Origin: a virus
Virus record (IMG/VR): IMGVR_UViG_3300044971_000920
Coordinates: 1-34,798 of that record
DNA: 34,798 bases
Reading direction: 5' to 3' (one strand)
Shown one piece after another: positions 1-34,798 of the stretch. Under the pieces are notes generated by a model. The model was given only the letters and a program-made list of their open reading frames with translations. It did not search any database and was not told the origin of the DNA. Each line of letters begins with the position of its first letter. Position 1 is the stretch's first letter. A program made the translations under genes and the position numbers.

Positions 1-84
1 CCGTTAGGTTCGTTAGGAATGAGTGGTGGACTGGGTTTTGGGCCTAACCAGCGCCTAACAGACCTAACAGCTCGATGCTCATTT
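1..84. repeat. Left copy of 84-bp terminal direct repeat
   Basis: These 84 bases are identical to 34715-34798. The usual cause is a circular or circularly permuted molecule whose assembly graph was cut at an arbitrary point, so the true unit is 34,714 bp. The copy holds six of the CCTAAC/GTTAGG iterons, apart from one that falls just outside it, and the 3' end of the primase gene. A genuine short terminal redundancy is possible but less likely, because the cut falls inside a gene-plus-repeat region and not at a packaging site. Confidence 0.9.
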
Positions 85-2533
85 GCACGGCACGGCTGGT
101 TCCGCCGCCACCTTTGAACCAAACAGCGCCGGTCTTCACAGCACCTGGCAGGCGCGCCAGCACGATCGGCCAGCAGTTGCCCCATGCCGTATCCGCGAGC
201 ATGTGAGCGATGGCGTTAGCCGTGTTGCTGACGATCACGCAGCCATCCTCAGCCTTGATGCCATGGCGTCCGAGCACGTTCTGCGCCTCGGTCGGGGTGA
301 CATGCGGATCACTGCCGCGGTGCAGTGCCAGCTCCACCAGCTCTGCGATGGTGCGCGTGACGGTGCGGTCACCTTCGACGCGTAGCTGATGCTGCAGGAT
401 GGTCTGCAGGCAGCGCCGCTCGTCTGGCACCTCTACGGCCTGGCTGTAGGCAGTCCAGTCGTTCTGCTCGATCAATGCCCATGCCTGCTCGCGGGTCACC
501 ACCTCACGCGACTGCAGCGCCCATGCACCGGCGAGCAGGGTGCCGTACTGATCGCCCAGTCGCTGCGAGTCGAACGCTTCGGCTGCGGCCTTTACGAACA
601 CCTTGACCGACTGGCGGATGGTGGGGATCAGGGCAATGGTGCGCGCGATCAGGCGCTGGCCAACCTGCTCCGAGATGAAGCGATCCAGGTCGCGGTCCAA
701 CGCCTCCCAGTGCGCGGTGCGCTCAGCCTTGGGTAGCTCGGCTGGGTTGCGGAGCGTGAGCTGGGCAAAGCGCGATTTGTCGGCGCCCTGCTTCAGCGCA
801 GTGGCGATGCTGCTCATCAGGAACATGGAGCGGATGGTGTAGCGCTGCGTGTCACCTTCTGGGCTGCCCTTCAAGGTGTGCGCGCGACTCTCACTGCTGG
901 CGACACGTGCAAGGCCGAGCACTGCCTGCATCCGCTGCTGATCGTTGCGCTCATTGCTTTCGGCTTCATCGAAGACCACCGGCAGCGCATCAGCGCGCAG
1001 GGCCTGCCGAATGCCGGGCTCGGTGGTGTTGCCGGCCACGATGAGGCCCATGTCACCGAGCAGTGGGGTGACATATCGCCCGAGCACTTCGGACTTGCCG
1101 GAGCCTGAGCCTGCGGTCAGCCAGGCATGTGGCCGCCAATCAAGCGCGCCGCAGATGGGTGCAAGCGTGACCCAGCCAGCCAGCAGCATCCCGGATGCTG
1201 GCACCTCCCATAGAAACCGCTCGGCAAGGTCCAGCACCTGGAAGGCTGCGTCGTCATCCAATGGCTGCACGCCTGATGGCCCCTGCAAGCGGCTAAGCCG
1301 CTGGTACACATAGCTGCTGCCGGTGATGCCATCGCATACGGTGCGGCTGGCGCCATCGACGATCAGCTGATCACCGAGGTGCAGCACTGATCGGCCGCCA
1401 TCCCACCATGCACCGCGGCCGCGGATGCGATCGGGAGAGTAGACTCCAGCCGCGGCCTGCTGGGTGAACATGCTGCTAGCGGCTGCAGTCCAGTTGACGC
1501 CTGTCTTGCTGGGATAGAGCGTCTCCCAATACGACAGCGGCGCCAGCGCGCAGAGATTGGTGCCGGTGTGGCTGCTGCGCGATAGGCGGCAGACTTGCCC
1601 GGTGCTGGCGGGTTGGTAGTAGTAGCCATCACCGTCAAAGCCGAGACAGGTGAAGTGCTCACCAGCTGCTGGCAGCGGTTCGGGGTCTGGCTGCGCTATC
1701 GGCTCAGGCGGCTCCGGCGCCGCGCTTGGCGCCTCGATCGGCGGTGAGCGGTGTGCCTTGAGGTAGGCAGCAGCTTCGGCTGGCGTCCATGTGGCATCAG
1801 CAAGATCCCAGCCATCGGCAACGCCATCTGGTGTGGTGACGATGCGCACCTGCGCGGCACCGATCGACAGAAGGCGCCCTGCCAGCTTGACCATCGCCTG
1901 GCGGCCGACATCATCAGCATCAGGCCATAGCGTGCACCGCCGCCCGGCCAAGAGTGACCAGTCGGCCTTGTCGATCGCTTTGCAGCCTAATGGCCAGGTG
2001 GCGACTGCAGCTGATGGGAACAGGCGCGCAGCGGCATCGGCGGTCTTCTCGCCTTCAACGATGAGCACCGGCGCATCAGCGGCCCGCCGCGCCCAGTACA
2101 GCGGCAACGCCGCCGGCGGCCGCTTCCATCGCCAGCCGGTGCCATCCCATGACAGTGGGCGGATCACCTTGCCGGGGAATCGGCAGACGATGAAGTCTCG
2201 GCTGTACTGCCAGACCTGCTCAGCACCGGCAGTCGGTGGCTCCGGCACTACCGATAGGTGCTGCTCAATGCGCTGGCACGCTTCGGCATACGGCCAGCCG
2301 GTGATGCGGGTGAGCAGGTCCATGCCATTGCCGCCACCGCCGGCGCCATCCTTCCCGCCGCACTGGTTGCAGAACCACGAGCCGGTGCCGTCCTTGTCGT
2401 CGAAGCGGTAGCGATCACTGCCGCCGCAGCAGGGGCAAGGCTGGTGCTTGTCGGTCAGCTGATCCGCGGACAGCCCGCCCATCGCCGCCAGCAGGTCCGG
2501 CCACCTGCCGCGGGTGAGGTCTTGGATGGTCAT
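44..2533 (-). CDS. Primase-helicase (zinc ribbon, TOPRIM, DUF927-like ATPase)
   Basis: This 829-aa protein probably makes primers and unwinds DNA at the phage origin. Residues 33-58 form a CxxC-x18-CxxC zinc ribbon of the P4-primase type. A TOPRIM domain follows, with VEGEK at 159-163 and DADD at 205-208 as the likely metal-binding residues. A proline-rich linker (about 262-290) leads to a DUF927-like helicase half with Walker A GSGSGKS at 475-481 and Walker B VVFDEAE at 519-525. The ATG overlaps the stop of the upstream ribbon-helix-helix gene. The stop lies inside the repeat array at the circle junction, so the gene runs straight into the putative origin. Domain order matches phage and satellite replicative primases. 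I infer that it works with the sliding clamp downstream and with the host polymerase. Confidence 0.88.
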   Translation of the reverse strand: MTIQDLTRGRWPDLLAAMGGLSADQLTDKHQPCPCCGGSDRYRFDDKDGTGSWFCNQCGGKDGAGGGGNGMDLLTRITGWPYAEACQRIEQHLSVVPEPPTAGAEQVWQYSRDFIVCRFPGKVIRPLSWDGTGWRWKRPPAALPLYWARRAADAPVLIVEGEKTADAAARLFPSAAVATWPLGCKAIDKADWSLLAGRRCTLWPDADDVGRQAMVKLAGRLLSIGAAQVRIVTTPDGVADGWDLADATWTPAEAAAYLKAHRSPPIEAPSAAPEPPEPIAQPDPEPLPAAGEHFTCLGFDGDGYYYQPASTGQVCRLSRSSHTGTNLCALAPLSYWETLYPSKTGVNWTAAASSMFTQQAAAGVYSPDRIRGRGAWWDGGRSVLHLGDQLIVDGASRTVCDGITGSSYVYQRLSRLQGPSGVQPLDDDAAFQVLDLAERFLWEVPASGMLLAGWVTLAPICGALDWRPHAWLTAGSGSGKSEVLGRYVTPLLGDMGLIVAGNTTEPGIRQALRADALPVVFDEAESNERNDQQRMQAVLGLARVASSESRAHTLKGSPEGDTQRYTIRSMFLMSSIATALKQGADKSRFAQLTLRNPAELPKAERTAHWEALDRDLDRFISEQVGQRLIARTIALIPTIRQSVKVFVKAAAEAFDSQRLGDQYGTLLAGAWALQSREVVTREQAWALIEQNDWTAYSQAVEVPDERRCLQTILQHQLRVEGDRTVTRTIAELVELALHRGSDPHVTPTEAQNVLGRHGIKAEDGCVIVSNTANAIAHMLADTAWGNCWPIVLARLPGAVKTGAVWFKGGGGTSRAVQMSIELLGLLGAG

Positions 2534-2661
2534 TGCTTAAGCGCCCGCTCCAGTAGCACGCGGATCGCCGTTGCACGCGACATGGCATCACCACGCCAGG
2601 CATCCAGCCGCCGCAACAGCTCAGGCGTCAGGCGCACGGGTGTGGGATGGGCAAGACGCAT
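2530..2661 (-). CDS. Mini ribbon-helix-helix DNA-binding protein
   Basis: This 43-aa protein consists almost entirely of an RHH (CopG/Arc-like) fold: a short strand (PVRLTP), helix A (ELLRRLDAWR) and helix B (SRATAIRVLLERAL). Such proteins act as dimers and place the strand in the DNA major groove. An ATG at 2730 would give 66 residues, but it lies upstream of the start site predicted from the leftward promoter at 2679-2715, so I prefer the ATG at 2661. The gene is first in the leftward unit and its stop overlaps the primase ATG. Its position next to a 37-bp palindrome suggests autoregulation, which is inference. No obvious Shine-Dalgarno sequence is seen. Confidence 0.65.
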   Translation of the reverse strand: MRLAHPTPVRLTPELLRRLDAWRGDAMSRATAIRVLLERALKQ

Positions 2662-2678
2662 CAGCTCGCGGTGGGGGG

Positions 2679-2715
2679 CTTGCGGACTGTAGCCGCCGCT
2701 GCTACGGTCAGCAAG
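2679..2715. promoter_or_regulatory. 37-bp palindrome with back-to-back sigma-70-like promoters
   Basis: The two arms match at 15 of 18 positions around the centre base 2697, with the arm pattern CTTGC-n-GAC-n-GTAGC-n-GC. On the + strand, TTGCGG (2680-2685) and TACGGT (2703-2708) are 17 bp apart. On the - strand, TTGCTG (2714-2709) and TACAGT (2691-2686) are also 17 bp apart. Each promoter's -10 box sits inside the other's footprint, so a regulator bound here would control both units. The helicase starts on one side and the RHH gene on the other. The -10 boxes are imperfect (3-4 of 6 consensus bases), so promoter activity is inferred. Confidence 0.6.
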
Positions 2716-2758
2716 CCTGCATGGTGCCATGTCTTACAGCGAAACAGGGAGAGTTGGT

Positions 2759-4102
2759 GTGACCCTCCGCCCCTATCAGCAAAAGATGGTGACTGACATT
2801 CGGCTGCAGTACCAGCTGGGCAAGCGCAGCGTGCTGGCAGTGCTGCCCACTGGTGGTGGCAAGACCGTGTGCTTTGCGTATATCGCTGATGCCGCCAGCC
2901 GCAAGGGCAACCGCGTGCTGATCCTTGTGCATCGCGCGGAGCTGCTGGACCAGGCCAGCCGCAGCCTGCCGATGCACCATGGCATCATCGCCGCCAATCG
3001 CGCCATGGACTTGAGCCATGCGGTGCAGGTGGCCAGCGTGCAAACCGTGGCGCGGCGGCTGCACCGGCTGCCGCGGGATATGTTTCAGCTGGTCGTGGTG
3101 GACGAGGCCCACCACACCACAACTAAAACGTGGGCGGCAGTGGTGGAGCACTTCAACAGCGCCAAGCTGCTAGGGGTGACAGCAACGCCGATCCGCGGTG
3201 ATGGCCGCGGCCTTGGCGAGCATTACCAGGCCATGGTCGAAGGCCCTAGCGCGCAGTGGCTGACCGATAACGGCTACCTGGCGGCTGCGCGGGTGCTGGC
3301 ACCGCCGGGGTTCAGCGCCGCCGGGATGCGCAAGCGGATGGGCGACTTCGACCAGCGCGATGCAGAGCAGCAGGTGCGCGCGATACATGGCGACTGCGTG
3401 AGCCACTACCGGCAGCGCCTGAGCGGCCAGACCGCGATCGCGTTCTGCTGCAGTGTGGCTCATGCTGAGGCAGTGGCGGCATTGTTTAATGCCAGCGGCA
3501 TTGCTGCCGCCAGCATCGACGGCACCATGGATGCCGTCACCAGGCGCCACCTGCTGAAACAGCTGGGCGCTAACAAGATCAAGGTACTGACCTCCTGCGC
3601 GCTGATTGGCGAAGGCGTGGATGTGCCGAGCGTCGGGGGCTGCATCATGCTGCGCCCCACGGCCAGCGTGGCACTGCATCTGCAGATGATCGGTCGCTGC
3701 CTGCGGCCATCCGGCAGCAAGGTGGCTGTGGTGCTCGACCATGTAGGCAACTGCCTGCGGCTGGGTCACCACCTGGAACCCCGCGAGTGGACGCTGGAGG
3801 GGCTCAAGAAGCAAGACCGCGAAAAGGCGCCATCGGTCAAGGTGTGCCCGAAGTGCTACGCCGCAATGGCCAGCCAGGCCAGGGTGTGCGGCGAGTGCGG
3901 GCATACGTTTGCCGCCGAGGTGCGCGAGCTGGAGCAGGTGGATGGGCAACTGGTCGAGATGGCCGCCCGTGAGCGGAAGCGGGAGCAGGGTGGGGCGCAG
4001 AGCCTCGACGACCTGATCGCATTAGGGCAGCGCAGGGGGTACAAGAATCCAGCGGCATGGGCCAAGTACGTCATGTATGGACGATCCCTGAAGGGTCGTT
4101 AA
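2759..4102 (+). CDS. Superfamily 2 DEAD/DEAH-type helicase with zinc ribbon
   Basis: This 447-aa ATP-dependent DNA helicase resembles the UvrB/RecG-like phage helicases. Its motifs, numbered from this GTG, are Walker A PTGGGKT at about 30-36, DEAH at about 115-118, a GVTATP motif III, and QMIGRCLRP as motif VI. A C-terminal zinc ribbon (CPKC...CGEC) and a basic tail follow. I chose GTG 2759 because a strong GGGAGAG Shine-Dalgarno lies just upstream and because the family commonly begins LRPYQ. An ATG at 2729 would add ten residues without a ribosome site. It is the first gene of the rightward unit, directly after the palindromic promoter. A 7-bp stem covers its last codons. Confidence 0.88.
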   Translation: MTLRPYQQKMVTDIRLQYQLGKRSVLAVLPTGGGKTVCFAYIADAASRKGNRVLILVHRAELLDQASRSLPMHHGIIAANRAMDLSHAVQVASVQTVARRLHRLPRDMFQLVVVDEAHHTTTKTWAAVVEHFNSAKLLGVTATPIRGDGRGLGEHYQAMVEGPSAQWLTDNGYLAAARVLAPPGFSAAGMRKRMGDFDQRDAEQQVRAIHGDCVSHYRQRLSGQTAIAFCCSVAHAEAVAALFNASGIAAASIDGTMDAVTRRHLLKQLGANKIKVLTSCALIGEGVDVPSVGGCIMLRPTASVALHLQMIGRCLRPSGSKVAVVLDHVGNCLRLGHHLEPREWTLEGLKKQDREKAPSVKVCPKCYAAMASQARVCGECGHTFAAEVRELEQVDGQLVEMAARERKREQGGAQSLDDLIALGQRRGYKNPAAWAKYVMYGRSLKGR

Positions 4103-4128
4103 TCGGTTACAATAACGTGAGTCACCTT

Positions 4129-4683
4129 ATGGACATGGAAGAAACTTGGGCTCAGATCAAAGGCTTTGAAGGCATTTACGAGGTCTCAACGCTTGGCCAA
4201 ATCAGAAGCCTTGACAGGCCGCAACGCGTCAGAGGCAATGGCATTTCACTTCAAAAGGGTCAAACCCTTAAGCAATGGAAGCAAGGTAGCTACATGTATT
4301 GCGATCTCAGAAAGCCTGGCATTAAACAAAAAGCAAGAGTCCATGTTGTGGTTCTTGAAACTTTTGTTTGCCCTAGACCCAATGGAATGATTGCGTGTCA
4401 CAACAATGGTGATCCAACCGACAATCGACTCTGCAATCTTCGATGGGGCACCCACGATGACAACGCCAAGGACAAGATTTTGCATGGAACACATCAATAT
4501 GGAGAATCCTGCCCAAAATCAAAGCTAACGGAAGCGCAAGCTATTGCGATTCTTGAATCAACAAAAACCAACAGAGAAACAGCAAAGGACTTTGGGATTT
4601 GCAGCGCAACTGTAAGCCACATCAAAACTGGCCGCAACTGGCCACATCTTCAAGCCAGACTGGCTAAGAGGCATGGGCTGTGA
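4129..4683 (+). CDS. HNH homing endonuclease (NUMOD4 / HNH_3 type)
   Basis: This 184-aa free-standing endonuclease has an N-terminal NUMOD4 module (ETWAQIKGFEGIYEVSTLG). The HNH core follows, with VHVVVLETF, then H in IACHNNGDPTDN and N in CNLRWGTHDDN. A C-terminal helix-turn-helix (AKDFGICSATVSHIKTG) probably binds the target site. It is AT-richer than its neighbours: my hand count of 4261-4320 gives 28 of 60 G+C, against well over 60% nearby. It also uses A/T-ending codons, which indicates recent arrival as a selfish element. A TACAAT box at 4108-4113 could give it its own promoter, although the -35 box is poor. Its TGA overlaps the GTG of the methyltransferase. Confidence 0.85.
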   Translation: MDMEETWAQIKGFEGIYEVSTLGQIRSLDRPQRVRGNGISLQKGQTLKQWKQGSYMYCDLRKPGIKQKARVHVVVLETFVCPRPNGMIACHNNGDPTDNRLCNLRWGTHDDNAKDKILHGTHQYGESCPKSKLTEAQAIAILESTKTNRETAKDFGICSATVSHIKTGRNWPHLQARLAKRHGL

Positions 4684-5792
4684 CGCTCCGTCTCCTTGAC
4701 ACCTTCAGCGGCATCGGCGGGTTCTCCTACGCAGCCGAACGCCTTGCTGGCGGCTACCAGACCGTTGCCTTCGTTGAGCGTGAACCCTTCTGTCAGTCCA
4801 TCCTCCGCAAGCACTGGCCCGATGTCCCCATCTACGACGACATCGCTACCTTCAACCCAGAGCCGGGTTCAGCTGACGTTGTTTGCGGAGGGTTCCCTTG
4901 CCAGGACATCAGCACCGCAGGCAAGCAAGCCGGCATCCAGCGCGGCACTAGGTCTGGCCTGTTCTATGAACTCATGCGAGTCGTTCGCATGGTGGGACCG
5001 CGCTACATCGTCCTGGAAAACGTCGCAGCGATCACTTCTAACGGAATGGACACCGTTCTCGGGGAGCTGGCCGAAGCAGGGTTTGATGCGGAATGGGCGT
5101 GCATCAAGGCGTCTGATCTGGGCGCCTGCCATCGCCGGGACCGGTGGTGGTGCGTTGCCTACGCCAGTGGCACAGACGGGGGCGGGCGGCCCGAAGGGGC
5201 TGGATGGCGGTGCAGGAGCGCGGCAGATGCTGGCGGACGCGGGCTTCCCAAGAGCAGCGGGGGCGCCGAGCAGTCTGCCCACGCCTCGCACATGCTCAGC
5301 CATGGCGGCCCCGGTCAACAGCAGGTGCAACCTCGAGGGCGATCGCTTCCCGAATCTGGAGACGGTGATCGGGCGGATGTTGCCCGCAGAGGGGACGAAG
5401 GACCCGACATCCTCCTTGAGATGCTCGAATGTCGCCGGCAGGACGCTGCCCACACCATCAACATCAGACCACGTAGACAGGACGTACCACTACCCTCCTT
5501 GCACCGGGCTGACCAGGGGAGAAAAATTGGTTTGGGCGCTGGGATCGGAATTGGGCCACAACAATGGCAAAGATGGCCAACCGGGCGTCAATCGCTCAAT
5601 CCCGACTGGCGATCCTATGTATCTGAACCCGTCCTTTGTCGAGGAGATGATGGGCTTTCCGGTCGGGTGGACCGTTTGAAGGCGCTCGGCAATGCGGTGG
5701 TTCCTCAGGTGGCTGCCATACCATTGGCGCGGGTGCTTGAGCTAGAGCGTGTCAGAGCAACAGATCCAGCAGCACATCCGCCTTGCCCTTAG
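4680..5792 (+). CDS. C5-cytosine DNA methyltransferase, with competing reading frames
   Basis: The N-terminal 160 residues are a clear Dcm-type catalytic half. The AdoMet site DTFSGIGGFS is at 7-16, the catalytic PCQ at 73-75, the ENV motif at 113-115 and HRRDRWW at 151-157. The C-terminal ALGNAVVPQV motif is in the same frame, giving a 370-aa product. From about 5140 to 5679, however, the next frame has better coding character and carries LPTP repeats and LNPSFVEEMMGFPVGWT, which is typical of phage Dcm target-recognition regions. Either two compensating frameshifts occurred or the region can be read in two ways. The product would protect phage DNA from host restriction. The start is GTG, overlapping the HNH stop. 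The 3' end overlaps the VRR-NUC gene by 44 bp. Confidence 0.8.
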   Translation: MTLRLLDTFSGIGGFSYAAERLAGGYQTVAFVEREPFCQSILRKHWPDVPIYDDIATFNPEPGSADVVCGGFPCQDISTAGKQAGIQRGTRSGLFYELMRVVRMVGPRYIVLENVAAITSNGMDTVLGELAEAGFDAEWACIKASDLGACHRRDRWWCVAYASGTDGGGRPEGAGWRCRSAADAGGRGLPKSSGGAEQSAHASHMLSHGGPGQQQVQPRGRSLPESGDGDRADVARRGDEGPDILLEMLECRRQDAAHTINIRPRRQDVPLPSLHRADQGRKIGLGAGIGIGPQQWQRWPTGRQSLNPDWRSYVSEPVLCRGDDGLSGRVDRLKALGNAVVPQVAAIPLARVLELERVRATDPAAHPPCP

Positions 5793-6102
5793 CCGCGGCC
5801 CTGTGCGCCTGTACCGCAACAACACCGGCACGCTGCGGGATGCCAACGGCCGCCCGGTGCAGTTCGGCCTGGCGGTTGGCAGCGCTGATCTGATTGGCTG
5901 GACCACGCGCACGATCACGCCGGACATGGTGGGTCAGCAGGTGGCGGTGTTCACCAGTATCGAGGTGAAGAGCGCCACTGGACGACTGCGACCGGAGCAG
6001 CGGCAATGGCTGGATGCCGTGCAGGCAGCAGGCGGCATCGCCGGCGTCGCGCGCAGCGTTGAGGATGCTGCACGGTTGACAGGGGATGCGCAGGGTGTAT
6101 GA
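5749..6102 (+). CDS. VRR-NUC domain nuclease
   Basis: This 117-aa protein is a minimal VRR-NUC (PD-(D/E)XK) nuclease. NNTG at 24-27 and GSADLIG at 44-50 supply the catalytic Asp47, EVKS at 72-75 supplies the Glu/Lys pair, and a Gln follows in QRQW. Stand-alone phage members of this family cleave branched DNA, so a role in resolving junctions before packaging or during RecET-type recombination is likely. It starts at GTG inside the methyltransferase tail. Its TGA overlaps the next ATG (ATGA), which suggests translational coupling. Confidence 0.85.
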   Translation: MSEQQIQQHIRLALSRGPVRLYRNNTGTLRDANGRPVQFGLAVGSADLIGWTTRTITPDMVGQQVAVFTSIEVKSATGRLRPEQRQWLDAVQAAGGIAGVARSVEDAARLTGDAQGV

Positions 6103-6323
6103 TGGTTGCACGGGGCGAGAGTCCCGCCTTCATTGCGACCCCAACCATGGATCTGATTCTCTGGCTGCTGCTGCCTCTGCTGCTGGTGGTGGCTGTCATC
6201 CTCTGGCTCTCTGAGAGCCGCGAGCAGCGCATCCGCCGCTGGTACAAGCAAGGCATGAGCCAGCGGTGCATCGCTGATCGGCTGTGCTGCAGCCGTTACG
6301 CCGTCCGCAAGGTGCTGGCATGA
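6099..6323 (+). CDS. Small membrane protein with cytoplasmic helix-turn-helix
   Basis: In this 74-aa protein, residues 18-37 are a strong membrane segment (LILWLLLPLLLVVAVILWL). After a charged stretch (ESREQRIRRWY) comes a compact resolvase/Hin-like HTH (KQGMSQRCIADRLCCSRYAVRKVL). A membrane-anchored DNA-binding protein is one reading. The HTH may instead bind something else or be a relic. I chose ATG 6099 because it overlaps the previous stop and has AGG five bases upstream. An internal ATG at 6147 would still keep both parts. A hairpin with a GAGA loop (6111-6126) lies between the two possible starts. No family is recognised. Confidence 0.6.
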   Translation: MMVARGESPAFIATPTMDLILWLLLPLLLVVAVILWLSESREQRIRRWYKQGMSQRCIADRLCCSRYAVRKVLA

Positions 6324-6436
6324 GCAACGCCATCTGCTTCCTTATCGCCGCGGCCACTGCTGCATTCATTGGCATTCACGCCGCCGACTACCCATCCGCC
6401 ACTCATTCCGGCACGCAGTCCTACATCCGCAAATGA
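6320..6436 (+). CDS. Tiny membrane or secreted protein (38 aa)
   Basis: The ORF begins with an ATGA overlap of the preceding stop and ends with an ATGA overlap of the next start, so it fits the packed operon exactly. Residues 5-22 (ICFLIAAATAAFIGIHAA) form one hydrophobic segment, followed by a polar tail rich in Ser, Thr and Tyr. This could be a single-pass membrane peptide or an exported peptide cleaved after HAA. No homologue is recognised. Support comes only from the perfect junctions and the composition. Confidence 0.5.
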   Translation: MSNAICFLIAAATAAFIGIHAADYPSATHSGTQSYIRK

Positions 6437-6627
6437 CCTCCTCTGATTCCTACTGGACGCTGCAAGCCGCCATCGCATACGGCGGTGGCTTCATGCGGCG
6501 CCTTGCTGAAGCCGGCATTGCTGCCGATCCCAACAACCGCCAGCGACTGCTGCTGGCATTCCCGGAGCTGCAGCAGTGCTACGGCCCGCAGACGTTCCTC
6601 CACCGCCAGGCGCGAGGTAACGCATGA
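6433..6627 (+). CDS. Hypothetical protein (64 aa)
   Basis: This small soluble protein has no recognised family. It is joined by ATGA overlaps on both sides, so it is very probably translated. Residues 8-30 look helical (WTLQAAIAYGGGFMRRLAEAGIAA) and are followed by a segment rich in aromatic and Leu residues (LLLAFPELQQCYG). It precedes the RecE-like exonuclease gene and may be an accessory protein of that recombination module. That is only an inference from position. Confidence 0.55.
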   Translation: MTSSDSYWTLQAAIAYGGGFMRRLAEAGIAADPNNRQRLLLAFPELQQCYGPQTFLHRQARGNA

Positions 6628-7406
6628 CCAGCAACGCCGAATACCATGCTGACCCGGCGATCAGTGCCAGCCACCTGCACGCAGTTGCCGCCAGTCCGTA
6701 CCACTACTGGAAGCGGTTCATTGATCCGAACCGCCCGGTGGTGCCGCCTACTGCAGCCATGCGCCTTGGCACCCTTGTGCATTGCGCAGTGCTGGAGCCT
6801 GACGAGCTGAGTGCGCGCTACGGCATTGCGCCCGATCGCCGCACCAAGGAAGGCAAGGCCGCTGCTGCTGACATGGAGGCCGCCGGTATTGAGCCGGTGT
6901 CAGCCGCCGACATGGAGCAGGCCATGGCCATGAGCGCCAGCGTGCGCAGCCACCCTGATGCTGCTGCCCTGCTCAAGACCGGCAAGGCTGAGCAGTCCTT
7001 CTGGTGGGATGACGCGATCAGCGGCCTGCGCTGCAAGTGCCGCCCGGACTGGATGACCAATGACACGCTGGTAGATCTCAAGACCTGCACGGATGCCAGC
7101 CCTGCCGGCTTTGCCAGGTCGGTGGCGCACTGGCGGTACCACGTACAGGCCGATCACTACCAGGCCGGCACCTTCGCGCGGCGGTTTGTGTTCATCGCAG
7201 TCGAGAAGACCTATCCGTTCGCGGTCGGCGTCTACGAGCTGGACAACGACGCCATGGATCATGCCATCGTGTTGCGGCGGCAGAACCTGGACACCATCGC
7301 CGACTGCCGCGCCATTTCCGAATGGCCCGGCTACAGCACGCAGACCATCAGCCTGCCGCGGTGGGCACTGCAGACCTCTGACACCATCACATCCGATGAC
7401 TTCTAG
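6624..7406 (+). CDS. RecE-like exonuclease (exodeoxyribonuclease VIII family)
   Basis: This 260-aa nuclease has the PD-(D/E)XK core of the RecE/PDDEXK_12 family: LGTLVHCAVLEP with His53, AEQSF with Glu123, CRPDW with Asp142, VDLKT with Asp151 and Lys153, and QADHY with Gln175. Such enzymes digest one strand of double-stranded DNA ends from 5' to 3', leaving 3' tails for an annealing protein. The gene for that partner (Bet/RecT) follows directly and overlaps by 11 bp, so the two form a classical RecET-like or Red-like pair. The length is close to that of compact phage members, well short of full E. coli RecE. Confidence 0.88.
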   Translation: MTSNAEYHADPAISASHLHAVAASPYHYWKRFIDPNRPVVPPTAAMRLGTLVHCAVLEPDELSARYGIAPDRRTKEGKAAAADMEAAGIEPVSAADMEQAMAMSASVRSHPDAAALLKTGKAEQSFWWDDAISGLRCKCRPDWMTNDTLVDLKTCTDASPAGFARSVAHWRYHVQADHYQAGTFARRFVFIAVEKTYPFAVGVYELDNDAMDHAIVLRRQNLDTIADCRAISEWPGYSTQTISLPRWALQTSDTITSDDF

Positions 7407-8154
7407 CTCCCTTGCGCTCTGGACACCAGAGCAGACGCAGCTGATCGCTACCACCATCGCGCCCGGCTGCAGCAGCGATGAGTTGCGCCTCTTCGCCTAT
7501 GCCTGCCAGCGCACTGGCTTGGATCCGTTCTCGAAGCAGATCTACGCCATCAAGCGCGGCGGCAAGATGACCATTCAGGCCGGCATTGACGGCTTGCGCG
7601 CCATTGCTGAGCGCACCGGCGAGCTGGACGGCAGCCACACCGAATGGTGCGGTGATGATGGCCAGTGGTCTGATGTATGGATCAGCAGCAAGCCACCGGC
7701 AGCAGCGAAGACCACCATCTGGCGCAAGGGTTCATCGCATCCATTCACCGGCGTGGCGCGCTTTGCCGATTACAACGCCGGCCAGGGCCTGTGGAGCAAG
7801 ATGCCAGCCGCGATGATCGCCAAGTGCTCGGAGGCGCTGGCACTGCGCAAGGCATTCCCCGCCAACCTCAGCGGCGTCTACAGCACCGATGAGATGGAGC
7901 AGGTCGAGGTGCAACCCGTCACGGTTACTGCAGCGCCTGCACTGCCTGCCGGTGATGCCAAGCTGTTTGCTGCTGGCAAGGCTGCCATTGCCAAGGCCAA
8001 GACCATGGACGATCTAGCCAAGGTCACCACACGCATGGAGGCCCGCAAGGGTGACCTGAGCGATGAGCAGAATGAGCAACTGATGCAGCTGGCGCTTAGC
8101 CGCGAGGCTGAGCTGACTGCGCCAGCCGAGGAGGATCCCTTTGATGATGACTGA
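7396..8154 (+). CDS. bet: Bet/RecT-type single-strand annealing protein
   Basis: This 252-aa recombinase matches the phage Bet family. Conserved stretches include LRLFAYACQRTGLDPFSKQ, GGKMTIQAGIDGLRAIAERT, and MPAAMIAKCSEALALRKAFP near residue 150, ending with the YSTDEM segment. It anneals the 3' overhangs made by the exonuclease and promotes recombination-dependent replication. I place the start at ATG 7396 inside the exonuclease tail. The open frame continues upstream, but those residues lie antiparallel in register with the exonuclease gene and do not look like a protein. The acidic C-terminal region (about 170-252) is a variable tail, which may bind SSB. Confidence 0.88.
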   Translation: MTSSSLALWTPEQTQLIATTIAPGCSSDELRLFAYACQRTGLDPFSKQIYAIKRGGKMTIQAGIDGLRAIAERTGELDGSHTEWCGDDGQWSDVWISSKPPAAAKTTIWRKGSSHPFTGVARFADYNAGQGLWSKMPAAMIAKCSEALALRKAFPANLSGVYSTDEMEQVEVQPVTVTAAPALPAGDAKLFAAGKAAIAKAKTMDDLAKVTTRMEARKGDLSDEQNEQLMQLALSREAELTAPAEEDPFDDD

Positions 8155-8359
8155 GCCTTACCTGACCACTGAGCAGCTAGCCGCCCGATGGGGCGTCAAG
8201 CCGAGCACGATCAAAGGCCAGCGCGCGCGGGGTTCAGGGCCACGCTATGTGACCCTCCCGCGCCTTGCTACGCCAGCCGGCACGCCGCGGGTGCAGTACC
8301 CACTGGCTGATGTGCTGGCCTTTGAAGAATCCAACTCCATTACACCGATCAACCCATGA
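8144..8359 (+). CDS. Small helix-turn-helix DNA-binding protein
   Basis: This 71-aa protein has a winged HTH of the MerR/excisionase type. It begins with YLTTEQLAARWGVKPSTIKGQR and continues with GPRYVTLPR and a YPLADVLAFE segment. Phages use such proteins as excisionases, transcription regulators or terminase-like adaptors. With no integrase in the window, a regulatory role is more likely. GAGGAGG at 8128-8134 is a strong ribosome site nine bases before ATG 8144, with a second ATG at 8147. It overlaps the Bet gene by 11 bp and the SSB gene by ATGA. Confidence 0.7.
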   Translation: MMTEPYLTTEQLAARWGVKPSTIKGQRARGSGPRYVTLPRLATPAGTPRVQYPLADVLAFEESNSITPINP

Positions 8360-8697
8360 GCCTCTACGCATCCGGCATCGTCCGCATCATCAGCGAGCCA
8401 CAGCTGAAAGCATTTGAAAGCGGCACTATGGTCTGCAACTTCGGCGGTGGCATTCAGGAAGGCAAGGACAAGAACGGCGAATACATCAACAATGCGATTG
8501 ATGTTGAAGCATGGGGCAAGACCGCTGAGATCATCGTGGACAAACTGAAGAAAGGTGATTCAATCTTTGTATCTGGCAACCTACGGATGCAGGAATGGCA
8601 GGATAAGGACAGCGGCACCAAGCGCCGCAAGCATGTGCTGAGCGTGCAGCGGTTTGAGTTCCTGCCGCGCGTCAAGGCTGACGAGGATGTGTTCTGA
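8356..8697 (+). CDS. ssb: Single-stranded DNA-binding protein
   Basis: This 113-aa OB-fold protein is of the bacterial SSB type. Strand motifs include GIVRIISEPQLK, VCNFGGGIQ, INNAIDVEAWGKTAEII, KGDSIFVSGNLRMQEWQDKD and KHVLSVQRFEFL. The acidic end (ADEDVF) resembles the DDxIPF tail with which bacterial SSB recruits partner enzymes. It coats single strands during replication and RecET-type recombination. It sits just downstream of the annealing protein gene. Stop and start are joined to both neighbours by ATGA overlaps. Confidence 0.9.
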   Translation: MSLYASGIVRIISEPQLKAFESGTMVCNFGGGIQEGKDKNGEYINNAIDVEAWGKTAEIIVDKLKKGDSIFVSGNLRMQEWQDKDSGTKRRKHVLSVQRFEFLPRVKADEDVF

Positions 8698-8816
8698 TGG
8701 GCTACCTGATCTGGCTGCTGATGATGGCGACTGCTTGCCTGGCGATTGGCAATCATCCCTGGCTGGCGTTGATGGCTATGTGCATGGCCTTTGTCGTGAG
8801 GTGCTGTTGTGACTGA
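8697..8816 (+). CDS. Tiny membrane protein (39 aa)
   Basis: The ATG overlaps the SSB stop and the ORF ends eight bases inside the next gene. Nearly the whole product is hydrophobic (YLIWLLMMATACLAIG and WLALMAMCMAFVV). It ends with a striking CCC cluster before the last Asp. This points to a single membrane segment or hairpin, possibly with metal-binding or lipid-attached cysteines. No homologue is recognised. Evidence is position, junctions and composition. Confidence 0.5.
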   Translation: MGYLIWLLMMATACLAIGNHPWLALMAMCMAFVVRCCCD

Positions 8817-9147
8817 TTCGATTACCCCACCACGGGAGCTGGCGCAGCAGTGGCTGCTTGAAGCGCACCACAAAGAGGCGCCTCCAGGCACGTGCCCAGA
8901 CACACGCATTCTTATTGCCCGCGCCGCCCAATGGAGCGCCGACCAGGAGCTGGAGGCGTGTGTGGAGTGGCTGGAGCAAAACCAAGGGCGCTGGGAAATC
9001 CCCATGGCTCTGCGTGATGCCCGCCGCCCCAAGCCGCCGAGCTTGAAGGAGCAGGCGCTTGAGGTATTTGAAGCCTTGATCCATGGCGATGCAAGTGGGC
9101 TTGACGTTGGAGTAATCCGCCGCGCACTGGAGGCGTTACCTGAATGA
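8809..9147 (+). CDS. Hypothetical acidic-helical protein (112 aa)
   Basis: No family is recognised. The protein is mostly helical, with ELAQQWLLEAHH near the start, ELEACVEWLEQNQG in the middle and RRALEALPE at the end. Lengths and style resemble small early proteins of cyanobacterial siphophages. GTG 8809 is preceded by GAGGTG at a good distance. It overlaps the tiny membrane protein gene by eight bases and joins the next gene by ATGA. A function cannot be assigned. Confidence 0.6.
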   Translation: MTDSITPPRELAQQWLLEAHHKEAPPGTCPDTRILIARAAQWSADQELEACVEWLEQNQGRWEIPMALRDARRPKPPSLKEQALEVFEALIHGDASGLDVGVIRRALEALPE

Positions 9148-9389
9148 CTGAACTATCACCACAAACGCAGGCGGTTGCATCGGCTTACGACGACACACCT
9201 GAGAAGGACACAGGCAACCACCGTTACCTCTGGCTCGCCGCCGCCCTTCGCGCTGCTGCGGATCAGGTGGTGCCGGAGCCAGACGACATCGACAAGGGAT
9301 CGCTATCACTTGCCGCCATTCGTAATCGTTGCAAAGTGCGCGATCAGCTTCTCGCCATCGCCGCCGAGCTGGAGGGTGGCAATGGCTGA
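9144..9389 (+). CDS. Hypothetical protein (81 aa)
   Basis: The most recognisable part is YLWLAAALRAAADQV (residues 28-42), followed by an acidic loop and RDQLLAIAAELE near the end. I recall similar helices in small proteins of cyanobacterial phages, without a known role. It joins the preceding gene by ATGA. Its last codons (EGGNG) also encode the GGAGG ribosome site and start codon of the next gene, which overlaps it by eight bases. Confidence 0.6.
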   Translation: MTELSPQTQAVASAYDDTPEKDTGNHRYLWLAAALRAAADQVVPEPDDIDKGSLSLAAIRNRCKVRDQLLAIAAELEGGNG

Positions 9390-9495
9390 CTTTCGTGCGC
9401 TGTGCGCTGAGCTGGTTGAGCTAGATCAAGCCAGGGAATCCCCCACGGCAGTGCTGCTGCGGGCGTTGCGGCAGCAGGTGCGGGAGGTGGAGTGA
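9382..9495 (+). CDS. Short DFRALCA-family protein (37 aa)
   Basis: The product begins ADFRALCAELVEL and ends with a basic-acidic helix (LLRALRQQVREVE). The N-terminus is clearly related to that of the 110-aa protein at 9872 (TDFRALCARMVDEL), so this is a truncated or minimal paralogue. GGAGG at 9371-9375 lies six bases before the ATG, an excellent ribosome site. The stop overlaps the next start. The role is unknown. Confidence 0.6.
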   Translation: MADFRALCAELVELDQARESPTAVLLRALRQQVREVE

Positions 9496-9875
9496 TGGGC
9501 CAGCTGATTGCACTTTTTATCGTCGCGATAGTGCTCTGCTTTGCCGCTGCGCTGGTGGCGACGCTGGTCGCTGCATCCATTGGCCTATGGCTGGACCTGC
9601 TGGATCAACTAGCCGAACGCCGCAGGCGAAAGGCGCGGCCACCGCGCAAGCCCAGCTTTGCCGAGCTGCTGATGCCGCCACCACGCGACCGTGACCCCGA
9701 TTGGCGTCGCAGCTTTAACCACGAAAACATTAACCGACCCACGAGTGAACCGCCACTGAGGTTCAGGCGGAGCGGTGACGGCTACGGCAGCGGCCCGACC
9801 ACGCCGAAGCCTGGCATCACCCCCAAGCCACAATTCCCACCGCCCCAAATCATCCGTGAGGACTTTCTGCAATGA
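9495..9875 (+). CDS. Membrane protein with proline-rich cytoplasmic tail (126 aa)
   Basis: Residues 4-34 form one long or two short membrane segments (LIALFIVAIVLCFAAALVA, then a second stretch ending near GLWLDLL). A basic patch follows (RRRRKARPPRK), which by the positive-inside rule puts the rest in the cytoplasm. The remainder is rich in Pro, Arg and Gly and looks disordered. I chose ATG 9495 over GTG 9492 because GGGAGGTG (9482-9489) is better spaced for it. No homologue is recognised. It could alter the host envelope early in infection, but that is a guess. Confidence 0.6.
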   Translation: MGQLIALFIVAIVLCFAAALVATLVAASIGLWLDLLDQLAERRRRKARPPRKPSFAELLMPPPRDRDPDWRRSFNHENINRPTSEPPLRFRRSGDGYGSGPTTPKPGITPKPQFPPPQIIREDFLQ

Positions 9876-10204
9876 GCACCGACTTCCGCGCCCTGTGCGC
9901 CCGCATGGTTGACGAGCTGGATCTCTACCGACAGCTGCTGATGGATGATCGCCGCGAAATTCATGCGTTGGCGGCTGAAGCCCGCGCCGCCCTAGCCCAG
10001 CCCGAGCCGCAGGGGCCGACGAATGAGGAGCTGCTGCGCTGTTATGGCCTCGCTAAGCGCGACCACTGCCACGAGGGGCCGATTGATGACTGGCCCAAAC
10101 GAGCTGAACGGGCAGCGACTGTTCACGGCCTCCATGCCGTCTTAGCCCGCTACGCCCGCCCCGCCATCGCGCCGGTGCCTGGGGTGGAGGGTGCCAATGC
10201 TTAA
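9872..10204 (+). CDS. DFRALCA-family protein (110 aa)
   Basis: It starts with TDFRALCARMVDELDLYRQ and has a middle part with PTNEELLRCYGLAK. It ends with LHAVLARYARPAIAPVP. This head-middle-tail layout is one I associate with small proteins of cyanobacterial (Synechococcus-type) phages, none with a proven function. The protein is helical and soluble. The start overlaps the previous stop. Its last codons (EGANA) form the ribosome site and start of the next gene, repeating the arrangement seen at 9371-9389. Confidence 0.6.
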   Translation: MSTDFRALCARMVDELDLYRQLLMDDRREIHALAAEARAALAQPEPQGPTNEELLRCYGLAKRDHCHEGPIDDWPKRAERAATVHGLHAVLARYARPAIAPVPGVEGANA

Positions 10205-10310
10205 CGCCCTGCTCGCCCTCGCCCTCCTGCTCGCCCTCGGCGCAGCGGTTGAGCTGTGCATCAAGGCAGCCTTCGTGCGCCTGCTGCCGTTGCTGCTGAG
10301 GTTGCCGTGA
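10197..10310 (+). CDS. Tiny leucine-rich membrane peptide (37 aa)
   Basis: GGAGGG at 10186-10191 lies six bases before the ATG, so initiation here is well supported. Residues 4-17 (ALLALALLLALGAA) form a membrane segment, followed by VELCIKAAFVRLLPLLLRLP, an amphipathic basic helix or second segment. The ORF overlaps both neighbours by a few bases. No homologue is recognised. It is one of several micro-membrane proteins in this unit. Confidence 0.5.
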   Translation: MLNALLALALLLALGAAVELCIKAAFVRLLPLLLRLP

Positions 10311-10474
10311 AGCCACTCCAGCTGTACCGCGTGGCATTCAGCCATGCCGCACCGCTCCACCTGATGGCCCGTGATCTTGCGCACGCCGTCACCAGCGCTA
10401 AGGAGCTGTGCCCTGATGCTCAGTTCCTCAGCGCCACGCTGGTGCCTGAATGGGACAACACCGATGAAGCGTGA
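10307..10474 (+). CDS. Hypothetical protein (55 aa)
   Basis: The product (KPLQLYRVAFSHAAPLHLMA, then ARDLAHAVTSAKELCPDAQFLSATLVPEW) looks like a small alpha/beta protein with one strand-helix-strand unit. Similar YRV...DLxxAVxxAxEL proteins occur in phages without a known role. GTG 10307 is preceded by GAGG at five bases. An upstream extension of the frame is possible but has no ribosome site. It overlaps the next gene by 11 bases. Confidence 0.55.
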   Translation: MKPLQLYRVAFSHAAPLHLMARDLAHAVTSAKELCPDAQFLSATLVPEWDNTDEA

Positions 10475-10694
10475 TGCCTTGCGGCTCAGCCAGCACCAGT
10501 TCATTGAAACCAGCCGTGATCACAACGGCCGGTATTTCATCGCCTATTCAGGTGGTGCCAGCGTGTTTGTGCGCGACATTGCTGACCTTCGTCGATTTCT
10601 CAAGCTGCCGAAAGGCTTGCCCATGAGAGAATCACTTGAATCATGGCTTGCCAGTCTGGGCGATCAAGATGCCTCTCAACAACCCGAACCATGA
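10464..10694 (+). CDS. Hypothetical protein (76 aa)
   Basis: No family is recognised. The N-terminal half is predicted strand-rich (FIETSRDHNGRYFIAYSGGASVFVRD) and the C-terminal half helical (LRRFLKLPKG, then SLESWLASLG). It may be a small regulator, since it sits directly before the sigma factor gene and overlaps it by ATGA. That link is only positional. The ATG overlaps the preceding gene. Confidence 0.55.
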   Translation: MKRDALRLSQHQFIETSRDHNGRYFIAYSGGASVFVRDIADLRRFLKLPKGLPMRESLESWLASLGDQDASQQPEP

Positions 10695-11560
10695 GCACTG
10701 ACAGCATTAAGGATTACCTGACTGAGATCGGCCGATTTCCGCTGCTGACTGGTGAGCAGGAGATCCAGCTATCCCGCCAGGTGCGGCGGATGATTGAACT
10801 GCAAGCCATGGAAGGCGAACGCACTAAAGCTGAGCTGCGCGAGATCAAGCGCGGCCATCGTGCGCGTGAAACCATGATGAACTGCAACCTGCGGCTGGTA
10901 GTTCACATCGCCAAGAACTACGTGACCAGGCTGAAGTCTAACGGTCTTGAACTGATGGACCTAATCCAGGAAGGTGCCATCGGTTTGAACCGCGCCGTTG
11001 AGCTATTCGATGGCACCAAGGGCTACAAGTTCTCCACCTACGGCTACTGGTGGATCCGTCAGTCGATTACGCGCGCGATTGATACCAAGGAGCGCCTGAT
11101 CCGCGTGCCGCAGCATGTACTGGATGCCACGTACAAGATTGCCAAGATGCAACGTGAGCATCTGCAGCAACATGGCAGGCCGATGTCAACAGCAGAATGC
11201 GCTGAGCGAATGGAGATGAGTCAGCACGAGCTGCAATCGCACATTATGCGAAATGTACCGCACAGCAGCCTGGATCAACTGGTCAGGGATGATGGGTCGC
11301 CATTGGTTGACATGATCGTTGACGATCATCAGCCTTATGACGATTCGTTGTCCGTGGAATACTGCGAGCAGCTGCAGCTGGCGTTGTCATTCCTTGCCGA
11401 CCGGGATCGCGATATTGTCGCCAGCTACCACGGATTAGGAGCGCCGAAAAAGACGCAAGGCAAGATTGCTGAAGAGCTTGGCATAACGCGCAGCGCGGTT
11501 GGCCAGATCCATGATCGGTCGATGCGGCGGCTTCGTTTGATGCTCACCGAGAAACGCTGA
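10691..11560 (+). CDS. Sigma-70 family RNA polymerase sigma factor
   Basis: This 289-aa protein has the layout of a group 1/2 sigma factor. Region 1.2 is at 4-32 (DSIKDYLTEIGRFPLLTGEQEI). Region 2 spans about 58-130, with NLRLVVHIAKNY, the DLIQEGAIGL polymerase-clamp motif and GYKFSTYGYWWIRQSITRAI for the -10 box. Region 3 follows at about 135-200. Region 4 (225-289) has a diverged HTH (IAEELGITRSAVGQIHDRSMRRLR). Region 1.2 resembles cyanobacterial SigA-type factors most. As the last gene of the rightward unit, it is a likely activator of the leftward, structural unit; this is inference. No ribosome site is visible, so translation is probably coupled. Its last 126 bp are also coding on the other strand. 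Confidence 0.9.
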   Translation: MSTDSIKDYLTEIGRFPLLTGEQEIQLSRQVRRMIELQAMEGERTKAELREIKRGHRARETMMNCNLRLVVHIAKNYVTRLKSNGLELMDLIQEGAIGLNRAVELFDGTKGYKFSTYGYWWIRQSITRAIDTKERLIRVPQHVLDATYKIAKMQREHLQQHGRPMSTAECAERMEMSQHELQSHIMRNVPHSSLDQLVRDDGSPLVDMIVDDHQPYDDSLSVEYCEQLQLALSFLADRDRDIVASYHGLGAPKKTQGKIAEELGITRSAVGQIHDRSMRRLRLMLTEKR

Positions 11561-11755
11561 TGTTTCAAGATGGGCGATGTGACCAGTTGCTTGCTGAATG
11601 AGTCGCGTGTAGTAGGCATTTTGCTTGATCAGCGAGGCACATAATGATCGCACATCCCTATCGTCTGGATGCATCAATGCGCTGCGTGATTGCGCTTCGA
11701 TGCGCAGTTCTTCTTCAATGGTCCATTTGACCATCATCCAGTCACCCCATGTCAT
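11435..11755 (-). CDS. Hypothetical protein overlapping the sigma gene antisense (106 aa)
   Basis: The first 65 residues look like a real small phage protein (VKWTIEEELRIEAQSRSAL, then HPDDRDVRSLCASLIKQNAYYTRLIQQATGHIAHLE), mostly helical. The last 42 residues are encoded antisense to sigma region 4 and are basic, ending LRLFRRS. The ATG overlaps the stop of the upstream HNH gene (ATGA). It is the last gene of the leftward unit. I recall similar N-termini in cyanobacterial phage proteins, with no known role. Confidence 0.6.
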   Translation of the reverse strand: MTWGDWMMVKWTIEEELRIEAQSRSALMHPDDRDVRSLCASLIKQNAYYTRLIQQATGHIAHLETSAFLGEHQTKPPHRPIMDLANRAARYAKLFSNLALRLFRRS

Positions 11756-12060
11756 GGTGTCATATCTTCAGTCCATGCTTCAATCTTAGATTGCCGCTCA
11801 TCCGTCCATGATGACTGCAGCTTGAACCATTGCCGCCAGTGTTCACTGCCTTTGCTGCGGTTGCATTCGCGGCAGGCTGGTACAAGGTTATTCACGACGG
11901 TGTTGCCGCCTTTGTGTCTGGGCTTAACGTGATCCAGCGTGTCGGCCGCGGCATCGCAGTAGGCGCAGCAGTGCTGCCATGCCTCAAAGATCTGCTGCCT
12001 GAACCGTTGCTTTGCGGAGCGCTTGGGAACGAGAGATGTGCCATCAATCTGATGATCCAC
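11752..12060 (-). CDS. Small HNH endonuclease
   Basis: This 102-aa protein has the McrA-type HNH nuclease core CAYCDAA...LDHVKPRHKGG...NLVPACRECNRSKGS, with two CxxC zinc pairs, the catalytic DH, and the final N. Small HNH proteins of this type often help the terminase nick DNA in cos phages, or act as homing nucleases. The cos role fits the GpA-type terminase here but is unproven, and the gene is far from the terminase. I chose GTG 12060, with GGAG upstream, over the TTG at 12099. It overlaps neighbours on both sides. Confidence 0.8.
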   Translation of the reverse strand: MDHQIDGTSLVPKRSAKQRFRQQIFEAWQHCCAYCDAAADTLDHVKPRHKGGNTVVNNLVPACRECNRSKGSEHWRQWFKLQSSWTDERQSKIEAWTEDMTP

Positions 12061-12226
12061 GCAACTCCGGGATGGGTAGGACGTTAACCGAAAGGCCAAG
12101 GATGTGATCGTTAGATGGCGCCAACTCAGTGAGGCGCGCCACGAAGTTATCGCTCACATTTTCAGGGTCGTCGTCCTCGCTTTCGACGACGATCGTGTAC
12201 TCAACCTCTAGGACGTACTGCCTCAC
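12044..12226 (-). CDS. Hypothetical acidic protein (60 aa)
   Basis: The protein begins with a strand (RQYVLEVEYTIVVE) and a very acidic loop (SEDDDPENVSDN). It continues with a helix (FVARLTEL) and a second strand (HILGLSVNVLPI). It may be a small beta-alpha-beta protein. GTG overlaps the endolysin stop and the 3' end overlaps the HNH start, so it belongs to the lysis end of the leftward unit. No family is recognised. Confidence 0.55.
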   Translation of the reverse strand: MRQYVLEVEYTIVVESEDDDPENVSDNFVARLTELAPSNDHILGLSVNVLPIPELRGSSD

Positions 12227-13380
12227 GCAGGGCTTACCAGCATTGCCCAGCCGGTGCCGGGGCCATCAACCTCCCAGCGGCGCAACCAGTTCTTGCGGCT
12301 GTAGGCGATGCCTGCGCCTTTGGTGTGGTTGACGTAGCCGCCGTTCACCATGTCGGCCTCACCGTTCGGATCGTTGTGGATGTAGGCGCCGCTGGTTGCG
12401 CCGATGATCACGCTCCAGTGACCGCCGCCGGTGGGTGCGCCGACAGGCCCCTTATGTAGCCAGCCCACCATCACGGGGCGCCCTGCCTGCAACTCAGTGT
12501 CGATCACGGCGGCATTGCAGTTGGTGCGCAGCCGCGCGTTGAGCCCCAGGGACTGCAGCGCTTTGATCTGCGCCTGCGCGTCGGTGGTGTCGCCATACCG
12601 GGAGCGGATCTTGTTATAGGCATCGTCGCCGCTCACCTTGCCGTAGAACCGTGCCACCATGGCAGTGCTGCTGCTGAAGCACTCGCGGTAGCCGGTGCCG
12701 CTGGCGTTGTCGTTCTGCGCCTCATACGGCACACGCAGCAGGATGCCCTGCTGTTGCAGTTGCGGTGTGCCCTTCTGCCAGAGTGCGCCCTCAGCCTTAC
12801 GGCGGCGCAACAGGCCAGCCTCAACGGCACTGCCAGGATTGCGGTAGAGCAGCATGGCTGCTGGCACGGCAGCCCAATCCTTATCGCGCAATGCTGCGCT
12901 GATCGTGCCAAACCCAGCACTGCCATAGAAACCAATGCCGAGGTTGTAGGCAAAGCTGATCAACGCGCAGCGCTGCGGATCGGCCATGCTTGCCCAGTGC
13001 GGGATCGCACGCAGGCGGTCTGCGATGCGGTCCACCTCAAGGCGGAGCAGCATGTCAGCTTCGATGACGTTGATCTTGTCGCCGCGCTTTACGGGGTCAC
13101 CAGCGCCATAGCGCGTGGTGCCGTATCCGATCGTCCACGGATCGCCGCCGCTTAAAGGGTCTGGGTAGGCGCTCAGGTGGCAGCCCTCGAACTCCTTGAT
13201 GATCTGAATCGCATCGGCCAGATCGGTCTGCACACCGGCTGTACTCCATGTCTTGAACCACGGCTGATCGCGGCTTAGGAGGCGCGGGCCGATGGCAGCT
13301 TCCAGCTCACTGATCGCCGCCAGCTGATGCGGCAGGCCCTTGAAGTAACGGAATAGATCAACCAGCCTGAGCTGCGTCAT
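12223..13380 (-). CDS. Two-domain endolysin: GH24 lysozyme plus C39-like peptidase
   Basis: This 385-aa lysis enzyme begins with a short helical stretch. Residues 56-200 form a T4-type lysozyme (GH24): IIKEFEGCHLSAYPDP gives Glu65 and Asp74 with the family's eight-residue spacing, and WTIGYGTT gives Thr83. Residues 212-345 look like a C39-type cysteine peptidase domain, with RECFSSSTAM (Cys234), GGGHWSVIIGA (His321) and HNDPNG (336-337). The first domain cuts glycan; the second may cut the peptide. ATG 13380 overlaps the holin candidate's stop, so an upstream extension of the frame is rejected. No signal peptide is seen, so export needs a holin. Confidence 0.85.
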   Translation of the reverse strand: MTQLRLVDLFRYFKGLPHQLAAISELEAAIGPRLLSRDQPWFKTWSTAGVQTDLADAIQIIKEFEGCHLSAYPDPLSGGDPWTIGYGTTRYGAGDPVKRGDKINVIEADMLLRLEVDRIADRLRAIPHWASMADPQRCALISFAYNLGIGFYGSAGFGTISAALRDKDWAAVPAAMLLYRNPGSAVEAGLLRRRKAEGALWQKGTPQLQQQGILLRVPYEAQNDNASGTGYRECFSSSTAMVARFYGKVSGDDAYNKIRSRYGDTTDAQAQIKALQSLGLNARLRTNCNAAVIDTELQAGRPVMVGWLHKGPVGAPTGGGHWSVIIGATSGAYIHNDPNGEADMVNGGYVNHTKGAGIAYSRKNWLRRWEVDGPGTGWAMLVSPA

Positions 13381-13637
13381 GGCCTTTGCAGGTGCTGCGG
13401 CACTGACTGCCGATAGCTGAATGCGCTCTTGATCTCGGACCAAATGACAGGACTGAGCATGGCGGCGACGACAGCCAAGATAACTACCTGCGCCATGCGC
13501 GTCTCCAACCGGCCAACGCGGACGCCTAATCCGCTCCGCTCAGTCTTGTCGGAGATGGCGGCATCCAGCAGCTGCTTCAGCTGGCCTTCCAGCACGCCGA
13601 TGGCGCGGAGGATCTCGCCGTGCGTTGGCTCAGTCAC
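13377..13637 (-). CDS. Holin-like protein, one membrane segment
   Basis: This 86-aa protein has an N-terminal coiled-coil region (EILRAIGVLEGQLKQLLDAA and VGRLETRM) and one membrane segment at about 49-67 (AQVVILAVVAAMLSPVIW). A short polar tail follows. The layout resembles hemolysin XhlA-type and class III holin proteins. Its gene lies directly before the endolysin, joined by ATGA, so a role in membrane permeabilisation at lysis is likely. The neighbouring 49-aa protein could share or take that role. Confidence 0.6.
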   Translation of the reverse strand: MTEPTHGEILRAIGVLEGQLKQLLDAAISDKTERSGLGVRVGRLETRMAQVVILAVVAAMLSPVIWSEIKSAFSYRQSVPQHLQRP

Positions 13638-13783
13638 CGCTTGCGGGATGCGATGCCACGCAGTGCGCCGAGGATCAGCTGGGTCCAGCTGTTAGCGCGA
13701 ACGCCAGGCACGATTGCCAGCAGTTCAGAGCCAGCCAGCAGCGCTACGGCAATGCTCGTGATGTCTTCTGGTGTGGGTGCCAT
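13634..13783 (-). CDS. Small hydrophobic protein (49 aa), possible second holin
   Basis: The ATG at 13783 opens a 49-codon ORF whose TGA overlaps the ATG of the holin-like gene. It has a hydrophobic helix (ITSIAVALLAGSELLAIVPGV) and a basic C-terminus (RGIASRKR). I recall similar VALLAGSELL...LVPGVRANSW peptides in cyanobacterial phages, always near lysis genes. It may be a holin or antiholin. Evidence is position, coupling and composition. Confidence 0.55.
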   Translation of the reverse strand: MAPTPEDITSIAVALLAGSELLAIVPGVRANSWTQLILGALRGIASRKR

Positions 13784-13808
13784 AGCTGGCGTGAATCGCT
13801 TCCCTAGG

Positions 13809-14258
13809 TTAGCTACCCGATGCTGCGCCGCCCGCCAGAGTAGCTGTAACAGTGGAGGCCAGGCCGGAAGATGCTGCGGCGATCACAGCGGGCACGCTGA
13901 TCAGGCTGATTGTGACGTTGACGTACTCGGCGGTTAGATGATCTTCCTGCGGCTGCGCGGCGTAGCGCCAGTGCGTAGAGGTTGGCACCAGATCGGTGAA
14001 GCTGGTGTGCCCGGCCCACGCTTCAGTGCTGAGCGGAAATGCGATGTAGCCGCCCTGTTGCTCGCGGTAGTGATCACGCAGCAGCTTGGCCTCTGCTTGC
14101 GTCAGTGCAGCGAAGCTCAGCTCAAGGTTGTGGCTGTAGGCGGTGGTGCCATGCCGGAAGCGGACGCTGCCACCACCGAAGCCCTTCTCCTCGGTGACAG
14201 GGAACACGCCCATGCTGTAGCGACGCGTGGCCGGCTCCAGCGCCGGGAAGGTGGCCAT
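13809..14258 (-). CDS. Minor tail protein, paralogue of the protein at 16398
   Basis: The 149-aa protein starts ATFPALEPATRRYSMGVFP and shares its whole plan with the 249-aa protein at 16398-17147 (ATFPSLTPATRAFTPGEYP). The shared parts are a LSFAALTQAEAKLLRDHY helix, a GGYIAFPL strand, and a WRYAAQP...EYVNVTISLISVP beta core. The plan resembles DUF2460-like or lambda gpM-like minor tail proteins. It ends with one Gly/Ala-rich VTATLAGG unit, while its paralogue has several. It lies between tail fibre-type genes and lysis genes. Confidence 0.65.
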   Translation of the reverse strand: MATFPALEPATRRYSMGVFPVTEEKGFGGGSVRFRHGTTAYSHNLELSFAALTQAEAKLLRDHYREQQGGYIAFPLSTEAWAGHTSFTDLVPTSTHWRYAAQPQEDHLTAEYVNVTISLISVPAVIAAASSGLASTVTATLAGGAASGS

Positions 14259-14674
14259 CAGTTCTGCAGCGTGATGGTGCTGCTGCCCAGGCTGAAGGTT
14301 GCAGAGCTGCTGCTGACATCACCGCCGAAGTCCACATAGCAAACCAGCTCATCAGCGCTGCTGGCGCCGCCGCGTGACTTGTAGATCACAGCAGCCCTGG
14401 CGGTGATGGTGCTGGTGGCCCAGCTCACAGCAGCAAAGCTGAGCGTCACGCGATCGTTGGCGGTGTCCTTGGTGACGGTGCAGGCGCTGGTGACGCCGCC
14501 AGCGGTGTAGCCGGTGCCGCTGACTTCGTTGGTGACATCATCACGCTTGTCGTGCGTGTCCTTGTTTGGCGTATAGCTGCTGGTGACCAGCATCACCTTG
14601 AAGGTGTCAGTGTCGAAGTCGATGGCGCCACGGGCCATGTCATCAACGGCTGAGTTGTAGATCAGGGAAGCCAT
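14258..14674 (-). CDS. Conserved phage structural protein (138 aa)
   Basis: It begins ASLIYNSAVDDMARGAIDFD and has TFKVMLVTSSYTPNKDTHDK, followed by DVTNEVSGTGYTAGG and ITARAAVIYKSRGG. This is a beta-rich family that I know from many siphovirus and prophage genomes, usually annotated as hypothetical or minor structural protein. The location among tail-tip genes suggests a baseplate or fibre-accessory role. Stop and the next start overlap (TGATG). Confidence 0.65.
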   Translation of the reverse strand: MASLIYNSAVDDMARGAIDFDTDTFKVMLVTSSYTPNKDTHDKRDDVTNEVSGTGYTAGGVTSACTVTKDTANDRVTLSFAAVSWATSTITARAAVIYKSRGGASSADELVCYVDFGGDVSSSSATFSLGSSTITLQN

Positions 14675-14697
14675 GATGTAACTGCGTTGAGATCAGT

Positions 14698-14994
14698 CTA
14701 GGCTGGTGGTGATGGCCATGCGCTAGCACGCTTGGCTGCGAGCTGGTCGCGCAGAGTCCACATTCCGTTTGCGCCTGATGTTGATACGGATGCGTTTTTG
14801 CCGAGTAGCGCAGCAGGGGTGAGCAGGTTTGTGGTGGTGGTGCCGCCGCCCAATGTCAGGGTCACTGTGTTGCCGCCGCCCCATGCGTAGTTCGGCTGGT
14901 TCCATGTACCTGTGCCGCTAGCGACAAAGGCAAGGCTTGGCAGGACCAAATCAATCGACGTTTGCCCCGATGGTGTTTGGTTGAAATTGGCCAT
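14698..14994 (-). CDS. Hypothetical virion-associated protein (98 aa)
   Basis: The protein is rich in Gly, Thr and Asn (GGGNTVTLTLGGGTTTT) and looks like a small beta structure or a disordered adhesin tip. Its gene follows the 333-aa putative fibre gene by three bases. I do not recognise it. A role as a fibre tip or fibre chaperone is possible only by position. Confidence 0.5.
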   Translation of the reverse strand: MANFNQTPSGQTSIDLVLPSLAFVASGTGTWNQPNYAWGGGNTVTLTLGGGTTTTNLLTPAALLGKNASVSTSGANGMWTLRDQLAAKRASAWPSPPA

Positions 14995-14997
14995 GGG

Positions 14998-15999
14998 TTA
15001 GGTGGTGCGAGCCAACATGACAGGAGTGGCGCCCGTGGTGATCGTTGCGTTATTTGCAAACGCCATCACCTCCCAGACCTCAGAGCCAGCGGTAACAGTG
15101 ATTGTGTCGTAGATGCCTAATGTGTTGGCGGTGTAAAGCATGGTGATCCCAAAATCACTGCCCATTGTTGTAGTAATCCACTGCGAGTAAGGCAGACTAT
15201 GAAATACAGGGCTTGAGTTTGTGGTGTATGCGCCGTTGGTGCCGTTGAAGCCAATGGGCAACACAATGGCGCTTCGCGTCGGGACAGCTCCAATATTTGT
15301 AAGCCAGCTGTTGCTGGTATTGCCTAAGCCGCAATATGCGTATTCTGCGCCTTGCGTATAAGAACTAGCCGTTCCTATGTACTGAGTCCCCGAAGTTGAT
15401 CCGTTTAGGGCAACACCTCGGCCTAACTCCCTACGTAGCGAGCAAAAGCGGTTAAAACCGACTTGTCCCCACCCGCCGCTAACCGCAGGCGCTACCTCGT
15501 ATAACAGGTTTAGGAAACCTTTGCTAAAGTCAACCCAAGGCTGGAAAGATCCACTACCTTTTACGATGGTAAAGCAGGAATAAGTTGCGCCTTGTGAGAT
15601 CACAAAGAAATTAACATCGCCACTGGTATAGCGAGTGATCTTGACATCAGTGGTAAAGTTAAAGGTTGCTATTTGCTTGTGATTAGTTGCGGCGTTTGTT
15701 GCTGTTGCAAAAAAGTCAAGATATTGAGTGCCGGATGGTATGTCAGATCCTGTGTTCCAGCCGGTTGCCACGTGATAGAACAGGTTGCCGCCGGCGGCGA
15801 CCATGAACCAGTAATAAGTCTTGCCATATGTCCCGGCGGCATTGGTGATTTCCAGCACACGGTTTTCAAGCGTGTTTGTGAAATTGTCATACCACTCGGT
15901 CATCAAACCAGCGTCAATAAACGCCGATCGAAGCTGCGTAAAGAAAGTCGCGGCGGTCAGTGTCGCCGTTGCGGTATAGGTCTGCTTAGTGACGGCCAT
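14998..15999 (-). CDS. Putative receptor-binding / tail tip protein (333 aa)
   Basis: This is a beta-rich protein with many aromatic, Asn, Ser and Thr residues. The N-terminal 30 residues (TATATLTAATFFTQLRSAFIDAGL) form a helix that may attach it to the tail. The base composition is lower in G+C than the core genes (31 of 60 by hand count at 15361-15420), as is common for host-recognition genes that are exchanged often. No family is recognised. Neighbours are tail and fibre-type genes, so receptor binding is the likeliest role. Confidence 0.5.
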   Translation of the reverse strand: MAVTKQTYTATATLTAATFFTQLRSAFIDAGLMTEWYDNFTNTLENRVLEITNAAGTYGKTYYWFMVAAGGNLFYHVATGWNTGSDIPSGTQYLDFFATATNAATNHKQIATFNFTTDVKITRYTSGDVNFFVISQGATYSCFTIVKGSGSFQPWVDFSKGFLNLLYEVAPAVSGGWGQVGFNRFCSLRRELGRGVALNGSTSGTQYIGTASSYTQGAEYAYCGLGNTSNSWLTNIGAVPTRSAIVLPIGFNGTNGAYTTNSSPVFHSLPYSQWITTTMGSDFGITMLYTANTLGIYDTITVTAGSEVWEVMAFANNATITTGATPVMLARTT

Positions 16000-16034
16000 G
16001 GATCAATCCTGGGTAGGTGAGTTAAAGGGCAACA

Positions 16035-16394
16035 TCAGCTGATGTCCTCGTAGCTGATGACCAGCTCCAGATCGCCAGTAGCGCTGGCCTGTGCGCGGAG
16101 GCTCTGACCTTCCTCCAGGTAGATGTACGCCTCGCGGGTGACCAGCACCTGCGTGGCGTCGGCCGGCACCGTGATGGTGTGCGCCAGCTCGTAGCCGGTG
16201 GTGCCGTCCCAGTGCTGCAGCGTGATGTCAGCGGCCGCTGCACCATCCACGTTGGCGCAGTAGACGCTGTTGACCTTCAGCACCTTGCCCGAGCCGGCGC
16301 CATTGCTGAGCGCTGCAGCCATCGATGTGGTGACGGCATAACCCACCGACTTGCCGGTAATCGTCGTGGGAGTCTTGAGGTTCGGCGCTGCCAT
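16035..16394 (-). CDS. Small virion protein (119 aa)
   Basis: The protein has a beta-sandwich look: KVLKVNSVYCANVDGAAAADITL, then TGYELAHTITVPADATQVLV and GDLELVISYED. Such proteins occur in tail-tip regions of phages and in decoration proteins. It contains one ITLQHWDG strand typical of C1q/TNF-like or jelly-roll modules. It starts three bases after the paralogous minor tail protein gene. No firm family is assigned. Confidence 0.55.
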   Translation of the reverse strand: MAAPNLKTPTTITGKSVGYAVTTSMAAALSNGAGSGKVLKVNSVYCANVDGAAAADITLQHWDGTTGYELAHTITVPADATQVLVTREAYIYLEEGQSLRAQASATGDLELVISYEDIS

Positions 16395-16397
16395 GAA

Positions 16398-17147
16398 TTA
16401 GTTGCCCCACCATTCAACATAGGCTAGCGATTCCCAGCCATATAGCTGCACAGACATGTCGGCCCAGTAATCGCTAGCTGCCGTGCCGCCGGTTGCTGTG
16501 CCGCCTGCCAGGGAGAGTGTGATGCTTTCGTCAAGGCCGACCGCATCACCATCCACTCCGGGGATCCCTGCATCTAGGGATACAGTCACACTGGCGACAA
16601 TGCCATTGGCGGCGCCGATGCTGGCAGTGATCGACTCATCCAGGCCGGGAACAACAAAGCCCTCAGCATCTAGCGTCAGCGTGATCGTCTGCTGCAGGCC
16701 ATTGGCAGCGGCGGCGGCACCGCCGGCAAGTATGCAGCGAGCAAACAGCTCTATGCCGCTGGCAAATGCGCCATCAGGCGGCACGGTTTCAAGCGCCAGC
16801 TCGACGTTATAGCGCCCGCAGTAGACGTCATCCACGGATGGCGGGTCCGTGTAGCGCCAGCGGTAACTGGTCAGTTCGTAGTCGCTGATGGTGGTGACGC
16901 CGCTCCAGATGCTGGATGGCAGCGTGAAGCTTTCAAAGCTGCCGAACTGGCCTTGGTAGTGGCTGAGGATGCTGAGCATGTCAGCTTCAGCCAGGGCGAT
17001 GAAGCTCAGCCGCACTGAACTGCTGAGCATCACGTTGCTATGGCGCACGCGATTCTGCAGGCCGTTGTAAGGAGTAAACGGCGTGTGCGGATACTCACCT
17101 GGCGTAAAAGCGCGGGTTGCTGGTGTCAGGGAAGGGAAGGTAGCCAT
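16398..17147 (-). CDS. Minor tail protein with beta repeats, paralogue of the protein at 13809
   Basis: In this 249-aa protein, residues 1-120 match the paralogue at 13809: ATFPSLTPATRAF, then VRLSFIALAEADMLSILSHY and SYRWRYTDPP. The C-terminal part has repeats around GLQQTITLTLD (150-160), GLDESITASIG (168-178), IVASVTVSLD (183-191) and GLDESITLSLAGG (204-216). It ends in an aromatic tail (VQLYGWESLAYVEWWGN). The repeats probably stack as strands. It lies just after the tip protein gene, so it may sit at the tail tip. Confidence 0.65.
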   Translation of the reverse strand: MATFPSLTPATRAFTPGEYPHTPFTPYNGLQNRVRHSNVMLSSSVRLSFIALAEADMLSILSHYQGQFGSFESFTLPSSIWSGVTTISDYELTSYRWRYTDPPSVDDVYCGRYNVELALETVPPDGAFASGIELFARCILAGGAAAAANGLQQTITLTLDAEGFVVPGLDESITASIGAANGIVASVTVSLDAGIPGVDGDAVGLDESITLSLAGGTATGGTAASDYWADMSVQLYGWESLAYVEWWGN

Positions 17148-17149
17148 GC

Positions 17150-19420
17150 CTAGCTAACCGGAGGAGAATTATCCGGCGGATTCCACGTGCCGGTGATAAA
17201 TGACTGATCGTTACTGAACTGGAATATGTAAAGCGGCGAAATAATAAAAGGCGTATCTTGGGAAACACTTCCAGTCCAGACTTTGATTATGCCTAGCACC
17301 TGGGTGTCGGCCAGATTTACAATATATATTTCAGCTAAGCCGCCACCGGCGCTGCCGGATGGAACCGTAATTGTCCCTCCACCAAACCAGAATTGAGTGC
17401 TTGGGCGCAGACCAAAATTGTTGAATGGAGTAGCCCATTTAGGCTTGGAGTTTGCGGTGGAAAGCCACCCAGAGACAGAACCGTCACTACCCGCCAATCG
17501 ATAGTATGCATTGTTGGCAGGCAAGAACGAAGCAGCGCCGCCCGGTGAATAGCTGCTTACTTGATAAGTTTGTGTGGTGTACGAAAGCTCATCGTCGCAG
17601 TACACCTCAAAATAGATCTCCTCGGTGGCCGTGCCAACTTGGATAAACGAATAATACGGCATCTGGAATGGCGCAGTGCCATCCTGGCTGCCTATCTTGG
17701 TTCCATTTAGATACTTGTCAATTCTTGTTTGCTGGCCTTCGCCGCAGGGCGAGTTGAACTTAAAGATAGAGTCAAAAGTTGGTGTCTGCTGCGGAGTGGC
17801 AAGGCCGTTGCCGCTTATGATCTCCAGTGACCTATTGATTGCAGCATCCAGGCCATCGTCAGCGTTGCCGGTGTCGCCAGTCGGCGCTGAATCATCAAAG
17901 CCGAACCCGCCGCCGCTAGGTGATAGCTCAAGTGGGTCGGCACCATCCGCGTCCGTAAACGTCTCAGCAGGGATGGTGTTGTCGCTGCTGGAGTTCACAT
18001 CACAGCTCACGCCGGTGCGGCCGCTTGGCAGGATGATGCCGGTGCCAACAGCAGCAGCCACATCCAACGCGATCAGGCTGCGCCCTTGGTCGTCGATCGG
18101 GAAGTGCGTGGCCTCATAGCTCACATCACCCGCCAGTGTCTTGGTGATGCGCTCCACTTGGTAGAGGTAGTCATGCACTGAGTTGGCGTAGGTGGTGTTA
18201 TCACGCGCCAGCTGCACGCGGATGATGTCGCCGGCCGTGATGATCGTGTTGTGCTCCTGCGGCCGTGTCGCAAACCTGATGGTGTGCGTGGTGTAGAGCC
18301 GCTTGGCCAGGATGTAAGCGCCAACCTTGACGGCGTGATCCTCGCTGGTACAGAACGTCGAAAGGTCATGCGACTCATACGGCCCGGTCTCGGCAGTCCC
18401 GCTATAACGCACCTCAGCGGTGCGGATGATGCCAATGTCGCTCTCCAGCTGCTGGCGCCAGATCACCTGCGCCACGAAAGGCTGCCTGTCCGCCAGTGAC
18501 AAATAATTGATCTCCAGCGTGCCGGGCAGCACCGTGTCTTCAGTGAAGGTGTACTCCGCCGTGATCGCCGTGGTCTTGATGGCGCCGCCCGCAGTCACCG
18601 GCAGCAGTGGCCGCAGTCCGCGTTTGCCGCCTGCGCTGCTCTCAGCCAGCAGGAAGTAGGGCGCCAGCCTGGCGGCAAGGTCGGAGTAGTTGGTGCTCTC
18701 GCGGATCTCGATGTTGCAGGTGAAGCCGTTCACCTCTAGGAACGTGGCTGCTGCCAGCAGCGCGGTGTTGTCGATCATCGCCGCTGGCACCCTGCTGGTA
18801 TTGACCAGCAGCCACTTCACCAGGTCCGCAAAGTTGTCGCTGGGGCCAGTCACGCTGTCGTAGATCCGGGTGACGGCCATGCCACCACGGATGAACAGAT
18901 GCACCTGGCGGTTGTACTGATCGAAGCCGTCCGGGATGGTGACGTTGAAGCTGAGCGTGCTGATGCCCGGATAGCTGCCGACTGTGCCGCAGAAGAACGG
19001 CGCCTCGGGCAAATCCTTACCGGCACGCTGCACCAGGAAGTTGCCGGGCGCCCAGGTGCCAGCCCTGCGGTTGTAGGTCTGCGTGTGTGCGCCAACACGG
19101 CAGGCACGCTGAAAGACATCCTTCACCGGGATGCTGTCGAGCTGGCCCTCGCTCAGCACCAGCATGTAGTAGGCGGTGACGTTGTTGCTGGCGTCATTCT
19201 CGAAGCGTGCTTCGGTGGCGCCAGGGCTGATCAGGATGCCGCCTTTGCTGTTGCGGAATCGGGCGAACACGATCGGCACCGGCTCACCAATCTGCGCGAA
19301 CCGCTGCGGGCTATCCAGCTCTGTAGTGCCCTGCGCGGCGGTTGCATCAGCTGGTGCGTTGATCTGACCGGCTTGGATGGCCAGCAGTGCCAGTGGATCG
19401 CTGGAGGAGAGAAAGCTCAC
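17150..19420 (-). CDS. Tail tip / central hub protein (gpJ-like)
   Basis: This 756-aa protein has the size and place of a tail-tip attachment protein. The N-terminal two thirds hold motifs of the TipJ/gp44 hub type: RFAQIGEPVPIVFARFRN, FADLVKWLLVNTSRVP, LRPLLPVTAGGAI, and IITAGDIIRVQLARDNTTYAN. The last 230 residues have a different, Ser/Asn/Tyr-rich composition and their DNA is AT-rich (25 of 60 G+C at 17221-17280, against 37 of 60 at 18961-19020). The C-terminal part is probably the host-facing module. The start is GTG, overlapping the previous stop. Confidence 0.75.
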   Translation of the reverse strand: MSFLSSSDPLALLAIQAGQINAPADATAAQGTTELDSPQRFAQIGEPVPIVFARFRNSKGGILISPGATEARFENDASNNVTAYYMLVLSEGQLDSIPVKDVFQRACRVGAHTQTYNRRAGTWAPGNFLVQRAGKDLPEAPFFCGTVGSYPGISTLSFNVTIPDGFDQYNRQVHLFIRGGMAVTRIYDSVTGPSDNFADLVKWLLVNTSRVPAAMIDNTALLAAATFLEVNGFTCNIEIRESTNYSDLAARLAPYFLLAESSAGGKRGLRPLLPVTAGGAIKTTAITAEYTFTEDTVLPGTLEINYLSLADRQPFVAQVIWRQQLESDIGIIRTAEVRYSGTAETGPYESHDLSTFCTSEDHAVKVGAYILAKRLYTTHTIRFATRPQEHNTIITAGDIIRVQLARDNTTYANSVHDYLYQVERITKTLAGDVSYEATHFPIDDQGRSLIALDVAAAVGTGIILPSGRTGVSCDVNSSSDNTIPAETFTDADGADPLELSPSGGGFGFDDSAPTGDTGNADDGLDAAINRSLEIISGNGLATPQQTPTFDSIFKFNSPCGEGQQTRIDKYLNGTKIGSQDGTAPFQMPYYSFIQVGTATEEIYFEVYCDDELSYTTQTYQVSSYSPGGAASFLPANNAYYRLAGSDGSVSGWLSTANSKPKWATPFNNFGLRPSTQFWFGGGTITVPSGSAGGGLAEIYIVNLADTQVLGIIKVWTGSVSQDTPFIISPLYIFQFSNDQSFITGTWNPPDNSPPVS

Positions 19421-19878
19421 TGCCTGATGCCCTGCCCCATGATCGCCAATGTCAACCGGCGCGGCGGGACTTGCGCTCCAACGGGAGACAATGCCGAGCC
19501 GAGTTGTATGGTCAGGCTAGTCAATCCGCCATTGCCGCCAACCACTTGGCCGGTGTATGCAGCCACCAGCTCCTGCCCAGCTTGCGGTGTGTTGTTGCCA
19601 GCGGTGGAATCGAACTGGTAGATGCTGAGATCCACCAGGCGGCCATCGCTGATGGCAGCGAGGAACGCATCCAACACCAGGCCAGTTGCTGCAGCGGTGA
19701 CGGATACTGACTGCTCAGTGCCACTGCTGCCGGCGGTGATGCCATCAGCAATGAACGGCACGTAGTTCCAGCTGGCGCTCGACCATGTGACGCTGGTGTT
19801 GGCGTAGTAACTCTGCCACCGCTGATAGGTGGTACCACCGGCGTCATAGATGCGGAGGTATTGGCTTTGTGCTCTCAT
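19417..19878 (-). CDS. Tail tip assembly protein (153 aa)
   Basis: It lies between tape measure and hub protein, the usual place of gpL/gpM-like or DUF1833-type proteins. It is beta-rich (YLRIYDAGGTTYQRWQSYY, then LVDLSIYQFDS and GLTSLTIQLGS). The ATG overlaps the tape-measure stop and the stop overlaps the hub GTG, so the three are translated as a set. It probably caps the tail tube or recruits the hub. The exact family is not certain. Confidence 0.6.
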   Translation of the reverse strand: MRAQSQYLRIYDAGGTTYQRWQSYYANTSVTWSSASWNYVPFIADGITAGSSGTEQSVSVTAAATGLVLDAFLAAISDGRLVDLSIYQFDSTAGNNTPQAGQELVAAYTGQVVGGNGGLTSLTIQLGSALSPVGAQVPPRRLTLAIMGQGIRQ

Positions 19879-21584
19879 CAGGCCATGCCCAGCGCGATGC
19901 GTGCAGATGGTGTACGCAACCGGCCGATCACGCCTTCAGCGGTCAGCCGCATGGCCCGCTCCATGTCGGCCACTGAAACGTACCGCTTGCCGTCGAACTC
20001 CATCACCGGGCCGGTAGTGATGTTGATTGTCGGGGTGCCACCGCCTGATGCAGCACCTGCCAGCACTGCACCGCCGCGAGCACCTGCTAGGTAGTTGCTG
20101 CTGGCCGCGGCCATCTTGGATTCAGGCACCACATATTCGCGCTCGCCGCCTTCGCCCACCATCGCCAGTGTTGGCCGGTCCACCACGCCGCCCTGCGCAA
20201 AGGCTGGCACTGCGAGTTGTGGAATCAACGGGATATCAGGCGCCGGCAGTCGGTTGAACGCACGGATCAGCACATTGATCAGTCCTGCCGCAAAGTTCAC
20301 GCGGTCCGCCAGATACTGCAGCACGCTGCGAAAGACATTCTTGATCGTGCCAACTACTGCCTCAAATGCTTTGCCGATCGCGCTGCCAATCCTGCCAAAG
20401 ATCGCTACTGCGCCATCGTAGAGCCCCTTGAAGAATCCAAGGATGGGCTTCACGTAGTAATCCATGTAAGCTTGCGCGCCAGCCTTTAACAAGCTGCCAA
20501 TCTTATTAAAGGCTCCGCCGATAAAGTTCACTACAGCATTGAACGCTGCACCGATCTGATCACGGAATGCGTAGATCGCAACGCCAGCCGCAACCAGCAG
20601 CGCCACGATGCCTAACGGGCCAGTGATCAGCACGATGAATGCTGTGGCAATGCCAGCAATGATGCTGCCTGCACTGGCTAATGCGCCGCCTGCCGCGAAC
20701 AGACCAGCAATCGCGCTGCCGATTGAGATGATAGCCGAGATTGCAGGCGCCAATGCAACAAGCGCTGTGAGCAATCCGCCAATCACCAGCAGCGTGGCCT
20801 GCACCGGCTGCGGGAGCGCAGTGAACGCTTTGATGATGCCGACAATGCCCTGTGCAATGCTTGTAATCGCAGGCAGCAGTGCCGTGACTGCTTCATTGAA
20901 TGGTCCGCTAAGACTGCGGCCGATTGCATTCAATGAATCATTAAACTCATCAGCTGACTTCGCCATGTCGCCAGAGATCGTGGCTTGATATTGCTCAAGC
21001 GCGTCGCGGCCTTGATTCAACATTGGAATCAGCTCAACGCCAGACTTGCCGAATAGCTGCATCGCCAACGCAGACTTCTCAGCGCCGTCTGGCATCTTGG
21101 CAAATCGATCTGCAATATCAAGCATCACTGCATCAAGGCCGCGCACCTTGCCTTGCGCATCTTTGGTTGCAACACCGATACCGGAAAGCGCCTTGCTGGC
21201 GGCAGAGCTTGGATCGGTGATGCGCTTGGCAAGTTGCCCCATGCCTTTGGCGACACCTTCAATGCTGCTGCCGCTATCTTCTGCCGCTTGTCCAAACCTG
21301 CTCAATGATTCCACGGCCACGCCAGTGCGTTGGCTCATGTCATTCAGATTGTCTGCTGCATCAATCGAACCCTTAGCGATTGCGGTCAGTCCAGCAACAG
21401 CCCCTACCGGCAGCAGCGCACCCATCAATCCGCCGACGCCTTTGGCGGCCTGCCCCATGCGGCCGAGGCCGCCGCCGACTGCTCCGGCTTGCTTGTTCAG
21501 ATTGCCAAGGCTGCGGCTAAGGCCGTCGATCTCGCCCTGGCCTTGAACATCCGCCTTGACCTTAAGGATCGCGTCAAGCTTCAC
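19878..21584 (-). CDS. Tail tape measure protein
   Basis: This 568-aa protein sets tail length. The N-terminus is a coiled, Gly-rich region (ILKVKADVQGQGEIDGLSRS). A TP901-type tape-measure core follows (AADNLNDMSQRTGVAVESLSRFGQAAED). Several long hydrophobic stretches at about 265-345 are typical of the part that enters the host membrane. By the usual 1.5 Angstrom per residue, the tail would be about 85 nm. It follows the tail chaperone pair as in lambda. The C-terminal GGVVDRPTLAMVGEGGEREYVVP motif is shared by many tape-measure proteins. Confidence 0.92.
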   Translation of the reverse strand: MKLDAILKVKADVQGQGEIDGLSRSLGNLNKQAGAVGGGLGRMGQAAKGVGGLMGALLPVGAVAGLTAIAKGSIDAADNLNDMSQRTGVAVESLSRFGQAAEDSGSSIEGVAKGMGQLAKRITDPSSAASKALSGIGVATKDAQGKVRGLDAVMLDIADRFAKMPDGAEKSALAMQLFGKSGVELIPMLNQGRDALEQYQATISGDMAKSADEFNDSLNAIGRSLSGPFNEAVTALLPAITSIAQGIVGIIKAFTALPQPVQATLLVIGGLLTALVALAPAISAIISIGSAIAGLFAAGGALASAGSIIAGIATAFIVLITGPLGIVALLVAAGVAIYAFRDQIGAAFNAVVNFIGGAFNKIGSLLKAGAQAYMDYYVKPILGFFKGLYDGAVAIFGRIGSAIGKAFEAVVGTIKNVFRSVLQYLADRVNFAAGLINVLIRAFNRLPAPDIPLIPQLAVPAFAQGGVVDRPTLAMVGEGGEREYVVPESKMAAASSNYLAGARGGAVLAGAASGGGTPTINITTGPVMEFDGKRYVSVADMERAMRLTAEGVIGRLRTPSARIALGMA

Positions 21585-21894
21585 GGCTCACCAATCGCAG
21601 GACTTCAGCCTCGATGATCTGCAGATCGCTCAGCATCGCAGATTCATCCGCCACTGACCGCAGTCTAAACAGCCACGCCACTGCGCCATAGTCCAACCCG
21701 ATCAGGCCGCCAGGGCCGGTGCGCCATTGCGTCTGGCAGTCGAGGAACACCATCAGCGCAGGCCACGCATCAGGCTCAACCTCGAAGTGCTCAGGCTGGC
21801 CGGGCTCGAACCCAACCACGCCAAGCACTGCGGCATCGTCTGCGGTTTTGTCGATCACGCCGCCCTTGACCCAATGATGGGCGGCGTCTTTCAG
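21574..21894 (-). CDS. Tail assembly chaperone T part (DUF1799-like), made by -1 frameshift
   Basis: These 106 residues form the second half of a 227-aa G-T fusion that spans 21574-22256. After the A AAA AAC slip at 21900-21894, the -1 frame reads LKDAAHHWVKGGVIDKTADD and continues to a DUF1799-like core (QWRTGPGGLIGLDYGAVAWLF). A GTG at 21858 could start it alone (94 aa), but that codon is buried in the downstream stem. The fusion protein recruits tail tube subunits to the tape measure, as lambda gpGT does. Its 3' end overlaps the tape-measure start. Confidence 0.85.
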   Translation of the reverse strand: MKDAAHHWVKGGVIDKTADDAAVLGVVGFEPGQPEHFEVEPDAWPALMVFLDCQTQWRTGPGGLIGLDYGAVAWLFRLRSVADESAMLSDLQIIEAEVLRLVSREA

Positions 21895-21900
21895 TTTTTT
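21857..21900 (-). promoter_or_regulatory. -1 programmed ribosomal frameshift signal
   Basis: Read on the - strand, the slippery heptamer A AAA AAC (21900-21894) is in the correct zero frame (gcA AAA AAC), directly before the TGA stop. A six-base spacer follows, then a perfect 9-bp GC-rich stem: ACGCCGCCC at 21887-21879 pairs with GGGCGGCGT at 21865-21857 around a 13-base loop. The -1 frame is open into the T ORF. All three classical parts are present with canonical spacing. Confidence 0.92.
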
Positions 21901-22256
21901 GCTTTGTTGCCGGTGACGCTCTCGAAGTACGCCACCACAATGGCGCTGGCGACTGCTGGAATGTTCAGCAGCTCAGCCTTGCTGGCGGCAGTGAATGGCA
22001 GATCCTCGCCGTCCTCATCCTGCACATTACTCCAGCCGGCTAGCACCTCATCAGCTACTGATTGGTCGGTCAGGTCGATTTCGTCATCGCCGCGCTGCTT
22101 TGCCCTGAACAGATCCTGGATCTCATTGATCCGCGTCTGCGCCAGTCGATTGAACCGCGCATCGAAGGTCTGCTTCTCGTAGCGTCCGCCATCAATCGGC
22201 AGGCGCAGCACCACCGGCCACTCATAGGTGGCCGACTTCTTCAGGACAAATGCCAT
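21891..22256 (-). CDS. Tail assembly chaperone G part
   Basis: This 121-aa protein begins AFVLKKSATYEWPVVLRLPIDGG and ends GNKAKN at the slip site. It is a typical zero-frame product of the tail chaperone pair between tail tube and tape measure genes. Most ribosomes stop here; a few shift -1 and make the 227-aa fusion. The middle part (RLAQTRINEIQDLFRAKQ) is helical and acidic-basic mixed. It starts seven bases after the tail tube gene. Confidence 0.85.
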   Translation of the reverse strand: MAFVLKKSATYEWPVVLRLPIDGGRYEKQTFDARFNRLAQTRINEIQDLFRAKQRGDDEIDLTDQSVADEVLAGWSNVQDEDGEDLPFTAASKAELLNIPAVASAIVVAYFESVTGNKAKN

Positions 22257-22262
22257 GCAGGA

Positions 22263-23423
22263 TCAGGAGAAGGTAAGGACAACTTCATCGTTGCCGGCGG
22301 CAGTTGGGATTGCCACGTAGGGCAGGTTCAGCATTTGCACGCCGTCCTGATCAGCATAGGTCGGGTTGCTGATGTCCACCTTGGGCGCCACCAGCGAGAC
22401 CCTGTTGCCAGCGGTTGTGCCATGCAGCAACGTCAGCACGCCGGTGGTGTCGTTGTTGGCAATGGCGAAATAGTCCTTCGTGGCGATCGGCACAGCCTCG
22501 ATCATGCACTCGCCGGATGGCGCCCGGTTGGTGATCATGATCTCCTTGGTGCAGCCAACCAGCTCGCGGTAGATCAGCTCATTGGCCATGTCAAGGCTGA
22601 GCGACTGCAGGCAGCCGGCATAGCTCAGGAAGCTGAACGTGCTGCTGTTGCCCGGCTTGAAGATCAGCGGGTCGGCCTGCGCGGTATAGGTGCTGGCCGG
22701 GGCCGCCGTGTCAGTCGGCGCGTTGTAGATCCCGGTGAACTCGAAATCAATAGTCGGGATTGCTCCCACTTCAGCGCTCAGCGAGAATGTGCCGCGGCAG
22801 CCGGTGGCCTTATGCAGCACGCCATCATTGTTGTAGTAGATGGTGACGCTGTCGAAGCTGCTGCTGACTGGCTTGTAGCCGACGTTAGCGGCGATGCTAT
22901 AGTTGCTGCTGGCGCCAGGCGTGAAGCTGGCGGTAGTGGCCTGCACCGTTGCCACCTTCGTGCTGCCCACGTAGTCAGTGATCACGCCGCTGCTGCCCGA
23001 TCCGGTGCCGCTGGTGATGCTGATGATCATGCCAACGTAGGCATCATCCGCAGCGCTGGCGCCTGCCGCCAGGGTGATGCTGCCAGCAGACCCTGCCGTA
23101 GCAGTGCCGGTGACTGCAGAGCTGGTTGTGGTCTCGGCCATGCCGCACGCCTTCAGCAGGGCGCCGAATCGCGGCGCAGTAGCAGCAGTGCCGGAGCCGG
23201 TCAGCTCAATCTGGAAGTTGATCAGCACGCGCTGGTTGGCCAGGAGCTGGTCGTTGTTGCCCAGCCATGGTCGGATCAACTCGCGGCTGACGACATCCGA
23301 CTCAAGCGGCGTGACATCAATCGAGCGGACCAGCAGCGCATCCGTCCCAGCCGGGCTGGAATCAGTCGCGTACGTTGCCTCGGTTTTTACGAGAAGGAGT
23401 TGCTTGCGTGTCAGCAGTGCCAT
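22263..23423 (-). CDS. Major tail tube protein
   Basis: This 386-aa protein sits directly before the chaperone pair. The N-terminus (RKQLLLVKTEATYATDSSP) and the ELTGSGTAATAPRFGALLKACG region are hallmarks of siphovirus tail tube subunits. A Gly/Ser/Thr-rich insertion at about 105-175 (SITLAAGASAADDAYVGM, ITSGTGSGSSGVITDY) looks like an inserted immunoglobulin-like or surface loop domain. The rest returns to tube-like strands (TIDFEFTGIYN). The protein should be abundant in virions. Confidence 0.82.
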   Translation of the reverse strand: MALLTRKQLLLVKTEATYATDSSPAGTDALLVRSIDVTPLESDVVSRELIRPWLGNNDQLLANQRVLINFQIELTGSGTAATAPRFGALLKACGMAETTTSSAVTGTATAGSAGSITLAAGASAADDAYVGMIISITSGTGSGSSGVITDYVGSTKVATVQATTASFTPGASSNYSIAANVGYKPVSSSFDSVTIYYNNDGVLHKATGCRGTFSLSAEVGAIPTIDFEFTGIYNAPTDTAAPASTYTAQADPLIFKPGNSSTFSFLSYAGCLQSLSLDMANELIYRELVGCTKEIMITNRAPSGECMIEAVPIATKDYFAIANNDTTGVLTLLHGTTAGNRVSLVAPKVDISNPTYADQDGVQMLNLPYVAIPTAAGNDEVVLTFS

Positions 23424-23523
23424 CGGTAATAGGCTCGGTTTGGCTTGGAATCACCGGACGCCTAACGCCGGTATCAGGATCCAAGACGTAGGAGCCGCCT
23501 TGGCCATGGTGCTCATCCAACAT
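23362..23523 (-). CDS. Small phage protein (53 aa) overlapping the tail tube gene
   Basis: ATG 23523 opens a 53-codon ORF between the tail completion gene and the tail tube gene, overlapping the latter by 62 bases. GQGGSYVLDPDTGVRRPV is a motif I recall in small proteins at this place in phages (GSYxxDPxTGxR). The rest is polar and probably disordered. No ribosome site is obvious. The function is unknown. Confidence 0.5.
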   Translation of the reverse strand: MLDEHHGQGGSYVLDPDTGVRRPVIPSQTEPITDGTADTQATPSRKNRGNVRD

Positions 23524-23534
23524 GCTAGCGATGA

Positions 23535-23963
23535 TCAACCTGTTGCCAGATTAGCGACTGCTGTGCGATACCTGATCAGGTAATCACACGCGATCACTCC
23601 TGCGGGCTGGTCCGCTTCGATCATGTCAAACTGCACGCCGCGCGGCTCAATGCTCATGGCATAGCCGCCAACTGTCTGGTCGGCCATTACCTTGGCGTGC
23701 AGGCTTTCGATAGTTGCATCCGCTTGCTGGTCCGGGATGATGCCCCGCACAATCACAGCGATGCGTACGGTTAGGCTCCAGTCGGTTTTGCAGAAGCTGA
23801 CGTCTGTGTTGGCCTGGTCCGAGATCGGCTCCACCACAATGGCCGGCGACTCGCCACGCGTGATCGGCTCCACCCTGCTGCGGTAGATGCGCGTGCTGAC
23901 GCCAGTTGTACCAGCCAGTGATGAGGCAATAGTGGCCAGGATGCTCTCGCGGCGTGTTGTCAT
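23535..23963 (-). CDS. Tail terminator / completion protein (gpU-like)
   Basis: The 142-aa protein begins TTRRESILATIASSLAGTTGVS and has SRVEPITRGESPAIVVEP, then VRIAVIVRGIIPDQQAD and SLHAKVMADQTVGG. It ends with DYLIRYRT. This is the plan of the minor tail U / DUF family that ends the tail tube. The position between connector and tail tube genes fits. It is separated from the fibre-like gene by only three bases. Confidence 0.72.
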   Translation of the reverse strand: MTTRRESILATIASSLAGTTGVSTRIYRSRVEPITRGESPAIVVEPISDQANTDVSFCKTDWSLTVRIAVIVRGIIPDQQADATIESLHAKVMADQTVGGYAMSIEPRGVQFDMIEADQPAGVIACDYLIRYRTAVANLATG

Positions 23964-23966
23964 GGC

Positions 23967-24599
23967 TCAGGCGCTGGCGACTTGGGTGACTGTGCAGATG
24001 ATGCCAGGGATGGCAGGATTCGATGCGCCGGCATCCTCAGCATGGATGTAGATGCTCAAGTTGGTCGCAGCCCACATCAGCTCGATGTAGTCATTAGCGG
24101 CTAGTTCCATCACGAAGTTGACGGTGCCGATCACGTTGCCATCTATGCTGCCATGCTTTGCGATGACGCTGAAGCGACTATCTGAGTTCGGCACATCGCC
24201 GGGCGTACCGCTGTCATTCTTTCGCAGCCAGACATTGGCATCATGGATCTGCGAATCGCTATTGGTGAACTGGATTGAAAATGTGATGCTATAAACGCCA
24301 GGATGCACCACCGTGATACGACTGCCTGATGCAACTGCAACGCCGTAGTTGCTCAAGTCGCCAGAACGCAGCAGTATTGCGGTTGGCGTGTTGATCGTCG
24401 CCACATACTGCGATGTCGAATCCCAGAAGCTGCCCCAATATCCAGGGCAGCCGTGATACGGCAGCTGGCTCCAACGTTGCGTGCCATTGCCGATCTTGAT
24501 ATTGCCGGTGTCTGATTCGCGGCCAAACTCACCATCTAGCAAGACTGGATTCCCTGCCGTCCATGCCGCGCGAGTGTTGGTGCGAATCGGTGCGCTCAT
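23967..24599 (-). CDS. Fibre-like virion protein (Mtd-type N-terminus)
   Basis: In this 210-aa protein, residues 1-50 have the short attachment module seen at the start of many phage fibres (NPVLLDGEFGRESDTGNIKI followed by GNGTQRWSQLPY). The rest looks like a C1q/TNF jelly-roll (GVYSITFSIQFTNSDSQIHDA, ANDYIELMWAATN). Its gene is AT-richer than its neighbours (25 of 60 G+C at 24241-24300). It lies among head-tail connector genes, which is unusual for a tail fibre. A head fibre or decoration is an alternative. Confidence 0.65.
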   Translation of the reverse strand: MSAPIRTNTRAAWTAGNPVLLDGEFGRESDTGNIKIGNGTQRWSQLPYHGCPGYWGSFWDSTSQYVATINTPTAILLRSGDLSNYGVAVASGSRITVVHPGVYSITFSIQFTNSDSQIHDANVWLRKNDSGTPGDVPNSDSRFSVIAKHGSIDGNVIGTVNFVMELAANDYIELMWAATNLSIYIHAEDAGASNPAIPGIICTVTQVASA

Positions 24600-24874
24600 G
24601 TCTTTTGTAGTGCGAGTTGCACCATTGCGCCATCATCAATGTACTGCGTCTCGCGCACCGTATAGGCAGTGCCAGCCACAGTGATGCTGTCGCCATACTT
24701 CAAACCGCCGAAACTGGATGCGCGCGCGGTCAGGGTGTAATCAGTGCTTAAGATTGCATCGCTCAGCAGCACCTGAGATGGCATGTCAAGAATGCCCAGC
24801 GCAGTCACCGCTCCGGCAGTACATGTCACGCCGAAGTCATCAAGGAACGCATCCAGGTTCTCGGTGATGGCCAT
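24596..24874 (-). CDS. Head-tail connector protein (gpFII-like)
   Basis: The 92-aa protein starts AITENLDAFLDDFGVTCTAGA and has YGDSITVAGTAYTVRETQYIDDGAMVQLAL. It is a small beta-barrel of the lambda gpFII / head-tail joining type, which caps the portal and receives the tail. The gene order (capsid, decoration, FII-like, U-like, tail tube) supports this. It overlaps the next gene by four bases. Confidence 0.75.
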   Translation of the reverse strand: MAITENLDAFLDDFGVTCTAGAVTALGILDMPSQVLLSDAILSTDYTLTARASSFGGLKYGDSITVAGTAYTVRETQYIDDGAMVQLALQKT

Positions 24875-24937
24875 CGCAAGTGCCGAGCGTATTGGAAAAG
24901 CCCCAGCTCATGCCCGGGCCATGGTCAACCAAGAAAA

Positions 24938-25315
24938 TCAGCCGTACTTCTTCAAGCCGAAGCCGAAGCAGGTAACAGCGCTGGAAGCGGTGCCCGTCTC
25001 AGCCGTGCAGCTAAGACGGATGTAGCGCTTCAGGTTGTCGCGATCGAAGGTCTTCACCTCCTTGTAGGCAGCGTTGCCGATCGCGGTGAAGGTGCCGCCG
25101 GTGACAGCAGTGAACGTGCTGTTATCGGCAGATTCCTCGATGCGGAACGTCAGATCAGCGGCGGCGCCAGCAGCGGTGCCGGCCAGGATGATCTGAATGT
25201 CGCCGTCGTACTCAAGGAGATCGACGCCGGTCTGGTTGCCGGTGGCGGTGATGGTGGTAGTAGCCAGCAGCGTGAAATGCTGCAGCTTCTCAAGTGTCTG
25301 TTGGAAGATTGCCAT
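24938..25315 (-). CDS. Putative capsid decoration protein (125 aa)
   Basis: ATG 25315 gives a 125-aa beta-rich protein (QHFTLLATTTITATGNQTGV, then LTFRIEESADNSTFTAV and YIRLSCTAETG) with an Ig-like look. Its gene lies two ORFs after the capsid gene, a usual place for head decoration or stabilising proteins. A longer frame to 25378 has no support, because it overlaps the 71-aa gene fully. About 60 bases without a gene follow it. Confidence 0.6.
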   Translation of the reverse strand: MAIFQQTLEKLQHFTLLATTTITATGNQTGVDLLEYDGDIQIILAGTAAGAAADLTFRIEESADNSTFTAVTGGTFTAIGNAAYKEVKTFDRDNLKRYIRLSCTAETGTASSAVTCFGFGLKKYG

Positions 25316-25505
25316 TGGTCCTCTTGCGGGGTGGTTTGCGGAAAGGCTGCGGGCAAACTGCCGGGGCCGGCTCCACAATCGGAGCCGGCTGCGCTTTGCC
25401 CATGTTGATCAGGGCGATGGCGTCCGATTGCTCGGTATCAACCACCTGCCCTGCCTTGACAGCCACGCCCCTGATGGACGTGTCCTTAAGGATTTGAATC
25501 AACAT
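25290..25505 (-). CDS. Small phage protein downstream of capsid (71 aa)
   Basis: The N-terminal part (IQILKDTSIRGVAVKAGQVVD, a strand-hairpin-strand) and the helix DAIALINMGKAQ are typical of a family found next to capsid genes in many phages, of unknown role. The C-terminal 30 residues are Pro-rich and basic. Its ATG overlaps the capsid stop and its end overlaps the decoration protein start by 26 bases. Confidence 0.65.
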   Translation of the reverse strand: MLIQILKDTSIRGVAVKAGQVVDTEQSDAIALINMGKAQPAPIVEPAPAVCPQPFRKPPRKRTNGNLPTDT

Positions 25506-27868
25506 CAGAGAGTGTCGTTGCCGCGGCAGAAGCCTTCAGGGTGACGGACCGCAAAGTCCACATCCTGCAGAGCTACCACGCGCACGGTGCCGCTGGTGCT
25601 GTGGGTGTACGGATCCACGGTCAGATCCAAGCCACTCCACATCGCCATGATCAGCTGGCTCCACACCGCAAAGAAGATGTCGCCAGACTCAACCTGATTG
25701 CTGACGACGGCGCTGTAACCGTTGACGGTGCCGCCAGGCTCGAACACATAGGCGCCTGTATCGGTACCTTTGTCCTTGGTCTTCAGGTTGCCGCGCATGG
25801 TGGCATTCATCAGATACGCCATGGCGCCGATGTCGGCGTTGTCCGCGGCGATCTTGGATTCCATGCTCACCACCTCGGTATAGGTCGGGGTGGCGGCACC
25901 GAAGTTCTCGGTGTTGATGCCGGTGGTCAGCTTGATGCCCAGCGGCTGGCTGGTGTTGCCCAGGCCGTAGAGGCCCACGCGGTCGATCTCAAGCGCCAGC
26001 ACAGTGGCGAGATCCTGGCGGATCATCTGCTCAACGTCGATGCTGGCCTGCAGCATCAGGCGGCGGCTGTAATCGGTGAAAGCGCCTACGGTTTTTGGCG
26101 AAAGGTTCACCTGATCGACGGTCTGCTGGCTCTCGGTGGGCGAGCCCGATTCAGCCACCCAGTAGGCGGTCGCTGCAGCGGTTTGGCGCGGGATTGCCAC
26201 GTTGCCGGTCAGCCCGGTCAGGCTGGTGACGCCCAGGCCGGCCAGTGCCGAGCGGTTGCGCAGCAGTTCGATGAAGCTGCCAGGACGGAAGTCAGTGCCG
26301 ACCAGATCGCCAGCGCCAGATGCGGTGCCAACAGTCAGGTCACGGCGCAGCACCTCGCTCGGCACCATGATGCCCTGAGCAACCTTGCCAGCGCGTGCAG
26401 CGGCAGCCTCGGAACACTCGCGCTCGAAGGCCGCGGCCTCCTGCAGCTTGCGGTCGCCAGGGTTGGCCAGTGCGTTGATGGCGCGCTGGAAGCTGAACTC
26501 ACGGGTTTCCTTGGCGCTGAGGCCAATGTCGCCAGCGGACTCGGAAACAGGCTGCGCCTTGCTGCCAAGTTGATCAAGCACGGCAGCGCGAGCCTCATCA
26601 AGGCTGCGGCCGGATTCGACCAGCTGGCGGCCAAGGTCGGCCATGCCGTGCTTTTCGGTGATAGCGGTGATGCCAGAAATGCGGATGCGCTCAGCCTTGG
26701 CAGCCTCTGAAGCCGCTTCAGCCCGCACCGCCATCAGATCGGTGGTGGTGTCTTCCATGTCGTTAGAAGGTGGGACAAATGATGCGGCTGTGGCCGCGAC
26801 CGGAGCATCCATTGAACGCCCTACTCCGATTGTAGGGTCCGCAGGAATTGACACTAGCGATAGCTCGTGCGCGCTCCATCGCGTCACGATAAAGTCTTCA
26901 CCGCGCTGCTCCATGTCATTGATCGCATAACCGAAGCTCACATTGCGCAGCACGCCATCACGAACGTCATTCATCACCTCCTGCGCAAATGGGTTGCGGC
27001 TCATGCGCACGCGCGCGTAGCCGCGCTTCTGGCCCTCATCCACCCATGCGCGTTCAACCACGCCGATCAGCTTGTCCGGGTCATGGTTGAACAGCAGCGG
27101 CGCGCCATCGTTCAATCGCGCAAGGTCTACGGCCTCGCGGGTGTGGGCCAGGATCTCATTGCCGAAGTAGCGCGCAACGGGATACTCACTTGAAAATGGG
27201 AACTCAAGCGTGCGGTCATCTTCTGCGATCTGCGCCGAGCGCGTGAATGACACCGGTTCCGAGCGCTGCATACGCTCACCGGTCGCTACCTCGAACAGGA
27301 TCTCCTGCATGTCATTGTCGCTCAACCATTGCCGGGCCTCGTCGGCGCTGAATCGTGCCGCATCAAAGCGAATGGCCTGCAGCTCAGTATTGCCATCCTT
27401 GATCCCATAGATGAAGTCAACGCCGGGACCGCCTTCATCATTCACGCGCCGGATCTCATCGTATTGATCAGGATCGGTCAATCGCGCCGCGTGCTCATTG
27501 GGATACGGTCGTTCCATTGTGCGATCTTGCAGTGCCTTAATCCTATCGGCTTTGGATGTAGACCAACTCTGACCAGCATCGCCGCCCCATGCCGCCCATG
27601 CCACGCGGCCCGGTGATGGGTAGCCGTCTTCGCCTTGGCTGAAGCCCTGCCCTTGCTTGTCCACCTCATGCCGCGCAAACCATGCCGCCATGGTGATCAC
27701 GGTGTCGGGTGACAGCTCATCGCCACTCAGGATCTGCGATGCCCTGGTGGCTGCCACATCAGTGCCGCCCTGCTCACCATCGGCTTTCCATGCGCGGTAG
27801 CGCTCAGCCTCCTCGCGCATTCCAGCGGTTGGCATCAGGTTGATCTCGGTGCCGTTAACGTTGGCCAT
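25505..27868 (-). CDS. Fused prohead protease - HK97-type major capsid protein
   Basis: This 787-aa protein combines four parts. Residues 1-110 have AAWFARHEVDKQGQGFS and YPSPGRVAWAAWGGDAGQSW, and 120-200 hold a segment ending in RFSADEARQWLSDND (XkdF-like). Residues 205-350 are an S78-type prohead protease with His262 in LFNHD, Ser311 in NVSFGY and the WSAHELSLVSIPADP motif. A helical linker (370-490), like the HK97 delta domain, leads to the HK97-fold capsid at 500-787 (GSFIELLRNRS, AYWVAESGSP, GLYGLGNTSQPLGI). Separate protease and capsid genes are usual, so here maturation must start from a fused shell protein. Its ATG overlaps the portal stop. Confidence 0.9.
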   Translation of the reverse strand: MANVNGTEINLMPTAGMREEAERYRAWKADGEQGGTDVAATRASQILSGDELSPDTVITMAAWFARHEVDKQGQGFSQGEDGYPSPGRVAWAAWGGDAGQSWSTSKADRIKALQDRTMERPYPNEHAARLTDPDQYDEIRRVNDEGGPGVDFIYGIKDGNTELQAIRFDAARFSADEARQWLSDNDMQEILFEVATGERMQRSEPVSFTRSAQIAEDDRTLEFPFSSEYPVARYFGNEILAHTREAVDLARLNDGAPLLFNHDPDKLIGVVERAWVDEGQKRGYARVRMSRNPFAQEVMNDVRDGVLRNVSFGYAINDMEQRGEDFIVTRWSAHELSLVSIPADPTIGVGRSMDAPVAATAASFVPPSNDMEDTTTDLMAVRAEAASEAAKAERIRISGITAITEKHGMADLGRQLVESGRSLDEARAAVLDQLGSKAQPVSESAGDIGLSAKETREFSFQRAINALANPGDRKLQEAAAFERECSEAAAARAGKVAQGIMVPSEVLRRDLTVGTASGAGDLVGTDFRPGSFIELLRNRSALAGLGVTSLTGLTGNVAIPRQTAAATAYWVAESGSPTESQQTVDQVNLSPKTVGAFTDYSRRLMLQASIDVEQMIRQDLATVLALEIDRVGLYGLGNTSQPLGIKLTTGINTENFGAATPTYTEVVSMESKIAADNADIGAMAYLMNATMRGNLKTKDKGTDTGAYVFEPGGTVNGYSAVVSNQVESGDIFFAVWSQLIMAMWSGLDLTVDPYTHSTSGTVRVVALQDVDFAVRHPEGFCRGNDTL

Positions 27869-29370
27869 TAGGCGGGCTCCTCGGTAGGTGGCTGCGTCTC
27901 TGGGTATGGCTGCATCTGTTGCTGGCCGGCGCCGGTCACCTGCGTCGGGTCACTATCAACCACGATGCCCATTTGATCAAGCATCGCCAGTTCGCTTTGC
28001 CGCGCCAGTAGCAGCTCATCAAGATCCCCGCCCTGCTCTGCGACCACCTCGCCCAGGGTCTTGAAGCCGCACCGCACCGCTTCCTTGTATGCGGCCACTT
28101 CCTTGGCAGGATCAACCCATGCCCAGCCGCGTGGCATCCAGCGCGCAGCCTTGAAGCGCTCGGGCGCCAGCTCGTAGCCGGGCAGCGATAGCGCATTGCT
28201 CAGCACTGCCAGCTCAATCCACTCGTGAAACACGCGGCGGTGGAAGTTTTCGATCATCCACGATTGCAGAATCCGCCAATGGTCGCGGTCTTCGATCAGG
28301 CTCAACCGGCTGCTGCTGTAGTTGGTCTGACTGAAATCGCGCGAGATCGTCTCGTAGCTGCATCCGATGCCTGCAGCCATGGCGCGCAGCATCGCGCGCA
28401 GGAACGGCTCGAACTGGCCATCTGGACTATCAAGGCTCGGCACTGTGACCGACTCGCCGGGGTTGAGGTACTTGAAGACGCCAGGCTCGAAGTTTGAAAC
28501 GCGCTCGCCATCCATGACGTCATCACCGATCAGCTCGCCCTCGGGGCTGGTGATGAAACCCATCAGCGCGCTGCTGGCTCGAGCGCGCACCACCTCGGCC
28601 TGCTCGTAACCCGCCAGGTGATGCAGTCGTTGGATTGCGCTGGCAAACCATGTGACGCCCCTCGTCTGGCCGGGGCGCTCGGCGCGGTAAAGGTGAATGA
28701 TCTCCTCAGCCGGGATGCGCTTGTGGCGCTGCGTGCTGATTTGCTGGTTGCTGAACTGGTAATCGCCCGGGTGATACGCCAGGAAGTGATACGCGATCGG
28801 CCTGCCCCAACCGTCAACCTCGACCCCCATGCGGATCTCGTTTCCCTGTTGGCTGCGGCCGTTGAGACCATCGTCAAGCTGGTCCGCCTCAATCACCTCC
28901 ATCGCCAGTGGCACAGTGCTGCCGCCAAAGCTTTGCCGCACAAGCCTGATGAACACCTCGCCGCTCTCGGCGCAGGCGCGGATCACTAGCCTTTCAATGT
29001 CGGCAAAGCTCAGCTTGCCGCCGGTGTGGCAATGCCGCGCAGTTGTCCACTGTCGCCATGCCGCCTCAATCGCGTCGTTGACCTGAGTGTCAAGCCTGCC
29101 GCCGCGCTGCATCCGCACCTGCGACTGAAACGGGATGCCCTGCCCGATCACGTTGCCTTCAATCGCGCGCAATGCCTGCCGCGCGTAGTCATTGTCCCTG
29201 CACAGCTGCCGCGCGCGATCGCGCAGCTTCTGCGCTGATCCATAAATCTCACTGTCGGCGCTGGTGTTACCTGTCACCCAGTCCGCAGTCAGCCTGCTGA
29301 ACTGCGCACCTTGGTACATCCGCCGCCGCGGTGCCGATGGTGCCGCCTGTTGCCTGCGCTTCTTGGCCAT
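27868..29370 (-). CDS. Portal protein (lambda gpB family)
   Basis: This 500-aa protein forms the ring through which DNA enters the head. Typical stretches are LRDRARQLCRDNDYARQALRA near 50, FADIERLVIRACAESGEVFIR near 120, IHLYRAERPGQTRGVTWFAS, and DFSQTNYSSSRLSLIEDRD near 345. The C-terminus is Gln/Pro-rich. A TAATG overlap joins it to the capsid fusion gene. It matches the GpA-type terminase in family. Confidence 0.92.
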   Translation of the reverse strand: MAKKRRQQAAPSAPRRRMYQGAQFSRLTADWVTGNTSADSEIYGSAQKLRDRARQLCRDNDYARQALRAIEGNVIGQGIPFQSQVRMQRGGRLDTQVNDAIEAAWRQWTTARHCHTGGKLSFADIERLVIRACAESGEVFIRLVRQSFGGSTVPLAMEVIEADQLDDGLNGRSQQGNEIRMGVEVDGWGRPIAYHFLAYHPGDYQFSNQQISTQRHKRIPAEEIIHLYRAERPGQTRGVTWFASAIQRLHHLAGYEQAEVVRARASSALMGFITSPEGELIGDDVMDGERVSNFEPGVFKYLNPGESVTVPSLDSPDGQFEPFLRAMLRAMAAGIGCSYETISRDFSQTNYSSSRLSLIEDRDHWRILQSWMIENFHRRVFHEWIELAVLSNALSLPGYELAPERFKAARWMPRGWAWVDPAKEVAAYKEAVRCGFKTLGEVVAEQGGDLDELLLARQSELAMLDQMGIVVDSDPTQVTGAGQQQMQPYPETQPPTEEPA

Positions 29371-29942
29371 CAGCTGAACCTCACGAATAGGTTGTGGGGA
29401 TTGCCAAGACCATTGGCCGCCAGGTCGGCAGCCTGCTCACGCTTCACGTCTGACTTGAGCTTGGCCTCTAGCTGCAGCAGTTCCGTGAGCGGCAGCTTCT
29501 TCAGCCGCCTGCTGCCGATCGTGTATTCAGCGACAGCGCCGCCCGATACCATCGCGCGGATCGCGGCCTGCACCGCATCGAGATCCTGCTGCGCCTGGCT
29601 GCGGCCATCAAATGCGCCCGGCGTTCCGGCATAGTTCAACGCCGCGAGCACCTCAAGCTGCCCAGCGCCAAGCGTCAGCTTCTCGCTGCCAGCGGTAGCA
29701 ATCGCCTGCCAGTACCACTGCCCTGCGTCGAAGCCAGCACTCGTGGCCGCGGCAATGGTCAGCTCCCAGCCTTGGCCGTATGCGGTGCCGGTGATCGTTG
29801 CGCCTTCGCTTGCAGTATTGGTGCGCAGGTAATACGTCAGCGTCCATGTGCCGCTGGTGACGGCATTGCCGAACGCATCCACGCTGGCATCATCCCGCCA
29901 TTTCACCGTGTCACCGGCTCGAATTGTCGCAGGGATGTTCAC
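29370..29942 (-). CDS. Head-tail joining protein: Ig-like domain plus gpW-like domain
   Basis: Residues 105-190 of this 190-aa protein resemble gpW-like joining proteins (DLDAVQAAIRAMVSGG, YTIGSRRLKKLPLTELLQLE, KLKSDVKREQAAD). Residues 1-100 are a separate beta domain (GDTVKWRDDASVDAFGN, WTLTYYLRTNT, GQWYWQAIAT) of immunoglobulin-like type. In most phages gpW stands alone at about 70 residues. The position between terminase and portal is the canonical one. The start is GTG. Confidence 0.72.
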   Translation of the reverse strand: MNIPATIRAGDTVKWRDDASVDAFGNAVTSGTWTLTYYLRTNTASEGATITGTAYGQGWELTIAAATSAGFDAGQWYWQAIATAGSEKLTLGAGQLEVLAALNYAGTPGAFDGRSQAQQDLDAVQAAIRAMVSGGAVAEYTIGSRRLKKLPLTELLQLEAKLKSDVKREQAADLAANGLGNPHNLFVRFS

Positions 29943-29944
29943 CG

Positions 29945-31792
29945 TTACCAGTTGCTGAGGAAGGCCGAACCAGCCTTAGCTGATCTTAGCGATGGCTTAG
30001 CGCGTGCTTCTGCTGGCTTGTCGAGTTGATCCCATATCGTCTTTCGGTCGTAGCGCGTGTAGAGATGGCACAGCGCGGCATAGGCATACACCAAGCAGTC
30101 CAGCGCCTCATTGCGCGCTGATGGCTTCTTGACCCATTCGCGCACCGGGAACCCTGAACGGTTGTATCGCAGGACCTGCTTCTCGGCGGTCAGCTGCTCG
30201 AAGTAGTCCACCGTTGCATCCATGTGGAAGTGCAGGTAACCAGGCCCAGGCTCGCTATGCCTGATCCGGCCAAACAGCGTGGTCTTGATCGTGTCGCTGC
30301 CGACCGGGTGCACCACCGCGCCGCGCTTCATGGTCTGGCCCTTGGCGTTGAGATCCACCCGGCTGCCCTTGCCGATCGGTGGCTTGCCGCGCTGGCTGGC
30401 GCCTTTGATCGCAATCACGCCTTGCCGGCCACGCTCGCGTGCGTACTGGTAAACCTCAGCCGTGAAGTGGCCGCCGCTGTCAATCGCCACCACATGCGGT
30501 CGGATGCCATGGCCCAGCGCGTGCGGCCACTCGCGCAGCACCATTGCGTCGAGTTGCTTCCACAGGTCTGCCCGGCTCGGGTCGCCGTGAATCTCTTGGT
30601 GATCCAGCAGCCAGCCTTCCTCATCGCGTCCCCATGCCCAGACGCTGATCGCCAGTCGGTTGTCCTGCACGTCAACGCCGACCGTGATGGCGGATGCATC
30701 ATCTGGCACAGTGCCGGGCTTGTAATGCTCGCAGCGCTCCATCAATCCAGTGGCGCTCACCTTGCTGGCGTAGTCCTCCGCGAACGTCTCAGCCAGTCGC
30801 GTATTGACGAAGCTCTTAAGCATCGGTGCATCCGCCTTGCTGCGCATGAACTCGTCAACCATGTCGCCCCAGCTCAGCCAGCCGAGCGGTGAATAGAGTC
30901 CACTCAGCTGAAAGCCAGCAGTCTTGCCGCCATCGCCAGGCGCAGTGGCGCGCCATTCACCACCACGCAGCAGGGCAGGCTTGTGCAGTTCCCCGAATCG
31001 TTCCTTGCACGCCTCGCATTCGTACGCCGCGCTGCTCGGATCATCCTTCTCCCATTTGAGCTGCGACCACTTCAACCATTGCATCGCGCCGCAACTTGGG
31101 CATGGCACAAAGTAACGGCGCTGATCACTGCGTTCATACTCCGCCTCGATACGGCTGAAGTCCTTGATGGTCGGCGTACTGGTCAGCAGGATCTTCCGCC
31201 GCGCGAACGTCGTCGCCCGTTTCTCGGCCAAGCTGACCGGATCGCCCTCGCCGTCAACGTCCAGCGGGAAGGCGTCCACCTCGTCGAGGAAGATGTAGCG
31301 GCACGGCGTCGATCGCAGTCCGGTTGCTGAGTTACTGCCGGTGAGCAGCAGCATTCCTCCTGGAAACTCCTTGCTGAACATGGTGTTTCCGCTGTCCCTG
31401 CTGCGGCTTGGCGCGATCCGCTCCGCCAGTACCGGCGTATCAGTGATCATGCTTTCGAGGCGCTGCTTGCTCAGGCGCTTGGCCATCTCAACCGTGGGCT
31501 GCACCGCCAGCAGCGGACCGGGTGCATGGTGGATGACATAGCCGAGCCAGTTGCTGCCGGCTTCGGTCTTGCCGGTCTGCGCTGCGAACATCATCACCAC
31601 ACGCTGCACGGTGCTGCCAGTGCTCAGGCAATCCATCGGCTCGCGCAGGTATGGCGTCCTGCTGGTGCGCCATGGGCCAGGTTCGGCGCTGGCCTTGCTG
31701 CTGAGCATCCGGTACTGATCGGCCCACTCGCTGACCGTCAGCTGCGCGTCAGGTCGCAGCCCATCGAGCAAACCGCCGCGGTATGCGTTCAT
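29945..31792 (-). CDS. Terminase large subunit (GpA family)
   Basis: This 615-aa DNA-packaging motor has ATPase motifs Walker A AQTGKT at 71-76 and Walker B IFLDEVD at 167-173. A zinc finger (CPSC 231-234, CEAC 259-262) follows. The nuclease half has VGVDVQDN (Asp374), AIDSGGH (Asp438) and EALDCLVY (Asp565) as acidic metal ligands. The GpA family usually belongs to cos-type phages with fixed cohesive ends, so the genome probably has a cos site even though the assembly is circular. Its ATG overlaps the small-subunit stop. Confidence 0.95.
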   Translation of the reverse strand: MNAYRGGLLDGLRPDAQLTVSEWADQYRMLSSKASAEPGPWRTSRTPYLREPMDCLSTGSTVQRVVMMFAAQTGKTEAGSNWLGYVIHHAPGPLLAVQPTVEMAKRLSKQRLESMITDTPVLAERIAPSRSRDSGNTMFSKEFPGGMLLLTGSNSATGLRSTPCRYIFLDEVDAFPLDVDGEGDPVSLAEKRATTFARRKILLTSTPTIKDFSRIEAEYERSDQRRYFVPCPSCGAMQWLKWSQLKWEKDDPSSAAYECEACKERFGELHKPALLRGGEWRATAPGDGGKTAGFQLSGLYSPLGWLSWGDMVDEFMRSKADAPMLKSFVNTRLAETFAEDYASKVSATGLMERCEHYKPGTVPDDASAITVGVDVQDNRLAISVWAWGRDEEGWLLDHQEIHGDPSRADLWKQLDAMVLREWPHALGHGIRPHVVAIDSGGHFTAEVYQYARERGRQGVIAIKGASQRGKPPIGKGSRVDLNAKGQTMKRGAVVHPVGSDTIKTTLFGRIRHSEPGPGYLHFHMDATVDYFEQLTAEKQVLRYNRSGFPVREWVKKPSARNEALDCLVYAYAALCHLYTRYDRKTIWDQLDKPAEARAKPSLRSAKAGSAFLSNW

Positions 31793-32319
31793 TCGCTCAG
31801 CTCCGACAGTGCTGCGCGGTGCTCCTGGCTGAGCAGTTCATGGATCACCACCGGATCCGTCTCGCCGGCCAGTTGATGGCTCAAGCGGTCCGCCAGGTTG
31901 GCCAGTGCTTCACGGATGCTGCGCCCCAGCGCAAACGCCTCTTTCTTCACCTCATCGGCGCTGATCAGTTCGCGGCGCTGCTGGCTCACCTGCAGCTTGG
32001 CCAGCTCGGCCTGGTAATGCTCACGCCTTGCGCGGCTTTCATTCAGATCCGGGATCTCATCATCCGGCAGCGCCTCCACCCGGCGCTTCAGCTCGCGTGG
32101 TGTTGGATCCGCCGGTGGTGACACCTTGCTATTGGCTGTGGCTCTCGTGTTCTTGTTCCACAGCTCCAGCGCCAGATCACGGTCGAGCCACCGCTGGCCG
32201 TCCTTGTCAACGATGGCAGCAGCGATGCGGCTTTTACTTGCGTGGGTAACCGCACCTTTCGTGCAGCCTTTCAAGATCGCAAACTCAGCAAAGCTGACCA
32301 GCACGGGTAGTTTAATCAC
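31789..32319 (-). CDS. Terminase small subunit
   Basis: In this 176-aa protein the N-terminal 60 residues form a winged HTH (FAEFAILKGCTKGAVTHASK) of the Nu1/DUF1441 type that recognises the packaging site. A proline linker follows, then a long helix (IPDLNESRARREHYQAELAK to SADEVKKEAFALGRSIREAL) for assembly with the large subunit. The GTG at 32319 abuts three phased CTAAACC repeats. A start at the next GTG (codon 6) is possible. It directly precedes the large subunit. Confidence 0.85.
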   Translation of the reverse strand: MIKLPVLVSFAEFAILKGCTKGAVTHASKSRIAAAIVDKDGQRWLDRDLALELWNKNTRATANSKVSPPADPTPRELKRRVEALPDDEIPDLNESRARREHYQAELAKLQVSQQRRELISADEVKKEAFALGRSIREALANLADRLSHQLAGETDPVVIHELLSQEHRAALSELSE

Positions 32320-32401
32320 TAAACCAATGCTAAACCCTCGCTAAACCGCCTGCCCTCACTGCGCTGAGATCCCTTGCGGCGCAGCGGTTTAAGCGGTTTA
32401 G
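32319..32401. repeat. Phased CTAAACC repeats (cosB-like or operator)
   Basis: CTAAACC occurs at 32319, 32330 and 32341, exactly 11 bp apart, about one turn of DNA. The inverted form GGTTTA lies at 32386 and 32395, within a tandem 9-mer AGCGGTTTA (32383-32400). The group lies in the 148-bp gap before the small terminase gene, the place of lambda's cosB sites. The rest of the gap (32402-32467) holds no gene; a weak leftward pair TTGTTC-17-TCAAAT is seen there. Confidence 0.7.
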
Positions 32402-32467
32402 CGTCTGGCGCTAGATAAATGGCGAGATTTGAACTTACCCACATTCAAGGAACAAAAAGGGACCCAA

Positions 32468-33238
32468 TCACCGCGCTGCGAACACCAGCCGTTCAAAGAT
32501 CGACGGAAACTTTTCACTGAACTTTTTGGCCAAGATGTCGCGAACAGGGAATTGTGGCTCGTATCGGGGCTGGCGCGTGATGTGAAAGATCGTGTGAAAG
32601 CCGCGCGCCATGCCGCCATTGCGCGGTCTTGGTCCGACACGTGCGTAGATACCACGCGGCAAGCCACCTGGCGTACCGACGAAGAAGTCAGACTCGCGTC
32701 GCTTGCGTTGCGAGCGGCGTGCGCCCGAGACATTCTGCGTTGCGCCTTGCTCGCGCAGGCCGCCGATGCGGCTAAGGATGCGCACCATGGTGGGCCCTGG
32801 TACGTTGCCGTACTGATCCAGCTTCAGGGGGTAGACGCCGCCACTAGGACGTGCCTCGGCAGGCACAATGTATTCCCCAGCTCGCAGCACACCCTTAGAT
32901 GCCATTGCAGCTTCACTGCGTTTTTGTTCGCGCCTGCCACCGCCGACCATTGGCTGCAGATACTTTGCGGCAGCAGTGCCCTTGACTGCAGTGTCTTTAA
33001 AGCCAAAGCGTGCCGACAGGTCACCGGGCTTGGCCTTCTCCACGAACATTGAGTTCAGTGTCCATTTTGTTGGCTGATCGACGTATCGCGGCGTGACGTT
33101 CTTGAGATAGTCGCGTGCATCGTATGCAGCGAGTGTCATGGCCTTGGCCAGATCCTTATCAAGGTTCCCGCGTACGGCTGAAGTAAAACGAGCCAACTGA
33201 TCCAGCTGGCTCGTATCAACATTGAAGCTGAGGTTCAC
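32468..33238 (-). CDS. Minor tail-type phage protein (gp10/GPZ-like)
   Basis: The 256-aa protein matches, by memory, a family of phage proteins with TPRYVDQPTKWTLNSMFVEK, then ARFGFKDTAVKGTAAAKYLQ and PMVGGGRREQKRSEAAM. The C-terminal part has DFFVGTPGGLPRGIYARVG and PRYEPQFPVRDIL. These proteins are annotated as hypothetical or minor tail proteins and normally sit near connector genes. Here it lies alone between the sliding clamp and the terminase. The GTG overlaps the clamp stop (GTGA). Confidence 0.6.
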   Translation of the reverse strand: MNLSFNVDTSQLDQLARFTSAVRGNLDKDLAKAMTLAAYDARDYLKNVTPRYVDQPTKWTLNSMFVEKAKPGDLSARFGFKDTAVKGTAAAKYLQPMVGGGRREQKRSEAAMASKGVLRAGEYIVPAEARPSGGVYPLKLDQYGNVPGPTMVRILSRIGGLREQGATQNVSGARRSQRKRRESDFFVGTPGGLPRGIYARVGPRPRNGGMARGFHTIFHITRQPRYEPQFPVRDILAKKFSEKFPSIFERLVFAAR

Positions 33239-34272
33239 TCCCGCACCTGAACCGGCATGACCAGATAAGTCTGACCGATGACGACGGGCGAGATTGATGT
33301 GTTGGCTTGAATGGTGACCTCAGTGTCCGTGAAGCCTTTGAGGCCATCCACCAGGTAGTGGACATTGGCAGCAAGTGGCGGCAGTTTGCCATCACATGCG
33401 ACAGATTCAGAGCCGCTGCTGGTTTCGGATTCGGCGGTCACTTCAATGGCGCCAGCCTTGACGGTCAGTCGCACGATGTCATTAGGCGAGACGCACGCGA
33501 TCCGCTCCAGTGCTGCGAGCAGCGCCTCACGGTTGCAGGTGGCCAGGGTCTTGAAGGTGGCAGGGATCAGCTGCTGCACTGATGGGTAGGTGCCATCGAG
33601 CGTGCGGGTGATCATGCGCGTGGCCGTATCGAGCTGGATTGCGACGTGGCCACCATCAACCGCAAAAGACGCAGGGTTCCGCACCTGCGTCATGGCGCGG
33701 GATGGGATGACCACATCCATCACAGGCGCATTGGTCGGGATGGTGCGTGTCGCTAGCCGGTGGCCATCGGTGGCTTCAATGCGCAGCTCCTTGCCATCGG
33801 AGATCAGGTGAATGCCCGTGAGCACCTGCTTCGACTCATCAGTGCTTGCTGCCACCAGCACAGCAGCCAATGGCGCCGCCAGGTCGATCGCAGCGCCATC
33901 AGCAGCCGCCACTGCGGGCAGGCCGGGGAAATCATCCGCAGGCGCCGCTGAAAGGCTGTAGGAGCCGCCTGCGGTGGCCAGTGCGACGCGATCACCGTCA
34001 AGGGTCAACGAGACCACGCTGGCGCCATCCAGTCGGCCTGTGATGTCCGCCAGCAGGCGATGCGGCACGACGGTGGCGCCAGCAGTGTCAACCATGGCGT
34101 CGATGCTGGTCTGTATGCCGATGCTCAGGTCGTAGGCGGTGAGTTGCAGGCTCCCGCCATCAGCGCGGAGCAGGACGCCCGACAGGATCGGATGGGTCTT
34201 GCCATTGCCGACAGCACGCGCCACAGCACGTAGTGCACGGCTCAGGTCGGATTGGGTGCAGGTGATCTTCAT
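33235..34272 (-). CDS. dnaN: DNA polymerase III beta subunit (sliding clamp)
   Basis: This 345-aa protein has the three-domain fold of the bacterial beta clamp. Domain 1 starts MKITCTQSDLSRALRAVARA and has HPILSGVLL, YDLSIGI and SYSLSAAPADDFPGLP. Domain 2 has VLTGIHLI and ATDGHRLA. Domain 3 has LDGTYPSVQQLIP, NREALLAALER and the end YLVMPVQV, which corresponds to the family's MPMRL end. It rings DNA and tethers polymerase. The phage has no polymerase gene, so it probably loads or steers host Pol III. It is joined to the 67-aa gene by ATGA. Confidence 0.92.
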   Translation of the reverse strand: MKITCTQSDLSRALRAVARAVGNGKTHPILSGVLLRADGGSLQLTAYDLSIGIQTSIDAMVDTAGATVVPHRLLADITGRLDGASVVSLTLDGDRVALATAGGSYSLSAAPADDFPGLPAVAAADGAAIDLAAPLAAVLVAASTDESKQVLTGIHLISDGKELRIEATDGHRLATRTIPTNAPVMDVVIPSRAMTQVRNPASFAVDGGHVAIQLDTATRMITRTLDGTYPSVQQLIPATFKTLATCNREALLAALERIACVSPNDIVRLTVKAGAIEVTAESETSSGSESVACDGKLPPLAANVHYLVDGLKGFTDTEVTIQANTSISPVVIGQTYLVMPVQVRE

Positions 34273-34472
34273 TGAGCAGCAGCTTCAGAAAGGGAACAAA
34301 GGATGCCGTCGCAGTCGGCTTGGAATGATGCCACCAGCTCCAGTGGGATGGGGCGGTCATCATCCTGCGCGTTGTCGCGGATGGCATCGGCATAGGCGCG
34401 TGCCAGTACCAGGGTGTCGTGCAACCGGTTGATCACCGGCGATTGCTTGGCGTGGATGTCAATGGTGTCCAT
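34269..34472 (-). CDS. Hypothetical protein upstream of dnaN (67 aa)
   Basis: The acidic helical protein (DTIDIHAKQSPVINRLHDTL, then LARAYADAIRDNAQDD and LELVASFQADCDGILCSL) is not recognised. It is joined to dnaN by ATGA, so a role in replication is possible. ATG 34472 is chosen; ATG 34517 would add 15 residues that look unlike protein and would approach the repeat array. No strong ribosome site is visible for either start. Confidence 0.5.
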   Translation of the reverse strand: MDTIDIHAKQSPVINRLHDTLVLARAYADAIRDNAQDDDRPIPLELVASFQADCDGILCSLSEAAAQ

Positions 34473-34528
34473 GGTGCAGCCGTGTGGCCAGTGCAACCCT
34501 ACTCCGCCGTGATCCATCCTGCAACAAA

Positions 34529-34782
34529 CCTAACAGACCTAACGCATTCCTAACGGGCTCTGTTAGGCGCAAACCCCTTGACAGCACTGGGTTCTCTCCC
34601 TTACCTAACAGACCTAACAGAAAAAGGTATAGATACATATGAGAGAAGACCTTACCTACTGGGTAGGGGGTACTACTCCTCTCTATAAGGGGGTCTTCCG
34701 AAAATCCGTTAGGACCGTTAGGTTCGTTAGGAATGAGTGGTGGACTGGGTTTTGGGCCTAACCAGCGCCTAACAGACCTAAC
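34529..34782. repeat. Iteron array CCTAAC / GTTAGG, putative origin
   Basis: Twelve copies of the hexamer lie in about 255 bp. Direct copies start at 34529, 34538, 34549, 34604, 34613, 34757, 34768 and 34777. Inverted copies start at 34562, 34708, 34717 and 34726. Spacings are 9 or 11 bp. A 17-mer made of two copies (CCTAACAGACCTAACAG) occurs at 34604 and 34768. An AT-rich stretch (34621-34640) and a hairpin lie in the middle. The array is the main non-coding stretch, between primase and clamp genes, as expected for an origin. Confidence 0.75.
34645..34698. repeat. Inverted repeat inside the iteron region
   Basis: GAAGACC (34645-34651) pairs with GGTCTTC (34692-34698). Between them lies a smaller palindrome, CCTAC-TGG-GTAGG (34655-34667), and flanking GAGAG/CTCTC tracts extend the symmetry. 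The element could form a cruciform next to the AT-rich stretch, as seen at many origins. It lacks a T run, so it is not a simple terminator. Confidence 0.55.
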
Positions 34783-34798
34783 AGCTCGATGCTCATTT
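34715..34798. repeat. Right copy of 84-bp terminal direct repeat
   Basis: This copy is identical to bases 1-84 and is the circularisation overlap. When the two copies are merged, the primase gene ends inside the iteron array and the leftward unit continues without a break from primase through the array to the 67-aa gene and dnaN. Confidence 0.9.

Follow-up and report, generated by a model that had tools for sequence, protein, structure and literature searches.

The window analysed here, i.e. the whole stretch of 34,798 nucleotides of viral DNA, carries an 84-bp direct terminal repeat (1-84 and 34715-34798), which marks it as a complete genome whose ends join into a circle; with the ends joined, the leftward genes continue from position 44 across them to ~12 kb. 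The virus infects cyanobacteria, and a 37-bp palindrome stands between two of its early modules; to our knowledge, early gene control in cyanobacterial siphoviruses has been little studied. Leftwards of the palindrome lie a gene for a ribbon-helix-helix (RHH) protein (2661-2530), a primase gene (2533-44) and then, over the joined ends, genes for the beta clamp, terminase, portal, capsid and tail. Rightwards lie those for an SF2 helicase, an HNH endonuclease, a cytosine methylase, a VRR-NUC-like nuclease, an exonuclease, a RecT-like annealing protein, a single-strand binding protein and a phage sigma factor. The features on which the argument turns are as follows.

44 to 2533, minus strand: DNA primase (phrog_35358, E 8.5e-135; PF08273), in the same operon as the RHH gene, whose stop codon is overlapped by ATGA
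2530 to 2661, minus strand: putative RHH repressor of 43 amino acids, MRLAHPTPVRLTPELLRRLDAWRGDAMSRATAIRVLLERALKQ, the first leftward gene (phrog_4738; AlphaFold fold)
2679 to 2715, no strand: 37-bp palindrome (arms agreeing at 15 of 18 positions; kept in phage S-H1 and in 100 of 101 relatives with an RHH of this family), read as two divergent, interleaved promoters with an RHH operator inside them
2680 to 2708, plus strand: predicted rightward promoter, -35 TTGCGG (2680-2685), 17-bp spacer, -10 TACGGT (2703-2708), from sequence and from the TAnnnT layout and ATG peak in relatives
2686 to 2714, minus strand: predicted leftward promoter, -35 TTGCTG (2714-2709), 17-bp spacer, -10 TACAGT (2691-2686), from sequence, the layout and ATG peak in relatives, and arm comparison
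2689 to 2705, no strand: inner 17-bp operator GTAGC-N7-GCTAC, proposed site of an RHH dimer of dimers (inner-pair covariation; the TA-adjacent base tracks RHH residue 10)
2729 to 4102, plus strand: SF2 helicase (ResIII/Helicase_C; phrog_16), the first rightward gene, with ATG 2729 lying 20 nt past the -10 box (alternative GTG 2759)

Within the rightward genes, a NUMOD4/HNH endonuclease ORF (4057-4683) lies in a stretch of low GC content (0.52) between helicase and methylase and is probably a mobile insertion. The phage sigma factor gene (10643-11560; phrog_351, E 1e-73) is close to the end of the rightward operon, and its product may drive the late genes. The best sigma70-like match of the stretches scanned (6076-6103, TTGACA-16-TATGAT, 11 of 12 positions) falls inside the rightward operon, so the palindrome is not necessarily the sole rightward promoter. 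The proposal of an earlier note that the palindrome controls both halves of the genome holds only as regards gene orientation; further promoters may well exist, given this match, the sigma factor gene and the gap of ~300 bp that follows the primase.

The assignment of the 43-residue protein draws on its match to phrog_4738, a family of transcriptional repressors (E 5.3e-8), and on its predicted structure; the Pfam RHH_1 model (PF01402) scored 14.8 bits, below its cut-off of 20.5. The AlphaFold monomer model (pLDDT 91.8, the S-H1 row being left out of the input) comprises an extended segment at residues 1-12 followed by helices at 13-23 and 29-42. The solved chains nearest to it are mostly RHH antitoxins and plasmid regulators, including the RHH domains of ParD, PrpA, TraM, MazE, VapB and Reg576, all with weak scores (Z no higher than 5.0), and a sequence-based search of solved structures returned no RHH protein with a convincing score, its top matches looking like chance. 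The predicted fold agrees with RHH, albeit on weak fold scores.

The palindrome (CTTGCGGACTGTAGCCGCCGCTGCTACGGTCAGCAAG) occupies 2679-2715 and its arms agree at 15 of 18 positions, exactly as the earlier note had described; widened to 2677-2717, agreement rises to 17 of 20. It is the top-scoring palindrome of such geometry in the window. Genome-wide, the palindrome by itself is only moderately improbable, shuffled genomes yielding 0.05 palindromes of this geometry each, or 0.39 when spacers from 0 to 11 are all admitted; within the 97-bp gap between the divergent genes, none of 20,000 shuffles equalled it. The entire genome holds a single instance of the double -10 motif A...TA.{11}TA...T, and the inner operator GTAGC-N7-GCTAC has no second exact copy in the window. 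Copies of the half-site with up to three mismatches number 18 elsewhere in the window against 11.7 expected, which argues against a half-site regulon, and scans against Rfam and for tRNAs gave no matches. The RHH reading frame most likely begins at 2661 rather than at 2730, which places the palindrome between genes and outside the interior of the longer ORF (2730-2530).

Viral contigs were scanned with the helicase and with primases, giving more than 300 loci, many of them duplicated between scans. An RHH profile matched in 296 of the loci examined, usually overlapping the primase start, and removal of duplicates left 101 distinct loci with an RHH protein of the window's family. The exact layout A...TA-N11-TA...T stands upstream of the RHH gene in 100 of these 101, as against 1.5% of shuffles, and in most relatives the site stands 16-19 nt ahead of the RHH start codon; the sole exception (L015) encodes a family RHH with a SQPIAIR strand, and its upstream DNA lacks the motif. 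Loss of the palindrome from close relatives had been named in advance as an observation that would tell against the proposal; the relatives retain it. Among them is a cultured isolate, phage S-H1, in which the palindrome is conserved (record 14891-14927; 10729-10765 in locus L001) beside an unannotated RHH gene (record ~14943-15095; 10564-10713 in L001). In S-LBS1 the gene order is similar, with an ORF of 59 aa upstream, but the intergenic region holds no comparable palindrome. The two-way layout is missing from the distant RHH groups, with strands RRTITLDL and PLSVSIT, the pattern appearing in one of 50 distant-RHH loci. Related primases accompanied by a different RHH (PLSVSIT or PVSVSIT strand), and without the two-way site, were also seen in genomes of Cyanobium, Synechococcus and Vulcanococcus (L317-L350), where they represent prophages or satellites.

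On each strand of the palindrome, the TTGCnG box and the TAC-GT-type -10 box 17 bp from it can be read as originally described. The predicted transcripts would start at ~2715 (rightward) and ~2679 (leftward). A generic sigma70 scan flagged neither promoter, because their hexamers are far from the Escherichia coli consensus; cyanobacterial -10 elements are of Ta-aaT type and the -35 boxes weak or diverse (PMC3219970). Both -10 boxes read TAnnnT across the relatives with variable middle bases, a regularity to be read in the knowledge that the search pattern itself fixes T1, A2 and T6 of both boxes and that nearly all loci satisfy it. Start codons provide a further line of evidence: ATG codons peak 20-23 nt past the -10 box, both in the divergent direction (46 ATGs in 94 unique flanks) and on the RHH side (51), and helicase ATG 2729 of the window falls inside this peak. 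The peak distance is kept although the first divergent gene differs between loci, the helicase taking that place in no more than 13 of 100. The left TTG takes either of two registers (16- or 17-bp spacer) and the inner dyad is rigid, behaviour expected of a -35 box for the former and of an operator for the latter. Taken together, the layout in 100 of 101 relatives and the start-codon peaks at equal distances on both sides argue for overlapping divergent promoters, as proposed from the single sequence.

The association between the operator and the RHH protein is centred on residue 10 and on the third base of the -10 box. Where residue 10 is R, both arms read TAC (65 of 65 loci); where it is Q, the RHH-side arm reads TAG (22 of 22), the left arm being looser and differing from TAG in nine of 22; and where it is L, each arm reads TAA in nine of 10, the rule-breaker on the RHH side (L104) combining L with TAT. 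In a comparison of 73 DNA columns with 38 protein columns, the pair formed by DNA column 19 and protein column 10 stands out: column 19 carries the highest mutual information with residue 10 (1.35 of 1.41 bits, flanking bases being lower), and no other single protein column predicts the third -10 base as well as column 10 does (98.7%). As an association, this agrees with the RHH trait that strand residues set the operator bases. Covariation between the arms, over and above column composition, is strongest at the inner pairs 12/28, 16/24, 17/23 and 18/22 (for 12/28, complementarity of 0.89 observed and 0.47 expected), and of the outer pairs 6/34 alone is marginal. The structure of AmrZ, an RHH protein, with DNA shows alternate strand residues (18, 20 and 22) reading bases, with Arg22 forming a bidentate bond to guanine; a valine in the strand of FitAB contacts a thymine methyl group (PMC3325190). 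These contacts fit the pairing of R with G and of L with T. By strand alignment, we infer that RHH residue 10 is one of the alternate base-reading positions. Since residue and base are each other's best predictor, the suggestion that the RHH protein is the ligand of the palindrome is strengthened.

We consider it probable, with good confidence, that the palindrome is an autoregulatory early control site at which the RHH protein binds the inner dyad and blocks both promoters in a co-ordinate autorepression. Two sigma70-type promoters would lie on opposite strands, with the -35 box of each abutting the -10 box of the other, so that their combined bases make the dyad. The RHH protein, as first product of the leftward promoter, would bind the 17-bp inner dyad, probably as two dimers with one on each GTAGC half-site, and once bound would shut both promoters together, so that the RHH-primase operon and the divergent helicase and recombination operon would be transcribed early in a self-limiting and co-ordinated way. 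Specificity would reside in strand residue 10, which would read the non-consensus third base of the -10 box (R with the G of GTA, Q with CTA and L with TTA) and could thereby change while T1, A2 and T6 stay fixed. The evidence is computational throughout: the dyad, the promoter-like layout, its conservation, the link between residue and base and the joint transfer can be read from sequences, whereas binding, repression, stoichiometry, transcript starts and any part in immunity are deduced from them. Second exact inner sites are rare among the relatives, with four cognate (two of them promoter-like, in L137 and L144) as against one non-cognate. In these two loci (6741-6777 of L137; 6738-6774 of L144), an extra exact inner operator with a one-way promoter follows the primase.

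The RHH gene and its operator appear to move between close relatives as a matched pair. In 68 pairs of phages, the RHH/operator class differs between genomes whose primases are more than 90% identical (98.7% in the best case), which suggests exchange of gene and site as a unit. Two bounded examples (L129/L128 and L146/L155) show the break: identity is 88-95% in either flank and is lost in the middle part, where the site lies. For L129/L128, homology returns inside the RHH gene, just past the strand. A tree of RHH helices contains ~5 changes at residue 10, with the operator consistent with all of them, and only two or three phylogenetically independent residue contrasts, which alone cannot reach significance; in S-H1, a Q/L-type RHH body carries an R at residue 10, and the operator is of the TAC type. 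On the primase tree there are at least 16 changes in each trait, and 10 of 10 independent pairs are concordant (p=0.002), a count that includes block transfers of linked DNA and that, the RHH gene and site being adjacent, mainly reflects co-transfer rather than ten separate co-adaptations.

This pattern allows a reading, compatible with autorepression, in which the same repression site is an immunity determinant, selected because it keeps out, or allows escape from, related phages that co-infect or already reside in the cell, class swaps giving heteroimmune types. We regard this as a serious possibility whilst leaning against it. The class differences between near-identical primases and the breaks of homology at the cassette favour it, as does comparable divergence of repressor and operator in Cluster A mycobacteriophages (PMC6550527). 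However, integrase and resolvase domains (PF00589, PF00239) are absent from the window, an absence compatible with episomal maintenance, no lysogen is known, the divergent genes are replaced as well in many different-class pairs, and ordinary modular recombination of early genes would spread matched pairs too. A related generalisation, which we put forward tentatively, is that the -10 boxes may double as repressor recognition bases, such that one residue and one base per arm suffice for a new specificity with the promoters unharmed, and that matched cassettes with RHH proteins of 43-60 residues may circulate as heteroimmunity types. An immunity role, plausible from the swapping pattern, would raise the interest of the site if true.

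The earlier note had instead seen a mutually exclusive switch, in which competition of polymerases at shared bases, tipped by the RHH protein, commits the phage leftward or rightward. Its premise stands, in that the promoters share bases and RNA polymerase is unable to occupy both simultaneously, and the regulator gene does lie on one side. We nevertheless judge such a switch unlikely: one symmetric operator spanning both -10 boxes predicts joint repression of both directions, neither an opposing regulator at the site nor a second state was found, both flanks encode early replication and recombination genes rather than alternative programmes, and a published study of bidirectional promoters in E. 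coli saw no competition between RNA polymerases at basal activity (PMC12825309). A site that shuts both directions fits these observations better. It is very unlikely that the dyad is a mere by-product of two symmetric promoters, with the RHH protein acting elsewhere; the outer arm positions, mostly promoter elements without arm-to-arm covariation, would suit this, but the inner pairs do show such covariation, and the third -10 base, a position that a promoter does not constrain, follows residue 10. An origin dyad bound by replication proteins, suggested by the position between primase and helicase genes, is extremely improbable, since the helicase is usually not adjacent in relatives, the RHH-base association would be left unexplained and a better candidate lies elsewhere. 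This candidate replication origin is a cluster of ACCTAAC repeats holding eight of the nine genome copies (34520-34798 and 1-70; ~1 expected genome-wide), in the ~300-bp gap between the primase stop and a small ORF preceding the beta clamp; the GC skew shows no clear sign of an origin at 2.7 kb.

Under the favoured reading of co-ordinate autorepression, one short sequence would serve two promoters and one operator and yet could still change specificity, and natural variation in ~100 environmental phages provides a testable one-residue/one-base recognition rule for a DNA-binding fold. As the isolate S-H1 carries both site and RHH gene, the idea can be tested in culture. The literature searches made turned up no paper on this element.

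CopG-type RHH proteins autoregulate cop-rep operons in plasmids. The present locus resembles these systems in having a very small RHH gene just before a replication gene (here with the ATGA overlap to the primase), a symmetric site over the RHH gene's own predicted promoter and, as proposed, autorepression; it differs in that there is one promoter in the plasmids and two interleaved divergent promoters here, in a phage, and in that specificity here varies within the family via one strand residue and one -10 base. The bidirectional promoters of Warman and colleagues (PMC12825309) likewise combine pseudo-symmetric DNA with divergent transcription, one polymerase orientation excluding the other, but share a single -10 element with starts beside or within it, whereas the palindrome has separate -10 boxes (2686-2691 and 2703-2708) and predicted starts ~36 bp apart on their outer sides. 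In the repressor/stoperator immunity of Cluster A mycobacteriophages (PMC6550527), repressor and site diverge together among close relatives, as the sequence association indicates here, although those phages have many dispersed stoperators and a different repressor, as opposed to what is usually one site and no demonstrated lysogeny. Finally, AmrZ of Pseudomonas aeruginosa (PMC3325190) is a larger bacterial regulator with a C-terminal domain and a different site, but resembles the phage protein in its RHH fold, alternate strand residues reading bases, an arginine-guanine contact and repression of its own gene, all of them features predicted or proposed for the protein described here.
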